Below are positions 1-64,000 of a stretch of DNA of 64,000 bases, piece by piece. The stretch's first letter is position 1. Each line of letters opens with the position of its first letter. Location: assembly GCF_003258365.1 (NCBI RefSeq), contig NZ_QHKM01000001.1, forward strand, positions 62,001 to 126,000, written 5' to 3'. Under the pieces are notes generated by a model, which was not told the origin of the DNA, ran no database searches, and was given only the letters and a program-made list of their open reading frames with translations. This DNA comes from Hymenobacter edaphi (GTDB lineage: Bacteria > Bacteroidota > Bacteroidia > Cytophagales > Hymenobacteraceae). Both the position numbers and the translations under genes were made by a program.

Positions 1-687
1 AAGGGCGTCATCTGGTACCAGGGCGAGTCGAACGCCGACCGCGCGGCGCAGTACCGCGCGCTGTTTCCGGCCCTGATCCGGGACTGGCGCGCCCGGTGGC
101 AGCGGCCCGCGCTGCCCTTTCTCTTCGTGCAGCTGGCCGGCTACCTGCCGCCCGCCACCGCCGAGCCGGCCGAAAGCAGTTGGGCCGAGCTGCGCGAGGC
201 CCAGCAGCTGGCGCTGGCCCTGCCCGCCACCGGCATGGCCACCGCCATCGACGTGGGCGACTCGACCGACATTCACCCGCGCGACAAGCAGACGGTGGGC
301 CGCCGCCTGGCCCTGCAGGCCCGCCGCGTGGCCTACGGCGAGGCCGCCGTCGTGGCCAGCGGGCCGGTGTTCGAGCGGCTGACCATCAGCGGCAGCACCG
401 TGCGCCTGACGTTCAGCAACCCCGGCCACGACCTGGTGCTGCGCGACGCCGGCGGGCCCTACCTGAAGGGTTTTGCCCTGGCCGGGGCCGACCGCCGCTT
501 TGTGTGGGCCCGGGGCGAGGTGCAGGGCCGCAGCATCGTGCTGCGCAGCCCCGAGGTGCCCCGCCCGGTGGCCGTGCGCTACGCCTGGGGCAACCTGCCC
601 TTTCTCAACCTCTACAACCGCGAGGGGCTGCCCGCGCCGCCCTTCCGCACCGACCAGTGGCCCGGCCTGACGACGGGCCGGCCCTAA
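1..687 (+). CDS. Sialate O-acetylesterase / SGNH-type carbohydrate esterase, C-terminal part (5' end outside window)
   Basis: The reading frame is open from base 1 and ends at TAA 685-687, so 228 residues of the C-terminal part are present and the start lies off the left edge. The visible KGVIWYQGES block and the catalytic Asp-x-His pair in DIHP (codons near 268-276) are typical of the sialate O-acetylesterase (SASA) branch of SGNH hydrolases, which remove acetyl groups from sugars. A full-length paralogue lies at 24472-26406 and matches this piece throughout (ESSWAELR, DKQTVG, AVRYAW motifs). The N-terminal GQSN nucleophile block cannot be seen. The substrate is unknown; the GH30 genes that follow suggest plant or fungal polysaccharide. 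Confidence 0.85.
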   Translation, partial: KGVIWYQGESNADRAAQYRALFPALIRDWRARWQRPALPFLFVQLAGYLPPATAEPAESSWAELREAQQLALALPATGMATAIDVGDSTDIHPRDKQTVGRRLALQARRVAYGEAAVVASGPVFERLTISGSTVRLTFSNPGHDLVLRDAGGPYLKGFALAGADRRFVWARGEVQGRSIVLRSPEVPRPVAVRYAWGNLPFLNLYNREGLPAPPFRTDQWPGLTTGRP

Positions 688-916
688 GCCGGCGGCCGCG
701 CCGTCGAGCCAGACCTTCATGCCGGCTTATTCCGCCGCAACCCTGCTGCCCACGGCGCCGCCCGCGCTGCTGCCGCGCCCGGGCGCAAGCCCTGAAAAAG
801 CAGCGGCGGGACGCCGGCAGCCCCCGCGCTGATTGCCCCCGCTTCCCTGTTGCACGCCTTCGCTCCGCCTTTCCGCCCCGCTGGGGGCATTTCCACAACC
901 CAAACCCTTTACGCGT

Positions 917-3085
917 ATGCAACACGTTTCCCGCTTACTCCTCGGCCTGCTGGCCGCGGGCTGGAGCCTGCACGCCGCCCCGGTGGCGGCCCAGACGGTG
1001 AACCTGTGGATGACCACCGGTGACCAAAGCAAGCTGCTGCAGCAGCAGGCCAGCACCGGCTTCGCGGCCAACACCGGCACGGCCAGCACCACCATTACCG
1101 TGAGCGACGGCACAACCTACCAGACCATCGACGGCTTCGGGGCTTCGATGACGGGCTCGTCGGCGTACCTGCTGAACCAGAAGATGTCGGCCGCCCAGCG
1201 CGACGCGCTGCTCAACGAGCTGTTCAGCGGCTCGGGCATCCGGCTCACGTTTCTGCGCCACAGCATGGGGGCCTCGGACTTTTCGGCCTACGGCAACTAC
1301 ACCTACGACGACAAGCCCAGCGGCCAGACCGACCCGAACCTGACCTCGTTCAGTCTCGGCGCCGACCTCACCGACGTGGTGCCGATGCTCAAGGCCGCGC
1401 GCACCCGCAACGGCGCCATCAAGGTGATGGGCACCCCGTGGACGGCCCCGCCCTGGATGAAGGAGCAGTATCAGTGGGCCGGCGGCTGGCTGAGCACCGC
1501 CTGGTACCAGACTTACGCCAACTACTTCGTGAAGTACGTGCAGGCCATGCAGGCCCAGGGCGTGCCGGTGTACGCGGTGACGCTGCAGAACGAGCCGCTG
1601 TTTGCCGCGCCCTACGCCTCCATGCGCATGGACCCGGGCAACCAGGCCGCCTTCCTGAAAAACAACATCGGGCCGGCTTTCCAAAGCGCGGGCATCACCA
1701 CCAAGCTGGTGGTGTACGACCACAACTGGGACAACCCGAATAACTACGTGCAGTCGGTATTTGCCGACGCGGCGGCCGCGCAGTACGCCGCCGGCTCGGC
1801 CTGGCACGGCTACTCGCCCACCAGCGGCATTCCAAACCAGACCACCGTGCACAACGCCTACCCCGGCAAGGACCTGTGGTTTACCGAAGTCACGGGCTCG
1901 GTGGGCTCCAGCTTCGCCGGCGACCTGAAGTGGCACCTCTCCAACATCATCATCGGTACGACCCGCAACTGGGCCAAGGCGGCGCTGGAGTGGAACCTGG
2001 CCCTGGACCAGAACAGCGGCCCCACCAACGGCGGCACCAACACCTGCCGCGGGGTGGTGACCATCAACAACTCGACCGGCGCCGTGACGCGCAACGTGGA
2101 GTACTACGCCCTGGGCCACGCCAGCAAGTTTGTGGACCCGGGCGCGGTGCGCATCGGCTCCAACTCGGTAAGCGGCGGCATCGAAAACGTAGCCTTTCGT
2201 AACCCCGACGGCACCCGCGTGCTCATCGCGCTGAACAACAGCAACGCCGCGCAGACCTTCAAAGTGGTGTGGAACAGCCAGGCCTTCAGCTACACGCTGC
2301 CGGCCGGGGCGGTGGCCACCTACAAGTGGGCGGGCACCGGCACGCCGGCCAGCGGCCCGCAGATCGGGCGCATCTACCAGATCAGCTCGAAGAACGGCGG
2401 CAAGACCATGGAAGTCTCGGCCAACTCCACCGCCAACGGCGGCCGGGTGCAGCAGTGGGGCTGGGCCAATACGGCCAGCCAGAAGTGGAAGCTGGTGGAT
2501 GCCGGCAGTCCCTACGTGCGCCTGGTGAACCTGAACAGCAACAAGAGCCTGGACATTGCCGGCCCCAGCACCGCCGACGGCGCCCTGGTGCACCAATGGG
2601 ACTGGGCCTCGGCCGATAGCCAGTACTGGCAGATTATCGACAACGGCGACGGCACCTACCGCATCGTGAGCAAGTACAGCGGCAAGGCCCTGGACGTGCA
2701 AAATAACTCCACCGCCGACGGCGCGGCCATTCAGCAGTGGACCTGGGGCGGGGGCAACAACCAGCGCTGGTACTTCTCCGACCAGGGCCCGGCCACCCGC
2801 ACCACGCTGGCCACCGCCGCGCCGGAGGTGGATGCCCGCCTGACCGTGTACCCCACGGTGGTGGGCACGGAACTGGCCTTCACCTACGCGCCCGAGCGCG
2901 GCCAGGAGCTGCTGGTGCAGCTGGTGGACGTGCTGGGCCGCCGCGTGCTGCAGCTGCCGCGCACGGCCCACGCCGGCCCGAATCAGTTCACTCTGGACGT
3001 GGCCGGGTTTGCGGCCGGCGTCTATACCTTGCGCGTAGCCACGCCCGATGGGCAGCTGCAGCGCCGCGTCATCATCAGCCGCTAA
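917..3085 (+). CDS. Secreted GH30 glycoside hydrolase with ricin-type lectin domain and T9SS signal
   Basis: 722 residues. I chose the ATG at 917 because it opens a clean signal peptide (ending near VAAQ); an earlier in-frame start would prepend unrelated residues. The GH30 barrel covers about residues 45-470, with the acid/base Glu226 in TLQNEP and the nucleophile Glu324 in WFTEVTG. Residues 480-620 are a ricin B-type beta-trefoil (CBM13-like) with three QxW-type repeats (QQWGW, HQWDW, QQWTW). Residues 640-722 are a T9SS sorting domain ending in a basic RVIISR tail, so the enzyme is probably exported across the outer membrane. GH30 members cleave beta-1,6-glucan, glucuronoxylan or glucosylceramide-like substrates. 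I cannot fix the subfamily; a beta-glucan target would fit the many GH16 genes nearby. Confidence 0.9.
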   Translation: MQHVSRLLLGLLAAGWSLHAAPVAAQTVNLWMTTGDQSKLLQQQASTGFAANTGTASTTITVSDGTTYQTIDGFGASMTGSSAYLLNQKMSAAQRDALLNELFSGSGIRLTFLRHSMGASDFSAYGNYTYDDKPSGQTDPNLTSFSLGADLTDVVPMLKAARTRNGAIKVMGTPWTAPPWMKEQYQWAGGWLSTAWYQTYANYFVKYVQAMQAQGVPVYAVTLQNEPLFAAPYASMRMDPGNQAAFLKNNIGPAFQSAGITTKLVVYDHNWDNPNNYVQSVFADAAAAQYAAGSAWHGYSPTSGIPNQTTVHNAYPGKDLWFTEVTGSVGSSFAGDLKWHLSNIIIGTTRNWAKAALEWNLALDQNSGPTNGGTNTCRGVVTINNSTGAVTRNVEYYALGHASKFVDPGAVRIGSNSVSGGIENVAFRNPDGTRVLIALNNSNAAQTFKVVWNSQAFSYTLPAGAVATYKWAGTGTPASGPQIGRIYQISSKNGGKTMEVSANSTANGGRVQQWGWANTASQKWKLVDAGSPYVRLVNLNSNKSLDIAGPSTADGALVHQWDWASADSQYWQIIDNGDGTYRIVSKYSGKALDVQNNSTADGAAIQQWTWGGGNNQRWYFSDQGPATRTTLATAAPEVDARLTVYPTVVGTELAFTYAPERGQELLVQLVDVLGRRVLQLPRTAHAGPNQFTLDVAGFAAGVYTLRVATPDGQLQRRVIISR

Positions 3086-3122
3086 TGCCCCAATCTGCCC
3101 CTTATTCCTGACCTGCTGCCCT

Positions 3123-3153
3123 GACCCATTCCGCTGCTTTGGCGGGGTGGGTC
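3123..3153 (+). terminator. Hairpin after the first GH30 gene
   Basis: Twelve paired bases (3123-3134 with 3142-3153, two of them G-U pairs) enclose a 7-base loop, followed by a T-rich stretch. It lies 37 bases after the GH30 stop and before the start I chose for the next gene, so it may terminate or attenuate transcription between the two. Confidence 0.5.
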
Positions 3154-3224
3154 TGTTTGGCATCGGGCCGGGGCAGCAGACGGCTACGGCGGCTTCTCAT
3201 TCCCAACCCATTTCCTCTTACCCA

Positions 3225-4733
3225 ATGCAATCTGCCAACCCGACGTGGAGCCTGCTGCTGGGCGCCGCGCTGCTCGCCGCTCCCGCCGCCTCGGCCCAGA
3301 CCAAACCCACCGTCAAACCCAAGCCGGCCACGACGACGACTGCCGCGCCGGCCTCGTACTCCGCCGCCGGCAAGCAGGCGCAGGTGTACCTCACGGCGCA
3401 GGGCACGCCGAGCCGCCTGGCCGCCACCGAGAAGCTGAGCTTCAAGCCGGTGGGCCAGCCGCTGGAAACCGATCCGACGGTGTTCATCGACCCCACGCAC
3501 GCTTACCAGACCATCGTGGGCATCGGCGGGGCGCTGACGGACGCGGCGGCCGAAACCTTTGCCAAGCTGCCCAAAACCCAGCAGCAGGAGCTGCTGCGCG
3601 CCTACTACAGCCCCACGCAGGGCATCGGCTACACGCTGGCGCGCACCAACATCAACAGCTGTGACTTCTCGAGCGACACCTACACCTACGTGCAGGACGG
3701 GGACAAGGAGCTGAAAACCTTCAACATTCAGCACGACGAGAAGTACAAGATTCCCTTCATCAAGCAGGCCACGGCAGCGGCGGGTGGCACCTTGCCCCTG
3801 TACGTGAGTCCCTGGAGCCCGCCCGCGTGGATGAAGGACAACAACTCCATGCTGCAGGGCGGCCACCTGCGGCCGGAATTCCGCCAGGCCTGGGCGAATT
3901 ACTACGTCAAGTTCATTCAGGCCTACGAGAAAATGGGCCTGCCCGTGTGGGGCCTGACGGTGCAGAACGAGCCCATGGCCAAGCAGCGCTGGGAGTCGTG
4001 CATCTTCACCGCCGAGGAGGAGCGCGACTTCGTGAAGGGCTTCCTGGGCCCGACGCTGCAGAAAAGCGGCCTCGGCAACAAAAAGCTCATCGGCTGGGAC
4101 CATAACCGCGACCTGGCCTTCCAGCGCGCCAGCACCCTTTTCGACGACCCCGAGGCCAGCAAGTACTACTGGGGCCTGGGCTTCCACTGGTACGAAACCT
4201 GGACCGGCTCCACGATGCAGTTCGACAACCTGCGCCGCGTGCACGAAACCTACCCCGCCAAGAACCTCATCTTCACCGAGGGCTGCATCGAGAACTTCAA
4301 GCTCGATAACGTCAACGACTGGAAGCTGGGTGAGAAGTACGGCCACTCGCTGATCAACGACTTCAACGCCGGCACCGTGGCCTGGACCGACTGGAACGTG
4401 CTGCTCGACGAAACCGGCGGCCCCAACCACGTCGGCAACTTCTGCTACGCCCCGGTCATTGCCGATACCAAGGCCGGCAAGCTCATCTACACCAACATCT
4501 ACTACTACCTCGGCCACTTCTCCAAGTTCGTGCGCCCCGGCGCCCGGCGCATTGCCACCGCCAGCAGCCGCGACGTGCTCCAAACCACCGCCTTTCGCAA
4601 TGCCGACGGCTCCGTAGCCGTGGTAGTGATGAACCAGACCGACAAGGAAATGCCCTTCCAGCTTTGGATCAAAGGCCAGGCCGCCGCGACGGTCAGTCCC
4701 GCGCACTCCATTGCCACCTACGTGCTGAACTAA
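3225..4733 (+). CDS. Secreted GH30 glycoside hydrolase (glucosylceramidase-like)
   Basis: 502 residues from the ATG at 3225, which opens a signal peptide ending at ASAQ and then a Thr/Pro/Ala-rich linker (about residues 26-50). In-frame codons further upstream would pass through the hairpin at 3123-3153 and are unlikely to be used. The GH30 catalytic barrel shows the acid/base Glu249 in TVQNEP and the nucleophile Glu352 in IFTEGC, and the C-terminal beta-domain seen in GH30 (SIATYVLN) is complete. There is no T9SS sorting domain, unlike its upstream neighbour, so a periplasmic or surface-retained place is likely. The two adjacent GH30 genes differ clearly in sequence and probably have different linkage specificities. 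Beta-1,6-glucosidase/glucanase is one option; this is inference. Confidence 0.88.
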   Translation: MQSANPTWSLLLGAALLAAPAASAQTKPTVKPKPATTTTAAPASYSAAGKQAQVYLTAQGTPSRLAATEKLSFKPVGQPLETDPTVFIDPTHAYQTIVGIGGALTDAAAETFAKLPKTQQQELLRAYYSPTQGIGYTLARTNINSCDFSSDTYTYVQDGDKELKTFNIQHDEKYKIPFIKQATAAAGGTLPLYVSPWSPPAWMKDNNSMLQGGHLRPEFRQAWANYYVKFIQAYEKMGLPVWGLTVQNEPMAKQRWESCIFTAEEERDFVKGFLGPTLQKSGLGNKKLIGWDHNRDLAFQRASTLFDDPEASKYYWGLGFHWYETWTGSTMQFDNLRRVHETYPAKNLIFTEGCIENFKLDNVNDWKLGEKYGHSLINDFNAGTVAWTDWNVLLDETGGPNHVGNFCYAPVIADTKAGKLIYTNIYYYLGHFSKFVRPGARRIATASSRDVLQTTAFRNADGSVAVVVMNQTDKEMPFQLWIKGQAAATVSPAHSIATYVLN

Positions 4734-4774
4734 CGGGGAAAGCAGCGGAACTAGAACGTCAAGTGGCGGCAAAA

Positions 4775-4988
4775 GACCGTCATCCTGAGGCGCAGTCCAA
4801 GGACCTTCCTCGTACCCTGCACAAACCGGGAAGCGCAGCCACCAACGCCCAATCGTTCGGGCTCGGTGGCTGCGCTTCTGCGTTACTACGGCCGCTTGGC
4901 AAAGCGTTGGCGCTTCGTAGGCGGCGGTGCAGGGCTTGAGGGAGGTCCTTGACTACGTCGACCTGCGGTTCGGCTGCGCCGGATGACG
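4775..4988. repeat. Composite inverted repeat between the GH30 and SDR genes
   Basis: The outer arms (about 4775-4810 and 4939-4988) are imperfect inverted copies built on CGTCATCC, GGCGCAG and AAGGACCT words. Inside lies a second, perfect 14-bp inverted pair (4830-4843 with 4865-4878). No gene is supported in the 299 bases between 4734 and 5032. The outer arms resemble the CGTCATnCTGAG-type repeats seen elsewhere in the window. Confidence 0.65.
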
Positions 4989-5032
4989 TGCTGATTTTTC
5001 GTGCTGACTCTAACCGTCCGCTCGTCCAGCCG

Positions 5033-5773
5033 CTACAGCCGATCCAGCCGGCCGCCGTCCACGCGCACTTCGGCGCCCTGCACGAAGGCCGCGTCGTCGG
5101 AGGCGAGGTAGGCCACGGTGGCGGCCACGTCCTCGGGGCGGCCCACGTCGGCTTTGTCGATGGTTTCCACGCCGCTTTTCACGTTGGGATTGTCCCAGAG
5201 CATGGGCGTGTCGATGGCGCCGGGCATGACCACGTTGACGCGGATGCCCTTGGGCTTGCCTTCCAGGGCGGCCGAGCGGGTGAGCGAGTTCACGCCCGCC
5301 TTGGCCGCCGCGTAGGGCGCCACCAGCGGGCTGGTTTCGACGGCGTGAATGCTCGACACGTTGACGATGCAGCTGCCGGGCTTCATGTGCAAAAAGCCCT
5401 GCTTGATAAAGTAAAACGAGCCGAGCAAATCCACGCTCAGCACGCGCAGCCACTCTTCGCCGCTGTACTGCTCCAGGGGCTTGAACAGCATCAGCCCGGC
5501 GTTGTTGACGATGACGTCGAGGCGGCCGAAGCGCTCCAGCGTGCCCTGCACGGTGGCTTCCACCTGCGCCTCCACCGCCACGTCGCACACGCTGGCCCAC
5601 ACGGCGGGCGCGCCGGCTTTTTTCACCAGCTCGGCGCCTTCGGTCAGCTGCTTTTCGGTGCGCCCGACGACCACCACGCGCGCCCCTTCCGAGGCCAGCC
5701 GCTGCGAAATAGCCAGGCCAATCCCGCTGGCTCCGCCGGTAACAATGGCAACTTTGTCCTGAAAACGGGTCAT
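5033..5773 (-). CDS. SDR family NAD(P)-dependent oxidoreductase
   Basis: 246 residues with the classical short-chain dehydrogenase layout: cofactor motif T12-G-G-A-S-G-I-G19, NNAG at 90-93, a catalytic Ser at 140/141, and Tyr154 and Lys158 of the YxxxK motif. The size is normal for the family and there is no signal peptide, so it is cytoplasmic. It resembles 3-oxoacyl-ACP reductase or glucose 1-dehydrogenase-type SDRs; the substrate cannot be told from sequence. It stands alone on the minus strand, 171 bases downstream of the GH1-like gene, separated from it by a small hairpin. Confidence 0.88.
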   Translation of the reverse strand: MTRFQDKVAIVTGGASGIGLAISQRLASEGARVVVVGRTEKQLTEGAELVKKAGAPAVWASVCDVAVEAQVEATVQGTLERFGRLDVIVNNAGLMLFKPLEQYSGEEWLRVLSVDLLGSFYFIKQGFLHMKPGSCIVNVSSIHAVETSPLVAPYAAAKAGVNSLTRSAALEGKPKGIRVNVVMPGAIDTPMLWDNPNVKSGVETIDKADVGRPEDVAATVAYLASDDAAFVQGAEVRVDGGRLDRL

Positions 5774-5877
5774 GGAAGTTTAGGGGTTGAGGAGGTTGTG
5801 AGTTAATGAGTTAGAGTTCTGAGCAGGTGAGCCAGGGAGGCCAAGCGCGGAATGGAAGTATGGGGGAGGGGAGCAGC

Positions 5878-5896
5878 CGGCAGGCTTTGCCTGCCG
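5878..5896 (-). terminator. 8-bp perfect hairpin downstream of the GH1-like gene
   Basis: CGGCAGGC and GCCTGCCG pair around a 3-base loop, about 50 bases beyond the stop of the minus-strand GH1-like gene. There is no strong U-tract, so termination is only a suggestion. Confidence 0.4.
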
Positions 5897-5944
5897 CACT
5901 AGCTGGGCCAGCAACTCGCTGACTCATAAACTCCCCAACTCGCG

Positions 5945-7252
5945 CTAGCTCGGCGCGTTGGCGGCCACGGTGGTTTGGTCCTGCTGCTGGGCTTCGGCCT
6001 GGTCCTGCTTCTGCTGGGCCCATTCCTGGCTTGCGTCGTGGGGCATCACGATGGGCACCTGCAGGCACACGCTCTGGGCCGGCAGCACCTGGCGCCAGTC
6101 GTGGATGAGCTGCTTGTAGGCCGCGCCCACGGGCCGGATTTTGCGGTCCAGGTCGTAGAGGCCCAGCGGGTTCACGGTGCCGCGGTTTTCGCGCAGGGCC
6201 GAGTCCCAGTCGACCTGGTCGGTGAGCGAGTACCAGGTGAAGCCCACGATGGGCACCCCGTCGTTGCGCACGCGCAGCACGTTGGCCCATTCTTTCCAGA
6301 GCCAGTTCACGGCCTCGTCGCCGCAGGGGCCCTGCCAGAGGTTGGTTTCGGTGTGCATCACGGGCAGGTGGTACCGGTCGTGGTACTGGCGGGTGATGAC
6401 GTGGTAGCCGAACACCTCGCCCGAGGCGGTGGTGCTCCCGTCGGCGCGCACGCGGTGCTCGTTGGTTTTGTAGTAGTCGTTGCCCATGATGCACTGGTGC
6501 CGACGGTGGTTGCGCAAAAAGAAGTGGTACTCCTCGCGCGTCATGCCGTTGTCGAGCAGGTACTCGTACATCTCCGAGTCCACGCGCCGGCCGTAGTTGA
6601 GGTCCAGCGAGAGGAAGCGGCGGGCGTTCATCAGCTCGGCCGGCTTGATGGCCTGCGGGTTTTCGGCGTGGAAGTACTCCGACGACTCGCTCTGGATAAA
6701 CAGCGCGTCGGGCCGCACCTCGCCGATGGCGTGCATGGCCAGCACGTTGGCCTTCACGATGTGCTTGAGCGCCGTCACGAAGGCCTGGTCGCCGCTCAGC
6801 TGCTCGTTCCACCAGCCGTACAAGGCCGAAAACTGCGCGCAGATAAACATTTCGTTGACCGGCGTGTAGAGCTGCACCCACGGAAACCGCTCGGCAAAGG
6901 CCCGGGCATAGTCGCCGAACAGGGCCGGGAAATCCGGGTTCTGGAAGTTGCCCAGCCAGTCGGGCAGGCCGAAGTGGCACAGGTCGACGATGGGGGCGAT
7001 GTTGCGGCGGCCCAGGTCGCGGAAGGTCAGGTCGGCGAAGGTCCAGTCGTAGCGGCCCGGGCCCAGCCAGGTGGTGTGAATCGGCGGGCCGTAGCGCAGG
7101 AAGCGGATGCCCAGCTCTTCGACCAGGTCGAAATCCTTCTGCCAGAACTCGTAGTGGCGGCACTTGGCCATTTCATCGACGCGCACCCGGCCGTTCTGAA
7201 TGGTCGGGTTGCTGTTTTCGATGCCGGTGGCGAATAAAAACTGCGGAATCAT
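5945..7252 (-). CDS. GH1-family-like glycoside hydrolase (putative beta-glucosidase)
   Basis: 435 residues, no signal peptide, so probably cytoplasmic. The fold reads as a GH1-type barrel: an N-terminal FLFATGIENSNP stretch (GH1 enzymes begin with FxxGxxxSxxQ), the acid/base candidate Glu134 in TPVNE, and the nucleophile candidate Glu302 in HTETN, where classical GH1 has ENG. The C-terminal tail (about 405-435) is Gln/Glu-rich and low in complexity. GH1 enzymes hydrolyse beta-glucosides and related disaccharides. This sequence is divergent around the nucleophile motif, so both substrate and activity need testing. It has no close partner on the minus strand except the SDR downstream. Confidence 0.75.
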   Translation of the reverse strand: MIPQFLFATGIENSNPTIQNGRVRVDEMAKCRHYEFWQKDFDLVEELGIRFLRYGPPIHTTWLGPGRYDWTFADLTFRDLGRRNIAPIVDLCHFGLPDWLGNFQNPDFPALFGDYARAFAERFPWVQLYTPVNEMFICAQFSALYGWWNEQLSGDQAFVTALKHIVKANVLAMHAIGEVRPDALFIQSESSEYFHAENPQAIKPAELMNARRFLSLDLNYGRRVDSEMYEYLLDNGMTREEYHFFLRNHRRHQCIMGNDYYKTNEHRVRADGSTTASGEVFGYHVITRQYHDRYHLPVMHTETNLWQGPCGDEAVNWLWKEWANVLRVRNDGVPIVGFTWYSLTDQVDWDSALRENRGTVNPLGLYDLDRKIRPVGAAYKQLIHDWRQVLPAQSVCLQVPIVMPHDASQEWAQQKQDQAEAQQQDQTTVAANAPS

Positions 7253-7370
7253 GCGGCGAAATGCCCCGCGGCGGCTGAGGGGCCAGCGGCCGCGGGGTGC
7301 TGCTACATACTGCGTTGCGCCGCGGCGCGTTGCGCCCCGCGGCCGTGGTCAAAGGCGCACCGAGTTGTTA

Positions 7371-7412
7371 GACCGTCATTCAGAGCGCAGCGAAGAATCT
7401 CGCGTGACGACG
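7371..7412. repeat. Half-copy of the CGTCAT-type dispersed repeat
   Basis: A single arm begins ACCGTCATTCAGAGCGCAG and ends near CTCGCGTGACG. It resembles the arm at 34244-34278 (read on the other strand) and lies only 17 bases from the full hairpin copy at 7429-7515. It falls in the 291-base gap between the GH1-like gene and the small membrane protein, where no other gene is visible. Confidence 0.6.
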
Positions 7413-7428
7413 GTGGGGTGATAAAGTC

Positions 7429-7515
7429 GAACGTCATGCTGAGCCCGTCGAAGCATCTCTACCGCACGATTCAACGAAGCGGTAGAGGTGCTTCAACGGG
7501 CTCAGCATGACGTTC
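7429..7515. repeat. Full dispersed hairpin repeat (37-bp arms)
   Basis: Arms 7429-7465 and 7479-7515 are inverted copies matching at 35 of 37 positions around a 13-base spacer. Each begins GAACGTCATGCTGAGC at its outer end. Shortened or half copies occur at 61011-61072, 35502-35540 and 34244-34278. On RNA it would form a long stable stem. It lies just downstream of the minus-strand small gene at 7544 and could also end its transcript. Confidence 0.8.
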
Positions 7516-7543
7516 TTGCATGCCCGCTGAACGCCGGGGCCAC

Positions 7544-7660
7544 TTAGCCGGCGAAGCGCTCCAGCAGCCACATGAGCACCAGGGCAATGAGGACCACGAT
7601 GACGACGTATTTGGTGTTGGCCGGCGGCAGCGTCCGGCGCGGACGGGTGGGGCGTTGCAT
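7544..7660 (-). CDS. Small single-pass membrane protein (38 residues)
   Basis: The ATG at 7660 opens a 38-residue frame: a basic N-terminus (QRPTRPRR), a short Thr-Leu-Pro-Pro segment, then one hydrophobic helix of about 18 residues (YVVIVVLIALVLMWLL) and ERFAG at the end. The bases before the ATG (cttccactcccctcacccc) match the C-rich leader seen before most genes here, which supports translation. The function is unknown and I do not recognise a family. The frame stays open further upstream (to 7738) but the shorter start fits the leader better. Confidence 0.55.
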   Translation of the reverse strand: MQRPTRPRRTLPPANTKYVVIVVLIALVLMWLLERFAG

Positions 7661-7786
7661 GGGGTGAGGGGAGTGGAAGTGAAGATGCGGACCTATACGC
7701 AGGGGACGGCCGCGCCGCTCGGGCGCCACCGTCACCAAAGTAGCAACGCCACCGCCGCGCCGAAAATTTCAGCGGCGCCGCCGGGC

Positions 7787-8713
7787 TCACGACAGCGCCT
7801 GCGGGGCCGGGGGCGGCGTGCCCGTGCCGGCGGGGCGGGTGCGGTCGTCGGGCAGGGGCACAAACTCGGCGTTGTCGTTGGGCGGCAGCGCGATACGTCC
7901 GGCCTGCCAGTCGGCCTTGGCCTGCTCGATGCGCTCCTTGCGCGACGACACGAAATTCCACCAGATAAACCGCTCGCCCAGCGGCTCGCCGCCCAGCAGC
8001 ATCAGCGTGCTGGCTTCCAGGGCCACGATAACCGGGTCGAGGCCGGGGGTGAAGACCAGCAGCTGGCCGGGGCCGTAGCGGTGCCCGCTCACTTCCACCA
8101 GGCCTTTGGCCACGTAGGCGCCGCGCTCGGGGTAGCCGCGCGGCGGGCCGAAGCGCGCCCCGGGCTGCAGCACCACGTGCAGGTAAAACAGCGGGGAGTG
8201 CGTGCGCACGTCGTTGTGGAGGCCGAAGGCGTCGCCGGCAATCAGGCGCATCCACACGCCGGTATCGGTGAAGATGGGCAACTCCTGGGGCTGGTAGTTT
8301 CTGAAGCTCGGAGCGTTTTCCTCGGCCGCTTCGGGCAGGGCCACCCAGGTCTGAATCATCTCCAGCTGCCCGCCGGCCAGCGTGGCCGGGTCCTCGAAGC
8401 GCTCGGAGTGGGCAATGCCGCGGCCGGCCGTCATCCAGTTCACCTCGCCGGGCCGGATGATCTGCTCCACGCCCAGGCTGTCGCGGTGCGTGACCTGCCC
8501 GCCGAACAGGTAGCTCACCGTGGAAAGGCCGATGTGGGGATGGGGCAGCACGTCGAGGTTGTGCACCTGCTCGGGCGCCAGGCGCACCGGGCCGGCGTGG
8601 TCCATGAAGATGAAGGGGCCGAGCATGCGGCGCAGGCGGTAAGGCAGAATGCGCCGCACGTTGAAGCCGGCGCTGAGGGCCGCCGGGCGGGCGTCGATGA
8701 CGAGGTCGAGCAT
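7787..8713 (-). CDS. Pirin family protein
   Basis: 308 residues from the ATG at 8713. Upstream in-frame residues look like read-through of the GC-rich spacer, whereas MLDLVIDAR is a typical pirin opening. The N-terminal cupin carries the pirin metal-site block (HPHIGLSTV followed by HRDSLG and the TAGRGIAHSE motif), and a second cupin follows with a pirin C-terminal segment (GEPLGERFIWWNFVSS). Pirins bind a metal, usually iron; some act as quercetinases or redox-sensitive co-regulators. The last 25 residues are Pro/Gly-rich. The protein is cytoplasmic. It has no evident functional link to the glycan genes. Confidence 0.9.
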   Translation of the reverse strand: MLDLVIDARPAALSAGFNVRRILPYRLRRMLGPFIFMDHAGPVRLAPEQVHNLDVLPHPHIGLSTVSYLFGGQVTHRDSLGVEQIIRPGEVNWMTAGRGIAHSERFEDPATLAGGQLEMIQTWVALPEAAEENAPSFRNYQPQELPIFTDTGVWMRLIAGDAFGLHNDVRTHSPLFYLHVVLQPGARFGPPRGYPERGAYVAKGLVEVSGHRYGPGQLLVFTPGLDPVIVALEASTLMLLGGEPLGERFIWWNFVSSRKERIEQAKADWQAGRIALPPNDNAEFVPLPDDRTRPAGTGTPPPAPQALS

Positions 8714-8945
8714 GGGCAGAAGTGAGCTGAGAGGAGGGAAGCAACGGCAGGAATATCGGCCGCTAACATACGCGCTGAAGCCGATGGCCGGAGCTGCCCT
8801 GAAAACCGCCGACGCCGCGAATGGTTGGGCGGGCGGCGGGCGGCGCGGCGCCAGGGCGCGGGCCGGCACCGGTCGGGCTGGGCCGAAGCGGAGGCTGTTG
8901 AAAAAAAGTAAGTCAGAAGGCGCTTTTTTTGATTGTTTCTTAACC

Positions 8946-9118
8946 GCCGCAATCGTTTGTGGTACAGGGCGCCGATACGCGGGTGGGGGCACCCATCCAG
9001 CAGCGGCGCGTGTGCTGTAAGTGTACAGTGCCGGCCCGGGAGAGGGGCGAAAAGCCTGCTACGACGTTGTTTGGGCGGTTTGTCGACTTGCATTTAAGCC
9101 CTGCAGTTGGAATATTTG
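8946..9118 (+). promoter_or_regulatory. Promoter P1 with two operator-like motifs, shared glucan-regulon architecture
   Basis: Reading toward the GH16 gene at 9216 there is a T-rich tract (8925-8940), an imperfect palindrome CGCAATCGTTTGTGG (8948-8962), the inverted pair CTGTAAGTGTACAG (9015-9028), then TTG at 9088 spaced 20 bases from AATATTTG (9111-9118), one base off the Bacteroidota -7 box. The same order occurs at 38395-38550 and 47807-47957. The rest of the 502-base gap from 8714 holds no gene that I can support. Confidence 0.65.
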
Positions 9119-9215
9119 GCTGAGCGGCGGCCTCCCCCGAGCCCGTTCCGGCGGCAGTTGCACCCCGGCGGCCCCGCCGCCCCCGACCCAACCATTCCCA
9201 ACCCCAAAACACTTT

Positions 9216-10670
<1,455 letters not shown>

Positions 10671-10674
10671 GCGC

Positions 10675-10710
10675 AGCGGCGGGCCCTCGGGCCCGCCGCT
10701 ACTTTTTTTC
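10675..10710 (+). terminator. Rho-independent terminator after the GH16-CBM6 gene
   Basis: A 12-bp perfect GC-rich stem (10675-10686 with 10689-10700) is followed within three bases by seven T residues. Confidence 0.85.
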
Positions 10711-10863
10711 GGCGAATTCAACGGCGGGCGCCGCGGCGGTGGGAAACCGGCACGGCCCTGCTCCGCCGGGTTTTGCTGCCCCGCCGCCAATGCCCGGCGG
10801 GGCGGCGGGCCGGGCCCACAGCCCACCGACTGCGTCCTCTTCTCCACAACCAACCCCCAACCA

Positions 10864-13326
10864 ATGAAGCAACTTTTCCTCTCCGTGCTCGGCGGCGCGG
10901 CGCTGCTGACCAGCGCCCTGCCGGCCCGCGCCCAGCTACGGCCCGACGGCCCGCGCTACGAGCTGGGCCGCCCCCAGGACCTGGTGCGCCAGCTGGAAGC
11001 CCAGGTGGCGGCCCGCGGCGCGGCCCCCACCGTGACGCTGCGCGTGTCGGCCGGGCAGGCCTACACCGGCGTCGTCAATTACCGCGAGGAGCTGGGCGGC
11101 ACCGGCGAATACCTGGTGGGCTCGATTCAGGGCCTGCCGGACGCCTCGTTTCAGCTGCGCATCGCCGGGCCACTGGTGGAAGGCCACCTCATTCTGCGCG
11201 CCAGCCGGCAGGCCTACCGCTACGCCGCCGACGCCCGGGGCCGCGCCTACGTGCAGCCGGTGGACATCGACAAGGTGGTGTGCGTGGATTACGGCAAGCC
11301 CCGCGGCTACCGGGAGCCCGCGCCCGCCACGCTGCCCGGCACGGCCCAGCGCGTGAGCGTGGTGTCGCTGCAGAGCCTGCCCGGCGCCCGCGGCTGCGTG
11401 ATGCTCGACGTGGACGGCTACAACCTGCCGGCCGGCACCGGCTGGAACAACGGCAACGCCTACAACGCGCCCTCGGCCAACATGACCGACGCCAACGTGC
11501 AGGCTATGTGGGAGTTGGTGAGCGAGGATTTTCGGCCCTTTAGCATGAACGTGACCACCGACGAGGCCGTGTTCAACACGTACCCCAAAAACATGCGCAT
11601 GCGCTGCGTCGTCTCGCCCGGGGCGGGCAGCACCATCGCGCCGGGCGCGGGCGGCGTGGCCTACCTGACCTCGTTTCGCACCAACGACGACACGCCCTGC
11701 TGGGTGTTTATGGCCGACCCCAAATCGGGGGGCGAGGCGGCCTCGCACGAAGTGGGCCACACCCTGGGCCTCAGCCACGACGGCCGCCTGAGCCCCAAGG
11801 AGGAATACTACACGGCGCAGGACAACGCGGGGGCCTGGGCCCCGATTATGGGCGCGGGCTACTACAAGGCCGTCACGCACTGGAGCCGGGGCGAGTACAA
11901 CTCGGCCAGCCAGACCCAAGACGACCTGGCCATCATGGCCGGCGCCACCTACAACGTGGGCTACCGCAATGACGACCACGGCAACGCCATCGGCTCGGCT
12001 ACGGCGCTGGCCCGCAGCGGCAGCGGGCTGAGCGGCAGCGGCCTCATCAGCACCACCGCCGACCAGGACTACTTCTCGTTTGGCACCGCCGGCGGCACGG
12101 CCAGCTTCAACGTAAGCACCGTGGGCCGCTACGGCAACCTCGACATCGTGGTGCGGCTGTTCAACGCCGGCGGCGCCCTGCTCGGCACTTACGACGCGGG
12201 CGGGGGCGGCAACCTGAACGTGGCCTTCAGCGCCGCGCTGGGGGCGGGCACCTACTACCTGCAAATCGACGGCACCAGCTCCGGCAACCCCGCCACCGAC
12301 GGCTACTCCGACTACGGCTCCCTGGGCACATTCAGCATCAGCGGCTCGGCCCCGGCCCCGGCCAGCGGCGGCGTGGCCACCGCGTACAAGGACTGCAACT
12401 ACGCCGGCGCCGCCGTGGGCCTGCCCGTGGGCGACTACAACCTGGCCGCCCTGCAAAGCCGCGGCATCCTCAACGACGACATTTCCTCGCTGACCATCAG
12501 CGGCGGCTACCGCGTGATTCTGTACGAAAACGACAACTTCAGCGGCGCCTCGCTCACCCTCACGGCCAGCAACGGCTGCCTGGTCGGCAACGCGCTGGGC
12601 ACCGGCAACTGGAACGACAAGGCCACCTCGCTGCGGGTGCAGGCCAACACGGCTGCCTTCAGCGTGCTGCTCGAAGCCGAGGCGGCCAGCGTAAACAACG
12701 GCATGACGGCGGAAGCCTGCGCGGAAGGCGGCCAGAACATGGGCTGGGTGGACGCGGGCGACTACCTGGTGTGGAACAACATCACCTTTCCCAGCTCGGG
12801 CAGCTACACCATCGAGTACCGGGTGGCCAGCGGGGCCGGCGGCGGCACCATCTCGGCGGATCTGAACGCGGGCTCGATTCAGCTGGGCAACACCGCCATT
12901 CCCGGCACCGGCGGCTGGCAGAACTGGACCACCGTCTCGCGCACCGTCACCGTCAACGCGGGTACCTACAACTTCGGCATCTACGCCCAGTCCGGCGGCT
13001 GGAACCTGAACTGGGTGCGCATCACCCGCAACGCCGCCCGCGAAACGGCCGCGGCGCCGGCCACGGCCAGCCACACGGCGGCCAAAGCCGCGGCGCTGGA
13101 GCTGTATCCGAACCCGGTGCAGCGCGTGCTGCACGTGCAGCTGGCCGCCGGCCCGGCCCAGCAGCTCAGCGTCAGCAATTTGCTGGGCCGGGTGGTGCTG
13201 CGCCAGGCGCACGCCGGCACCCAGCCCGCCGCGCAGCTCGACGTGACCACGCTGCCCAACGGCGTGTACCTGCTGACGGTGGAAGCCGCCGGGCAGGTGC
13301 GCACCCAGCGCTTCGTGAAGGAGTAA
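10864..13326 (+). CDS. Secreted metzincin-type zinc protease with PPC, beta/gamma-crystallin, CBM6 and T9SS domains
   Basis: 820 residues with a signal peptide ending near ARAQ. After a propeptide-like region (25-165), the protease domain carries the metzincin zinc site H295-E296-V-G-H299-T-L-G-L-S-H305-D. A PPC-type beta-sandwich follows (about 365-490), then a beta/gamma-crystallin-like module (about 500-590, with YxxxNFSGxS and LNDDISSL motifs), a CBM6 (about 597-720) and a T9SS sorting domain (735-820). The CBM6 is nearly identical to that of the upstream GH16 glucanase, so the protease is probably held on the same glucan. This suggests attack on protein-glucan composites such as fungal walls, which is inference. 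A strong terminator follows. Confidence 0.88.
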   Translation: MKQLFLSVLGGAALLTSALPARAQLRPDGPRYELGRPQDLVRQLEAQVAARGAAPTVTLRVSAGQAYTGVVNYREELGGTGEYLVGSIQGLPDASFQLRIAGPLVEGHLILRASRQAYRYAADARGRAYVQPVDIDKVVCVDYGKPRGYREPAPATLPGTAQRVSVVSLQSLPGARGCVMLDVDGYNLPAGTGWNNGNAYNAPSANMTDANVQAMWELVSEDFRPFSMNVTTDEAVFNTYPKNMRMRCVVSPGAGSTIAPGAGGVAYLTSFRTNDDTPCWVFMADPKSGGEAASHEVGHTLGLSHDGRLSPKEEYYTAQDNAGAWAPIMGAGYYKAVTHWSRGEYNSASQTQDDLAIMAGATYNVGYRNDDHGNAIGSATALARSGSGLSGSGLISTTADQDYFSFGTAGGTASFNVSTVGRYGNLDIVVRLFNAGGALLGTYDAGGGGNLNVAFSAALGAGTYYLQIDGTSSGNPATDGYSDYGSLGTFSISGSAPAPASGGVATAYKDCNYAGAAVGLPVGDYNLAALQSRGILNDDISSLTISGGYRVILYENDNFSGASLTLTASNGCLVGNALGTGNWNDKATSLRVQANTAAFSVLLEAEAASVNNGMTAEACAEGGQNMGWVDAGDYLVWNNITFPSSGSYTIEYRVASGAGGGTISADLNAGSIQLGNTAIPGTGGWQNWTTVSRTVTVNAGTYNFGIYAQSGGWNLNWVRITRNAARETAAAPATASHTAAKAAALELYPNPVQRVLHVQLAAGPAQQLSVSNLLGRVVLRQAHAGTQPAAQLDVTTLPNGVYLLTVEAAGQVRTQRFVKE

Positions 13327-13348
13327 GCGCCGGAGGGTGAACAAAAGG

Positions 13349-13381
13349 CGAAGGCCCGGCGTGCAGCACGCCGGGCCTTCG
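13349..13381. terminator. Bidirectional terminator between convergent genes
   Basis: A 15-bp perfect stem (13349-13363 with 13367-13381) around a CAG loop lies between the stops of the plus-strand protease and the minus-strand LacI-type regulator. T-rich bases follow on the plus strand. Confidence 0.8.
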
Positions 13382-13442
13382 TTGGTTGTGCCCGGGGCAG
13401 GACAAGGCCCCGCGGCCCGAAAAACGGCCGCCGCAGGCGGGC

Positions 13443-14621
13443 TCAGATGCCCAGGGCAAACACGCCGCCCTGGCCTTTCAGCGAGGATTTGCGGATGACC
13501 AGGTCGCCGCTGACGACGAAGGTGCGGGGCTGAAACCGCTCCTTCTGCTGCACCTGCTCCAGAAACAGCCGCGCCGCCTGCTGCCCGAGGCGGTAGGGGT
13601 GCAGGTTCACCGTCGTCAGGCCCGGCTCCACCAGCGCGGCCAGGAACTCGTCGCCGTAGCCGACCACGGCAATGTCCTCCGGAATGCGCAGCCCGCGCTG
13701 CTTCAGGGCCTGCATGATGTCGAAGGCATTGCGGTAGTTGATGCAGAAAATGGCGTCGGGCGGCTCGGGCAGGGCCAGCCACTGGTCCAGCGCGGCCAGG
13801 GCGGCCTCGGGCTGGAAGTTGCTGTGCACCTGCAGCGCGGGCTCCACCGGCAGCTTGTAGTGGTGCAGGGCGTTGAGGTAGCCGCCCAGGCGCTGCCGGC
13901 TGATGAGCAGCGACTCGGGGCCCGCCAGGATGGCAATGCGCCGGCAGCCCTCCTGAATCAAATGCTCCACGATGGCGAAGGCACCGCCCCAGTCGTCGAG
14001 CACCACCTGGGCGCTGTTCACCTCGTCGCACACGCGGTCGAAGTGCACGATGGGAATGCCCCGGCTGGCGTGCTGCTTCACGTGGTCGAAGTTTTCCGTC
14101 TCGCGGGCGTGGCAGATCAGCAGCCCGTCGACGCGCGAGGCCAGCAGCGCCTGCACGTTGCTGACTTCCATCTCGTAGGATTCCTTGGACTGGCAGATCA
14201 TCACGCGGTAGCCGGCCTCGGCCGCCACCTGCTGAATGCCGCTCACGCAGGTGGCAAAAAACGGCCGCTCGATGTCGGGAATCACCACGCCGATGGTGTG
14301 AGTGGCGCTGCTTTTCAGGCTCTGGGCCAGTAGGTTGGGCTGGTAATCGAGCTGCCGGGCTACTTCCAGAATGGCCTGCCGGGTGTTGGTGTTGATGTCG
14401 GCGTGGCCGTTGAGCGCGCGCGACACCGTGCTCGGCGCTACGCCCAGCACCTTGGCCACGTCGCTGATGGTGGTCTGGTGGCTGCGGCGCTCGGGCGTGC
14501 GCGGCAGCTTCTGGTCAATAAAATGGTAGTCGCAGAGCTTGCAGAAGTAGCGCTGGCGGCCGCGAATAAAGCCGGCACGCTGCACGCCGTCGGGCGAGTT
14601 GCATTTGCTGCACTTCATCAT
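13443..14621 (-). CDS. LacI-family transcriptional regulator with N-terminal zinc ribbon
   Basis: 392 residues. A normal LacI regulator begins at the HTH, but here residues 1-35 form a zinc ribbon, Cys4-x2-Cys7 and Cys27-x2-Cys30, with the spacing and flanks (GxxxGxQRYxCKxC) seen in IS1-type transposase N-termini. The LacI HTH follows (TTISDVAKVLGVAPSTVSRAL, starting at residue 50), with a hinge helix region near 90-105, then a periplasmic-binding-protein-like sensor to the C-terminus. ATG codons at 14621 and 14618 are both possible. It is divergent from uxuA across a 339-base spacer with a large palindrome, and so is the likely local repressor of the xylan/glucuronate genes. The ligand is unknown. 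Confidence 0.92.
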   Translation of the reverse strand: MMKCSKCNSPDGVQRAGFIRGRQRYFCKLCDYHFIDQKLPRTPERRSHQTTISDVAKVLGVAPSTVSRALNGHADINTNTRQAILEVARQLDYQPNLLAQSLKSSATHTIGVVIPDIERPFFATCVSGIQQVAAEAGYRVMICQSKESYEMEVSNVQALLASRVDGLLICHARETENFDHVKQHASRGIPIVHFDRVCDEVNSAQVVLDDWGGAFAIVEHLIQEGCRRIAILAGPESLLISRQRLGGYLNALHHYKLPVEPALQVHSNFQPEAALAALDQWLALPEPPDAIFCINYRNAFDIMQALKQRGLRIPEDIAVVGYGDEFLAALVEPGLTTVNLHPYRLGQQAARLFLEQVQQKERFQPRTFVVSGDLVIRKSSLKGQGGVFALGI

Positions 14622-14757
14622 AACGAGGGACTGTGGGAATGGGATTTTTTGAAAATCCGGGGCGGAAGGGGAGCGGAGAGGCTGGTAAGAAGCCTTTGAT
14701 TATTTGAAGATAATCCTAGAAGAATTTTTTCAGCGGCCTCCGCCTAAATATACCTAT

Positions 14758-14783
14758 CGGAACCGTTTTCGAAAACGTTTCCG
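14758..14783. promoter_or_regulatory. 26-bp palindrome, probable LacI-type double operator
   Basis: The two 13-base halves are inverted copies with one mismatched pair, meeting at TTTTCGAAAA. Each half holds an ACGTTT-centred site; the right one (14771-14782) is GAAAACGTTTCC, close to the AAACGTTT core common to LacI-family operators. It sits in the divergent spacer (14622-14960) between the regulator and uxuA. A possible -7 box TATCTTCG (14851-14858, one base off consensus) lies downstream toward uxuA, so a bound repressor would lie upstream of it by about 70 bases. The rest of the spacer is AT-richer than its surroundings and has no supported gene. Confidence 0.7.
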
Positions 14784-14960
14784 GTATTTTTATTTCGAAA
14801 TCAGGCAGCTGGGGCGGTTTTTTAGCTGGCTTTTTCGAAAGTGGTTCGCCTATCTTCGACCAGAAGTTAGCACTCACCCACCCCTGCAACGCTCTTAGCA
14901 TCGTTGCGGTGCTGCCCGGGGTAGGTAGCTGAATAATTGTACTTTCTCTCCAGCACGCGT

Positions 14961-16223
14961 ATGCTTCCCACCATGCGCTGGTTCGGCCCCTCCGACCCGG
15001 TTCCCTTGTCCCACATCCGCCAGGCGGGCTGCGCCGGCATCGTCACGGCCCTGCACCAGATTCCGGTGGGGGAGGTGTGGCCGGTCGAGGCCATCCGGGC
15101 CCGGCAGCAGCTTATCGAAGCCGGCAATAGTGAGTACTCACCGCTGCACTGGCTGGTGGTGGAAAGCCTGCCGGTACACGAGGCCATCAAGAAAGGGCTG
15201 CCGGCGCGCGACCAGTACATTGCGAACTACCAGGCCTCGCTGCGTAACCTGGCGGCCTGCGGCCTGCGCACCGTCTGCTACAACTTTATGCCGGTGCTCG
15301 ACTGGTCGCGCACCGACCTGAGCTTTGAAATGCCCGACGGCTCGCGGGCCCTGCGCTTTGTGTGGCAGGACTTCGCCGTGTTCGACCTGCACATCCTGCA
15401 GCGCCCCGGCGCCGCGGCCGACTACGAGCCCCAGGTACGAGCCGCTGCCCGCGACCAGTACGCGCAGATGAGCGACGCCGAGCGCCGGCACCTGACCAAC
15501 ACCGTGCTGCTGGGCCTGCCCGGCTCCGAGGAAGCCTTCGAGCTGGCCGGCTTCCAGCAGCTGCTCGACGAGTACGCCGCCATCGACGCCGCGCAGCTGC
15601 GCCACAACCTGCACTACTTCATTCAGCAGGTGGGCCCGGTGGCCGCCGAAGTGGGCGTGAACCTCTGCATTCACCCCGACGACCCGCCCTACCCGCTGCT
15701 GGGCCTGCCCCGCGTGGTGAGCACCGAGGACGACCTGACGGCCCTGCTGGCCGCCTACGACCACCCCAGCAACGGCCTCACCTACTGCACCGGCTCCTTG
15801 GGCGTGCGGCCCGATAACGACCTGCCCGGCATCGTGCGGCGGCTGGGCCACCGCATCCACTTCGTGCACCTACGCGCCACCCGGCGCGAGGCAAACCCGC
15901 GCAACTTCCACGAGGCCGACCACCTCGCCGGCGACGTGGATATGTACGCGGTGGTGCGCGAGCTGGTGCTGCAGGAGCAGCGCCGCCGGCGCCGGGGCTT
16001 CGGGCAGCCGCAGCTGCCCATGCGCCCCGACCACGGCCACCAGATGCTCGACGACCTCGACAAGAAAACCTACCCCGGCTACTCCGCCATCGGCCGCCTG
16101 CGCGGCCTGGCCGAGCTGCGCGGCCTGGAGCTGGGCATCCGCCGCGCCCTCGAGCCGGACGACGCGCCCGCGGCCCCGGCCGCCGTCGGCGCCGGCCACG
16201 CCGCCGCCCGGCTGCTGACCTAA
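14961..16223 (+). CDS. uxuA: Mannonate dehydratase
   Basis: 420 residues from the ATG at 14961 (MLPTMRWFGPSDPV, the usual UxuA opening); an ATG at 14937 would add eight residues not typical of the family. UxuA converts D-mannonate to 2-keto-3-deoxygluconate in hexuronate catabolism. The TIM-barrel metal-site blocks are all visible: CIHPDDPP, HLRATRR with NFHEADH, and PMRPDHGHQM. The enzyme is cytoplasmic. It is the first gene of the long plus-strand xylan operon and would process glucuronate released by the GH67 and GH115 alpha-glucuronidases. A glucuronate isomerase (uxaC) is not in the window. Confidence 0.95.
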   Translation: MLPTMRWFGPSDPVPLSHIRQAGCAGIVTALHQIPVGEVWPVEAIRARQQLIEAGNSEYSPLHWLVVESLPVHEAIKKGLPARDQYIANYQASLRNLAACGLRTVCYNFMPVLDWSRTDLSFEMPDGSRALRFVWQDFAVFDLHILQRPGAAADYEPQVRAAARDQYAQMSDAERRHLTNTVLLGLPGSEEAFELAGFQQLLDEYAAIDAAQLRHNLHYFIQQVGPVAAEVGVNLCIHPDDPPYPLLGLPRVVSTEDDLTALLAAYDHPSNGLTYCTGSLGVRPDNDLPGIVRRLGHRIHFVHLRATRREANPRNFHEADHLAGDVDMYAVVRELVLQEQRRRRRGFGQPQLPMRPDHGHQMLDDLDKKTYPGYSAIGRLRGLAELRGLELGIRRALEPDDAPAAPAAVGAGHAAARLLT

Positions 16224-16316
16224 GCTTGCTGAACTGTTGCGCCGCCCCGCGGCGCGAAACCCGGCCGGCCTTCCCGGGCCACTGCTCTGCCTCCGCTTCC
16301 CCGCATTCCCCCCCCG

Positions 16317-18440
16317 ATGATGTTGCTGCGTACCTGCCTGCTCCTGCTGTGCTTTCTCGTTGGTGCCGTTACCCGCGGCGCGGCCGACGACGGCTACCGG
16401 CTGTGGCTGAAGTACGACCTGATTCGGGACGCGGGGCCGCGCCGGCAGTACCAGCAGGTGGCGCAGTTTATCAGCGTCGGCGGGCAGTCGGCGACGCTGA
16501 AAGCCGCCGCGGAGGAGCTGCAAACGGGCCTGCAGGGGCTGCTGGGCCAGTCGGTGCCGGTGCTCAGCGACGCCAAGGGCCGGAAGGGCGGCATCGTGTT
16601 ACAAGTTGATGCTGCCGCGGCTGATAAAGCTGGACTGGGGCCGGATGGCTACCGCATCTACGCCGACAAGCAGAACCTCATCATCACCGGCCGCCGCGAC
16701 GTGGCCGTGCTCTACGGCGCCTTTGCCCTGCTGCGGCACGTGACGACGCGGCAGCCGCTCAGCGGGCTCAGCATCAGCAGCGTGCCGAAGATTCGGCACC
16801 GGCTGCTCAACCACTGGGACAACCCCAACGGCACGGTGGAGCGGGGCTACGCGGGCTCTTCCATCTGGAAGTGGTACGAGCTGCCGGAGGTGGTCGACCC
16901 GCGCTACCGCGACTACGCCCGCGCCAACGCCTCGGTGGGCATCAACGGGGCGGTGCTCAACAACGTCAACGCCTCGCCGCGCCTGCTCACGGCCGAGTAC
17001 CTGCCCAAAGTGGCCGCCGTGGCCGGGGTATTGCGCCCCTACGGCATCCGGGTGTACCTCTCGGTGTTCTGGGCCGCGCCCAAGGTGCTCGGCGGGCTGC
17101 CCACCGCCGACCCGCTCGACCCGCAGGTACAGCAGTGGTGGAAAGCCAAGACCGACGAGATTTACCGGATTATCCCCGACTTCGGCGGCTTTCTGGTGAA
17201 GGCCAACTCGGAAGGGGAGCCCGGCCCGCAGGACTACGGCCGCCACCACGCCGACGGGGCCAACATGCTGGCCACGGCCCTCGGCACCCACGACGGGCTG
17301 GTGATGTGGCGGGCCTTCGTCTACAAAGCCGACCCCAAGGGCGACCGGTTCAAGGCCGCCTCGGAAGAGTTTCTGCCACTCGACGGCAAGTTTCAGCCGA
17401 AAGTGCTGGTGCAGGTGAAGAACGGCCCGATTGACTTTCAGGCCCGGGAGCCGTTTCACCCGCTGTTCGGGGCCATGCCGCGCACCCCGCTGATGCTGGA
17501 GGTGCAGCTCACGCAGGAGTACCTGGGCTTTGCCACCCACGCCGTGTACCTGGCCCCGCTCATCAAGGAGTGTCTGGATTCGGATACCTACGCCCAGGGC
17601 AAGGGCTCGACGGTGGCCCGCGTGGTCGACGGCTCGGTGGATAAGCACAGCGTCAGCGGCATGGCGGGCGTGGCCAACATCGGGGCCGACCGCAACTGGA
17701 CCGGCCACCCCATCGGGCAGGCCAACTGGTACGCCTTCGGCCGCCTGGCCTGGGACCACGCGCTGGATTCGAAAGCCATTGCCGCGGAATGGGCCCGGCA
17801 AACCCTGACCACCGACCCGGCGGCGGTGCAAACCATTGCCGACCTGCTGCAGCAGACGCGCAGCATCTACGTGCGCTACACCACCCCGCTGGGGCTGCAC
17901 CACATCATGGGCGAGGGCATTCACTACGGCCCGCAGCCCTGGCTGGAGCGCAGCGCCCGCCCCGACTGGACGGCCATCTACTACCACCGCGCCGACTCCG
18001 TGGGCCTGGGCTTCGACCGCACGGCCAAGGGCAGCAACGCGCTGGCGCTTTACAAGCCCGAGGTGCAAAACCTGTGGGGCAACGCGCAAACGATTGCGCC
18101 GGACTACCTGCTTTGGTTTCACCACGTGCCCTGGCGGCAGCGGCTGAGCACCGGCCGCACCCTCTGGGACGAGCTGTGCACCCGCTACTACTCCGGCGCC
18201 GACTCGGTGCGGTGGCTGCAGCGGCAATGGGCCGCGGTGCAGCCCAGCGTCGACCCGGCCCTGCACGCCGACGTGGCCGCCCGCCTCCAGACCCAGCACA
18301 AGGAAGCCCTCTGGTGGCGCGACGCCTGCGTGCTCTACTTCCAGACCTACGCCCGCCGGCCCCTGCCGGCGCCGCTGGCACCCCCCACGCGCACCCTGGC
18401 CGAGGTGCAGCGGCTGGTCGACATCTACCAGCTGCGCTGA
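16317..18440 (+). CDS. aguA: GH67 alpha-glucuronidase
   Basis: 707 residues with an N-terminal signal peptide (ending near TRGAA), so periplasmic. GH67 enzymes remove (4-O-methyl)glucuronic acid from the non-reducing end of aldouronic oligosaccharides. The catalytic acid is Glu299 in KANSEGEPGP; the two general-base residues are Asp373 in GPIDFQ and Glu401 in MLEVQ. The spacing of 28 residues between the last two matches the characterised Cellvibrio enzyme. Length is usual for the family. It lies 93 bases after uxuA and 65 before the SDR, consistent with one transcript. Together with GH115 at 35638 it covers both oligomer and polymer forms of the substrate. Confidence 0.96.
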   Translation: MMLLRTCLLLLCFLVGAVTRGAADDGYRLWLKYDLIRDAGPRRQYQQVAQFISVGGQSATLKAAAEELQTGLQGLLGQSVPVLSDAKGRKGGIVLQVDAAAADKAGLGPDGYRIYADKQNLIITGRRDVAVLYGAFALLRHVTTRQPLSGLSISSVPKIRHRLLNHWDNPNGTVERGYAGSSIWKWYELPEVVDPRYRDYARANASVGINGAVLNNVNASPRLLTAEYLPKVAAVAGVLRPYGIRVYLSVFWAAPKVLGGLPTADPLDPQVQQWWKAKTDEIYRIIPDFGGFLVKANSEGEPGPQDYGRHHADGANMLATALGTHDGLVMWRAFVYKADPKGDRFKAASEEFLPLDGKFQPKVLVQVKNGPIDFQAREPFHPLFGAMPRTPLMLEVQLTQEYLGFATHAVYLAPLIKECLDSDTYAQGKGSTVARVVDGSVDKHSVSGMAGVANIGADRNWTGHPIGQANWYAFGRLAWDHALDSKAIAAEWARQTLTTDPAAVQTIADLLQQTRSIYVRYTTPLGLHHIMGEGIHYGPQPWLERSARPDWTAIYYHRADSVGLGFDRTAKGSNALALYKPEVQNLWGNAQTIAPDYLLWFHHVPWRQRLSTGRTLWDELCTRYYSGADSVRWLQRQWAAVQPSVDPALHADVAARLQTQHKEALWWRDACVLYFQTYARRPLPAPLAPPTRTLAEVQRLVDIYQLR

Positions 18441-18505
18441 GCGGCCCACCCGGCCCCGGGCCGAATCCTGACTTCTACCTCCCTCTTTTTCATTACCGCT
18501 TACGC

Positions 18506-19342
18506 ATGGAAAACATCGTCGAACTCCTCAGCCCCAACGGCCGCCCCGACGAGCCGGTACCCACGCCCGCCGGCCAGGCAGCGCACGAGCAGGCGTTTTC
18601 GCTGGCCGGGCGCCTGGCCCTGGTGACCGGGGGCGGCAGCGGAATCGGGCTGGAAATAGCGCGCTGCATGACGCAGGCCGGCGCCACGGTTATCATCACC
18701 GGCCGCCGCGAGGAAGTGCTGAAGGATGCCCGGCAGGCGCTGGGCGCGCGGGCCCAGTACCTCGTCAACGACGTGTGCGACCTGGCGTCGCTGGAGGGGC
18801 TGATCGAGCAGATTGAATCCACCTACGGCCCGCTCGACGTGCTGGTCAACAACGCCGGCATCAACATGAAAAAGCCGGCCCTGCAGGTCAGCGACGAGGA
18901 ATTTGCCCGCATCATCCACACCAACCTCAACGCCGTCTTTGCCCTGACGCGGGCCTGCGCCCGGCGCATGGTGGAGCGGCGGCGCGGCGTCATCCTGATG
19001 ATTTCGTCGATGGCGGCCTACTACGGCATCGACCGGGTGGTGGCCTACGCGGCCTCCAAGTCGGCGGTGGAGGGCATGGTGAAGGTGCTGGCCTCCGAGT
19101 TTTCGGCCCACGGCGTGCGCGTGAATGCCCTGGCGCCGGGCTTTATCGAGACGGAGATGAGCCGCACGGCCATGAACTCGGACCCCGACCGCAAAAGCCG
19201 GGCCCTGCGCCGCACGCCCATGGGCTCGTTTGGGCAGCCCGAGGACATCGGCCGCGCCGCCGTGTTCCTGGCCTCCGACGCGGCCCGCTACATCACCGGC
19301 GCCTCGCTGCCCGTCGACGGCGGCAACTCCATCGGCTTCTAG
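18506..19342 (+). CDS. SDR oxidoreductase, probable D-mannonate (fructuronate) oxidoreductase of the uronate pathway
   Basis: 278 residues from the ATG at 18506. It has an unusual 30-residue N-terminal extension before a standard SDR: cofactor motif T41-GGGSGIG-48, NNAG at 115-118, Ser167/168, Tyr181 and Lys185. No signal peptide, so cytoplasmic. A classical long-chain UxuB is absent, and an SDR directly between aguA and susC in an uxuA operon is the natural candidate to reduce fructuronate to mannonate. Gluconate 5-dehydrogenase-like activity is the main alternative. The SDR assignment is certain, the substrate is inferred from context. Confidence 0.85.
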   Translation: MENIVELLSPNGRPDEPVPTPAGQAAHEQAFSLAGRLALVTGGGSGIGLEIARCMTQAGATVIITGRREEVLKDARQALGARAQYLVNDVCDLASLEGLIEQIESTYGPLDVLVNNAGINMKKPALQVSDEEFARIIHTNLNAVFALTRACARRMVERRRGVILMISSMAAYYGIDRVVAYAASKSAVEGMVKVLASEFSAHGVRVNALAPGFIETEMSRTAMNSDPDRKSRALRRTPMGSFGQPEDIGRAAVFLASDAARYITGASLPVDGGNSIGF

Positions 19343-19395
19343 CGCAGCCGGCCCTTCCTGACTCCTACCTTTCCACAATTCCCACTCTCACTTCC

Positions 19396-22300
19396 ATGAC
19401 TACACCTTTACGCAGAACGGCCCTGCACCTGAGCTGGCCGCTGCTGACGGCCGCGGCCCTGCCGCTGGCCTTTGCCGGGGCGCCGCTGAGCGCCGTGGCG
19501 CAAACGACCCAATCGGTATCGGGGCGCGTGACGGGCGCCGACGGCTCGGGCCTGCCAGGCGTGAGCGTGGTCGTGGCCGGCACCACGCAGGGCACCACCA
19601 CCAACGCGGAGGGCGTCTACAACCTGCAGGGCGTGCCCACGGGTGCCACGCTCACCTACTCCTTCGTGGGCTACGCCACCCAGCGCGTGGCCGTGGCGGG
19701 CCGCAGCGCGGTGGACGTGAAGCTGCTGGAAGACGTGCAGAACATCAGTGAAGTGGTGGTGGTGGGCTACGGCACCCAGAAGAAAAGCCAGGTGACGGGC
19801 GCCATTTCGTCGGTGGACGAGCAGCAGCTGCGCGACGTGCCGGTGGCCAACATCGGCCAGGCCCTGCAGGGCCGCGCGGCGGGCGTCAACATCAGCAGCG
19901 CCAGCACCGTGCCCGGCCAGGCGCCGGTTATCCGCATCCGCGGCAACCGCTCCTTCGCCGGCTCCAACGACCCGCTGCTGGTGGTGGACGGCGTGCCCTT
20001 CGACGGGAGCCTGAACGACCTGAACCCCGACGACATTTCCTCGCTGGAAGTGCTGAAGGATGCCTCGGCCACGGCCATCTACGGGGCCCGCGGCGCCAAC
20101 GGGGTTATCCTCATCACGACCAAGCGCGGCAAGGCCGGTGCCCCGCGCGCTACCTACAGCGCCTACTACGGCGTGAAGAAAGCCTACGGCGAGTATGACC
20201 TGCAGAACGGGCAGGAGTACTTCAACTTCCGCTCGGAGGCCTACCGCGCCGCCGGGCTGGACCCGAACACGGCCGCCGGCTTCCTCACCGACGACGAAAA
20301 GGCCAACCTGGCCGCGGGCCGCGACTTCGACTACCAGGACCTGCTGTACCAGAACGGGCGCATCCAGAACCACGCCCTGGGCCTGAGCGGCGGCACCGAG
20401 CAGACGCAGTACTCCGCCTCGCTGGGCTACTACGACGAAACCGCCATTGTGCCGGTGCAGGGCATCAAGCGCTACTCGTTGCGCGGCACCCTCGACCAGC
20501 AGGTGGGCAAGCGCGTGAAGGTGGGCCTGAACACGCTCAACAGCTTCACCCAGCAAAAGGACCCGGGCCTGAACAATATGTACAACATATTGACCTCCAG
20601 TCCGCTGGCTACGCCTTACAACCCCGACGGCACGCCCAAGCTCTACCCGGTGGACGGCGAAACGGCTTACTCGAACCCGCTGACCAACTACATTCCCAAC
20701 GGCCGCCTGGACCAGCGCCGGCGCATCCGCACCTTCAACAGCCTGTACGCTCAGGTAAACATCTTCAAGGGGCTGGATTACCGTTTCAACCTGGGCCTGG
20801 ACGCCCGCGCCGAGTTCAATGAAGGCTTCGGGGCCAGCGGCACCACCGGCCGCGGCGCCCAGCCAAGCGCGGCGTCGCGCTCGACCAACACCGCCTTCAA
20901 CCTGCTGGCCGAGAATCTGCTGATCTACAACCGCACGTTTGCCGAGAAGCACGACGTGAACTTCACCGGGCTCTACAGCTGGCAGGGTTTCCGCAACGAC
21001 GGCTTTGGCACCGGTGCCCAAAATCTGCTGGCCAACTACCAGCTGGCCTCCAACCTGGGCACCGGCACGCCGACCTCGGCCACCAGCTTCGAAGGCCGCT
21101 GGGACATCATTTCCTACATGGGCCGCCTGAACTACGCCTTCGACAACCGCTACTCCATTACGGGTACGGTGCGCGTGGATAAGTCGTCGCGCCTGGCGCC
21201 GGGCAACCAGGCCAAGGCCTTCCCCTCGGCGGCCGTGGCCTGGAACCTGGCCAACGAGTCGTTCCTGCAGGGCCAGGGCTGGCTGAGCGGCCTGAAGCTG
21301 CGCGCCAGCTACGGCCGCACCGGCAGCACCGCCGTGAACCCCTACCAGACGCTTGGCTCGCTCGGGACCGGGCTGGGCAACGGCTACTACAACTTCGGCG
21401 CCACCGGGGTGGCGGGCGTGCGCCCGGCCAGCATTCCGAACCCCAACCTGGGCTGGGAGTACACCGGCACCACCAACTTCGGCCTGGACTTCGGCTTCTT
21501 CGACAACCGCGTGAGCGGCTCGATTGAGGTGTACCAGCAGCGCACCAGCGACCTGCTGCTGCCCGACGCGCTGCCCACCGCCAGCGGCTACGGCTCGTTT
21601 ACGCGCAACATCGGCAAAACCCAGAACCGCGGCCTGGAAGTAAGCCTGACCACGGTGAACGTGCGCACCGACAGCGGCTTCGAGTGGTCCTCGGACTGGA
21701 ACTTCACCCGCAACCGCGAGGAGGTGCTGGACCTGGGCCTGGGCAAGGATGAAACCGGCAAGCAGCGCAGCGACATCAGCAACCAGCGCTTTATCGGCGA
21801 GCCGCTCTACGTGTTCTACGACTACAAGTACGGCGGCATCTGGCAGGCCGACGAGGCCACCGGCGCCACGCGGGCCGGCACCAAGGTCGGGCAGGTGAAA
21901 ATTCAGGACCTGAACAACAACGGCGTGGTGGATGCGGGCGACCGGCAGATCATCGGTTCGCGCCAACCCAAGTTTGAGGCCGGCACCACGCAGCGCTTCC
22001 GCTTCAAAGGCTTCGATTTGAACGCGGTGGCCCTCACCCGGGTGGGCGCCACCATCATCGATCCGGTGCTCTACTCGCCCGGCTACTTCACCACCTACAG
22101 CGGCCGCCGCAACCAGGTGAACCTGCCGTACTGGACGCCCTCCACGCCCGACAACCGCTACCCGCAGCCCAACCAGTCGTACTTCGGCGACTTCGTGCCC
22201 AACGCCCAGTCGCTGGCGTACCTGAGCGGCACCTTCATCAAGGTGCGCAGCATCGACCTGGGCTACACCCTGCCGCAGAGCCTGATCGGGAAGGCCAAGA

Positions 22301-22557
22301 TGAGCTCGGCCCGCATTTACGTGCAGGTGCAGAACCCGCTGATCTGGTCGCCGGAAGAGTACTTCCAGAACAACAAGGCCATCGACCCGGATGCGCTGTC
22401 CTACTCCACGCGCTTCAGCGGCAGCACCTCCGTCAACAACGGGGTGGCCTTCGCCGAGGGCGACCTGAACAGCGCCGTGAACAACGGCCTGGCCGGCCGG
22501 GGCGTGAACTATCCCACCACGCGCGCCTTCATCGTGGGCCTGAACGTGGGCTTCTAA
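19396..22557 (+). CDS. SusC/RagA-family TonB-linked outer membrane transporter (xylan locus)
   Basis: 1053 residues. A signal peptide ends near AVAQT, a carboxypeptidase-regulatory-like beta-sandwich follows (about 38-115, SVSGRVTGADGSGLPGVSV), then the TonB-dependent plug (SEVVVVGYGTQKK through the KDASATAIYGARGANGVILITTKRGK motif) and a 22-strand barrel ending in the aromatic VGLNVGF typical of outer-membrane barrels. It would import xylo-oligosaccharides together with the SusD lipoprotein encoded 45 bases downstream. Start at the ATG 19396, preceded by a C/A-rich leader. Confidence 0.96.
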   Translation: MTTPLRRTALHLSWPLLTAAALPLAFAGAPLSAVAQTTQSVSGRVTGADGSGLPGVSVVVAGTTQGTTTNAEGVYNLQGVPTGATLTYSFVGYATQRVAVAGRSAVDVKLLEDVQNISEVVVVGYGTQKKSQVTGAISSVDEQQLRDVPVANIGQALQGRAAGVNISSASTVPGQAPVIRIRGNRSFAGSNDPLLVVDGVPFDGSLNDLNPDDISSLEVLKDASATAIYGARGANGVILITTKRGKAGAPRATYSAYYGVKKAYGEYDLQNGQEYFNFRSEAYRAAGLDPNTAAGFLTDDEKANLAAGRDFDYQDLLYQNGRIQNHALGLSGGTEQTQYSASLGYYDETAIVPVQGIKRYSLRGTLDQQVGKRVKVGLNTLNSFTQQKDPGLNNMYNILTSSPLATPYNPDGTPKLYPVDGETAYSNPLTNYIPNGRLDQRRRIRTFNSLYAQVNIFKGLDYRFNLGLDARAEFNEGFGASGTTGRGAQPSAASRSTNTAFNLLAENLLIYNRTFAEKHDVNFTGLYSWQGFRNDGFGTGAQNLLANYQLASNLGTGTPTSATSFEGRWDIISYMGRLNYAFDNRYSITGTVRVDKSSRLAPGNQAKAFPSAAVAWNLANESFLQGQGWLSGLKLRASYGRTGSTAVNPYQTLGSLGTGLGNGYYNFGATGVAGVRPASIPNPNLGWEYTGTTNFGLDFGFFDNRVSGSIEVYQQRTSDLLLPDALPTASGYGSFTRNIGKTQNRGLEVSLTTVNVRTDSGFEWSSDWNFTRNREEVLDLGLGKDETGKQRSDISNQRFIGEPLYVFYDYKYGGIWQADEATGATRAGTKVGQVKIQDLNNNGVVDAGDRQIIGSRQPKFEAGTTQRFRFKGFDLNAVALTRVGATIIDPVLYSPGYFTTYSGRRNQVNLPYWTPSTPDNRYPQPNQSYFGDFVPNAQSLAYLSGTFIKVRSIDLGYTLPQSLIGKAKMSSARIYVQVQNPLIWSPEEYFQNNKAIDPDALSYSTRFSGSTSVNNGVAFAEGDLNSAVNNGLAGRGVNYPTTRAFIVGLNVGF

Positions 22558-22602
22558 TTTCTTCCCTCAACTTTCCTGGCGCCCCCTGGTGCTACTTCCC
22601 CT

Positions 22603-24375
22603 ATGAAAAAGCTACTATTTACCGGCACGGCCCTGGCGCTGCTCATGGCTACCGCCGGCTGCGACAAGGACACCCTGGTGGAAGACCCCCGCTCGGTACT
22701 GGTCCCGGGCTTCTTCGGCACCCCCGACGGGATTCAGGCCGGCCTGGTGGGCGTGTACTCGGGCCTGCGCAACATCACCGCCGACCAGGGCGGCTCGAAC
22801 TTCATGTCGCAGGGCACCGATGAGTTCATGCGCGGCTTCGGCGCCTCCGACGGCTTCGAGGACTACAACGCGGGCCAGATGAGCTCCACCAACGGCACGG
22901 CCACCAACCTCTGGAACGCCTTCTACGGCAACATCAACACGGCCAACGGCGTGCTGCAGTACGCCGGCACGGTGCAGGGGCTGGCGCCGGCCACCGTAAA
23001 CCAGATTGTGGCCGAAACCAAGGTGCTGCGGGCCTGGAACTACTTCTACCTGGTGCAGTCCTTCGGCGACGTGCCGCTGATGCTCAAGTTCGTGGATACG
23101 CCCACCAAGGACATCACGCGGGCGCCGCTGGCCGAGGTGTACAACGCCATCATCACCGACCTGAACGACGCGCTCAGCCCCACGACGGGCATCTCCAACA
23201 CCGCCGCCCAGCCCGGCCGCGTGACGCGCGCCACGGCCCTGCACCTGCTGGCCAAGGTGCACCTGACCCGCGCCACCACCACGGCCCGCGCCAGCGACGA
23301 CTACGCCAAGGCCGCCCAGTTTGCCGAGGAGCTGATCCGGGACGCCTCCGGCAAGTACAACAAGGGCCTGGAAACCGACCCGGCCCAGGTATTCGCCGAA
23401 GGCAACGAAAACGGCCGCGAGGTGCTGATGAACGTGCAGTTCAACGCCGACCCCGTCTTCACCGGCATTTCCGACAACGGCGCCGGCGGCGCCGGGCAGA
23501 ACCAGACCAACTTCCTGTTCCGCGTCCGCTACGACCTGCTGCCGAACATGGCCCGCAGCGTCCAGTACGGCCGCCCCTTCGGCCGCCTGGGCTCCACGCC
23601 CTACCTGCTCGACTCCTACAAGCTGGCCAGCGAAACCACCCCGCGCCAGTGGCGCACCACCGACACGCGCTACGCCAAGTGGTTTTCCACGCTGTGGCTG
23701 GTGAATGGCATCGGCGGCAACGGCGGCACGGCCTTCAACCCCCGCGCCGTGGTGGGCGACACGGCCGCCTGGTACGCCGGCCGCGAGCTGACGGCCGCCG
23801 AGCAGACGCGCATCAACAACCGGCCCAACGGGCGCTACGTGGTGGGCACGCCCAGCACCTACACCACCAACTTCTCGCCCTACATCAACAAGTACGACGA
23901 CGCCACCCGCGCGGCCGTCAACAACAGCTCCGACCGACCGCTGATTTTCTACCGCCTGTCGGAAACCTACCTGATTGCGGCCGAAGCCAACATGTACCTG
24001 GGCAACACCGCCCGGGCCGTCGACCAGATCAACGTTATCCGCCGCCGGGCCGCCGCCCCGGGCCGCACCGCCCAGATGGAAATTACCTCCTCGCAGCTCA
24101 ACATCGACTTCATTCTCGATGAGCGCACGCGCGAGCTGTGCGGCGAGTTTACCCGCTGGTACGACCTGGTGCGCACCGGCAAGCTGGTAGAGCGCGTGCA
24201 GCGCAGCGTGCCGGCCTACGTGGGCTCCAAACCCGCGCCCATCCCCGGCAGCACCGACCAGTACGGCTCGAACGCGGCGGTCAACATCCGCCCCTTCCAC
24301 GTGCTGCGCCCCATTCCGCAGCAGGAAATCGACCGCACCAGCGGCAAAATCACCCAGAACCCCGGCTACAACTAA
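22603..24375 (+). CDS. SusD/RagB-family glycan-binding lipoprotein (xylan locus)
   Basis: 590 residues. The N-terminus has a lipoprotein signal with lipobox TAGC (Cys at about residue 20), so the protein is anchored at the cell surface and caps the SusC barrel. TPR-like helical SusD features are visible: LRAWNYFYLVQSFGDVPL, the ALHLLAKVHLTRA helix, and the C-terminal RTRELCGEFTRWYDLVRTGKL block and PIPQQEIDR...NPGYN ending. It binds glycan for delivery to the partner SusC. A stable hairpin lies directly downstream at 24388-24417. Confidence 0.96.
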   Translation: MKKLLFTGTALALLMATAGCDKDTLVEDPRSVLVPGFFGTPDGIQAGLVGVYSGLRNITADQGGSNFMSQGTDEFMRGFGASDGFEDYNAGQMSSTNGTATNLWNAFYGNINTANGVLQYAGTVQGLAPATVNQIVAETKVLRAWNYFYLVQSFGDVPLMLKFVDTPTKDITRAPLAEVYNAIITDLNDALSPTTGISNTAAQPGRVTRATALHLLAKVHLTRATTTARASDDYAKAAQFAEELIRDASGKYNKGLETDPAQVFAEGNENGREVLMNVQFNADPVFTGISDNGAGGAGQNQTNFLFRVRYDLLPNMARSVQYGRPFGRLGSTPYLLDSYKLASETTPRQWRTTDTRYAKWFSTLWLVNGIGGNGGTAFNPRAVVGDTAAWYAGRELTAAEQTRINNRPNGRYVVGTPSTYTTNFSPYINKYDDATRAAVNNSSDRPLIFYRLSETYLIAAEANMYLGNTARAVDQINVIRRRAAAPGRTAQMEITSSQLNIDFILDERTRELCGEFTRWYDLVRTGKLVERVQRSVPAYVGSKPAPIPGSTDQYGSNAAVNIRPFHVLRPIPQQEIDRTSGKITQNPGYN

Positions 24376-24387
24376 CGGTCCAGCCGG

Positions 24388-24417
24388 CGCCGGTAGCCCC
24401 GCCCGGGGCTGCCGGCG
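24388..24417 (+). terminator. Hairpin directly after susD (xylan locus)
   Basis: CGCCGG-t-AGCCCC pairs with GGGGCT-g-CCGGCG, a 12-bp stem with one internal mismatch and a short loop. No U-tract follows, so it may act as an attenuator or mRNA 3'-end stabiliser rather than a full terminator. Confidence 0.5.
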
Positions 24418-24471
24418 CCCGCCCGGGCTCCGGCCCGCTGATCTGCTCCCGCCTTCCGTTCCCCCCAACCC

Positions 24472-26406
24472 ATGAAACCCACCACGCTTCTTTTCGCCGC
24501 CGGCAGCCTGCTGCTGAGCCCGCCCGCCGCCCACGCCGCCGTGCGCCTGCCCCGCCTCATCAGCGACGGGATGGTGTTGCAGCGCGGCGCGGCCGTGCCG
24601 GTGTGGGGCTGGGCCGATAGGGGAGAAGCCGTTACGCTGAGCTTCCAGGGCAAAACCTACCGCGCCACCGCTGGCCAGGACGGCAAGTGGCACGTGCAAC
24701 TGCCGGCGCTCAAGCCCGGCGGGCCGTACTCGATGAGCATCAAGGCCAGCAACCAGCTGGAAGTGAAGGATATTCTCGTTGGTGACGTGTGGCTGTGCTC
24801 GGGGCAGTCGAACATGGAGCTGCCGATGGCGCGCGTCAAGGACAAGTACCCCGAGGTCATTGCGCAATCGGCTAATGCGCAGATCCGGCAGTTCGACGCG
24901 CCCACGCGCTACAGCTTCCGCGGCCCAGCCGCTGATTTGCCCAGTGGCCGCTGGACCGCGGCCGACCCCAAATCGGTGCTGCAGTTTACGGCCGTGGGTT
25001 ATTTCTTCGCCCGGGAGCTGCACGCCAGGTACAAGGTGCCCATCGGCCTGATCCGGGCCGCGGTGGGCGGCTCCCCGGCCGAGTCGTGGCTGAGCGCCGA
25101 AGCCCTGAAGGCCTTTCCGCCCTACGAGCAGCGTGCCCGGCAAATCAAGGACAGCCTGTACGTAGAGGGCATCCGCCAGCAGGAGCGGGCCCGCGACCAG
25201 GCCTGGTACCGGCAGCTGCGCCAGCAGGACCAGGGCTTCAGCAAGGGCCAGACGCCGTGGTACGCCCCCGGCCTCGACGTGAGCGGCTGGCAGCCCTTCA
25301 CCGTGCCCGGTTACTGGGCCAATCAGGGCCTGGCGGCCAACGGCGTGGTGTGGCTGCGCAAGGAAATTGAGGTGCCGGCCGCCATGGCGGGGCAGCCCGC
25401 CCGCCTGGAGCTGGGTACCATCGTCGATGCCGATTCGGTGTATTTGAACGGGCAGTTTGTGGGCACCACCGGCTACCAGTATCCGCCGCGCAAGTATGAT
25501 CTGCCGGCCACGGTGCTGAAAGCGGGTAAGAACGTGCTGGTGGTGCGCGTCATCAACAGCGCGGGCCGCGGCGGCTTCACGCCCGACAAAACCTACGAGC
25601 TGCAGGCCGCCGGCCAAAAGGTGGATTTGCGCGGCCCCTGGCTGATGCGCCTCGGCGCCCGGATGGAGCCGCTCGGCGGCCCGACCTTCTGGCAGTGGCA
25701 GCCCGGGGTGCTCTACAACGGCATGGTGGCCCCGCTGGCGCCCTACGCCGTAAAGGGCGTCATCTGGTACCAGGGCGAGGCCAACACCAAGGCGCCCAAG
25801 GAGTACCTGCCGCTGATGAGCAGCCTGATTGGGGACTGGCGGCGCGCCTGGCAGCAGCCCCAGCTGCCCTTCCTCTACGTGCAGCTGGCCAACTTCATGG
25901 CCGTGAAGGAGCAGCCCACCGAAAGCAGCTGGGCCGAGCTGCGCGACCAGCAGCGCCGCACCCTGGCCGCGGTGCCCCGTACCGGCATGGCCGTGGCCAT
26001 CGACCTGGGCGAGTGGAACGACATTCACCCGCTCGACAAGCAGACCGTGGGCCACCGCCTGGCCTTGCAGGCCGAGCGCGAAGCCTACGGCGAGAAAATA
26101 GCCGCCTCCGGGCCGCTGTACCAGGGCATGAACATCAGCGGCAACAAAGTCACGCTCCGCTTCAGCGAGCTGGGCGGCGGGCTGGTGGCCAAAGGCGGCG
26201 GCGCCCTGAAGCACTTCGCCATTGCCGGCCCCGACCAGCAGTGGCAGTGGGCGCAGGCCCGTATCGAGGGCGACAAGGTGGTCGTCTGGCACGAGCAGGT
26301 GCCCTCGCCCGTGGCCGTGCGCTACGCCTGGGCCGACAACCCCGAGGGCGCCAACCTCTACAACAAGGCCGGGCTGCCCGCCTCGCCCTTCCGCACCGAT
26401 TTTTGA
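24472..26406 (+). CDS. SGNH/SASA carbohydrate esterase with inserted jelly-roll (probable acetylxylan esterase)
   Basis: 644 residues with a signal peptide ending at AHAA. It belongs to the sialate O-acetylesterase (SASA) group of SGNH hydrolases: nucleophile Ser113 in GQSNME, KGVIWYQGEA block, and catalytic Asp517-x-His519 in DIHP. A beta-galactosidase-like jelly-roll (about residues 262-390) is inserted between the two halves of the catalytic domain, an arrangement described for CE20 xylan acetylesterases. In this xylan operon, removal of acetyl groups from xylan or its oligomers is more likely than action on sialic acid; that is inference. The partial gene at 1-687 is a paralogue. Confidence 0.9.
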   Translation: MKPTTLLFAAGSLLLSPPAAHAAVRLPRLISDGMVLQRGAAVPVWGWADRGEAVTLSFQGKTYRATAGQDGKWHVQLPALKPGGPYSMSIKASNQLEVKDILVGDVWLCSGQSNMELPMARVKDKYPEVIAQSANAQIRQFDAPTRYSFRGPAADLPSGRWTAADPKSVLQFTAVGYFFARELHARYKVPIGLIRAAVGGSPAESWLSAEALKAFPPYEQRARQIKDSLYVEGIRQQERARDQAWYRQLRQQDQGFSKGQTPWYAPGLDVSGWQPFTVPGYWANQGLAANGVVWLRKEIEVPAAMAGQPARLELGTIVDADSVYLNGQFVGTTGYQYPPRKYDLPATVLKAGKNVLVVRVINSAGRGGFTPDKTYELQAAGQKVDLRGPWLMRLGARMEPLGGPTFWQWQPGVLYNGMVAPLAPYAVKGVIWYQGEANTKAPKEYLPLMSSLIGDWRRAWQQPQLPFLYVQLANFMAVKEQPTESSWAELRDQQRRTLAAVPRTGMAVAIDLGEWNDIHPLDKQTVGHRLALQAEREAYGEKIAASGPLYQGMNISGNKVTLRFSELGGGLVAKGGGALKHFAIAGPDQQWQWAQARIEGDKVVVWHEQVPSPVAVRYAWADNPEGANLYNKAGLPASPFRTDF

Positions 26407-26816
26407 TCTGAGAGAACCTGCGCCAGCCCTGAACGGCGGCGCACCAGGTACCAGGCGGCCGCGGCCGCCCGGTGAGCAGCCTTCGGAACCGGGGCGACCG
26501 GGCCGGCGGCGGGCGTGGGAACTCGCCGCCGGCTACGCACGCACTTGACGTCCGCTCGGGCGTCGGGGAACAGGGGAATGTGCCACCGCGGCCGTCCCGA
26601 ATCCGAAGACTGCGCCACAGCCGGCCCCGTGGCCGGCGCTGGCCGCCGGCAGTTTCCGCCCGTCAGCCCACGGCTGGCGGCCGGGAGCTGCCGGCCTTGC
26701 CGGCGGCCTGGGGCCGCCTTCTGCTCTGCTGATTTCCGCCGTCGGCGGCGCTGCTGCGGCGTGGCCGCCGGCGGCCGCCAGGCCTCTGACTGCCCGCTTC
26801 GACCACTCGCCCGCCC
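26407..26816. other. 410-base GC-rich gap within the xylan operon
   Basis: I see no supported gene. The stretch is very GC-rich and has several short inverted pairs (for example around 26685-26720), which may fold but carry no U-tract. Open frames here have neither the leader pattern nor the composition of real genes. An internal promoter for the GH3 gene is possible but no TAnnTTTG box is evident. Confidence 0.5.
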
Positions 26817-29018
26817 ATGACTGCCCACTACTTGCTGCCCCTCGCGCTGCTGCTGGCCGCCCCCGCCGTGGCCGTGCGCGCCCAGGCCCCGCAGGCCGTA
26901 GCCCCGCTGTACCTCGACCCGGCCCAGCCGCTCAACGCCCGCGTCAACGACTATATTGGCAAGCTGACCTTGGCCGAAAAGGCCGACCAGATGCTGTACA
27001 ACAGCAAGGCCATCGAGCGGCTGAACGTGCCGGCCTACAACTGGTGGAACGAGGCCCTGCACGGCGTGGGCCGGGCCGGCGAGGCCACGGTGTTTCCGCA
27101 GGCCATCGGCCTGGGCGCCAGCTTCGACGAAAACCTGGCCCTGCGCGTATCCACGGCCATATCGGACGAGGCGCGGGCCATGTATAATACCGCCGTGGCC
27201 AGGGGGCACCGCCTGCGCTACAGCGGGCTGACCTTCTGGACGCCCAACGTGAACATCTTCCGCGACCCGCGCTGGGGCCGCGGGCAGGAAACCTACGGCG
27301 AAGACCCCTACCTGACCTCCCGCCTGGGCGTGGCCTTCGTGCGCGGGCTGCAGGGCAACGACCCGGCGCACCTGAAGGTGGCCGCCTGCGCCAAGCACTT
27401 CGCCGTGCACAGCGGCCCCGAGCGGCTGCGCCACGAGTTCAACGCCCAGGCCTCGCTGCACGATTTGCGCGAAACCTACCTGCCCGCCTTCCAGGCGCTG
27501 GTGCAGGAGGGCCAGGTGGAAGCGGTGATGTGCGCCTACAACGCCACCAACGGCGAACCGTGCTGCGCCAATCAGTTTCTGCTCAACACGGTGCTGCGGC
27601 AGGAGTGGAAATTCCGCGGCCACGTGGTGTCCGACTGCTGGGCCCTGAACGACTTCTTTCAGGGCCACAACGTGGTGAAAACGCCCGCCGAGGCCGCCGC
27701 GCTGGCGGTGAGCCGGGGCGTCAACCTGGACTGCGGCAACGTGGCGCCCTACCTGCCCGAGGCCGTGCAGCAGGGGCTCATCCGCGAAACCCAGATCGAC
27801 AGCTCCCTGGCCGTGCTGCTGCGCACCCGCTTCCGCCTGGGCCTCTTCGACCCGGCCGGCAGCTCGCCCTACGATAAGATTCCGGCCTCGGTCGTCAACA
27901 GCGCCGAGCACCGCGCCCTGGCCCGGGAGGCGGCCGTGAAGTCGATGGTGCTGCTGAAGAACAACGGCGTGCTGCCGCTGCGCAACGATTTGCCGATGTA
28001 CTTCGTGACCGGGCCCAACGCCAGCAACCTGGAGGCGCTGCTCGGCAACTACTACGGCGTGAACCGCAACATGACCACCATCCTGGAGGGCCTGGTGGGC
28101 GGGGCGGCGGCCGGCAGCCAGGTGCAGTACCGCCAGGGCACCCTGCTCGACCGGCCCAACCAGAATCCCATCGACTGGACCACCAAGGCCGCCCAGGAAG
28201 CCGACGCGACCTTCGTGGTGCTGGGCATCAACGGGCTGATGGAAGGGGAGGAGGGCGAGTCGATTTCCTCCACGACCTACGGCGACCGGCTCGACTACAA
28301 CCTGCCGGTAAACCAGCTGGAATTTCTGCGCAAGCTGCGTAAGGACAACAAAAAGCCCATCGTGGCCATCATCACCGGCGGCTCGCCCATGAACCTGCAG
28401 GAGGTGCACGAGCTGGCCGACGCGGTGCTGCTGGCCTGGTACCCGGGCGAGGAAGGCGGCAACGCCGTGGCCGACCTGGTGTTCGGCAAAGCCGCGCCCT
28501 CGGGCAAGCTGCCGATTACCTTCCCCAAGAGCCTCGACCAGCTGCCCGCCTACGAGGCCTACGGCATGCAGGGGCGCACCTACCGCTACATGACGGCCGA
28601 GCCGATGTATCCCTTCGGCTTCGGGCTGAGCTACGCCACCTTCACCTATTCGGGCCTGAAGCTGCCCCGGAAAGCCGCCAAAGGCAAGCCGGTGGACGTG
28701 GAAGTGACCGTGACCAACACCGGCAGCGTGGCCGGCGAGGAAGTGGTGCAGCTCTACCTCACGCACACCGCCCCGAAAGGCCAGCCCAACCCGCTGTACT
28801 CGCTGAAAAGCTTCCGCCGGGTGCCGCTGGCCCCGGGCGCCCGCCAAACGGTGCGCTTCACCCTCACGCCCGAGCAGCTGGCCCGCATCGACGAGCAGGG
28901 GCGCCGCGTGGCGCCCACCGGGCCGGTGACGCTGGCCGTGGGCGGCGCCCTGCCCTCGGCCCGCAGCCAGCAGCTGGGCGCCGCCGCCCCGGCCACGGCC
29001 CAGCTGACGCTGCAATAA
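26817..29018 (+). CDS. GH3 beta-xylosidase
   Basis: 733 residues, signal peptide ending near VRAQ, periplasmic or surface. GH3 enzymes with YNWWNEALHGVGRAG near the N-terminus (about residues 73-87) are of the beta-xylosidase/arabinosidase type. The nucleophile is Asp273 in VVSDCWAL. The GH3 N- and C-terminal domains and a fibronectin type III-like domain at the end (about 615-725) are all present. No PA14 insert is seen, in contrast with several xylan-active Bacteroidetes relatives. It would release xylose from xylo-oligosaccharides, feeding XylA encoded downstream. It is the first gene after the 410-base gap. Confidence 0.93.
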   Translation: MTAHYLLPLALLLAAPAVAVRAQAPQAVAPLYLDPAQPLNARVNDYIGKLTLAEKADQMLYNSKAIERLNVPAYNWWNEALHGVGRAGEATVFPQAIGLGASFDENLALRVSTAISDEARAMYNTAVARGHRLRYSGLTFWTPNVNIFRDPRWGRGQETYGEDPYLTSRLGVAFVRGLQGNDPAHLKVAACAKHFAVHSGPERLRHEFNAQASLHDLRETYLPAFQALVQEGQVEAVMCAYNATNGEPCCANQFLLNTVLRQEWKFRGHVVSDCWALNDFFQGHNVVKTPAEAAALAVSRGVNLDCGNVAPYLPEAVQQGLIRETQIDSSLAVLLRTRFRLGLFDPAGSSPYDKIPASVVNSAEHRALAREAAVKSMVLLKNNGVLPLRNDLPMYFVTGPNASNLEALLGNYYGVNRNMTTILEGLVGGAAAGSQVQYRQGTLLDRPNQNPIDWTTKAAQEADATFVVLGINGLMEGEEGESISSTTYGDRLDYNLPVNQLEFLRKLRKDNKKPIVAIITGGSPMNLQEVHELADAVLLAWYPGEEGGNAVADLVFGKAAPSGKLPITFPKSLDQLPAYEAYGMQGRTYRYMTAEPMYPFGFGLSYATFTYSGLKLPRKAAKGKPVDVEVTVTNTGSVAGEEVVQLYLTHTAPKGQPNPLYSLKSFRRVPLAPGARQTVRFTLTPEQLARIDEQGRRVAPTGPVTLAVGGALPSARSQQLGAAAPATAQLTLQ

Positions 29019-29035
29019 CGCTACCTGCGCTGCTA

Positions 29036-29055
29036 AAGAGCCGGTTCGGGCTCTT
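29036..29055 (+). terminator. Short hairpin after the GH3 beta-xylosidase gene
   Basis: A 7-bp stem AAGAGCC/GGCTCTT with a 6-base loop ends 18 to 37 bases past the stop. It is weak and lacks a long U-tract, so partial read-through into the GH10 gene is likely. Confidence 0.4.
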
Positions 29056-29126
29056 GGCTCCGTTCGATTACTGACATCAACCCCACCGAGGCCCGCTCCG
29101 GGCCCGCATTTCCACAATCCCCACCA

Positions 29127-31010
29127 ATGAAATCAACTTCTACGCTATTCCTCGGCGTACTCGGGCTGCTGAGCCTGGGCGCCACCTCCCATGCGCAGGC
29201 GCAGAACGCGCCCGTGTCGCAGCAGGCCGAAGCCGGCACGCTGGGCGCCGACTGGCTGAGCCAGACGGCCAGCGGCGTGCAGTACGTGACTATCACGCCC
29301 ACGGCCACCATCAACGCCCAGAACCCCGGCACGGCGGCGCGCGTCATCACCTACTCGGTGACCTTTCCGGGCCCCGGCACCTACGACCTGTACGTGCGCA
29401 TGCGGGTGAATGCGGGCGGGGCCAACGACGACAGCTTCTATTACGCCAGCGGCTTCGGCAGCAAGTCGCCCACCAACGACAACGACTGGATTACCTGCAA
29501 CAACCTCTTCAACGTGGGCTACAGCAGCGGCAGCCTGCCCGTCGACCAGGGCGGCCCGGCCGGCACCGGCGTGTGGAAGTGGGTGAACATGTCGAAGTAC
29601 AGCTACAGCGAGACGCCGGTGTCGTTTACGGTGGCCGCCGGCGCCCTCACGCAGACCTTCCAGCTCGGCGCGCGTGAAGACGGCTTCGACATCGACAAGC
29701 TGGTGTTTGGGCAGACGGGCCTCTACTTCACTCCGGCCCAGCTCGACGCGGGCCAGCAGGGCACGACCACGCCGCCCGTCACCTTTACGCCCACCGGCCC
29801 GCCCATGGCCCAGGGCAAGCCCAAGTACCTGGGCGGCGTGTGGAGCCCCGCGCAGAAGCTGTTCTTCAACCGCTATTTCAACCAGGTAACGCCCGAAAAC
29901 GCGGGCAAATGGGGCTCGGTGGAGGGCACCCGCAACCAGATGAACTGGGCCGAGCTGGACTCGACCTACGCCCTGGCCCAGCGCCAGGGCATCCCGTTCA
30001 AGATGCACACGCTGATCTGGGGCCAGCAGCAGCCGGTCTGGATCGAAACCCTGAGCAACGCCGACCAGCTGGCCGAAATCAACGAGTGGTTTCAGGCCGT
30101 GGCCCAGCGCTACCCCAACATTGCGCAGATCGAGGTGGTGAACGAGGCGCTGAACGATTTGCCCCTCAACGGCTCGACCGGCAACAACGGCCCGAACACG
30201 CCCGGTAGCGGCGCCGGCAACTACTACAACGCCCTCGGCGGGGCCGGCACCACCGGCTGGGACTGGGTCATCACCTCGTTCACGCTGGCCCGGCAGTACT
30301 TCCCCAACGCCCAGCTGCTGATCAACGACTACGGCGTCATCACCAGCAGCAGCAATACGCAGCGCTACCTCTCGCTGATCAACCTGCTCACGGCCCGCAA
30401 CCTGGTGGACGGCGTGGGCATTCAGGGCCACGCGTTTGAGACGCGCGGCATTCCGGCTGCCACGCTGGCGGCCAACCTGACCACGCTGGCCGCGGCCGGC
30501 AAGCCGCTCTACATCACCGAGCTGGACATCGACGGGGTGGACGCGAGCAGCAACCTCGACGACGCCATTCAGCTGGCCGAGTACCAGCGCATCTTCCCCA
30601 CTTTGTGGACGCACCCGGGCGTGAAGGGCATCACCCTGTGGGGCTACCGCCCCGGGCACTGGCGCACCGCCCAGGGCGCCTACCTGGCCAACGCCGACAA
30701 CACCGAGCGCGCGGCCTTTGTGTGGCTGCAGAACTACGTGCGCACCACCGTGCTGCGTGCCAAAAACGGCCAGGAAACCACCGTGCGCCTCTTCCCAAAC
30801 CCGACGGCCGACGGCCGCTTCAGCCTGAGCGGCACCCAGAATAGCACGCAGCTGCGCATCGTCGACCGGCTGGGGCGCGCCGTGCACCAGCAGGCCCTGC
30901 GCCAGCAGCCGGTGGTGGACTTGCAGCTGCGGCTGGCCGCCGGCCTTTACGTGGTGCAGCTCACCGGGCAGGACGGCAGCCTGATTACCAGTAAGCTGCT
31001 GGTGGAATAG
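29127..31010 (+). CDS. Secreted GH10 endo-beta-1,4-xylanase with N-terminal beta-sandwich (CBM-like) and T9SS signal
   Basis: 627 residues. After the signal peptide (to about SHAQAQ), residues 30-215 form a beta-sandwich of CBM6/35 style beginning QQAEAGTLG. The GH10 barrel covers about 230-545 with the acid/base Glu340 in VVNEAL and the nucleophile Glu465 in ITELDID. A T9SS sorting domain (about 550-627, VRLFPNPT...) ends the protein. It would cut xylan outside the cell. It differs from the second, short GH10 at 34287, which has no CBM or T9SS tail, so the two probably act on polymer and imported oligomer respectively. Confidence 0.94.
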   Translation: MKSTSTLFLGVLGLLSLGATSHAQAQNAPVSQQAEAGTLGADWLSQTASGVQYVTITPTATINAQNPGTAARVITYSVTFPGPGTYDLYVRMRVNAGGANDDSFYYASGFGSKSPTNDNDWITCNNLFNVGYSSGSLPVDQGGPAGTGVWKWVNMSKYSYSETPVSFTVAAGALTQTFQLGAREDGFDIDKLVFGQTGLYFTPAQLDAGQQGTTTPPVTFTPTGPPMAQGKPKYLGGVWSPAQKLFFNRYFNQVTPENAGKWGSVEGTRNQMNWAELDSTYALAQRQGIPFKMHTLIWGQQQPVWIETLSNADQLAEINEWFQAVAQRYPNIAQIEVVNEALNDLPLNGSTGNNGPNTPGSGAGNYYNALGGAGTTGWDWVITSFTLARQYFPNAQLLINDYGVITSSSNTQRYLSLINLLTARNLVDGVGIQGHAFETRGIPAATLAANLTTLAAAGKPLYITELDIDGVDASSNLDDAIQLAEYQRIFPTLWTHPGVKGITLWGYRPGHWRTAQGAYLANADNTERAAFVWLQNYVRTTVLRAKNGQETTVRLFPNPTADGRFSLSGTQNSTQLRIVDRLGRAVHQQALRQQPVVDLQLRLAAGLYVVQLTGQDGSLITSKLLVE

Positions 31011-31128
31011 GCCCGCCGAACTTCAGGTTTCCGGGCCGGTGGCTACCCGCCGAAGGTGAGTGCGGCGGTCGGCCGCCGGCTCCGGGACCCTGACCAGCAA
31101 CGACCCAACTCTTTTTTCTTTCCCCATC

Positions 31129-32460
31129 ATGGCGCTGAGCACGCTGACCCAGACCGAGTATTTCAAGGGCATCCAGCCCATCAAGTTCGAAGGCCGCGAA
31201 TCGGACAACCCGCTGGCCTTCAAGTGGTACGACGCCACCCGCGTGGTGGCCGGCAAGACCATGCAGGAGCACCTGCGCTTCGCCACGGCCTACTGGCACA
31301 CCTTCGTGGGCACCGGCGGCGACCCGTTCGGCCCCGGCACCCGGCAGTTTGCCTGGGACCGGCAGCCGGACATCCTCGGCCGCGCCCGCGACAAGATGGA
31401 TGCGGCCTTCGAGTTCTTCACCAAAATCGGCACGCCCTACTACTGCTTCCACGACGTGGACCTGGTGGACGAGGGCGCTTCGCTGCGCGCGTACGAAAGC
31501 AACCTGGCCGCCATCGTGGACTACGCCCGGCAGCAGCAGCAGGAGACGGGCGTGAAACTGCTCTGGGGTACGGCCAACGTGTTTTCCAACCCGCGCTACA
31601 TGAACGGCGCCAGCACCAACCCCGACTTTCAGGTGCTGGCCCACGCCGGCACGCAGGTGCTCAATGCCCTGGACGCGACCATCGCGCTGGGCGGCGAGAA
31701 CTACGTGTTCTGGGGCGGGCGCGAGGGCTACATGACCCTGCTCAACACCGACATGAAGCGCGAGCTGGCGCACATGGGTCGCTTCCTGACGATGGCCCGC
31801 GACTACGCCCGCAAGCAGGGCTTCACCGGCAAGTTTTTCATCGAGCCCAAGCCGGCCGAGCCCACCAAGCACCAGTACGACTTCGACGCGGCCACCGTCA
31901 TTGGCTTCCTCAAGGAGTACGGCCTGCAGGACGATTTCATGCTGAACCTGGAAGTAAACCACGCCACGCTGGCCGGCCACACCTTCCAGCACGAGCTGCA
32001 AGTGGCGGCTGATGCCAACATGCTCGGCTCGATGGACGCCAACCGCGGCGACTACCAAAACGGCTGGGACACCGACCAGTTTCCGGTGAACCTGAACGAG
32101 CTGACCGAATCCATGCTCATCATCCTGGAGCACGGCGGCTTCCGGCACGGCGGCATCAACTTCGACGCCAAAACCCGCCGCAACTCCACCGACCTGGAGG
32201 ACATTTTCATTGCCCACATCGGCGGCATGGACGCCTTTGCCCGCGCCCTGGTGGTGGCCCACGACATTCTGGAAAAGTCGCCCTACCGGCAGTTCCGCCA
32301 GCAGCGCTACGCCTCCTTCGACTCGGGCGACGGTGCGGCTTTTGAGCAAGGCCAGCTGACCTTGGAAGACCTGCGCCGCATTGCCCACGCGCACGGCGAA
32401 CCGACGCCGCGCAGCGGCAAGCAGGAGTGGCTGGAAAACATCATCAACCAATACATCTAA
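31129..32460 (+). CDS. xylA: Xylose isomerase
   Basis: 443 residues from the ATG at 31129, the normal length for a class II xylose isomerase; upstream in-frame residues do not match the family. The enzyme converts D-xylose to D-xylulose in the cytoplasm. The catalytic His108 lies in [17 protein letters not shown] is intact, and the metal-site block [15 protein letters not shown] is complete. It sits in the xylan operon between the GH10 and GH51 genes, linking extracellular depolymerisation with xylose catabolism. Xylulokinase (xylB) is not in the window. Confidence 0.97.
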
Positions 32461-32600
32461 CCCCGTGCTGCGAATCTCATTCCCCGGCTTCCGTAGTTGC
32501 GAGCGTGGAAGCATAGCCGCGCTAGGGCGCAGGGCGGCGCTGCATCTCGGCTTATCTGCTCGGCCGCGGGCAACGCGCCGTTCCCAAGCCCTGACGTCTG

Positions 32601-32640
32601 GCACCCCCTCTCTTTTGGAGAGGGGGCCGGGGGGTGAGGC
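32601..32640. repeat. C-rich hairpin dispersed repeat overlapping the 5' end of the GH51 frame
   Basis: CCCCCTCTC, a short loop, and GAGAGGGGG form a hairpin flanked by GGGGGGTGAGG. A related element with the CACCCC-CTCC-hairpin form lies at 35579-35616. It occupies the place where the start codon of the GH51 gene would be expected. Confidence 0.6.
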
Positions 32641-34222
32641 TTCACGTCTGCGCCAGTTTACGGCCGCCCTGGCGCTGCTGACGCTCACGGCCCCGGCGGC
32701 CCTGGCCCAGCAGCCCGTGCAGCTGACGGTGCAGCCCGCGCCGGCCGCCAAACCCGTCATCAGCCGCCACATCTACGGGCACTTCGCCGAGCACCTGGGC
32801 CGCTGCGTGTACGACGGCTTCTGGGCCGACCCCGCGCTGAACGTGCCCAAGCAGGGGCGCATCCGGATGGACATTGTGGAGGCGCTGCGCAAAATCAAGG
32901 TGGCCAACCTGCGCTGGCCCGGCGGCTGCTTTGCCGACGCTTACCACTGGCGCGACGGGGTGGGGCCCACGGCGCAGCGCCCGCGCACCATCAATACCTG
33001 GTGGGGCGACGCGGTGGAGGACAATAGCTTCGGCACGCACGAGTTTCTGGAGCTCTGCCAGCTGCTCGGCGCCGAGCCCTACCTGGCGGCCAACGTGGGC
33101 AGCGGCACGGTGCAGGAAATGGCCAACTGGATGGAGTACCTGAACTCCAACGCCGACACCCCGCTCACCCAGCAGCGCCGCCAGAACGGCCACCCCGCGC
33201 CCTACGGCGTGACCATGTGGGGCATCGGCAACGAAAGCTGGGGCTGCGGCGGCAACATGACGCCCGCCTACTACACCGACGTGTACAAGCGCTACGCCAC
33301 CTTCGCTCACAATTACCCCGGCTCGCCGCCCCTGAAGCGCATCGTGAGCGGGGCCAACGGCGACGACCCGGCCTGGACGGAGACGTGCATGAAAAACATC
33401 CCGCTCAATATGATGTGGGGCCTCACGCTGCACCAGTACACGCTGCCGACCGGCGACTGGGGCAAGAAAGGCCCCGCCACCGGCTTCGGCGAGGCCGAGT
33501 ACTTCAGCACGGTGCGCAACTGCCTGCGCATGGACGCCATCGTGGCCAAGCACGCGGCCATCATGGACAAGTACGACCCCAAAAAGCAGGTGGCGCTGCT
33601 GGTGGACGAGTGGGGCGTGTGGACCGACGTGGAGCCGGGTACCAACCCCGGCTTTCTGTACCAGCAGAACAGCCTGCGCGACGCGCTGGTGGCCGGCACC
33701 ACGCTCAACATCTTCAACAACCACTGCGAGCGGGTGCGCGGGGCCAACCTGGCCCAGGCCGTGAACGTGCTGCAGGCCCTCATCCTGACCGACAAGGAGC
33801 GGATGCTGCTCACGCCCACCTACCACGTCTTCGACCTCTACCAGGTGCACCAGGACGCGGAGTGGCTGCCGCTGCAATTTCAGAGCCCCGACTACGCGCT
33901 CAGTGGCGAGAAAATCCCGGCCCTGAACGCCTCGGCCTCCCGCGACAAAAACGGTGCGGTGCACATTTCGCTGGTCAACCTCAACCCCAACCAGGCCCTG
34001 ACGCTGGAAACCCGCCTGCCCGGCATCAGCTGGAAAGCCGTGAGCGGCCGCCTCCTGACCTCGGCCAACGTCGGCGACTACAACTCCTTCGCGCAGCCCA
34101 ACCGCGTGCAGCTGGCCGACTTCAAGGGGGCCAAAAAACGCGGCGAACAGCTCGTGGTGACGCTGCCGCCCAAATCGGTGGTGGTGCTGGAGCTGACCGA
34201 CGCGGGCAAGCCCCGCTCCTGA
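32615..34222 (+). CDS. GH51 alpha-L-arabinofuranosidase (unusual 5' end)
   Basis: The enzyme removes arabinofuranosyl side chains from arabinoxylan. The catalytic domain is complete: acid/base Glu207 in GIGNESW and nucleophile Glu332 in VDEWGVW, with the GH51 C-terminal beta-sandwich to residue 535. A signal peptide core (FTAALALLTLTAPAALAQ) is present. The start is unclear: the only in-frame ATG (32381) lies 80 bases inside xylA; GTG 32465 and TTG 32615 are the other options. I chose TTG 32615 because it puts a basic residue and the hydrophobic core at the right place for export. This TTG is inside a dispersed repeat, so the original start was probably overwritten. Confidence 0.85.
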   Translation: MERGPGGEASRLRQFTAALALLTLTAPAALAQQPVQLTVQPAPAAKPVISRHIYGHFAEHLGRCVYDGFWADPALNVPKQGRIRMDIVEALRKIKVANLRWPGGCFADAYHWRDGVGPTAQRPRTINTWWGDAVEDNSFGTHEFLELCQLLGAEPYLAANVGSGTVQEMANWMEYLNSNADTPLTQQRRQNGHPAPYGVTMWGIGNESWGCGGNMTPAYYTDVYKRYATFAHNYPGSPPLKRIVSGANGDDPAWTETCMKNIPLNMMWGLTLHQYTLPTGDWGKKGPATGFGEAEYFSTVRNCLRMDAIVAKHAAIMDKYDPKKQVALLVDEWGVWTDVEPGTNPGFLYQQNSLRDALVAGTTLNIFNNHCERVRGANLAQAVNVLQALILTDKERMLLTPTYHVFDLYQVHQDAEWLPLQFQSPDYALSGEKIPALNASASRDKNGAVHISLVNLNPNQALTLETRLPGISWKAVSGRLLTSANVGDYNSFAQPNRVQLADFKGAKKRGEQLVVTLPPKSVVVLELTDAGKPRS

Positions 34223-34243
34223 TTCTTGCGCAATTTCTCTAGT

Positions 34244-34278
34244 ACGTCACGCGGTGACTGCGTTCGGCATGACGGTCT
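34244..34278. repeat. Half-copy of the CGTCAT-type dispersed repeat before the second GH10 gene
   Basis: Read on the minus strand it gives GACCGTCATGCCGAACGC and then CACCGCGTGACGT. The arm resembles that at 7371-7412. It ends 8 bases before the ATG of the GH10 gene, so it forms the 5' leader and argues against using the in-frame ATG at 34254 within it. Confidence 0.55.
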
Positions 34279-34286
34279 TCACAACC

Positions 34287-35399
34287 ATGAAAAGAAATAA
34301 CCTGCCAGCCCACCAGGGCCGTTTTGCTCACCGCCTGCTGCTTTTCGGCCTGCTATTGGGCAGCACCACGCTGCTCAGCAGCCAGCACTCCGCGGCCGAT
34401 AAGGGCCTGAAAGACTACTACAAAGACTATTTTCCCGTCGGGGTGGCCGTGGGGCCGCAGTCGTTGCAGGGCGAGGAAGCCGCGCTCATCAGGGCGCAGT
34501 TCAACAGCGTGACGCCCGAAAACGCCATGAAGATGGGGCCGATTCACCCGGAGGAAAACCGCTACTTCTGGGACGACGCCGACGCCATTGTGGGCTTCGC
34601 GCAGGCCAATAAGCTGCGCGTGCGCGGCCACAACCTGCTCTGGCACGAGCAGACGCCCAAGTGGCTGTTCAAGGACGCGCAGGGCAAGCAAGTGTCGAAA
34701 GACGTGTTGCTGGCCCGCCTGAAAAGCCACATCGAAACGGTGGTGAAGCGCTACAAGGGCAGGATTTACGCCTGGGACGTGGTCAACGAAGCCATCAGCG
34801 ACAACCCGCAGGAGTTTCTGCGCAACTCGGAGTGGTACCGCATCTGCGGCGACGAGTTCATCGCGAAGGCCTTCGAGTACGCCCACGCCGCCGACCCGCA
34901 GGCCGTGCTCTTCTACAACGACTACAACACCGAGCGGCCCGAAAAGCGTGAGCGGGTGTACCGCCTGCTCAAGCAGCTCCGCGACGCCAACGTACCCGTG
35001 CACGGCGTGGGTTTGCAGGGCCACTGGTCCATCTTCGAGCCTTCCGAACAGGAGCTGCGCCAGGCCATCGAGCGGTTCGCGTCGTTGGGCCTGCAGGTGC
35101 AGATAACGGAGCTGGACGTGTCGGTGTACCCCTGGGAAAAGGAGCGGCGCGCCAAGCGGCCCGGCGAAGCGGACGCCTACACGGCGGAGCTGGAGCAGAA
35201 GCAGGCGGCGCAGTACCAGCTGTTTTTCCGCGTGTTCCGCGACTACCGCAAGCAGCTCACCGGCGTCACGTTCTGGAACGTGTCGGACCGCTACTCCTGG
35301 CTGGATACCTACCCCGTGGCCGGCCGCAAAAACTACCCGTTGCTCTTCGACCAGCAGCTGCGGCCCAAAAAGGCTTACCAGGCGGTGGTGAAGTTTTAG
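34287..35399 (+). CDS. GH10 endo-beta-1,4-xylanase, short form
   Basis: 370 residues from the ATG at 34287; the longer frame from 34254 lies within a dispersed repeat. It has a signal peptide (hydrophobic RLLLFGLLLGSTTLL), no lipobox Cys and no T9SS domain, so it is likely periplasmic. The GH10 barrel is the whole protein: acid/base Glu168 in DVVNEAI, nucleophile Glu275 in ITELDV, and the FWNVSDRYSWL block near the C-terminus. It would cut imported xylo-oligosaccharides. It lies 64 bases after the GH51 gene in the xylan operon. Confidence 0.95.
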   Translation: MKRNNLPAHQGRFAHRLLLFGLLLGSTTLLSSQHSAADKGLKDYYKDYFPVGVAVGPQSLQGEEAALIRAQFNSVTPENAMKMGPIHPEENRYFWDDADAIVGFAQANKLRVRGHNLLWHEQTPKWLFKDAQGKQVSKDVLLARLKSHIETVVKRYKGRIYAWDVVNEAISDNPQEFLRNSEWYRICGDEFIAKAFEYAHAADPQAVLFYNDYNTERPEKRERVYRLLKQLRDANVPVHGVGLQGHWSIFEPSEQELRQAIERFASLGLQVQITELDVSVYPWEKERRAKRPGEADAYTAELEQKQAAQYQLFFRVFRDYRKQLTGVTFWNVSDRYSWLDTYPVAGRKNYPLLFDQQLRPKKAYQAVVKF

Positions 35400-35501
35400 A
35401 AACCAGAGGATTGGAGCCGGTTTACCTCCTCCGCTGCTTCCGCGCATCAAGCGGCGTGGGGCTAGGGATGGTTGATCCGCCGCCAGAACGATGCAACAAG
35501 C

Positions 35502-35540
35502 ACGTCCTGTCGAGCTTGCCGAGACATCTCGCGTGCTGAT
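35502..35540. repeat. Diverged half-copy of the CGTCAT-type dispersed repeat
   Basis: ACGTCCTGTCGAGCTTGCC then GAGACATCTCGCG parallels the GAACGTCATGCTGAGC/TCGAAGCATCTC arm at 7429-7465. It lies in the 238-base gap between the second GH10 and GH115 genes. Confidence 0.5.
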
Positions 35541-35578
35541 GCCCGGCAGTAATCTTTTAGCTCTGACTCTGTTCTTTC

Positions 35579-35616
35579 ACCCCACCCCAACCCTTCCTCC
35601 TCTGAGGAGGGGAGCT
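35579..35616. repeat. C-rich hairpin dispersed repeat before GH115
   Basis: CACCCCAACCC is followed by CCTCCTCTGAGGAGG, a palindromic core. It is related in plan to the element at 32601-32640 and ends about 20 bases before the GH115 start. Confidence 0.5.
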
Positions 35617-35637
35617 AGTTTTAGCTTCCGTATTCCG

Positions 35638-38295
35638 ATGACCGTTTCTCCTTCCGTGTTTCTCCGCCGAATCTGGCTGCCGCTGCTGCTCCTGCTGCTG
35701 ACGGCCGCTGCGCCCGCCCTGGCCGGCTCCGCCGTGCCCGGCGCCGAAACCTACGTCAGTCCCGATAGGGGCAAGGGCCGCTTTCCGCTGGTGGCCGGCG
35801 GCCAGGCGGCCCCGCTGTTTGCCAGCGCCCAGGACTGGCCCGGCGTGCTGCGCGCCGCCCGCGACCTGCAAGCCGACATTCAGCGCGTGACCGGCCGGCA
35901 ACCCGCGCTCAGTACCGAAAAAGCCCCGGCCGGCCAGCAGGTCGTCCTCATCGGCACGGTGGGCAAAAGTCCGCTGATCGACCAGCTGATCCGAACGAAG
36001 AAGCTCGATGCCGGCGGCCTGGCCGGCCAGTGGGAAACCTTCGTGGTGCAGACGGTGGACAAGCCGATGGCCGGCGTCGAGCGGGCCCTGGTGGTGGCCG
36101 GCAGCGACAAGCGCGGCACGATCTACGGCATCTACGACTTGTCGCAGCAGATGGGCGTGTCGCCGTGGTACTGGTGGGCCGACGTGCCGGTGACGCCGCA
36201 GAAGGCCCTGTACGTGCTGCCCGGCCGCCACACCCTGGGCGCGCCGGCGGTGAAGTACCGCGGCATCTTCATCAACGACGAGGCGCCTGCGCTGCAGGGC
36301 TGGGCCCGGGAGAAGTTCGGCGGCGTCAACTCCAAGATGTACGCCCACATGTTCGAGCTGATTCTGCGCCTGCGCGGCAACTACCTCTGGCCGGCCATGT
36401 GGGGCAACATGTTCAACGTGGACGACCCGCAGAATCCGGTGCTGGCCGACGAGTACGGCATCGTGATGGGTACCTCGCACCACGAGCCGCTCACCCGCGC
36501 CCACGAGGAATGGAAGCACCGCGGCCAGGGCCCTTGGAACTACCAGACCAACGCCGAGACGCTGCGCGAGTTCTGGCGCGGCGGCGTGCGGCGCATGGGC
36601 TCGCGCGAAAACATCCTGAGCATCGGCATGCGCGGCGACGGCGACGAGCCCATGAGCCAGGAAAGCAACATTGCCCTGCTGGAGCGCATCGTGGCCGATC
36701 AGCGCAACATCATTGCCGAGGAAACCGGCAAGCCCGCCGAGCAGACGCCCCAGCTCTGGGCCCTCTACAAGGAAGTGCAGGACTACTACGACCGCGGCAT
36801 GCGCGTACCCGACGACGTGACCCTGCTGCTCTGCGACGACAACTGGGGCAACCTGCGCAAGCTGCCCAAAGCGGGGGAGAAGCCCCGGCGCGGCGGCTAC
36901 GGCATCTACTACCACTTCGACTACGTGGGCGGCCCGCGCAACTACAAGTGGCTGAACACGAACCCGCTGCCGCGCATCCGGGAGCAGATGCACCTGGCCC
37001 ACGCGCACGGGGCCAACCAGATCTGGATTGTGAACGTGGGCGACCTAAAGCCCATGGAGCTGCCCATCAGCTTCTTCCTCGACTACGCCTGGAACCCCGA
37101 CCGCATCGGCGCCGCCCAGGTGGCCGCGTACACCCAGCGGTGGGCCCGGCAGCAGTTCGGACCGCAACACGAAGCCGCCATCGGCGACATGCTGGCCCGC
37201 TACGCCAAGTACAACGCCCGCCGCAAGCCCGAGCTGCTCGACGCCGATACCTACAGCCTCACGAATTACGCCGAGTGGCCGACGGTAATGGCCGACTGGC
37301 AGCAGCTGCGCCAGCAGGCCGAAGCCGTGAACCAGCAGCTGCCCGCCGCCCAGCGCGACGCGTACTTCCAGCTGGTGCTGCATCCCATCCTGGCCTCGGC
37401 CAACCTCAACGAGCTGTACTACACGGTAGCCCAAAACCGCGCCGCCGCCAAAGCCGGCGCAGCCAACACCAACGCGCTGGCCGAGCAGGCCAAGGCCCTG
37501 TTTGCCCGGGACGCCGAAATCAAGCAGCGCTACCACGCCCTGGCCGGCGGCAAATGGAACCACATGATGGACCAGACGCACATCGGCTACACCTACTGGC
37601 AGCAGCCGCCCGTGGATAAAATGCCCGAAGTGCTGACCCTGCCAGCCGATAAAACCACGGCGCTGGCCGAGCCCACCGTTGCGGCCGCTGCAAATAAGGC
37701 GCAGCCGGTGCTGGCCCGGCCGCAGCCCGCAGCAGCTGGCACCGGTGCATTCGCCGAGGCCGGCGGCTACGTGAGCATCGAGGCGGAGCACTACAGCCGG
37801 GCCGTGGACGCGGGCGGGGTGCAGTGGCAGGTACTGCCCGATTTGGGCCGCACCCTCTCGGCCGTCACGACGGTGCCCGTCACCGCCCCGGCCGCGCTGC
37901 CCGCCGCCGGCTCGCCCTGCCTGGAGTATCGGGTGCAGCTCAGCCGCCCCGGCCCCGTGACGGTGCAGGCCTACCTGGCCCCGACGCTCAACTTCCCCGG
38001 CGGCCCGGGCCTGCGTTACGCCGTGTCGTTCGACGACGAGCCGCCGCAACTCGTCAACCTGCACCCCGGCCTGGTGGCCGACAACGGCAACCGCCCCTGG
38101 GAGCAGGCTGTGGCCCAGAACATCCTGCTCAAGGAGTCGAAGCACACGCTGACCAGGGCCGGCGAGCATACCCTGAAGTTCTGGCGCGTCGACCCCGGCG
38201 TGGTGCTCGAAAAGCTGGTCATCGACGCGGGCGGGCTACAGCCGAGTTACCTCGGTCCGCCCGAAAGCCCGCGCCACGGGGCCGGCACTCCGTGA
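35638..38295 (+). CDS. GH115 xylan alpha-1,2-glucuronidase
   Basis: 885 residues from the ATG at 35638 with a signal peptide ending near PALAG. GH115 enzymes release (4-O-methyl)glucuronic acid from internal positions of xylan polymers. Family features are visible: an N-terminal domain (RKG-type DLQADIQRVTGR, GTIYGIYDLSQQMGVSPWYWWADVP), the barrel block KYRGIFINDEAPALQGWARE, DDNWGNLRKLP, and YHFDYVGGPRNYKWLNTN, and a C-terminal beta-sandwich (about 700-870). Size is normal. It is the last gene of the xylan run and is followed by a strong terminator. It complements the GH67 enzyme at 16317. Confidence 0.95.
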   Translation: MTVSPSVFLRRIWLPLLLLLLTAAAPALAGSAVPGAETYVSPDRGKGRFPLVAGGQAAPLFASAQDWPGVLRAARDLQADIQRVTGRQPALSTEKAPAGQQVVLIGTVGKSPLIDQLIRTKKLDAGGLAGQWETFVVQTVDKPMAGVERALVVAGSDKRGTIYGIYDLSQQMGVSPWYWWADVPVTPQKALYVLPGRHTLGAPAVKYRGIFINDEAPALQGWAREKFGGVNSKMYAHMFELILRLRGNYLWPAMWGNMFNVDDPQNPVLADEYGIVMGTSHHEPLTRAHEEWKHRGQGPWNYQTNAETLREFWRGGVRRMGSRENILSIGMRGDGDEPMSQESNIALLERIVADQRNIIAEETGKPAEQTPQLWALYKEVQDYYDRGMRVPDDVTLLLCDDNWGNLRKLPKAGEKPRRGGYGIYYHFDYVGGPRNYKWLNTNPLPRIREQMHLAHAHGANQIWIVNVGDLKPMELPISFFLDYAWNPDRIGAAQVAAYTQRWARQQFGPQHEAAIGDMLARYAKYNARRKPELLDADTYSLTNYAEWPTVMADWQQLRQQAEAVNQQLPAAQRDAYFQLVLHPILASANLNELYYTVAQNRAAAKAGAANTNALAEQAKALFARDAEIKQRYHALAGGKWNHMMDQTHIGYTYWQQPPVDKMPEVLTLPADKTTALAEPTVAAAANKAQPVLARPQPAAAGTGAFAEAGGYVSIEAEHYSRAVDAGGVQWQVLPDLGRTLSAVTTVPVTAPAALPAAGSPCLEYRVQLSRPGPVTVQAYLAPTLNFPGGPGLRYAVSFDDEPPQLVNLHPGLVADNGNRPWEQAVAQNILLKESKHTLTRAGEHTLKFWRVDPGVVLEKLVIDAGGLQPSYLGPPESPRHGAGTP

Positions 38296-38349
38296 GCGGG
38301 GCCGCGGGCTACTGGTAGGGGCGGGGCGGCAGGGCGCCACCGCCCGGGA

Positions 38350-38377
38350 AAGTGAGCCACTGGCTCACTTTTTTTAT
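38350..38377 (+). terminator. Rho-independent terminator of the xylan operon
   Basis: AAGTGAGCC and GGCTCACTT pair around a tight loop, followed directly by seven more T residues. It closes the plus-strand run that began with uxuA. Confidence 0.85.
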
Positions 38378-38394
38378 TGTTTGTTATCCGCTGC

Positions 38395-38550
38395 GCAAAC
38401 GTTTGCAGTGGCCGATTTGCGGGCTTTGGCGCTGCAAATACGTGACAAATTGGTGTGTGCTAAGCGTACAGCTGTCTGCCTAAAATGCCTTTTGCGGCGT
38501 GTGGAGCAAGTTTTTGCCCTTGCTTTTGGCTAACAACGCACCTAGCTTTG
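38395..38550 (+). promoter_or_regulatory. Promoter P2 with two operator-like motifs, shared glucan-regulon architecture
   Basis: A perfect 12-bp palindrome GCAAACGTTTGC (38395-38406) is followed by GTGCTAAGCGTACAGC (38457-38472), then TTG at 38520 spaced 20 bases from a perfect -7 box TAGCTTTG (38543-38550). It precedes the large GH16 gene by about 220 bases of GC-rich leader with no gene. The same ordered motifs occur at 8946-9118 and 47807-47957. Confidence 0.75.
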
Positions 38551-38771
38551 ACCACCCTGAGCCCCTGAACGGCCGCCGCGGCCGCCCGCCGCCGGCCTTT
38601 TCCCCAACCCCGGCCAGGGCTTCCCGCTCTTCCTGCTTCGCGGCGGTACGGCCGGCTTCTCGCCCGCGCCCCGCCGCCCCGCCGACGGCTGCGTCGGCAA
38701 TGGTTGCTGCTCCGCTGGGCGGGGCAGACAGCCGGCTAGTGCCCGCTCATTCCCCAACCACCACAACCATT

Positions 38772-41700
38772 ATGACAACACCTTTACTCCCCGGCGGCGC
38801 CGGGCAGTGGCTCCGCCGCAGCGCCCGGGCGCTGGCCGTAGGCGCGGGCCTCGCGTGCCTGAGCCCGACCACCGGCCAGGCCCAGTGCAACCAAATCGTG
38901 TGGCAGGACGAGTTCAACGTCGCCGGTGACCTGAGCAAGTGGCGCGTGTACGAGGGCGACGGCTGCGCCGAGGGCAACTGCAACTTCGGCAACGCCGAGC
39001 TGCAGGCCTACCGGGCCGCCAACGCCGTGGTGGCCGGGGGCAACCTCACCATCACCACCCGCTACGAGCCGGCCACCGTGGGCGGCCGCAACTATGCCTA
39101 CACCTCGGCCAAGCTGTTCAGCAAAACCGCCGCCGGCGCGCTGCAGACCTTCAAGTACGGCCGCATCGAAGCCAGCATCAAGCTGCCCTCGGGCCAGGGC
39201 GTGTGGCCCGCGTTCTGGATGCTGCCCGACCCCGGCAGCTGGCCCTCCACCGGCGAAATCGACATCATGGAGGCCAAGCACAAGAACCCAACCTCCGTGG
39301 CCGGCACCATTCACTACGACGACGGCGGCTGGCACTTCACCGGCCGCGAAGCCACCGGCACCATCGACCTGTCGGCCGGTTTCCACACCTACGCGGTGGA
39401 GTGGAGCCCCAACCAGATCAAGTGGTTTATCGACAACACGCTCTACCACACGGCCTCGCCCAAAACCACCTCGGGCGGCAGCTGGCCCTTCAACGACGGC
39501 AACTTCTACCTGATGCTGAACGCGGCCGTGGGCGGCCCCGGCACCGGCTTCACCGGCTACTCCAACCCCACGCCCACGGACTTCCCGACCACCATGCAGG
39601 TGGATTTCGTGCGGGTGTACAAGGGCAGCTACAACTACGCCGTGCTCGGCGACGAGACGGTGTATCAAAACGATACCAACAAAACCTACCGCCTCGACGC
39701 GGTGACGGGCGCCACCTACAGCTGGTCGGTGCCGGCCGGGGCCACGATTACGGCCGGGCAGGGCACCAACGCCATCCAGGTAAGCTGGGGCTCCTCGGCC
39801 GGCGGCAGCGTGGCGGTGACCACCGCCGTGAGCGGCTGCCCGACGGGTTCCTACTCTTTGCCCGTAACCGTCAGCCCGGCTTTGCAGCTGGAAAAGGTCT
39901 ACGAGGACTTTGAGGCCAACCGCTTCATTACCTACGCCTCGGCCACCGGCGTACTCACCCAGGCGCTGACCAACCCGGTGAGCGGCGGGCAGAACACCTC
40001 GGCCAAGGTGGCCCGCTACGTGCGCAATTCGTCGGAGCAGTACGACGTCATTTCGATGCGCAACCTCACCGTCGGCAACGCCAACGACTTCGTGGCCGGG
40101 CGCAAGAAAATCTACCTCGACGTGTATTCCACCGCGCCGGTGGGCAGCAAGGTGACCCTGCAGCTGGAAAACAGCACCGTCACGACGGCCACCAACTTCC
40201 CGCTGGGCCGCCACAGCGCCTACCGCGCCTACACCAGCCGACAGAACGCCTGGGAAACCCTGGAATTCGACCTGGAGCGCAGCATCGACGCGGGCACCAG
40301 CATCTACAGCATCGACAACGTGACCCTGCTGTTTCAGCCCGCCAGCAGCTCCGGCGCCACCTTCTACTTCGACAACCTGCTGGTGAAGCAGCAGCCCGTG
40401 CCGGCCATCGTAAGCACCGACGTGCTGATCAACTACGACGGCGCGGCCCGCATCACGCAGAACGCCACCAAAACCAACGGCGCCTACACGGCCAACTTCA
40501 CCAATCCGTCGGCCTCGGGCGTGAATACCTCGGCCAAGGTGGCCCGCTACGTGCGCAACAGCGCGGAGCAGTACGACGTGCTGTTTTTCGACGCTGGCCC
40601 CACGGGCACCATCATCGAGGACGCGGCCCTGTTTAAGAGCCAGACCTACCAGATTCAGGCCGACGTGTACACGGCCGCGCCGGTGGGCACCGCCGTGCTG
40701 CTGAACCTGCAGAACAAAGCCGCCGCCGCGGGCACCTACCCGGCCGGCCGCAACAGCACCTACGAGGCCCGCACTAGCGTGCAGAATGCCTGGCAGACGC
40801 TGACTTTCAACTACGTAACCTCGCCCGACGGCGGCACCGCCAACGTGGCCATCGACGAGCTGGCGTTTTTGTTCGGCAACAATTCCCTGACCGGCGACAC
40901 GTACTACGTCGACAACATCCGCATCGTGAAGCGCGCCGCTGCCCCGACCTACGCGGCCGGCACCGTGTTCGAAAACTACGACGCGACCCGTAACCTGACT
41001 TTCCTGAGCGGCACCGGCACTTACGCGGCGGTGGTGAACACCCCCTCGGCTTCGGGCGTGAATACTTCGGCCAAAGTGGGGCAGTACGCCCGCAACGTGA
41101 CCGAGCAGTACGACGTGCTGGCCTTCCGCAACCTGCTGACCAAGGACGGCGCGGCCTACAAGCGCGGCGACAAGGTGTTTGCCCTGGACGTGTACACCGC
41201 CGCCCCGGTAGGCACGGTCATTTCCTGGCAGCTGGAAAGCAGCGCCGACTCCCGGCCGCAGAACTACCCCACCGGCCGCCACAGCATTTACCAGGCCGTG
41301 GTGAAGCAAACCAACGCCTGGCACACGCTCGTCTTCACCTTCGCCAACGCCCCCGACCCCAGCACCCCCGACGCAGACGTAGACAACTCGGTGTTTTTGT
41401 TCGGGCCGAACACGCTGACGGGCTACACCTTCTACGTGGATAACCTGCGCAGCCTGAGCAATAACGGCACGACCAACGCGGCCCCGTCGGTCGGGCTGAC
41501 GTCGCCCGCGGCCGGCGCCAGCTTCACCGCCCCGGCCAGCATTACCATCTCGGCCAACGCGGCGGATGCCGACGGCACGGTGACGCAGGTGGCCTTCTAC
41601 AGCGGCTCGACGCTGCTCGGCACCGATACCAGCTCGCCCTACAGCTACACCTGGACCGGCGTGGCAGCCGGCAGCTACAGCCTCACCGCCGTAGCCACCG

Positions 41701-43466
41701 ACAACCAGGGCGCTTCGACCACCTCGGCGGCCGTGGCCGTGACGGTGGCCGCCGCCCCCTCGGCCCAGGCCATTCCGGGCAAAATCGAGGCGGAAAGCTT
41801 CACGGCCCAGCAGGGCACCCAAACGGAGCCGACCACCGATACCGGCGGGGGCATCAACGTGGACTGGTACGAAACGGGCGACTGGCTGGACTACGCGGTG
41901 AACGTGGCCGCGGCCGGGCAGTACACGGTGGGCTTCCGGGTGGCCTCGGCCAACGGTGGGGCGACCCTGCAGCTGCGCAACAGCGCGGGCACGGTGCTGG
42001 GCAGCATCAACGTGGGCAACACCGGCGGCTGGCAGAGCTGGCAGACCATCAGCACCACCGTGACCTTGCCGGCCGGCGTGCAGACGCTGCGCCTCTACGC
42101 CCAGGCTTCCACCGGCTGCAACGTCAACTGGCTGAACTTCAGCAGCACCGCTACGAACGTGGCCCCGACGGTAAGTTTGACTTCGCCCGCAAATGGCGCA
42201 ACGTTTACGGCCCCGGCCAGCATTACCGTCTCGGCCAACGCGGCGGATTCGGACGGCACCGTCAGCAAAGTCGACTTCTACCAGGGCTCGACGCTGCTCG
42301 GTACCGACACGAGCAGCCCCTACAGCTTCTCCTGCACGAACGTGGCCGCCGGCAGCTACTCGCTTACGGCCCGCGCCACCGATAACGCGGGTGCCGTGAC
42401 GACTTCGGCCGCCGTGAGCGTAACTGTGAGCTCGACTACCGCCGTGAACCTGGCCCTGAACAAGCCGACCGTCACGTCCTCGACCGAGAACAGCGGCACG
42501 CCCGGCTCGGCCGCCGTGGATGGCAACACCACCAGCACCCGCTGGAGCAGTGCCTTTGCCGATCCGCAGTGGATTTACGTGGACCTGGGCGCCAGCTACA
42601 ACGTGAGCCGGGTGAAGCTGACCTGGGAAGCCGCCTACGGCAAGGATTACCTGGTGCAGGTGTCGAGCGACGCCGCCACCTGGACCACCATCCGGACCGT
42701 CACCGGCAACACCACGCTCGTCAACGACCACACCGGCCTGAGCGGCACCGGCCGCTACGTGCGCCTCTACGGTACGGCCCGGGCCGTCATCAACGGGGCC
42801 AGCTACGGCTACTCGCTCTACGAGCTGGAAGTGTACGGCACAGCTACCGGCGGGGGGACGGGCGGTAACGGCCTCTGCACCGGCACCGTAGCCAGCGGCG
42901 ACTACAGCTACGAGGTGTCGACCACCAACGGCACGGTCAACTGGAAGTTCATCCCGCTCGGTCCCATTGCCGGCAGCTCGATGGCCCTCATCTATGTAAA
43001 AGTGGGCACGGGCGGCTACGCGGGCTACAACATGACGGCCGCGGGCAGCAACTTCACATTCAGCCAGGCCCAGTCGGCCGGCGCGGCGCTGACGTTCTAC
43101 TTCACCTACCGCGTGGGCACCACCACGGCCGAGCGCAACTCCAGCGCCACCCCGCACAGCTACACCGCCGGCGCCACCTGCACCGGCAGCCGCCCGGCGC
43201 TCAGCACGCAGTCGGCGGCCCAGTCGGCACCCGTCCTGGCCTTCCCGAACCCGGCCAACGAGCAGCTGACCGTGGTGCTGCCCGGCGGCGCGGCCAGCCA
43301 GCCTTACACGCTGACCCTGACCGACGCCCTGGGCCGCACGGTGCTGGAGCAGCACACCCAGCAGCCAACGACTACGCTGGACCTGCGGACCCTGCGCAAG
43401 GGCGTGTATTTCCTGACCGTGCGCGGCGCGGCCGGCGTGCAGACCCAGCGCATCGTGAAACAGTAA
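38772..43466 (+). CDS. Giant secreted GH16 beta-1,3-glucanase with multiple binding modules and T9SS signal
   Basis: 1564 residues from the ATG at 38772, which opens a signal peptide (ending near GQAQ) and follows a C/A-rich leader. Modules in order: GH16 (38-287) with nucleophile Glu162, Asp164, acid/base Glu167; a PKD/Ig-like domain (287-370); three related modules of about 175 residues (374-545, 547-720, 728-897) with a shared NTSAKVxxYxRNxxEQYDV motif that I cannot assign; an Ig-like domain (903-997); CBM6 (1000-1127); a second Ig-like domain (1129-1223); a discoidin/F5-8C domain (1225-1358); a CBM56-like beta-1,3-glucan-binding module (1367-1473); T9SS sorting domain (1485-1564). It would hold and cut insoluble beta-1,3-glucan outside the cell. 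Confidence 0.93.
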   Translation: MTTPLLPGGAGQWLRRSARALAVGAGLACLSPTTGQAQCNQIVWQDEFNVAGDLSKWRVYEGDGCAEGNCNFGNAELQAYRAANAVVAGGNLTITTRYEPATVGGRNYAYTSAKLFSKTAAGALQTFKYGRIEASIKLPSGQGVWPAFWMLPDPGSWPSTGEIDIMEAKHKNPTSVAGTIHYDDGGWHFTGREATGTIDLSAGFHTYAVEWSPNQIKWFIDNTLYHTASPKTTSGGSWPFNDGNFYLMLNAAVGGPGTGFTGYSNPTPTDFPTTMQVDFVRVYKGSYNYAVLGDETVYQNDTNKTYRLDAVTGATYSWSVPAGATITAGQGTNAIQVSWGSSAGGSVAVTTAVSGCPTGSYSLPVTVSPALQLEKVYEDFEANRFITYASATGVLTQALTNPVSGGQNTSAKVARYVRNSSEQYDVISMRNLTVGNANDFVAGRKKIYLDVYSTAPVGSKVTLQLENSTVTTATNFPLGRHSAYRAYTSRQNAWETLEFDLERSIDAGTSIYSIDNVTLLFQPASSSGATFYFDNLLVKQQPVPAIVSTDVLINYDGAARITQNATKTNGAYTANFTNPSASGVNTSAKVARYVRNSAEQYDVLFFDAGPTGTIIEDAALFKSQTYQIQADVYTAAPVGTAVLLNLQNKAAAAGTYPAGRNSTYEARTSVQNAWQTLTFNYVTSPDGGTANVAIDELAFLFGNNSLTGDTYYVDNIRIVKRAAAPTYAAGTVFENYDATRNLTFLSGTGTYAAVVNTPSASGVNTSAKVGQYARNVTEQYDVLAFRNLLTKDGAAYKRGDKVFALDVYTAAPVGTVISWQLESSADSRPQNYPTGRHSIYQAVVKQTNAWHTLVFTFANAPDPSTPDADVDNSVFLFGPNTLTGYTFYVDNLRSLSNNGTTNAAPSVGLTSPAAGASFTAPASITISANAADADGTVTQVAFYSGSTLLGTDTSSPYSYTWTGVAAGSYSLTAVATDNQGASTTSAAVAVTVAAAPSAQAIPGKIEAESFTAQQGTQTEPTTDTGGGINVDWYETGDWLDYAVNVAAAGQYTVGFRVASANGGATLQLRNSAGTVLGSINVGNTGGWQSWQTISTTVTLPAGVQTLRLYAQASTGCNVNWLNFSSTATNVAPTVSLTSPANGATFTAPASITVSANAADSDGTVSKVDFYQGSTLLGTDTSSPYSFSCTNVAAGSYSLTARATDNAGAVTTSAAVSVTVSSTTAVNLALNKPTVTSSTENSGTPGSAAVDGNTTSTRWSSAFADPQWIYVDLGASYNVSRVKLTWEAAYGKDYLVQVSSDAATWTTIRTVTGNTTLVNDHTGLSGTGRYVRLYGTARAVINGASYGYSLYELEVYGTATGGGTGGNGLCTGTVASGDYSYEVSTTNGTVNWKFIPLGPIAGSSMALIYVKVGTGGYAGYNMTAAGSNFTFSQAQSAGAALTFYFTYRVGTTTAERNSSATPHSYTAGATCTGSRPALSTQSAAQSAPVLAFPNPANEQLTVVLPGGAASQPYTLTLTDALGRTVLEQHTQQPTTTLDLRTLRKGVYFLTVRGAAGVQTQRIVKQ

Positions 43467-43488
43467 CCAATTTTTGAAGTGAGTGAAT

Positions 43489-43528
43489 GCGAGGAAAACA
43501 GGGTGGGGCTTCCCCATCCTGTTTCTCG
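43489..43528 (+). terminator. Hairpin between the giant GH16 and GH5 genes
   Basis: CAGGGTGGGG (43499-43508) pairs with CCCCATCCTG (43512-43521) with one G-U pair, and the stem extends outward through AAA/TTT and GCGAG/CTCGC. It begins 22 bases after the GH16 stop and would end or reduce transcription into the GH5 gene. Confidence 0.6.
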
Positions 43529-43560
43529 CTTTACGGGGCTTCCGTTTTTCTCCGAGGCTT

Positions 43561-45432
43561 ATGAACCTGACCTCTTTTTCCCCTTGCCGCCCGGGCCGCC
43601 TTGCCCGCCTGACTGCCCTGGCCGGCGCCCTGGGCGGCCTGATTCTTACTGCTTCGGCCCAGCAAATGAGCCGCTTATCGGCCCGCGGGCCGCAAATCGT
43701 GAATGCCGAGGGCCAGCCGGTGGTGCTGCGCGGCGTGAACGTGGGCGGCTGGCTGCTGCAGGAAAGCTACATTCTCAAAACCGACACGCTCGACTGCCAG
43801 CGCCGTATCCAGCAGGGCCTGCTGCGGGTAATGCCCGAACAGGACGTGGAGGAGTTTTACCGCCAGTACCGCGCCGGTTTCGTCACCCGGGCCGACATCG
43901 ACTTCATTGCCAAGCAGGGCTTTAACTGCGTGCGCCTGCCGTTTCACTACGATTTGTTTCTGACCCGGGAGCAACGCCGGGCCCGCACCAAAGCCCTGCA
44001 AAACCCTAAAAGCGACGTCGCCCTGACCGAGTACGTGCAGACGCTCAGCCAGTGGTACGATGCGGGCCAGCTCTTCACCGCCCCCGACCTCGACGGCATC
44101 CAGGCCATCGACAACGTGCTGGGCTGGTGCGCCGCCAACAACCTGTACGTGGTGCTCGACCTGCACGCGGCCCCGGGTGGCCAGGGTACCGACCCGAACA
44201 TCAACGACAACTTCCGCCCCCTGGACCTGTGGAAGCGCCGCGACGCCAAGGGCCGCCTGATTTACCAGGATCTGACCGTGCGCCTCTGGGAGCAGCTGGC
44301 CAAACGGTATAAGAATGATGCGCGCATTGCCATGTACGACCTCGTCAACGAGCCGCACAACCTGAACGCCGCCAATGGCCTATCGCCAGATAACCAAGAG
44401 CTAAGCGCTTTTTACAGCCGCCTGATCGACGCGGTGCGGGCCCAGAACGATGGGCACCTGTTGCTGCTGGAGGGCAACGGCTACGGCAACGAGTACACCA
44501 ACCTGACCCCGGACAAGCTGAAGATCAGGGATAAAACCGGCCTCGTCTACAACGCCCACCGCTACTGGTGCCCCAACGACGCTGCGGCCCGGGACCCGAA
44601 CCCCAACCAGATCAACCTGGTGCGCAATCTGGCCGCGTTCCGGGACCGGTGGCAGGTGCCGGTGTGGGTAGGGGAGACGGGCGAAAACTCCAACGAGTGG
44701 TTTGCCGCCGCCGTGCAGCAGCTCAACGCGCAGAACATCGGCTGGTGCCACTGGAACCTGAAGCGCGTGGATGCCGGCAGCAGCCTGCTGCGGGTGCCGC
44801 CCTACGGCAGCATCCTCACGGCCGCGGGCCGCGCCGCGCTGCTGCGCAACGCGCAGTTTGCCAACTGCTCGGTGAACCGCGACGCCCTCTTCGCCCTCAC
44901 CCGGCCCGCCGACGCCCGCCAGCCCTTCGCCGCTAACACGTTGCCCGGCACCCTCATGGCTGCCGATTACGACCTGGGCCGCGAAGGACTGGCCTACCAC
45001 GACACTTACAACGCCCGCATCGATTACCGCGAGCTGAAACCCACCAACAGCGGCCAGGCCTACCGCAACGACGGCGTGGATGTGCAGGCCATAACGGATG
45101 CGGGCGGCAACGGCTTCGGGGTAGGCCACACCGAGGCCGGCGAGTGGCTGAGCTACACCGTGACGGTGCCCAAAGCCGGCTCCTACGCCCTGCAGCTGCG
45201 CGCCACCAACGCCGGCGCCGCCCCCGCCCGGCTGCGGCTGCAGCTGAACGACGCCGCCCTGGGCAGCTTCAGCGTGGCGCCGGGCGGCGCCGGCTGGCAA
45301 ACCATCGACGGCGGCACGGCCAGGCTGCCGGCGGGCACGCACACGCTGCGCCTGGTGGTGGAGCAGCCCGGCGCCGTGCTTAGCTGGCTGCGCTTCACCG
45401 ATGCCAAAGCTGCCGCCCAGGGCGGGCAGTAA
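43561..45432 (+). CDS. Secreted GH5 glycoside hydrolase with C-terminal CBM6-like domain
   Basis: 623 residues from the ATG at 43561; a longer frame from 43483 would run through the hairpin at 43489-43528. A signal peptide ends near TASAQ. The GH5 barrel (about 40-420) has the acid/base Glu264 in LVNEPH and the nucleophile Glu372 in VGETGEN, plus the VRLPFHYD and HAAPGGQ blocks. Residues 480-615 form a CBM6-like beta-sandwich (GVDVQ, GEWLSYTVTVPKAGSY). GH5 covers many beta-glucan, cellulose and mannan activities; the glucan neighbourhood favours a beta-glucanase, such as exo-1,3 or endo-1,6. There is no T9SS tail. Confidence 0.9.
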   Translation: MNLTSFSPCRPGRLARLTALAGALGGLILTASAQQMSRLSARGPQIVNAEGQPVVLRGVNVGGWLLQESYILKTDTLDCQRRIQQGLLRVMPEQDVEEFYRQYRAGFVTRADIDFIAKQGFNCVRLPFHYDLFLTREQRRARTKALQNPKSDVALTEYVQTLSQWYDAGQLFTAPDLDGIQAIDNVLGWCAANNLYVVLDLHAAPGGQGTDPNINDNFRPLDLWKRRDAKGRLIYQDLTVRLWEQLAKRYKNDARIAMYDLVNEPHNLNAANGLSPDNQELSAFYSRLIDAVRAQNDGHLLLLEGNGYGNEYTNLTPDKLKIRDKTGLVYNAHRYWCPNDAAARDPNPNQINLVRNLAAFRDRWQVPVWVGETGENSNEWFAAAVQQLNAQNIGWCHWNLKRVDAGSSLLRVPPYGSILTAAGRAALLRNAQFANCSVNRDALFALTRPADARQPFAANTLPGTLMAADYDLGREGLAYHDTYNARIDYRELKPTNSGQAYRNDGVDVQAITDAGGNGFGVGHTEAGEWLSYTVTVPKAGSYALQLRATNAGAAPARLRLQLNDAALGSFSVAPGGAGWQTIDGGTARLPAGTHTLRLVVEQPGAVLSWLRFTDAKAAAQGGQ

Positions 45433-45497
45433 GGCCCGCGCCCCGCGCCCTCGTGCGGCGGGCGGGTGAAAGCAGGAGTAACGGAACAGCTGGGCCG

Positions 45498-45545
45498 AAG
45501 TGAGCTAGCACTTACTTTCAGGCTGAAAATACCCCGTTAGTTTTG
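45498..45545 (+). promoter_or_regulatory. Promoter of the 7TMR-DISM fusion gene
   Basis: A perfect -7 box TAGTTTTG (45538-45545) lies 125 bases before the start at 45670. Upstream is the inverted pair AAGTG-n6-CACTT (45498-45513), a possible operator. It differs from the P1-P3 motif set, so the receptor gene is probably controlled separately. Confidence 0.6.
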
Positions 45546-45669
45546 TTGATCATGCGCCAGATTCCTGATTCCGAATACTCTACGGTTTTGCCCGCCGCGT
45601 GGGCTGGTCCCTTCGCTCATTCGGCCGGCTGCAGCATGTGCGGGTAGTTTCTCTAACTTGTAGACTACC

Positions 45670-47754
45670 ATGCGCCCCACCTTACCCATTCCCAACGCGT
45701 TTTTGCTTATTGCCCGCTTTGGCCCGCTGCGCTGGCTGTGGGCGGTGCTGTGCGGCTTGCTGCTGCTGAGCGGCTGGAGCGCCGCGGCCACCACCCCGCC
45801 CGGGCCCGAAAAGCCGCTGACCGTCAGCGCCCGGCAGGAAGAAGTTCTCATCCTGCCGCCCAACTACAGCGTGCTCGAAGACCCCGGCGGCCGCATGACG
45901 CTGACCGACGTGCAGCTGGGGGTGAATGCGGCCCGCTTCGTGGCCGGCTCCTCCATTTCCACCAACATGCAGCACCCCGGCGCGGCCTACTGGCTGCGCC
46001 TGACGGTGCAGGCCCACGGCCCGCAGCCCCAGCACTGGTACTTAGAGCTTTACGACTCTCACCTGAGCGACGTCGTGTTCTTTCCCGATGCCACGGACCC
46101 CGCCAGCGCCGTGCACACCGGCGCCGACCAGTCCTTCCTCTCGCGGCCCTACAGCTACAAGAACTTCCTGCTGCGCCTGCCCCTGCGCGCCGACCAGACG
46201 CAGACCTACTACCTGCGGCTGCAGGCCAACTCCAAGACCAGTTTTCTGGCCCGCCTGCGCACCGAGCAGGGCCTGGTGGAGCGCTTTCAGCAGGAATACG
46301 GCCTGCTGGGCGGCTTCTACGGCATCCTGCTCATCATGGTGGTGTACAACCTGTGCCTGTACTTCTTCACCCATGAGCAAACCTACCTGCGCTACGTGCT
46401 CTACGTACTCAGCTGCAGCCTCGTGTTTCTCTCCGAAGATGGCCTGGGCTTTCAGTACCTCTGGCCCGACCATCCGTGGTTCAATCAGCTGGTTATCATC
46501 AGCTCGGCGCCGCTGCTGCTGCTCACTTTCAGCTACTACGCCCGCCACTTCCTCGACGCCCCGCAGCGCCTGCCGCACTACGACCCCTGGGTGCGCAACG
46601 TGGTGCTGCTCAGCGCCGCCGCCCTGCTGCTGGATGCCCTCTGGTGGCAGTCGGACTTGAGCTTCTGGCTGTATCTGCTGCCCTACGGCATGCTGTTCGT
46701 GGCCGCCCTGCGGGTGTGGCGCGGCGGCTTTCGGCCCGCCCGCTTCTTTCTGCTGTCCCACACGCTGGTGGTGGTCAGCGTGGGCTTCCTGATTCTGCGC
46801 AAGCTCGGCATCGACACCTTCACCAACACCTTCACGGTGTACAGCATGAACGCCGCGTTCGTGCTGGAAGTGGTGATTCTGTCCTACGCGCTGGGCGAGA
46901 AAATCAAGGGCATTCAGGACGCGACGCTGCGGGCCCAGCAGCGCCTGGTGAAGCAGCTGCGCAAAAAGCACGAGGTGCAAGAGCAGCTGGTAGAGCAGCT
47001 GCGGCAGAACGATGAGCTTAAGGATCAGTTAAATACCGAGCTGGAGGGCCTGGTAGCCCAGCGCACCGAGGAGCTGCGCCAGCAGGGCGAAACCATTGCC
47101 GCCCAGAACCGCGAGCTGCTGCAGGCCAACGGCCTGCTGGCCCTGCAGTCGGCCGCCATCGAGAAGCTGAACGGCGACCTGCAGCGCGACCTGCAGAAGG
47201 CCCAGGCTGCCCGGGTGCTGGCCCAGGAGGTGGACTTCGGCGAGTTCAGCCAGATCTACCCCGACAAGGACACCTGCCTGAGCTATCTGGCCGACCTGAA
47301 GTGGGCCCAGGGCTACCACTGCCGCAAGTGCGGCCACGACAACTTCTGCGAGGGCCGCGAGCCGCACTCCCGCCGCTGCACCCGCTGCCGCTACGTGGAA
47401 TCGGCCACGGCCTACACCCTGCTGCAGAAGTGCAAGTTCCCCATCGTGAAAGCCTTCTACGCCGTCTTCCTGCTGCACACGCACAAGGGCAACTACCCGG
47501 CTCAGGAACTCTCGCGGGTGCTCGATCTGCGCCGCGCCACCTGCTGGAGCTTCAGCCAGAAGGTGCTCGAGGCCATGCGCCGCCAGGCTGCCGAGGCCAC
47601 CGAAGACGACAGCTGGACCGACCTGCTACTCGACGATACGGCGGCCGATGCGGACGAGGCAGGGGAGGAGGACGTGGCCGCCGCCCCGGTCTTGGCGCGG
47701 AAAGTGGAGACGTGGGCCGGCAAAGCAAAAACCAGTGAAAAAAAAGTGGGCTGA
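45670..47754 (+). CDS. 7TMR-DISM membrane receptor fused to IS1595-transposase-type zinc ribbon/HTH DNA-binding domain
   Basis: 694 residues. After an N-terminal hydrophobic segment, residues 45-190 form an extracytoplasmic 7TMR-DISMED2-type beta-sandwich (sugar-binding-like), and 200-405 hold about seven membrane helices of the 7TMR-DISM type. A long coiled coil follows (410-530). Residues 535-645 match the N-terminal region of IS1595-family transposases: zinc ribbon Cys551-x2-Cys554-x15-Cys570-x2-Cys573, then the KFPIVKAFYAVFLL and ELSRVLDLRRATCWSFSQKVLEAM helices that stand where the transposase HTH lies. The DDE catalytic domain is missing. The last 45 residues are acidic and low in complexity. 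I infer a one-step membrane sensor that binds DNA and may control the adjacent susC operon. Confidence 0.88.
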   Translation: MRPTLPIPNAFLLIARFGPLRWLWAVLCGLLLLSGWSAAATTPPGPEKPLTVSARQEEVLILPPNYSVLEDPGGRMTLTDVQLGVNAARFVAGSSISTNMQHPGAAYWLRLTVQAHGPQPQHWYLELYDSHLSDVVFFPDATDPASAVHTGADQSFLSRPYSYKNFLLRLPLRADQTQTYYLRLQANSKTSFLARLRTEQGLVERFQQEYGLLGGFYGILLIMVVYNLCLYFFTHEQTYLRYVLYVLSCSLVFLSEDGLGFQYLWPDHPWFNQLVIISSAPLLLLTFSYYARHFLDAPQRLPHYDPWVRNVVLLSAAALLLDALWWQSDLSFWLYLLPYGMLFVAALRVWRGGFRPARFFLLSHTLVVVSVGFLILRKLGIDTFTNTFTVYSMNAAFVLEVVILSYALGEKIKGIQDATLRAQQRLVKQLRKKHEVQEQLVEQLRQNDELKDQLNTELEGLVAQRTEELRQQGETIAAQNRELLQANGLLALQSAAIEKLNGDLQRDLQKAQAARVLAQEVDFGEFSQIYPDKDTCLSYLADLKWAQGYHCRKCGHDNFCEGREPHSRRCTRCRYVESATAYTLLQKCKFPIVKAFYAVFLLHTHKGNYPAQELSRVLDLRRATCWSFSQKVLEAMRRQAAEATEDDSWTDLLLDDTAADADEAGEEDVAAAPVLARKVETWAGKAKTSEKKVG

Positions 47755-47770
47755 ATGCCCACTTTTTTTT
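47741..47770 (+). terminator. Rho-independent terminator overlapping the stop codon of the receptor gene
   Basis: AAAAAGTGGGC and GCCCACTTTTT pair around a 5-base loop, with three more T residues. The TGA stop (47752-47754) lies in the loop region. Confidence 0.85.
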
Positions 47771-47806
47771 GTGTTTTTTACCCGTAAGGGCCCGGTAGGT
47801 CGAATG

Positions 47807-47957
47807 CTGCAAACGATTGCAGTAACCGCATAATTGGCCGGAAAAGTGGGTGCTGTAAGCGTACAGCGGAAAGTGAGATGTAAGCGAAAAACGCTGTTTT
47901 TGGCCCGTTGACGCATTTTTGGCGCTTGATTTTTCAAAAACAACGCCGCTATATTTG
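47807..47957 (+). promoter_or_regulatory. Promoter P3 with two operator-like motifs, before the glucan susC operon
   Basis: A near-perfect palindrome CTGCAAACGATTGCAG (47807-47822) is followed by CTGTAAGCGTACAG (47853-47866), a further TGTAAGCG half-site near 47880, and TTG at 47926 spaced 21 bases from a perfect -7 box TATATTTG (47950-47957). The same ordered motifs occur at 8946-9118 and 38395-38550. It lies directly behind the terminator of the receptor gene. Confidence 0.78.
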
Positions 47958-48284
47958 ACCCACCCTAACACGCTGATAACCCCGCTCCCCACGTCCTTGC
48001 CGGCTCGCCCCGTACCGAGCCGGCCCGCGGCCCCAGCCGCCCGCCCGGCCGCCCTCGGGGCGCCGGGCCCGCGCCCCCGGCGCGGGCTTCTTATAAAGAG
48101 CTGAAGCTGCCCGCCGCGCCTTGCCTGGCGCGGCTCCGGCGCGGGCTCCTCGCCTTTGCTGCTTACTGCCCGTTCCGGCCCGCCGTGGCCCGGAACCCGG
48201 CTGCCCCTTTGCCTGGTCGAAGCCCGCGGGCCCGGCTCGGTTTGCCGAAAAACACCTCACTCAACCACATCCATTCCCACACAC
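47958..48284 (+). other. Long GC-rich 5' leader of the glucan susC
   Basis: From the expected transcription start to the susC ATG there are about 320 bases without a supported gene. A 9-bp perfect stem (48067-48075 with 48079-48087) and other GC-rich inverted pairs suggest a folded leader. Whether it regulates anything is unknown. Confidence 0.5.
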
Positions 48285-51200
48285 ATGAGCTACCACTTTT
48301 ACCCGCATTCCTTACTGCGGCGGGCGGTACCCCTGGCAGCCTGCGGCCTGCTGACGCTGCTTGCCCCCGCGCTGGCCGCTACCGGCGCCGGCGGCGCCCG
48401 CAGCCACCGTCCCGTGGCCGATGTGCCCGTGTCGGGCCGCGTGACGCAGGTCGACGGGGCACCGATGCCGGGCGTAACCGTCATCGTGAAAGGCACCGCG
48501 CTGGGCACCAGCACCAACGCCGAGGGCCAGTTCTCGCTGAACGTGCCCGAAGGCAGTACCCTGGTTATCAGCGCGGTGGGCTTCATTCGCAAGGAAGTGA
48601 CCGTGGCGGGCGCCACCACGGGCCTGGAGGTGCGCCTGGACGAAGACGTACAGGCCCTGAGCGAAGTGGTGGTGGTGGGCTACGGCACCCAGGAGCGCGG
48701 CAGCGTGACGGGCGCCGTGTCGTCGGTGTCGGGCGAGGCGGTGAAGGCCCAGCCGGTGGCCGATGCCACCCAGGCCCTGCAGGGCCGCGTGGCCGGCGTG
48801 ACGGTGACGTCCAACGGCGGGGCACCCGGCGGGGCTTCGGGCACCTCGGTGCGCATCCGCGGCCTGACCTCAGCCGGCAACAACGCCCCGCTGTACGTGG
48901 TCGACGGCTTTCCGCTGCCTTCGGGCGATGAAAACCAGCTCAACGCCATCAGCCCCAACGATATCGAGAGCATCGACGTGCTGAAGGATGCCTCGGCCAC
49001 GGCCATCTACGGGCTGCGCGCCGCCAACGGGGTGGTCATCATCACCACCAAGCGCGGCAAGGCCGGCAAAACCAATATCACCTTCGACGCCTACCGCGGC
49101 GTGCAGCAGGTGTGGCGCCGGCTCGACTTCCTGAACGCGGAGGAATACGCCGTCATCAACAACGAAAACCGCCTGGCCAAGGGCGACCCGGTGTTTGCGA
49201 AGCTGGCCAACCCCGCCTCCCTGGGCACCGGCACCGACTGGCAGGACCAGATTTTCCGGCGCGCGGCCATGCAGAACTACGCCGTGTCGGCCACGGGCGG
49301 CACCGATAAGGCCCGCTACGCGCTGTCGGCCGGCTACTTCCAGCAGGACGGCACCATCATCGGCTCGCGCTTTGAGCGCTTCACCCTGCGCGCCAACGGC
49401 GACGTGCAGATCGGCAAAGTCCTGAAAATCGGCAACAACCTCTCGCTCACCCACCTCAACGACCGGCAGGTGGACGCGGGCGGTAGCGAGTACGGCGTCA
49501 TCAGCTTCGCCTCGCAGATTCCGGCCACGGTGCAGCCCTACCGCGCCGACGGCTCGTGGTACGAGCCCACCTCGACGGCCGACAACTTCGTGGAGGAAAA
49601 CCCGATTGCGGTGGCCCTGATCGACAACAAGAAGTTTACCCGCAACCGGGCCATTACCACCTTTTTCGCCGAACTGGAGCCGCTGAAGGGCCTGCGCTTC
49701 CGCTCCAACGTGGGCGCCGACCTCATCTTCGACAACTACAACTCCTTCCGGCCGCTGGTGGCCAACTCGCAGCGCTACACGCTGGCCGGGGCGGTGGCCA
49801 ACTCCACCTACGCGCCGAGCTACCTGATTGAAAACACGCTGACCTACGACCACCTCTTCGCGGGCAAGCACCAGGTGACGCTGCTGGCGGGCCAGTCGGC
49901 GCAGCAGTTCGACCGCTCCTTCGTGGAGTCGGCGCGCTCGGGCTACCTGCGCAACGACCTGCAGAACGTGAACAACGGGCCGGTCAACGAATTCCGCGGG
50001 GCCAGCGGCTACATCGCGCCGCCCTCGCGCCTGGCCTCGTACTTCGGCCGCGTCAACTACGAGTTCGGCGGCAAGTATCTCTTCCAGGCCATTGCCCGCT
50101 ACGACGGCACCTACGCCTTCCAGCCGGGCCGCAAGTTCGGCTTCTTCCCGGGCGTGTCGGCGGGCTGGCGCGTGTCGGAGGAGGGCTTCCTGAAAGATCA
50201 GCGCACGGTGAGCAACCTGAAGCTGCGCGGCGGCTGGGGTAAGGTGGGCAACGCCCTGAACGCCGGCGCCTTCCAGTACCTCTACGTCATCAACCCCGGC
50301 ATTCAGTACCCCTTCGGGCAGGACGGGGCCGTGAACCAGGGCGCCGCCCCCACGCGCCTGGCCAACCGCGACCTGCAGTGGGAGGAAAACCGGCAGGTGA
50401 ACGTGGGCGTGGACCTGGGCCTGCTCGACAACCGCTTCGAGGCCAGCATCGACGTGTACAAGCGCACCTCGCCGAACCTGATTGCCCCGCTCACGCCCTC
50501 GCTGGTGTCGGGCACCTACGAGCAGATTGCCACCAACGCCGCCTCGGCCTACAACAAGGGCCTGGACGTGGCCCTGACCTCGCACAACGTGCGCGGCGAG
50601 GGCGACGGGCTGAGCTGGACCACCACGCTGAACTTCTCCACCTACAAGTCGCGGCTGGAGTCGCTGGGCTCGGGCATTCCGCCCTACGACGGCTACGGCT
50701 CGCGCAGCGGCGTGATTGTGCGCTACAACAAGGGCCAGTCGTTCGGCGACTACTACGGCTACGTGGCTGACGGGCTGTTTCAGACCCAGGCCGACATCGA
50801 CGCCCACGCCACGCAGAACAGCGCCGCCCCCGGCGACATCCGCTTCCGCGACGTGAACGGCGACGGCACCATCAACGCCGACGACCGCACCTACATCGGC
50901 TCGCCGGTGCCCGACTTCACCTACGGCGTCACCAACACGCTGAGCTGGAAGGGCTTCGATCTGAACGTATTCGTGCAAGGCTCGCAGGGCAACGACATCT
51001 ACAACCTGAACCGCTACTACACCGAGGGCGCGCTCTACGGCAACGGCAGCGGCATCTCGCGGGTGCTCGGGCGCTGGACGGGCCCCGGCACCAGCAACGA
51101 CGTGCCCCGCGCCATCGGCGGCGACCCGAACCAGAACCTGCGCGTGTCGACCTACTTCGTGGAGGACGGCTCCTACGCCCGCCTGAAGCTGCTCACGCTG

Positions 51201-51392
51201 GGCTACACCCTGCCCAAGGCCGTGATGAGCCGCCTCTACGCCTCGCAGCTGCGGGTGTACGTGTCGGCCCAGAACCTGGTGACGCTGACCAACTACTCCG
51301 GCTACGACCCGGAAGTGGGCATCAGCGGCGTCGACCGCGGCGTGTACCCGCAGCCGCGCGTGCTGCTGGCCGGCGTCAACATTGGCTTTTAG
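48285..51392 (+). CDS. SusC/RagA-family TonB-linked outer membrane transporter (glucan locus)
   Basis: 1035 residues from the ATG at 48285, preceded by a C/A-rich leader (cattcccacacac). A signal peptide is followed by a carboxypeptidase-regulatory-like domain (about 45-120, VSGRVTQVDGAPMPGVTV), the plug (SEVVVVGYGTQER, KDASATAIYGLRAANGVVIITTKRGK) and the barrel ending in VLLAGVNIGF. It would import beta-glucan oligosaccharides with the SusD protein at 51507. It is transcribed from promoter P3. The sequence differs enough from the SusC at 19396 to indicate a separate specificity. Confidence 0.96.
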   Translation: MSYHFYPHSLLRRAVPLAACGLLTLLAPALAATGAGGARSHRPVADVPVSGRVTQVDGAPMPGVTVIVKGTALGTSTNAEGQFSLNVPEGSTLVISAVGFIRKEVTVAGATTGLEVRLDEDVQALSEVVVVGYGTQERGSVTGAVSSVSGEAVKAQPVADATQALQGRVAGVTVTSNGGAPGGASGTSVRIRGLTSAGNNAPLYVVDGFPLPSGDENQLNAISPNDIESIDVLKDASATAIYGLRAANGVVIITTKRGKAGKTNITFDAYRGVQQVWRRLDFLNAEEYAVINNENRLAKGDPVFAKLANPASLGTGTDWQDQIFRRAAMQNYAVSATGGTDKARYALSAGYFQQDGTIIGSRFERFTLRANGDVQIGKVLKIGNNLSLTHLNDRQVDAGGSEYGVISFASQIPATVQPYRADGSWYEPTSTADNFVEENPIAVALIDNKKFTRNRAITTFFAELEPLKGLRFRSNVGADLIFDNYNSFRPLVANSQRYTLAGAVANSTYAPSYLIENTLTYDHLFAGKHQVTLLAGQSAQQFDRSFVESARSGYLRNDLQNVNNGPVNEFRGASGYIAPPSRLASYFGRVNYEFGGKYLFQAIARYDGTYAFQPGRKFGFFPGVSAGWRVSEEGFLKDQRTVSNLKLRGGWGKVGNALNAGAFQYLYVINPGIQYPFGQDGAVNQGAAPTRLANRDLQWEENRQVNVGVDLGLLDNRFEASIDVYKRTSPNLIAPLTPSLVSGTYEQIATNAASAYNKGLDVALTSHNVRGEGDGLSWTTTLNFSTYKSRLESLGSGIPPYDGYGSRSGVIVRYNKGQSFGDYYGYVADGLFQTQADIDAHATQNSAAPGDIRFRDVNGDGTINADDRTYIGSPVPDFTYGVTNTLSWKGFDLNVFVQGSQGNDIYNLNRYYTEGALYGNGSGISRVLGRWTGPGTSNDVPRAIGGDPNQNLRVSTYFVEDGSYARLKLLTLGYTLPKAVMSRLYASQLRVYVSAQNLVTLTNYSGYDPEVGISGVDRGVYPQPRVLLAGVNIGF

Positions 51393-51480
51393 TGTTTGGC
51401 GCTCAGTGCCTGGCGCTTAGGGCAAGACGCTGCCAAGACGGACTAGGCGCTAAGCACCAACCATTAGGCACCACCCCCTT
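51393..51480. repeat. Dispersed GTGCTTGG/CTAAGCACC-type repeat between susC and susD
   Basis: Words such as CTCAGTGCCTGGCGCTTAG and CTAGGCGCTAAGCACCAACC are partly inverted copies of each other. A second element of the same vocabulary lies at 54833-54935. The spacer between susC and susD is therefore longer (114 bases) than in the xylan locus (45). Confidence 0.5.
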
Positions 51481-51506
51481 CCAACCCTCTCAACTTCCCA
51501 CAACGG

Positions 51507-52988
51507 ATGATAACGATTAAGAAACCCTTCGTGGCGCTCGGCCTGCTCGGGCTGCTGACGGGCTGCGGCGAGAAATTCCTCGACGTGGCGCCCAACGACT
51601 CGGTGACCGAAGACAATTTCTACAAAACCGAAACCGACGCCATTCAGGCCACCAACGCCGTGTACAGCGAGCTGGGCAAGGGCGGGCAGTACAACTACGC
51701 GCTCTGGGGCATCGGCGAAATCATGTCGGACAACACCTACACCGGCGGCGGCGGCGGCGGCGACGGAATCGAGTTCCAGCAGCTCGACAACTTCAACATC
51801 ACGGCCACCAATCCGCTGGTGAACCGCCTCTGGGGTGGCTGCTACGTGGGCATCGGCCGGGCCAACATGGTGGTGGCCAAGGTGCCCGGCATTGCCAACA
51901 TGAGCGACGCGGTGCGCCGGCGCTGCCTCGGCGAGGCCAAGTTCCTGCGGGCCAAGTTCTACTTCGACCTGGTGCGCGCCTACGGCGACGTGCCGCTGAT
52001 TACCACGCCGCCCACCTCGCTGGCCGAGGCCAACATCCCGCGCAGCTCCGCCGAACAGGTCTACAACCAGATCGAGCAGGACCTGACCGAGGCCATGGCC
52101 AGCCTCGACGGCGCCTACAGCGGCGCCGACCTGGGCCGGGCCACCAAGTGGGCCGCCGAGGGCCTGCTGGCCAAGGTGCAGCTGACGCGCGGCAACAAGA
52201 GCGGCGCCGCCCAGCACGCCCGCAACGTGGTGCTCAACAGCGGCAAGAGCCTCTGGCCCAACTACGCCGACAACTTCAAGGTGGCCAACGAGAACGGCCG
52301 CGAGTCGTTGTTCGAGGTGCAGTACGTGTCGGGCTTGAACCAGTGGACCATGGACGGGCTCGGCTCGGTCATCAACGAGTACTGGGGGCCGCGCGGCGCG
52401 GGCATCACGCCCCAGGCCGGCTACGGCTTCAACATTCCCGAAAACGAGTTCGTGAACGGCTACGAGGCCGGCGACCTGCGCAAGGACGCCACCATCTGGA
52501 AGCCCGGCGACGCCTACCCCGACGGCCGCACCCAGCCCAGCCAGCTGCCCGGCTCGCCCAGCGGCTACGGCGCCAAGAAGTTTTTCGTGGGCAAGGTGAG
52601 CACCAATATCTGGGACTCGCCGCTGAACTTCCCGGTGCTGCGCCTGGCCGAGGTGTACCTGATCCTGGCCGAAGCGGCCGGCCCCACCGACCCCGACGCG
52701 CTCAAGGCCATCAACCAGGTGCGCCGCCGCGCCTTCGGGCTCGACATCAACACCGCCGCCCCGCAGATCGACCTGATGGCCAATACGCCCAACTTCACCG
52801 AGGCCGTGATTCGGGAGCGGCGCTACGAGCTGGCCCTGGAAAATGACCGGTGGTTTGACCTGAAGCGCACCGGCAAGCTGGCCACCGCCCTCACCCCGAA
52901 AGGCTTCAAGCCCTTCAACGCGGTGCTGCCCATTCCGCAGTCGGAGCGCGACGCGAACCTGAACCTGACGCAGAACCCGAGCTACTAA
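51507..52988 (+). CDS. SusD/RagB-family glycan-binding lipoprotein (glucan locus)
   Basis: 493 residues with a lipoprotein signal (lipobox LTGC, Cys near residue 18) and the usual SusD opening GEKFLDVAPND. TPR-type features include LGEAKFLRAKFYFDLVRAYGDVPL and the C-terminal RRYELALENDRWFDLKRTGKL block and PIPQSERDAN...NPSY ending. It is surface-exposed and works with the SusC encoded just upstream. A perfect GC-rich hairpin follows the stop. Specificity for beta-1,3-glucan is inferred from the neighbouring GH16 genes. Confidence 0.96.
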   Translation: MITIKKPFVALGLLGLLTGCGEKFLDVAPNDSVTEDNFYKTETDAIQATNAVYSELGKGGQYNYALWGIGEIMSDNTYTGGGGGGDGIEFQQLDNFNITATNPLVNRLWGGCYVGIGRANMVVAKVPGIANMSDAVRRRCLGEAKFLRAKFYFDLVRAYGDVPLITTPPTSLAEANIPRSSAEQVYNQIEQDLTEAMASLDGAYSGADLGRATKWAAEGLLAKVQLTRGNKSGAAQHARNVVLNSGKSLWPNYADNFKVANENGRESLFEVQYVSGLNQWTMDGLGSVINEYWGPRGAGITPQAGYGFNIPENEFVNGYEAGDLRKDATIWKPGDAYPDGRTQPSQLPGSPSGYGAKKFFVGKVSTNIWDSPLNFPVLRLAEVYLILAEAAGPTDPDALKAINQVRRRAFGLDINTAAPQIDLMANTPNFTEAVIRERRYELALENDRWFDLKRTGKLATALTPKGFKPFNAVLPIPQSERDANLNLTQNPSY

Positions 52989-52993
52989 GCCCC

Positions 52994-53020
52994 GCGGCGC
53001 CCCCGCGCGGGGGGCGCCGC
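52994..53020 (+). terminator. Perfect hairpin directly after susD (glucan locus)
   Basis: An 11-bp perfect GC stem (52994-53004 with 53010-53020) begins six bases after the stop. It has no U-tract. Its place matches that of the hairpin after susD in the xylan locus. Confidence 0.55.
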
Positions 53021-53057
53021 CCGGCCCGGCCACCACTCATTCCCACTCCCTAGTATT

Positions 53058-53870
53058 ATGTCCCTGATTACCGTTTCCGCCCTGCGCTTCGGCGCGCTGC
53101 TGGCCGGCACGCTGCTGCTCGGCGCCTGCGAAAAGGAGGAGGGCCGCCTCGAAGGCCCCGCCCCGCAGGCTTCCTTTACCAGCCAGGCCACCGTGCAGGA
53201 TTACTCCGTCGACGTGGCTTTCACCAACACCAGCCAGGACGGCTTCATTTACCAGTGGAACTTCGGCGACGACACGGACCTCTCGTCGGCGGCCAATCCC
53301 ACCCACACCTACAACAACGGCGGCACCTACAACGTGAAGCTGACCGTCTCGGGGCGGGGCGGCACCAGCACCGCCACCAAGCAGGTGACGGTGGCCCCGC
53401 GCTACTCGGCCCTGGACCGCGCCAAGCAGATGCTGACCGGCAACTCCTCGCGCACCTGGGTGCTCGATAACACCGTGGCCGCCCCCATCGTGGTGGGCCC
53501 CGACGACGCCAACCCCACGCAGTGGTACGCCGGCGGGGCCGTTGGCTCGCTGCCCGCCTGCCAGGCCGACGACGAGTTTACCTTCTCGATGAGCGACCAG
53601 TACACCTACGACGCCAAGGCCCAGACCCTGGTGGCCGGCAACACGGGCTGCGCCGCGCCGCTGTCGGGCACCTCGGCCTACACTTTCGGGGCGGCCACCG
53701 GCGCCGGCGTGGCCCAGTTCACCCTGGCCCGCACCGATGCCTTCATCGGCGTGACCGACGGGGCCAACCGCACCTACCGCATCCTCTCCATCGACAACCA
53801 GAAAATGGTGCTGCGCGTGGGCCCGCCCTCGGGCGCGGCGGTGCACACCATGAAGCTGCGCGTGAAGTAG
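53058..53870 (+). CDS. PKD-domain lipoprotein, probable surface glycan-binding protein
   Basis: 270 residues with a lipoprotein signal (lipobox LGAC, Cys near residue 24). Residues 35-115 form a PKD domain (FTNTSQDGFIYQWNFGDDT, HTYNNGGTYNVKLTV). The C-terminal half (about 120-270) is a beta-rich lipocalin-like region (SSRTWVLDN, FTFSMSDQYTYD, YRILSIDNQKMVLRV) that I do not assign to a named family, though similar PKD-plus-beta-sandwich lipoproteins occupy the SusE/SGBP position in other glucan loci. It lies between susD and a GH16 gene. A role in binding glucan at the cell surface is inferred from position. Confidence 0.8.
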   Translation: MSLITVSALRFGALLAGTLLLGACEKEEGRLEGPAPQASFTSQATVQDYSVDVAFTNTSQDGFIYQWNFGDDTDLSSAANPTHTYNNGGTYNVKLTVSGRGGTSTATKQVTVAPRYSALDRAKQMLTGNSSRTWVLDNTVAAPIVVGPDDANPTQWYAGGAVGSLPACQADDEFTFSMSDQYTYDAKAQTLVAGNTGCAAPLSGTSAYTFGAATGAGVAQFTLARTDAFIGVTDGANRTYRILSIDNQKMVLRVGPPSGAAVHTMKLRVK

Positions 53871-53876
53871 GGCCCC

Positions 53877-53903
53877 GGGCCGGCGCTACCTTGGCGCCGG
53901 CCC
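53877..53903 (+). terminator. Perfect hairpin after the PKD lipoprotein gene
   Basis: A 10-bp perfect stem (53877-53886 with 53894-53903) with a 7-base loop starts six bases after the stop; a T-rich tract (53936-53943) follows further on, just before the next start. Confidence 0.5.
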
Positions 53904-53947
53904 GCCGGCCCGGCCTCTCCCCAACACCGCTTACCTTTTTTTTGCTG

Positions 53948-54829
53948 ATGCGCTTTTCCCCGATTATCCCGCGGGCTTCGTGGCTGACCAGTGCCGCCCT
54001 GCTGGGCCTGGCCCTGAGCCTGACGGCCTGCACCAAGGAGCCGCCCAAGCCGCTGCCCGCCCCCGAGCCACCCGCGCCCAACGCCGCCGCCCGCCCCTTT
54101 GCCGACTACACCCAGGCGGTGCCGGCCTTCTCGGACGAGTTCAACGGCGCCGCGCTCGACGGGCAGAAGTGGAGCTACGAGGTGCGCGACGACTGGTTCA
54201 ACAACGAAAAGCAGGCCACCACCAACTCGCCCAACAACCTGTACCTGACCCCGCTGACGGGTGAGCTGCACATTCAGGCCCGGCGCGAACAGCTGCGCAA
54301 CCGCGAGTTTACCTCGGCCCGCATCGTGACCAAGGGCAAGATGAACTACCCCTTCGGCCGCCTCGACGTGCGCGCCAAGCTGCCGAAGGGCAAGGGCATC
54401 TGGCCGGCCATTTGGATGCTGGGCACCAACGACGCGGAGGCCGGCTGGCCCGCCTGCGGTGAAATCGACATCATGGAGCTGCGCGGCAGCACCCCCAACG
54501 AGAACGTGGCCACCGTGCACTACGGCACGTCCAGCGCCACGCGGCAGATGAAGGGCACCACCTGGCGCCTGCCCAGCGGCGACTTCTCGGAGGGCTTCCA
54601 CGTCTTCTCGCTGATTCGCAGCCAGAACCAGCTGCGCTGGTTTGTCGACGGCACCCAGATTCACAGCGTGGACGCGGGCTCGGTGACGCCCTACCCGTTC
54701 AACAACCCGTTCTACCTGATCCTGAACGTGGCCGTGGGCGGCGACTTCGACGGCGACCCGGCCCTGACCGAGCCCTTCCCCAAGGAAATGCTGGTCGACT
54801 ACGTGCGATTTTATCAGTACCCGGAGTAG
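53948..54829 (+). CDS. GH16 beta-glucanase lipoprotein
   Basis: 293 residues from the ATG at 53948, with a lipoprotein signal (lipobox LTAC, Cys near residue 28) and a Pro-rich linker (KEPPKPLPAPEPPAP). The GH16 domain fills the rest, with the catalytic signature E172-I-D174-I-M-E177 and the FDEFNG, WPAIWMLG blocks. It is probably anchored at the cell surface and trims beta-1,3-glucan near SusC/SusD. It has no CBM or T9SS tail, in contrast with the secreted GH16 enzymes at 9216 and 38772. Confidence 0.93.
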   Translation: MRFSPIIPRASWLTSAALLGLALSLTACTKEPPKPLPAPEPPAPNAAARPFADYTQAVPAFSDEFNGAALDGQKWSYEVRDDWFNNEKQATTNSPNNLYLTPLTGELHIQARREQLRNREFTSARIVTKGKMNYPFGRLDVRAKLPKGKGIWPAIWMLGTNDAEAGWPACGEIDIMELRGSTPNENVATVHYGTSSATRQMKGTTWRLPSGDFSEGFHVFSLIRSQNQLRWFVDGTQIHSVDAGSVTPYPFNNPFYLILNVAVGGDFDGDPALTEPFPKEMLVDYVRFYQYPE

Positions 54830-54832
54830 GGG

Positions 54833-54935
54833 ATTCAGTGCTTGGTACGTAGTGCCTAGTGCCTGGCCCGGGCCGGTTTCGGCCGGCAGCAGGCCCCACG
54901 CAGGGCGCGCCAGGCGCAACCACCTAACCCCCAAG
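54833..54935. repeat. Dispersed GTGCTTGG/CTAAGCACC-type repeat
   Basis: CAGTGCTTGGTACGTAGTGCC near the left end and CTAACCCCCAAGCACC near the right end are inverted in plan and share vocabulary with 51393-51480. A GGCCGG-TTT-CCGGC hairpin lies between them. The element fills almost the whole gap before the CBM9-like gene. Confidence 0.5.
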
Positions 54936-54940
54936 CACCA

Positions 54941-55747
54941 ATGACAAAGCAAGTACAGCCCTTTGGGGCGGCCCGCGGCAAACGAATGTGGAATGTGCTG
55001 GTTGTGGGACTGGCCATTCCGGGAACAGGGGCGTTTGTCGGGGCCGCACCCGCGGGGCAGCCGTACCAGGCCCCGCAGGCCACCACCGCGCCCGTGCTCG
55101 ACGGCCGCGCCACCGATGCCTGCTGGGCCCGCGCCGCGTGGCGCCCGCTCGACCAGCGCTGGGTGGGTCCGCCCGCCCCGGCGGCCGACTTCCAAGGACG
55201 CTACAAGGTCGTCTGGACGCCCGCGCGGCTCTACGTGCTGGCCGAAATCACCGACGACAAGCTCCTCGACATTCACCCCGACCCGCTGGACAAGTGGTGG
55301 GACGACGACTGCCTGGAAATCTTCGTCGACCCGGACCGCTCCCGCGGCGACCATCAGTACAACTACAACGCCTGGGCCTACCACGTCGCCCTCGACGGCC
55401 ACGTGGTGGACATGGGCCGCGACCGGAAGGGCCACCTCTTCGACGCGCACGTGCAAAGCCGGCACCGCCAGCAGGGCCGGGTGACGACCTGGGAAACCTC
55501 GGTGGCCCTGTACGCCGATACCTACGACGACCAGCGCCCGGCGGCCAACCGCCCGCTGACCATTCGGGCCGGGCAGCCCATCGGCTTTGCCCTGGCCTAC
55601 TGCGACAACGACAACAGCCCCGAGCGGGAAAACTTCTTCGGCAGCGAAGTGGTGACCGGCGAGGATAAAAACCGGGGTTGGATCGACGCCGGCATTTTCG
55701 GGACGCTGGTACCGGTGGCCGCTGCGGCCCGGGCCCCGCGCCGCTAG
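54941..55747 (+). CDS. CBM9-like sugar-binding domain protein, exported
   Basis: 268 residues; an alternative ATG at 54986 would give a cleaner signal peptide (MWNVLVVGLAIPGTGAFVGA). The remainder is one beta-sandwich of the CBM9/DOMON-like type: APVLDGRATDACWARAAW opening, YKVVWTPARLYVLAEITDDKL, the DDCLEIFVDP metal/ligand block, YNAWAYHVALDG, and GFALAYCDNDNSPEREN near the end. No catalytic domain is attached. It sits between two GH16 lipoprotein genes, so a role in binding glucan or its oligomers is plausible. Proteins with this lone domain are common in Bacteroidota sugar loci but poorly studied. Confidence 0.8.
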   Translation: MTKQVQPFGAARGKRMWNVLVVGLAIPGTGAFVGAAPAGQPYQAPQATTAPVLDGRATDACWARAAWRPLDQRWVGPPAPAADFQGRYKVVWTPARLYVLAEITDDKLLDIHPDPLDKWWDDDCLEIFVDPDRSRGDHQYNYNAWAYHVALDGHVVDMGRDRKGHLFDAHVQSRHRQQGRVTTWETSVALYADTYDDQRPAANRPLTIRAGQPIGFALAYCDNDNSPERENFFGSEVVTGEDKNRGWIDAGIFGTLVPVAAAARAPRR

Positions 55748-55762
55748 TTTCTTTCTGTGCCT

Positions 55763-56650
55763 ATGAAACATTGTTTTTGGTCCCGTTGCCCGCGGGTGCT
55801 GGGCCGGGTCTTACCCGCCGCGTGGGCCGGGCTGGCGCTGGGCTGCACCTCGGCCTCGCCGGGCCCGGGCCTGCCGCCGGGCGCGGGCGAGCCGCCGCGC
55901 TACTCCATCGGGGAGCTGATCTGGCAGGACGAGTTCAACACCCCCGGCCCGCCCGACGCGGCGAAGTGGCAGTACGACGTGGGCGGCAGCGGCTGGGGCA
56001 ACAACGAGCTGCAGTACTACACCCAGGACCGCCTGCCCAACGCCCGCGTCGAAAACGGCAGCCTGGTCATCGAGGCCCGCCGCGAAACGGGCTTCGGCAC
56101 CAACCAGTACACCTCGGCGCGCCTGCTGTCGAAGGCCTCGGGCGGGGGCAGCCTCACCTACGGCCGGGTGGAAGTGCGGGCCCAGCTGCCGGCGGCCCGG
56201 GGCATCTGGCCCGCCATCTGGATGCTGCCCGACGACTGGAAGTACGGCAACCACGGCTGGCCCGACAACGGCGAAATCGACATCATGGAGTACGTGGGCT
56301 ACAACCCCGGCGTGGTGCACGCCTCCACGCACTGCAACCGCTACTACTTCCGCACCAACAACCAGAAGACCGGTACCACCGCCGTGCCGACGGCCACCAC
56401 CCAGTACCACGTGTACGCGCTGGAATGGACGCCCGAAACCATCACGGCCTACGTCGACGACCAGCTCTACTTCACCAACCGCAATGAGAATGGCGGCTGG
56501 CCCGTCTGGCCCTGGAACCACCCGTTTCACCTGATCCTGAACGTGGCCGTGGGCGGCGACTGGGGCGGCCAGCAGGGCATCGACGCGGCGGCCTTCCCGC
56601 AGCGCATGCTCATCGACTACGTGCGCTACTACCGCCTCAAGCAAGACTGA
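55763..56650 (+). CDS. GH16 beta-glucanase lipoprotein
   Basis: 295 residues from the ATG at 55763, with a lipoprotein signal (lipobox LGC, Cys near residue 28). The GH16 domain has E171-I-D173-I-M-E176 and the WGNNELQYYT and WPAIWMLP blocks typical of laminarinases. It lies 15 bases after the CBM9-like gene and 75 bases before the transporter gene, so it is in the same transcript. It is a distinct paralogue of the GH16 at 53948 and may have a complementary cleavage pattern. Confidence 0.94.
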   Translation: MKHCFWSRCPRVLGRVLPAAWAGLALGCTSASPGPGLPPGAGEPPRYSIGELIWQDEFNTPGPPDAAKWQYDVGGSGWGNNELQYYTQDRLPNARVENGSLVIEARRETGFGTNQYTSARLLSKASGGGSLTYGRVEVRAQLPAARGIWPAIWMLPDDWKYGNHGWPDNGEIDIMEYVGYNPGVVHASTHCNRYYFRTNNQKTGTTAVPTATTQYHVYALEWTPETITAYVDDQLYFTNRNENGGWPVWPWNHPFHLILNVAVGGDWGGQQGIDAAAFPQRMLIDYVRYYRLKQD

Positions 56651-56725
56651 CCGGCGGCTTCGGCGCTGCGGCCCCGCGGCCCGGCCGGCGTCCTCCTCGC
56701 TCACCTCTCTACCCCCGACTTCGCT

Positions 56726-58045
56726 ATGGCTGCTCCCGTTGTATCCGCTACCGCGCCCCCGGCCGCCGCGCCGCCCGGTACGCCCCCGTCCAGTTACGCC
56801 CCGGCCCTGGCCTCGCTGACGGTGCTGTTCTTCATGATGGGCTTTATCACCTGCCTGAACGACATCCTGATTCCCTACCTGAAGGGGCTGTTCACGCTCA
56901 GCTACGCCGAAGTCAACCTGGTGAATTCCTGCTTTTTCGGGGCCTACCTGGTGATGGGCGTGCCGGCCGGCCGGCTGGTGCAGCGCGTGGGCTACAAGGG
57001 CGGCATGCTCGTGGGCTTCCTGGTGGCCGCGCTCGGGGCGGTGCTGTTCTTTCCGGCCGCCGAAAGCCGCACCTTCGCGCTGTTTCTGGGCGCCCTGTTC
57101 GTGCTGGCCACGGGCATCGTCACCCTGCAGGTGGCCGGCAACCCTTACGTGGCCATCCTGGGGCCGCCCGAAACGGCTTCGTCGCGCCTCACGCTTACCC
57201 AGGCCTTCAACTCGCTGGCTACCACCGTGGCCCCGGTATTGGGCGCCAGGCTCATTCTCTCGCACCTGCCCGACCTCAAGCAGCTCACGCCCGCCCAGGC
57301 CGCGGCCCTCGACGTGACGTCGGTGCAGTACCTCTACCTGGGCATTGCGGCCGTGCTGGTGGTCATCAGCCTGCTGTTGACCATGATGAAGCTGCCGCGC
57401 ATCGAGCACGCCCCGGCCGCGGCCGGGGACACGCGCCGCGCCTGGCACTACGGCCATTTGCTGCTGGGGCTGGTGGGCATTTTCGCCTACGTCGGGGCCG
57501 AGGTGGCCCTTGGCTCGCACATCGTGAGCTACCTGAACCAGCCCGAGGTGATGGGCCTGAGTGCCCAAGCCGCCGGCTACCAGGTGGCCTACTACTGGGG
57601 CGCCGCCATGGTGGGCCGCTTCATCGGCATCTTCCTGCTGCGGGCCGTGCCGCCCGGCCGGGTGCTGGCCCTGAACGCGGCCGGCGCGATAGGGCTGGTG
57701 CTGCTGTCGATTAACACCGCCGGCGCGGTGGCCATGTGGAGCCTGCTGCTGGTGGGGCTGATGAACAGCATCATGTTCCCGGTCATCTTCACCCTGGCCG
57801 TGGCCGGCCTCGGCCGCCACACCGAAGACGCCTCGGGCCTGCTCTCGGCGGCCATCGTGGGCGGGGCCGTGGTGCCGCCGCTGTTCGGGCTGGTGGCCGA
57901 CAGCATGCTGGGCGGGGGAGGGGTGCACGCTCTGCGCCTGGCCTTTCTGCTGCCGGTCGGGTGCTACCTCTACATTGCCTGGTACGGCCTGCGGGGCTAC
58001 CGCCCGGCCCCCGAGCCGGTGGCCGTACCCAGCCAAAGCGCCTGA
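56726..58045 (+). CDS. Sugar MFS transporter (FucP/GluP glucose-galactose type)
   Basis: 439 residues with about 12 membrane helices. The N-terminal 30 residues are Ala/Pro-rich. Motifs of the FucP/GluP branch are visible: FFMMGFITCLNDILIPYLK in the first helix, NSCFFGAYLVMGVPAG, and LQVAGNPYVAILGPPETASSRLTLTQAFNSL. It would carry the glucose released by the beta-glucosidase and GH16 enzymes across the inner membrane, driven by proton symport. It lies in the glucan operon directly before the HTH gene (3-base gap). Confidence 0.93.
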   Translation: MAAPVVSATAPPAAAPPGTPPSSYAPALASLTVLFFMMGFITCLNDILIPYLKGLFTLSYAEVNLVNSCFFGAYLVMGVPAGRLVQRVGYKGGMLVGFLVAALGAVLFFPAAESRTFALFLGALFVLATGIVTLQVAGNPYVAILGPPETASSRLTLTQAFNSLATTVAPVLGARLILSHLPDLKQLTPAQAAALDVTSVQYLYLGIAAVLVVISLLLTMMKLPRIEHAPAAAGDTRRAWHYGHLLLGLVGIFAYVGAEVALGSHIVSYLNQPEVMGLSAQAAGYQVAYYWGAAMVGRFIGIFLLRAVPPGRVLALNAAGAIGLVLLSINTAGAVAMWSLLLVGLMNSIMFPVIFTLAVAGLGRHTEDASGLLSAAIVGGAVVPPLFGLVADSMLGGGGVHALRLAFLLPVGCYLYIAWYGLRGYRPAPEPVAVPSQSA

Positions 58046-58048
58046 GGC

Positions 58049-58501
58049 ATGGGCCGCCACCGCGACTTGCTCCGGCTGACGGCTGCCCAGCGGGCGGACC
58101 TCCGCCACTGCCTGGCCCAGCCCCGCCTCGACCCGCGCCAGCGCAACCGCGCCGCCGCCCTGCTCGACTGGGACGCCGCCCGCCCCGTGGCCGATACCGC
58201 CCGGCAGCTGGGCATGACGGTGGGCCGGGTGTACGCCCTGCGCCGCCTGTTCCGGCAGCAGGGCCTGGAGGCCTACCTCAGCGCCCCGCCCCAGGGCGGT
58301 GCCCCCACCAAGCTCACCCCGGCCGTGGAAACCGCCCTGGCCGCGCTCATCACCGGCCCCGAAGCCGCCGCGGCCTGCCACTGGCCCCTGCGCCGCCTGG
58401 CGGCCTACCTCGTGGAGCAGGGCTGCACGCACTCCATCAGCCCGGCCACCGTGGCCAAGGCCTGGCAGCGCCTGCGCACCCTGCGGCCGGTGCCCGGGTA
58501 G
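58049..58501 (+). CDS. Orphan IS630-type helix-turn-helix protein
   Basis: 150 residues. Two HTH/winged-helix segments match the N-terminal DNA-binding half of IS630-type transposases: LDPRQRNRAAALLDWDAARPVADTARQLGMTVGRVYALRRLFRQQGL (about 30-76), then LTPAVETALAALI and HWPLRRLAAYLVEQGCTHSISPATVAKAWQRL (about 90-142). It stops where the DDE catalytic domain would begin. There are no transposase ends or target duplications beside it, and its composition equals its neighbours. It starts 3 bases after the transporter stop, so it is co-transcribed. It could be a transposase fragment or a domesticated regulator. Confidence 0.78.
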   Translation: MGRHRDLLRLTAAQRADLRHCLAQPRLDPRQRNRAAALLDWDAARPVADTARQLGMTVGRVYALRRLFRQQGLEAYLSAPPQGGAPTKLTPAVETALAALITGPEAAAACHWPLRRLAAYLVEQGCTHSISPATVAKAWQRLRTLRPVPG

Positions 58502-58606
58502 CCGGTTGTGGGTAGTCAGCATCAAGAACTGAATAAGTATCTGTCGGACTACCCAATACCAGCTCCCCCATACTCTCTGACCTCTCACTTCCCTGATTAC
58601 CCGGCG

Positions 58607-60991
58607 ATGCATCTTTCCCGAATTGCCCTGCTCACGCTGCTGTCCGGCGGCCTCGCGCTCAGCGCCCAGGCCCAGAAGCAGAAAGTAAAAGTCAAGACCA
58701 AGGCCGGTCAGGCCGCCGCGCCCTCCGCCGCCGACACCGAGCGGCGCGTGGAAGCCCTGCTGGCCCAGATGACCCTGGAAGAAAAAGTAGGGCAGATGGC
58801 GCAGGTCACGCTCGACGTTATCGGCGTGGGCACCAACCGCTTCAGCAGCGCCGAGCCCTTTGCCGTGGACCCGGCCAAGCTGCGCGACGCGGTGGTGAAG
58901 TACAAGCTGGGCTCCATTCTGAACGCGGCCAACAACCGCGCCCGCACCCCGCAGGTGTGGGAGGGCATCATCCAGCAGATTCAGGACGTGGCCACCAGGG
59001 AAACGCGCCTGAAAATTCCGGTCATCTACGGCATCGACGCGGTGCACGGCGAGACGTACACGGCCGGGGCCACCATGTTTCCGCAGCAGATAGCCCAGGC
59101 CGCCGCCCGCAACCGCGCCCTGGTGCGCCGCGGGGCCGAAATAACGGCCTACGAAACCCGCGCCAGCGCCATTCCTTGGGCCTTTTCGCCGGTGCTCGAT
59201 CTGGGCTCCGACCCCCGTTCGCCCCGCCAGTGGGAAACCTACGGCGAAGACCCCTACCTGGCCTCAGAAATGGGCCGCGAGGTGGTGAAGGGCTACGAGG
59301 GCGAGCAAAACAACGTGGGCGCCCCCACGCACGTGGCCGCCAGCATCAAGCACTTTATGGGCTACCAGGTGCCGCAGTCGGGCAAGGACCGCACCAACGC
59401 CTACATCCCGCTGGAGTCGCTCTACGAGTACCACCTGCCGGCCTTCAAAGCCGCCATCGACGCCGGGGCCCACACCATCATGATCAACTCGGGCCTGATC
59501 AATGGGGTGCCCATGCACGCCAACTACGACCTGCTCACCAAGCTGCTGCGCGAGCGGCTGGGCTTCCAGGGCCTGATCGTGACGGACTGGGGCGACATCG
59601 ACAACCTCTACAAGCGGGACCACGTCGTGGCGAACGTGAAGGAAGCCATTGCCCTGGCCATCAACTCGGGCATCGACATGGGCATGCTGGCCTACCAGTA
59701 CGAGGAGTTCTGCGACAACCTGGCGGCCAACGTGCGGGAGGGCAAGGTGAAGCAGGCTCGCGTGGACGACGCGGTGCGGCGCATTCTGCGGCTGAAAATG
59801 CAGCTGGGCCTGTTTGAGCAGCCCGTCACGCACGCCAAGGACTACCCCAAATTCGCCAGCGCCGAGCACGAAAAAGCGGCCTACGACATGGCCGCCGAGG
59901 CCATTACGCTGCTGAAAAACCAGAACGGGCTGCTGCCGCTCAAGAAAACCAGCAAGGTGCTCGTGACCGGCCCCAACGCCAACTCCATGCGCACCCTGAA
60001 CGGCGCCTGGACCTACTCCTGGCAGGGCGAAAAGGTGGAGGACTTCGCCGCCCGCTACAACACCATTCTGGAGGCCGTGCAGAAGGAAATCGGCGCCCAA
60101 AACGTGCGCTACGTGCCCGGCGTGAGCTACAACCCCAAGCAGGACGGCAAGTACTACGACGAATCGGTGGACAAGCTGGACGAGGCCGTGGCCGCCGCCA
60201 AGGACGTCGACGCTGTCATCCTGTGCCTGGGTGAGAACAGCTACGCCGAAAAGCCCGGCGACCTGAACGACATGACCATTTCGCCCCTGCAGATCGAGCT
60301 GGCCCGGCGCCTGGCGGCCACCGGCAAGCCCGTGGTGCTGGTGCTCAACGAAGGCCGCCCGCGCGTCATTTCGGCCTTTGAGCGCGAGATGCCCGCCATC
60401 GTGCAGACCTACCTGCCCGGCAACCACGGCGGCGACGCGCTGGCAGACATCCTCTTCGGCGACGTGAACCCCTCCGGCAAGCTGCCCTACACCTACCCGC
60501 GCTACCCCAACGCCCTGGTCAGCTACATTCACAAGTACGCCGAAGAGCAGAAGAAGGGCGACGGCGTATACAACTACGAGGCCGATTACAACCCGCAGTG
60601 GGAATTCGGCCACGGCCTGAGCTACACCACCTTCAAGTACGCCAACCTGGAGCTGGACCGCAGCAGCCTGACCCGCGACGGACAGCTAACGGTGAAAGTG
60701 CAGGTGACCAACACCGGCCCGCGCGAAGGCCATGAAGCCGTGCACCTCTACAGCTCCGACCTGGTGGCCGCCAACGTAGCCCCCGACGTGCGCCGCCTGC
60801 GCCGCTTCGACAAGGTGAGCCTGAAGCCCGGCGAAACCAAAACCGTGACCTTCACCCTGCCCGCTCAGGAGCTGGGCTACACCGGCCGCGACGGGGAGAA
60901 GGTGCTGGAAGCCGGCGAGTTCGAAATCCGCGTGGGCGACCAGATGAAGAAGGTGACGCTGACCGATTCCGGCTCGGCCTCTGCCAACTAA
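58607..60991 (+). CDS. bglX: GH3 beta-glucosidase (BglX type)
   Basis: 794 residues from the ATG at 58607; the frame upstream of it overlaps the spacer after the HTH gene. A signal peptide ends near AQAQ, then a Lys-rich stretch, so periplasmic. The GH3 barrel shows EEKVGQM near the start, IDAVHGET, KHFMGYQ, and the nucleophile Asp327 in VTDWGDI. The second domain (LKNQNGLLPLKK onward) and a fibronectin type III-like C-terminal domain (about 690-785) are complete. It would convert gluco-oligosaccharides to glucose for the MFS transporter two genes upstream. Confidence 0.94.
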   Translation: MHLSRIALLTLLSGGLALSAQAQKQKVKVKTKAGQAAAPSAADTERRVEALLAQMTLEEKVGQMAQVTLDVIGVGTNRFSSAEPFAVDPAKLRDAVVKYKLGSILNAANNRARTPQVWEGIIQQIQDVATRETRLKIPVIYGIDAVHGETYTAGATMFPQQIAQAAARNRALVRRGAEITAYETRASAIPWAFSPVLDLGSDPRSPRQWETYGEDPYLASEMGREVVKGYEGEQNNVGAPTHVAASIKHFMGYQVPQSGKDRTNAYIPLESLYEYHLPAFKAAIDAGAHTIMINSGLINGVPMHANYDLLTKLLRERLGFQGLIVTDWGDIDNLYKRDHVVANVKEAIALAINSGIDMGMLAYQYEEFCDNLAANVREGKVKQARVDDAVRRILRLKMQLGLFEQPVTHAKDYPKFASAEHEKAAYDMAAEAITLLKNQNGLLPLKKTSKVLVTGPNANSMRTLNGAWTYSWQGEKVEDFAARYNTILEAVQKEIGAQNVRYVPGVSYNPKQDGKYYDESVDKLDEAVAAAKDVDAVILCLGENSYAEKPGDLNDMTISPLQIELARRLAATGKPVVLVLNEGRPRVISAFEREMPAIVQTYLPGNHGGDALADILFGDVNPSGKLPYTYPRYPNALVSYIHKYAEEQKKGDGVYNYEADYNPQWEFGHGLSYTTFKYANLELDRSSLTRDGQLTVKVQVTNTGPREGHEAVHLYSSDLVAANVAPDVRRLRRFDKVSLKPGETKTVTFTLPAQELGYTGRDGEKVLEAGEFEIRVGDQMKKVTLTDSGSASAN

Positions 60992-61010
60992 ACTGCGTCA
61001 GTAACCATTA

Positions 61011-61072
61011 GACCGTCATGCTGAGCCCCGCGAAGCACCTCTACCGGACAACGAAGCGGTAGAGGTGCTTCG
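61011..61072. repeat. Shortened copy of the CGTCAT-type dispersed hairpin repeat
   Basis: The left arm (61011-61046) begins GACCGTCATGCTGAGC and ends CTCTACCG; the right arm (61057-61072) is a perfect 16-bp inverted copy of the inner part only. Compared with 7429-7515 the outer half of the right arm is lost. It lies 20 bases after the beta-glucosidase stop and may serve as its terminator. Confidence 0.75.
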
Positions 61073-61499
61073 ACAAACGGACGCCTGATTAAAGCAGGAC
61101 GTTCTGGATTTATGCCTCTGGTCACGCATGACTCCGGTTCCGGGGGCTCCTTCGTGGTGCAAAAGCAGTAAAATCAGGCCGTCGGCCTGCTCATACCGCC
61201 TTACCAATTGCTCAACCGCCGCTCTAATCTTCGGATTGGAGCGGCGGTTTGCGTTGTGAGCTAGCAGAAAAGATTCAGCCAGAACCGCTCCGCGAGCCTG
61301 AAAAGCTTCAAAATGGACCCTTTTTGGCCAATAACCAGTCGTTTTATTGAACAATGACGATGGTGGTATGACTATTTATAATTTAAGTATAAATTAATAT
61401 TGTTTAAAGCATAAATATTACCGTCCTTGGTTATCGAAAGTCAGCCGCCTGCAAGCTGCTGACAGAGTCCAGTCCCTGTAGCTCCCTCTCCGCCAGACC
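61073..61499. other. Non-coding gap with AT-rich segment before the exopolysaccharide genes
   Basis: No convincing gene. A minus-strand open frame (61016-61354) has only a TTG start, no usual leader, and runs into the dispersed repeat; at most it is a remnant. From 61355 to about 61430 the sequence becomes strongly AT-rich, unlike the rest of the window, and probably holds the promoter of the sugar transferase gene. An inverted pair (AACCGCCGCTCTAATC with GATTGGAGCGGCGGTT, about 61213-61248) forms a long hairpin. Confidence 0.5.
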
Positions 61500-62897
61500 A
61501 TGGAACGCTACCGCCACTATTCCGATGCCTCTCGCATCGTGCTGCCCATTGTGGACGTGCTGCTCATTTTGGGCGCCTTCCGCGTTGCCGGCTACATCGC
61601 CGCCGGCTATTGGTCATTCGATGGGTTGTACCCGGCCCTGTTCGCCGTATTCGCGCTGCTGTGGTGGATTCTCTCGGGTCACTACGCCAACATCTACCGC
61701 GTCGACAAGCTCATCACCTATCCCGAGAAGCTGCTGTATCTGGTGCGCACCTTCCTGTTGCACGCCGTGCTGCTGCTGGTCGGGGCCGTGCTGCTGAATC
61801 AGTACTGGGTGCCGGCGCGCTTCCTGCTCTCCGTCTACAGCCTCTCGATTGTGGCCATCGTGGCCGGGCGCTTCCTGCTCACCTTCGGCTACCGCAAATA
61901 CATGCAGTACCTCTCCCGGCCCATCAGCCGCTACGTCATCGTGGGGGTGGGGGAGAGCGGGCAGAGCCTCTACCGCTTCCTGGCCTCGCACGACCCCGAC
62001 GGCAACGAATTCGCCGGCTTCTTCGCCGACGAGCCCATTCCCGGCGGCCTGCGCCCCCTGGTGCGCGGCCGGCTGGCCGACCTGAAGGACTACTGCCAGC
62101 GCAGCCAGGTCGACGAAATCTACTTCTCGCTGCCCCTGGACCGGCGCGACCTGATCGAGGACTTCTCGCAGTTTGCCGACCAGCACTTCCTCTCGTTCCG
62201 CATCGTGCCCGATTTCAGCGGCACCGTGCGCAAGGACGTGAACGTGTACTTCTACGACCACCTACCCATTCTCACCATCCGGCACGCGCCGCTGGGCATC
62301 CGCACCAACCAGGTCCTGAAGCGCCTGTTCGACATCGGCTTCTCGCTGACGGTCATCCTCACCGTCTTTCCCTTCCTGCTGCCCGTCCTGGCCCTGATCA
62401 TCAAGCTGGACTCGCCGGGGCCGGTGTTTTTCAAGCAGATGCGGCCGGGCAAGCGCAACCAGCTGTTCCCGTGCTTCAAGCTGCGCACCATGCGCACCGA
62501 CCACGGCCGCGCCGAGCTGCAGGCTACCAAGAACGACGTGCGCATCACCCGCGTGGGGGCCTACCTGCGCAAGTACAACCTCGACGAGCTGCCGCAGTTC
62601 TTCAACGTGCTGCTGGGCCATATGTCGGTGGTGGGGCCGCGGCCCAACATGATTTCGCAGCTGGAAGAGTACTCCAAGCACATCAGCCAGTACCAGCTGC
62701 GCCACGCCGTGCCGCCCGGCATCACCGGCTACGCCCAGGTCAACGGCTACCGCGGCGAAACCCGCGAGGCCGGCACCATGGAAAAGCGCGTGGAATACGA
62801 CCTGAAATACATGGAAAACTGGTCGTTCGGCCTCGATATGAAAATCATCGGCCAGACCGTGTGGAACATGGTCCGCGGCGAGAAAAATGCCTACTAA
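61500..62897 (+). CDS. Exopolysaccharide polyprenyl-phosphate sugar-1-phosphate transferase (WcaJ/WbaP type)
   Basis: 465 residues. Four N-terminal membrane helices (about 12-125), a nucleotide-binding-like middle domain (RYVIVGVGESGQSLYRFL, about 145-255), a further membrane helix (about 275-300) and the C-terminal bacterial sugar transferase domain with KRLFDIGFSL, SPGPVFFKQ, FKLRTMRTD, DELPQFFNVLLGHMSVVGPRP. It moves a hexose-1-phosphate to undecaprenyl phosphate, the first step of repeat-unit synthesis. It is the first gene of an exopolysaccharide cluster that continues past the window. Confidence 0.95.
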   Translation: MERYRHYSDASRIVLPIVDVLLILGAFRVAGYIAAGYWSFDGLYPALFAVFALLWWILSGHYANIYRVDKLITYPEKLLYLVRTFLLHAVLLLVGAVLLNQYWVPARFLLSVYSLSIVAIVAGRFLLTFGYRKYMQYLSRPISRYVIVGVGESGQSLYRFLASHDPDGNEFAGFFADEPIPGGLRPLVRGRLADLKDYCQRSQVDEIYFSLPLDRRDLIEDFSQFADQHFLSFRIVPDFSGTVRKDVNVYFYDHLPILTIRHAPLGIRTNQVLKRLFDIGFSLTVILTVFPFLLPVLALIIKLDSPGPVFFKQMRPGKRNQLFPCFKLRTMRTDHGRAELQATKNDVRITRVGAYLRKYNLDELPQFFNVLLGHMSVVGPRPNMISQLEEYSKHISQYQLRHAVPPGITGYAQVNGYRGETREAGTMEKRVEYDLKYMENWSFGLDMKIIGQTVWNMVRGEKNAY

Positions 62898-63124
62898 GCG
62901 GTGAGTTGGTGAGATAGTGAAATAGTGAGTTTTACGTTCAAAAAGCTGACGCTGCGCAGTCAGAACGACACTCGCCATTTCACCACCTCACCACCTCACC
63001 GAAACGAAACCCCGGAGGTGGACCGGGGTACCAACGTTCTGGCTGATGGCGCTTTCGGGCGTACTGACGTCAGGACGCTGGTCCCCGGCCGCTCCGTTTT
63101 CTTGCCTCCCTTCCCGTCCGAGCC

Positions 63125-63898
63125 GTGCTACCGCGCTACCCCGTTCTCTCGTCCTGGATTTCAACTGGCCCGGCCCCGGCGTTTGTGGATGCCGTGCTGC
63201 GCCTGGGAGCGGCCCGCTCCTCTTCGTACGTCTGTTTTGCCAACGTGCACATGGTGGTGGAAGCCCACCGCCAGCCCGCGTTCGGGCAGGTGGTCAACCG
63301 CGCGGCCCTGGTAGCCCCCGATGGCAGCCCGGTGGCGGCGGCGGTGCGCTGGTTTGGCGGCCCCTCCCAGCCCCGCGTGGCCGGCATGGATGCGCTGCCC
63401 CTGCTGCTGGCCGAAGCCGCGCGGCGCGGGCAGTCGGTGTATTTCTACGGCACCACGCCCGAGGTGCTGGGAGCCATCGAAGCCCGCATCCGGCAGGAGC
63501 TGCCCACGCTGCGCCTGGCCGGCCTGCACGCGCCGCCCTTTCGCCCGCTCACAGCCGAAGAAGATGCCGAGGACGTGGCCCGCATCAACGCCGCCGACCC
63601 CGATTTGCTGTTTGTGGCCCTAGGCTGCCCGCGGCAGGAGCAGTGGATGGCTGCCCACCAGGGCCGCGTGCGGGCCTGCATGCTGGGCGTGGGCCAGGCC
63701 TTTATGACCTACGCCGGGCTGGAAAAGCGCCTGCCCGCCTGGGCCCGCCGCCTGTGGCTGGAATGGGCCTACCGCCTGTGGCTGGAGCCCCGGCGCCTGT
63801 GGCGGCGCTACCTCGTCACCAATTCGCGCTTCGTGTGGCTGCTGCTGGGCCACGCCGCCTCCCAGCTAGGGCGCAAGGAGCCGGATCCGGTGGCTTAG
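63125..63898 (+). CDS. WecG/TagA/CpsF family glycosyltransferase
   Basis: 257 residues from a GTG at 63125; there is no suitable ATG upstream. Motifs of this family (GT26) are clear: FANVHMVVEAHRQP, the APDGSPVAAAVR segment, RVAGMDALP, VYFYGTTPEVL, and LLFVALGCPRQEQWM. It adds the second sugar (for example ManNAc-type or glucosyl) to the lipid-linked acceptor. A C-terminal basic amphipathic region (RRLWLEWAYRLWLEPRRLWRR) suggests membrane contact. It belongs with the preceding sugar transferase; the 227-base gap between them has no supported gene. Confidence 0.92.
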   Translation: MLPRYPVLSSWISTGPAPAFVDAVLRLGAARSSSYVCFANVHMVVEAHRQPAFGQVVNRAALVAPDGSPVAAAVRWFGGPSQPRVAGMDALPLLLAEAARRGQSVYFYGTTPEVLGAIEARIRQELPTLRLAGLHAPPFRPLTAEEDAEDVARINAADPDLLFVALGCPRQEQWMAAHQGRVRACMLGVGQAFMTYAGLEKRLPAWARRLWLEWAYRLWLEPRRLWRRYLVTNSRFVWLLLGHAASQLGRKEPDPVA

Positions 63899-64000
63899 CA
63901 GGGGTGTATATAACTATATGTAGCATAATTATACTTTTGAAAATATTTAATGGTATTGATTGTTGATAAATTATAATTAAAAATACCTTTAGTTATAATG
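63899..64000. other. AT-rich segment at the right edge
   Basis: The last 100 bases are strongly AT-rich (runs such as TTATAATTAAAAATACC), similar to 61355-61430. They are probably the leader or promoter of a further exopolysaccharide gene outside the window. Confidence 0.5.

Follow-up and report, generated by a model that had tools for sequence, protein, structure and literature searches.

A membrane receptor with an IS1595 transposase-like zinc ribbon and HTH tail is a candidate regulator of the adjacent susC-susD operon in Hymenobacter edaphi

Results

A receptor gene directly upstream of a susC-susD operon

The window, by which we mean the whole 64,000-nt stretch of Hymenobacter edaphi DNA that was analyzed, holds two groups of glycan-use genes. 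Xylan-type genes lie at ~13-38 kb (LacI, UxuA, GH67, SusC, SusD, GH3, two GH10 and GH115), and the group at ~38-61 kb (GH16, GH5-CBM6, the receptor studied here, SusC, SusD, a PKD protein, CBM9, GH16, an MFS transporter and GH3) is probably a beta-glucan locus for the use of laminarin-type beta-1,3-glucan. The receptor gene is an open reading frame at 45670-47754 (+ strand) with an ATG start, encoding 694 aa. It had been described from the sequence as lying directly upstream of the susC operon, with its own promoter and terminator, and this arrangement is borne out: a terminator-like hairpin of 14 pairs with a T-run (47738-47770, + strand) overlaps the receptor stop codon, one promoter-like site is seen at 47926-47955 (TTGATT/TATATT), and SusC and SusD follow directly downstream. 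SusC, a TonB-dependent receptor, is encoded at 48156-51392 (+ strand; the probable start, the first ATG, is at 48285) and SusD at 51507-52988 (+ strand). Third in the conserved module is the gene for the PKD protein, at 53058-53870 (+ strand); the GH16 glucanase of the module is encoded at 55757-56650 (+ strand), with a CBM9 protein (54941-55747) in between.

The protein consists of an N-terminal helix, an extracytoplasmic sandwich, a seven-helix membrane domain, a coiled coil and a zinc ribbon followed by an HTH part. Pfam places a 7TMR-DISMED2 domain at residues 65-196 (45862-46257, + strand; E 2.6e-24) and a 7TMR-DISM_7TM domain at residues 210-410 (46297-46899, + strand; E 2.6e-44), both over their cut-offs, and the sandwich matches the fold of the RetS sensor domain (3jyb, E 3.6e-5), so that the protein belongs with the 7TMR-DISM receptors. 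A long helix or coiled coil is predicted from secondary structure at residues 411-515 (46900-47214, + strand), with low confidence from residue 487, and leads to the zinc ribbon at residues 532-575 (47263-47394, + strand; Pfam and the receptor alignment) and the helical/HTH part at residues 580-643 (47407-47598, + strand; NCBIfam at 588-643, the structure model and BLASTP). The AlphaFold2 model (mean pLDDT 70.9, with a weaker tail) shows the beta-sandwich, the seven helices, a helix at 387-494 and then the ribbon and HTH helices, although the output domain is poorly modelled, at 58-82 per ten-residue block over 531-640 and a mean of 63.5 when predicted alone. Fold searches gave a weak match of the whole model to the 7TM protein Wntless (E 5e-4, TM 0.27 by target) and nothing under E 0.001 for the output domain alone. 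Pfam found no enzymatic output domain, and no histidine kinase, receiver or AraC domain, in the receptor. One chain thus carries a sensor, transmembrane segments and a DNA-binding-type domain, in the layout of a membrane-tethered one-component system, and the predicted joining of a 7TMR-DISM sensor through a coiled coil to a zinc ribbon and HTH agrees with Pfam, NCBIfam, BLASTP and the structure model alike.

The genome of the window has one copy of the receptor. The sole other match to it there (31% identity over residues 31-483) lies in a 1058-aa frame that is probably another 7TMR-DISM protein. Behind the HTH, in an otherwise variable tail, is a WTxLLLD-like motif (47614-47634, residues 649-655), of which Trp 649, Thr 650 and Leu 653 are invariant among 21 sequences.

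The C-terminal tail derives from an IS1595-family transposase

The original prediction traced the C-terminus to the N-terminal region of IS1595 transposases and noted that no DDE domain followed; both statements hold. The zinc ribbon of these transposases (Zn_ribbon_IS1595, PF12760) is matched at residues 532-575 with E 1.6e-5, although at 25.2 bits the match falls 0.2 bits under the curated cut-off, which the homologues L048, L086, L087 and L098 exceed. The NCBIfam IS1595 transposase model aligns by positions 2-58 of its 215 to receptor residues 588-643 (E 2.9e-7, scoring 30.6 bits where the cut-off is 75). By BLASTP, the C-terminal 132 aa are 52% identical over 112 aa (E 3e-42) to L092, a true transposase in which Pfam finds both the zinc ribbon and DDE_Tnp_IS1595. 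The receptor tail therefore has the N-terminal zinc ribbon and HTH of IS1595 transposases by all three methods, whereas the DDE domain (PF12762), present in the transposases L054, L091 and L092, is not listed for the receptor at E ≤ 10.

When 75 tails were placed in a tree, a branch with 100/98 support separated the nine transposase rows from the receptors and propeller proteins (see below), with the qualifications that transposase sampling is thin and that L122 and L130, on extreme branches, were not relied on. A single domestication of the transposase tail fits this topology.

Spread and conservation of the receptor family

Searches for the tail were positive for 18 of 58 relatives at E ≤ 1e-3; at E ≤ 1e-10 they were positive for 145 of 390 genomes from the order and 28 of 395 from the phylum. 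All three counts include transposases. Among the matches listed in the order survey, most tail-bearing frames are ~590-880 aa long. Receptors of more than 600 aa are found in at least 10 family-level groups (f1, f5, f9, f11, f12, f15, f18, f19, f20 and f22) of the order, which we take to be Cytophagales; across the phylum, frames of this size with the tail occur in 11 of 395 genomes among the matches listed, all in the class of the window. Tail-bearing frames shorter than 400 aa (L053, L054, L055, L060, L090-L093 and L140) were left out of the receptor count, being treated as transposases or fragments, with the DDE domain confirmed by Pfam only in L054, L091 and L092. Genes were called by a simple custom script instead of a standard gene finder. 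We also picked by hand 42 distant tail-bearing proteins, about one per genus and so not a random sample; 36 match the 7TM profile, four are propeller proteins and two (L047 and L129) are neither. The recurrence of the design in many genera makes the receptor with its transposase tail look like a member of an undescribed family of membrane-bound gene regulators.

When 24 diverse receptors, that of the window included, are aligned, Cys 551, 554, 570 and 573 are invariant and Trp 545 is retained. In eight of eight Hymenobacter/Solirubrum pairs the dN/dS of the ribbon/HTH part (0.008-0.142) is below that of the sensor domain, the 7TM or coiled-coil part being lower still in some of the eight. As judged from these substitution rates, the tail is under purifying selection.

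The same tail is found on a second type of sensor. Four proteins of 997-1068 aa from two genomes (L086-L089) carry Reg_prop beta-propellers and a Y_Y_Y domain, a sensor typical of hybrid two-component systems (HTCS), followed by the transposase tail. PF12760 is over cut-off in L086 and L087 and weak in L089; in L088, for which PF12760 is not listed, the tail rests on BLASTP and a custom profile. Pfam found no kinase, receiver or AraC domain in any of the four. L086 adjoins susC-susD, lying directly upstream, and the susC promoter there has two TTAAGYGAA sites 43 bp apart, a pair seen in 0 of 20,000 simulated sequences with a pattern that was picked after inspection.

Linkage to susC and susD

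The association with susC is conserved among close relatives. In 19 of 20 named Hymenobacter/Solirubrum loci susC lies downstream on the same strand, and in the remaining one (L042) the contig ends first. It is the next called gene in 16 of the 20 (a fragment at the contig end in L035), follows two short ORFs in L030 and follows a GH3 gene in L038 and L043. SusD, PKD and GH16 genes mostly come next. On the 5' side of the receptor the loci differ, some having a GH5 gene and others unrelated genes. In L056-L059, four more loci from this family, susC is downstream too. The receptor and the SusD orthologue (≥58% identity) occur in the same 11 of 36 family genomes; the other 25 have neither, three of them holding SusD paralogues of 42-46% identity and one (G021) a weak 311-aa match to the tail. 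These synteny and co-occurrence counts are not independent, because some of the named loci come from genomes of the presence/absence set (L026 and G003, for example).

Outside the family, among the 42 distant proteins (all >400 aa), susC is next on the same strand in 12, one of which has an 84-aa ORF between, and lies within five genes in 14, or 16 if two divergent cases are counted. For comparison, the genome of the window has 15 SusD, each of four f18 genomes has 47-49 SusC-model matches, and the base rate of SusC/SusD is ~0.3-1% of genes, estimated at about one gene per kb. The called neighbors of the other 26, some of them on short contigs, include no susC. Glycoside hydrolase or lyase genes adjoin several proteins without a neighboring susC (GH10/GH67 at L100 and L101, GH9 at L050, GH81 at L122, GH95 at L134 and an alginate lyase at L128), and the neighbors of L125, L099 and L047 are a ThuA-type protein, PriA and a protein without a Pfam match. 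Homologues beside susC, which the original prediction had proposed to count, are thus the rule in close loci and recur in distant ones, and in other families, too, susC or glycoside hydrolases adjoin them.

Candidate operators at the susC promoter

The region 47807-47957, which had been proposed for a test of binding by the receptor tail, does contain conserved candidate operators, as judged from a shared sequence block, a pair unique in the genome and the promoter comparisons given below. At 47926-47957 (+ strand), where the one promoter-like site was found, the sequence reads TTG-21 nt-TATATTTG, which we take to be a Bacteroidota-type promoter of susC. The candidate operator, 35 nt upstream of its TTG element, is a direct repeat TAAGCGTACA - 15 nt - TAAGCGAAAA at 47856-47890 (+ strand), the only occurrence of the pair TAAGCGNANA-N5..30-TAAGCGNANA in the 6.04-Mb genome, from which the control pattern is absent. 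Hymenobacter promoters share a block at a near-fixed distance from TAnnTTTG, in the window GTGGGTGCTGTAAGCGTACAG...GTAAGCGAAAA. Upstream of the candidate operator, a palindrome TGCAAACGATTGCA (47808-47821, strand-neutral), presumably of the LacI operator-like type, is perhaps a second input to the susC promoter.

An AAGYG-type site, a pattern derived from the linked promoters themselves, is present in 38 of 47 receptor-linked susC promoters against 9 of 54 controls, and two or more such sites in 20 of 47 against 1 of 54; the set of unlinked Hymenobacter susC promoters that served as controls is small (6), and a control promoter was set aside as linked only if its coordinates agreed with a known receptor. 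At least one site occurs in 22 of 24 promoters of the window's family, with a strict second repeat in 7 of 24. With the pattern used, the site is absent from nine of the 47, seven outside the family (L048, L127, L133, L138, L139, L207 and L208) and two inside (L041 and L044). Twenty further hand-picked regions yielded nine linked susC promoters.

Other clades show other paired sites. Of the nine linked f18 promoters, seven have TTA[AG][AG]TG pairs 80-81 bp apart, against none of 26 f18 susC promoters that are unlinked; the positives come from three genera, five of the seven from one, with L127 lacking the site and L086 having its 43-bp pair. In f11, f19, f23 and f24, seven of the eight linked promoters contain GCGTATC, against 0 of 22 controls, five of the eight being from one genus and the controls from three of these genomes; in 6 of 8 it is paired at 78-91 bp. 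The Hymenobacter repeat TAAGCGTACA is found in 8 of 24 linked promoters within 450 nt of the first ATG, a low count because many sites lie farther than 450 nt from it; a promoter-anchored comparison shows the sites that this limit misses. Receptors with the recognition region LRRATC go with TAAGCGTACA, and those with LRPATSW go with TAGGTGTAA in 4 of 8, the rest varying, so that the promoter site appears to track the receptor clade, or its DNA-binding domain, broadly but not strictly.

The LacI-type palindrome is also enriched, at 17 of 47 linked promoters against 4 of 54 controls (missing in 30 of the 47), and within Hymenobacter it is found in the 8 of 24 promoters closest to that of the window. 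The sites can therefore not be assigned to the receptor from sequence alone, and a second regulator at these promoters is likely. Of the 23 linked promoters that lie outside the family, 7 contain AATCGATT, which none of the 54 controls has. On the 5' side of the receptor gene lies an inverted repeat AAGTGAGCTAGCACTT (45498-45513), with related sequence in L026, L028 and L039, which perhaps serves autoregulation of the receptor gene.

Discussion

Glycan-use loci in Bacteroidota are usually described as SusR-, HTCS- or ECF-controlled. SusR-like regulators and ECF sigma/anti-sigma pairs provide membrane-linked control of sus operons, and the receptor, which has no other domain by Pfam, is set apart from them by its domain list. 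HTCS of polysaccharide utilization loci (PULs) occupy the same place upstream of susC, and four homologues of the receptor have the HTCS-type propeller and Y_Y_Y domain, but the receptor and these propeller homologues are without the histidine kinase, receiver and AraC domain (Pfam). Among 7TMR-DISM receptors, which usually have kinases, cyclases or similar domains as outputs, RetS, LadS and SagS have the same periplasmic sandwich and 7TM domains, whereas the protein of the window is without an enzymatic output domain by Pfam. IS1595-family (ISXO2-like) transposases, in turn, share the N-terminal zinc ribbon and HTH, but in the receptor this tail is fused behind a sensor and no DDE catalytic domain follows.

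A further comparison is with ChiS, which is membrane-located and linked to chitin use. Its relatives, as far as the Fig. 5 legend of PMC8092284 describes them, are proteobacterial proteins with a C-terminal DNA-binding domain behind sensor domains, 7TMR-DISM among them, and in this they resemble the receptor; their DNA-binding domain, however, is a cryptic HTH, whereas the receptor has an IS1595 zinc ribbon (Pfam match) and HTH, comes from Bacteroidota and lies beside susC/susD. The description of the receptor as a one-protein alternative to known regulators is accordingly reasonable, although receptors tethered to another DNA-binding domain had already been described, as that legend indicates. 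A passage in PMC1592074 also notes that HTH domains are infrequent partners of signalling helices. Among the matches listed from the open-access literature, which was the scope of the search, none concerned the fusion, a transposase-derived output or the receptor family. Sensors with a C-terminal DNA-binding domain are thus already known, and it is the transposase-derived output that was not met among those open-access matches.

We think it quite probable that the receptor activates the adjacent susC-susD-PKD-GH16 operon as a membrane-tethered one-component regulator, acting through a domesticated transposase DNA-binding domain. The periplasmic 7TMR-DISMED2 domain would detect a glycan product, and the 7TM bundle and the coiled coil would relay the signal to a cytoplasmic dimer offering two zinc-ribbon/HTH units, putatively descended from the IS1595 transposase DNA-binding domain. 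These units would bind the direct repeat TAAGCGTACA...TAAGCGAAAA at 47856-47890, and the bound receptor would recruit RNA polymerase to the susC promoter. A sugar ligand is plausible by analogy, because SagS is reported to respond to glucose-6-phosphate (PMC8544897).

Several other accounts have to be set against this one. The receptor might act mainly elsewhere, or by protein contact, with its adjacency to susC reflecting co-inheritance and a LacI-type regulator running the operon via 47808-47821; the enrichment of the palindrome (17/47 against 4/54) and its presence in the 8 of 24 Hymenobacter promoters nearest to the window speak for this, as does a LacI-family gene in the window (13443-14621). 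The palindrome is nevertheless missing in 30 of the 47 linked promoters, whereas 38 of the 47 have AAGYG-type sites; receptor and susC stay adjacent even in loci with other genes on the 5' side of the receptor; and from one main receptor clade to another the sites change broadly, if not strictly, in step with the DNA-binding domain. We regard this account as unlikely. The receptor could also be a membrane-tethered repressor, as the sequence leaves the sign unfixed and the terminator-like hairpin and separate transcription unit fit either direction of control, but the repeats do not overlap the promoter, being placed upstream of its TTG element. Activators usually sit upstream of promoter elements, and we give repression little credence.

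The presence of IS1595-type transposases in many genomes of the phylum might suggest that the receptor was fused by chance to a decaying transposase fragment and that its C-terminus has no function. This is contradicted by the dN/dS of 0.008-0.142 in the ribbon/HTH part, by the zinc ligands, which are invariant in 24 receptors, by full-length homologues in many genera, by the recurrence of the tail behind another type of sensor and by the nine transposase rows forming one side of the 100/98 branch. We hold such a fusion to be extremely improbable and reject it on the dN/dS, the conservation and the second sensor type.

Beyond the reading of the receptor as an activator of its own operon, we raise a wider proposal more tentatively, giving it somewhat under even chances: that in Bacteroidota an IS1595 DNA-binding domain was domesticated into a general output module of glycan receptors in the membrane. 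This module would have been exchanged between sensors of the 7TMR-DISM kind and HTCS-type beta-propellers, would bypass the phosphorelay and would bind operators made of two direct repeats, spaced 25 bp in Hymenobacter, 43 bp beside a propeller protein and 78-91 bp elsewhere, with a core perhaps related to ancestral transposon ends. For L092, L093, L142, L146 and L186, IS1595 ends could be delimited together with 8-bp target duplications. Against these ten ends of five elements, four of which are related, the promoter-site matrix scored weakly, the best two scores being equalled by 18 and 20 of 1000 shuffles and those of the remaining ends by 35 to 547. The AAGCGATAA-like ends of L145 failed the target-duplication test. 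Genome G555, from which L140, L145, L163 and L171-L185 come, has twenty IS1595-type transposase matches; among those of its elements that were tested, none had trusted target duplications.

If the activator reading is true, a widespread further mode of control would exist in which the receptor itself holds the promoter via a domesticated transposase domain, many orphan loci of the order would gain a regulator and a predicted operator, and there would be a clear bacterial example of a transposase domesticated into signal transduction. The reading is directly testable, as it involves one gene and one short DNA site.

Two other genes of the window bear mention. The LacI-family regulator beside the xylan genes (13443-14621, - strand, 392 aa) has an extra N-terminal CxxC...CxxC zinc ribbon that resembles the ribbons of the transposase InsA (PF03811 only at E 0.2); its first 98 aa are matched whole in 8 of 38 relatives, and it is possibly a second instance in which a sugar regulator carries a transposase-like ribbon. 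A 150-aa HTH_32/HTH_28 protein (58049-58501, + strand), which we take to be IS630-like, is encoded between the genes for the MFS transporter and GH3 in the probable beta-glucan locus.
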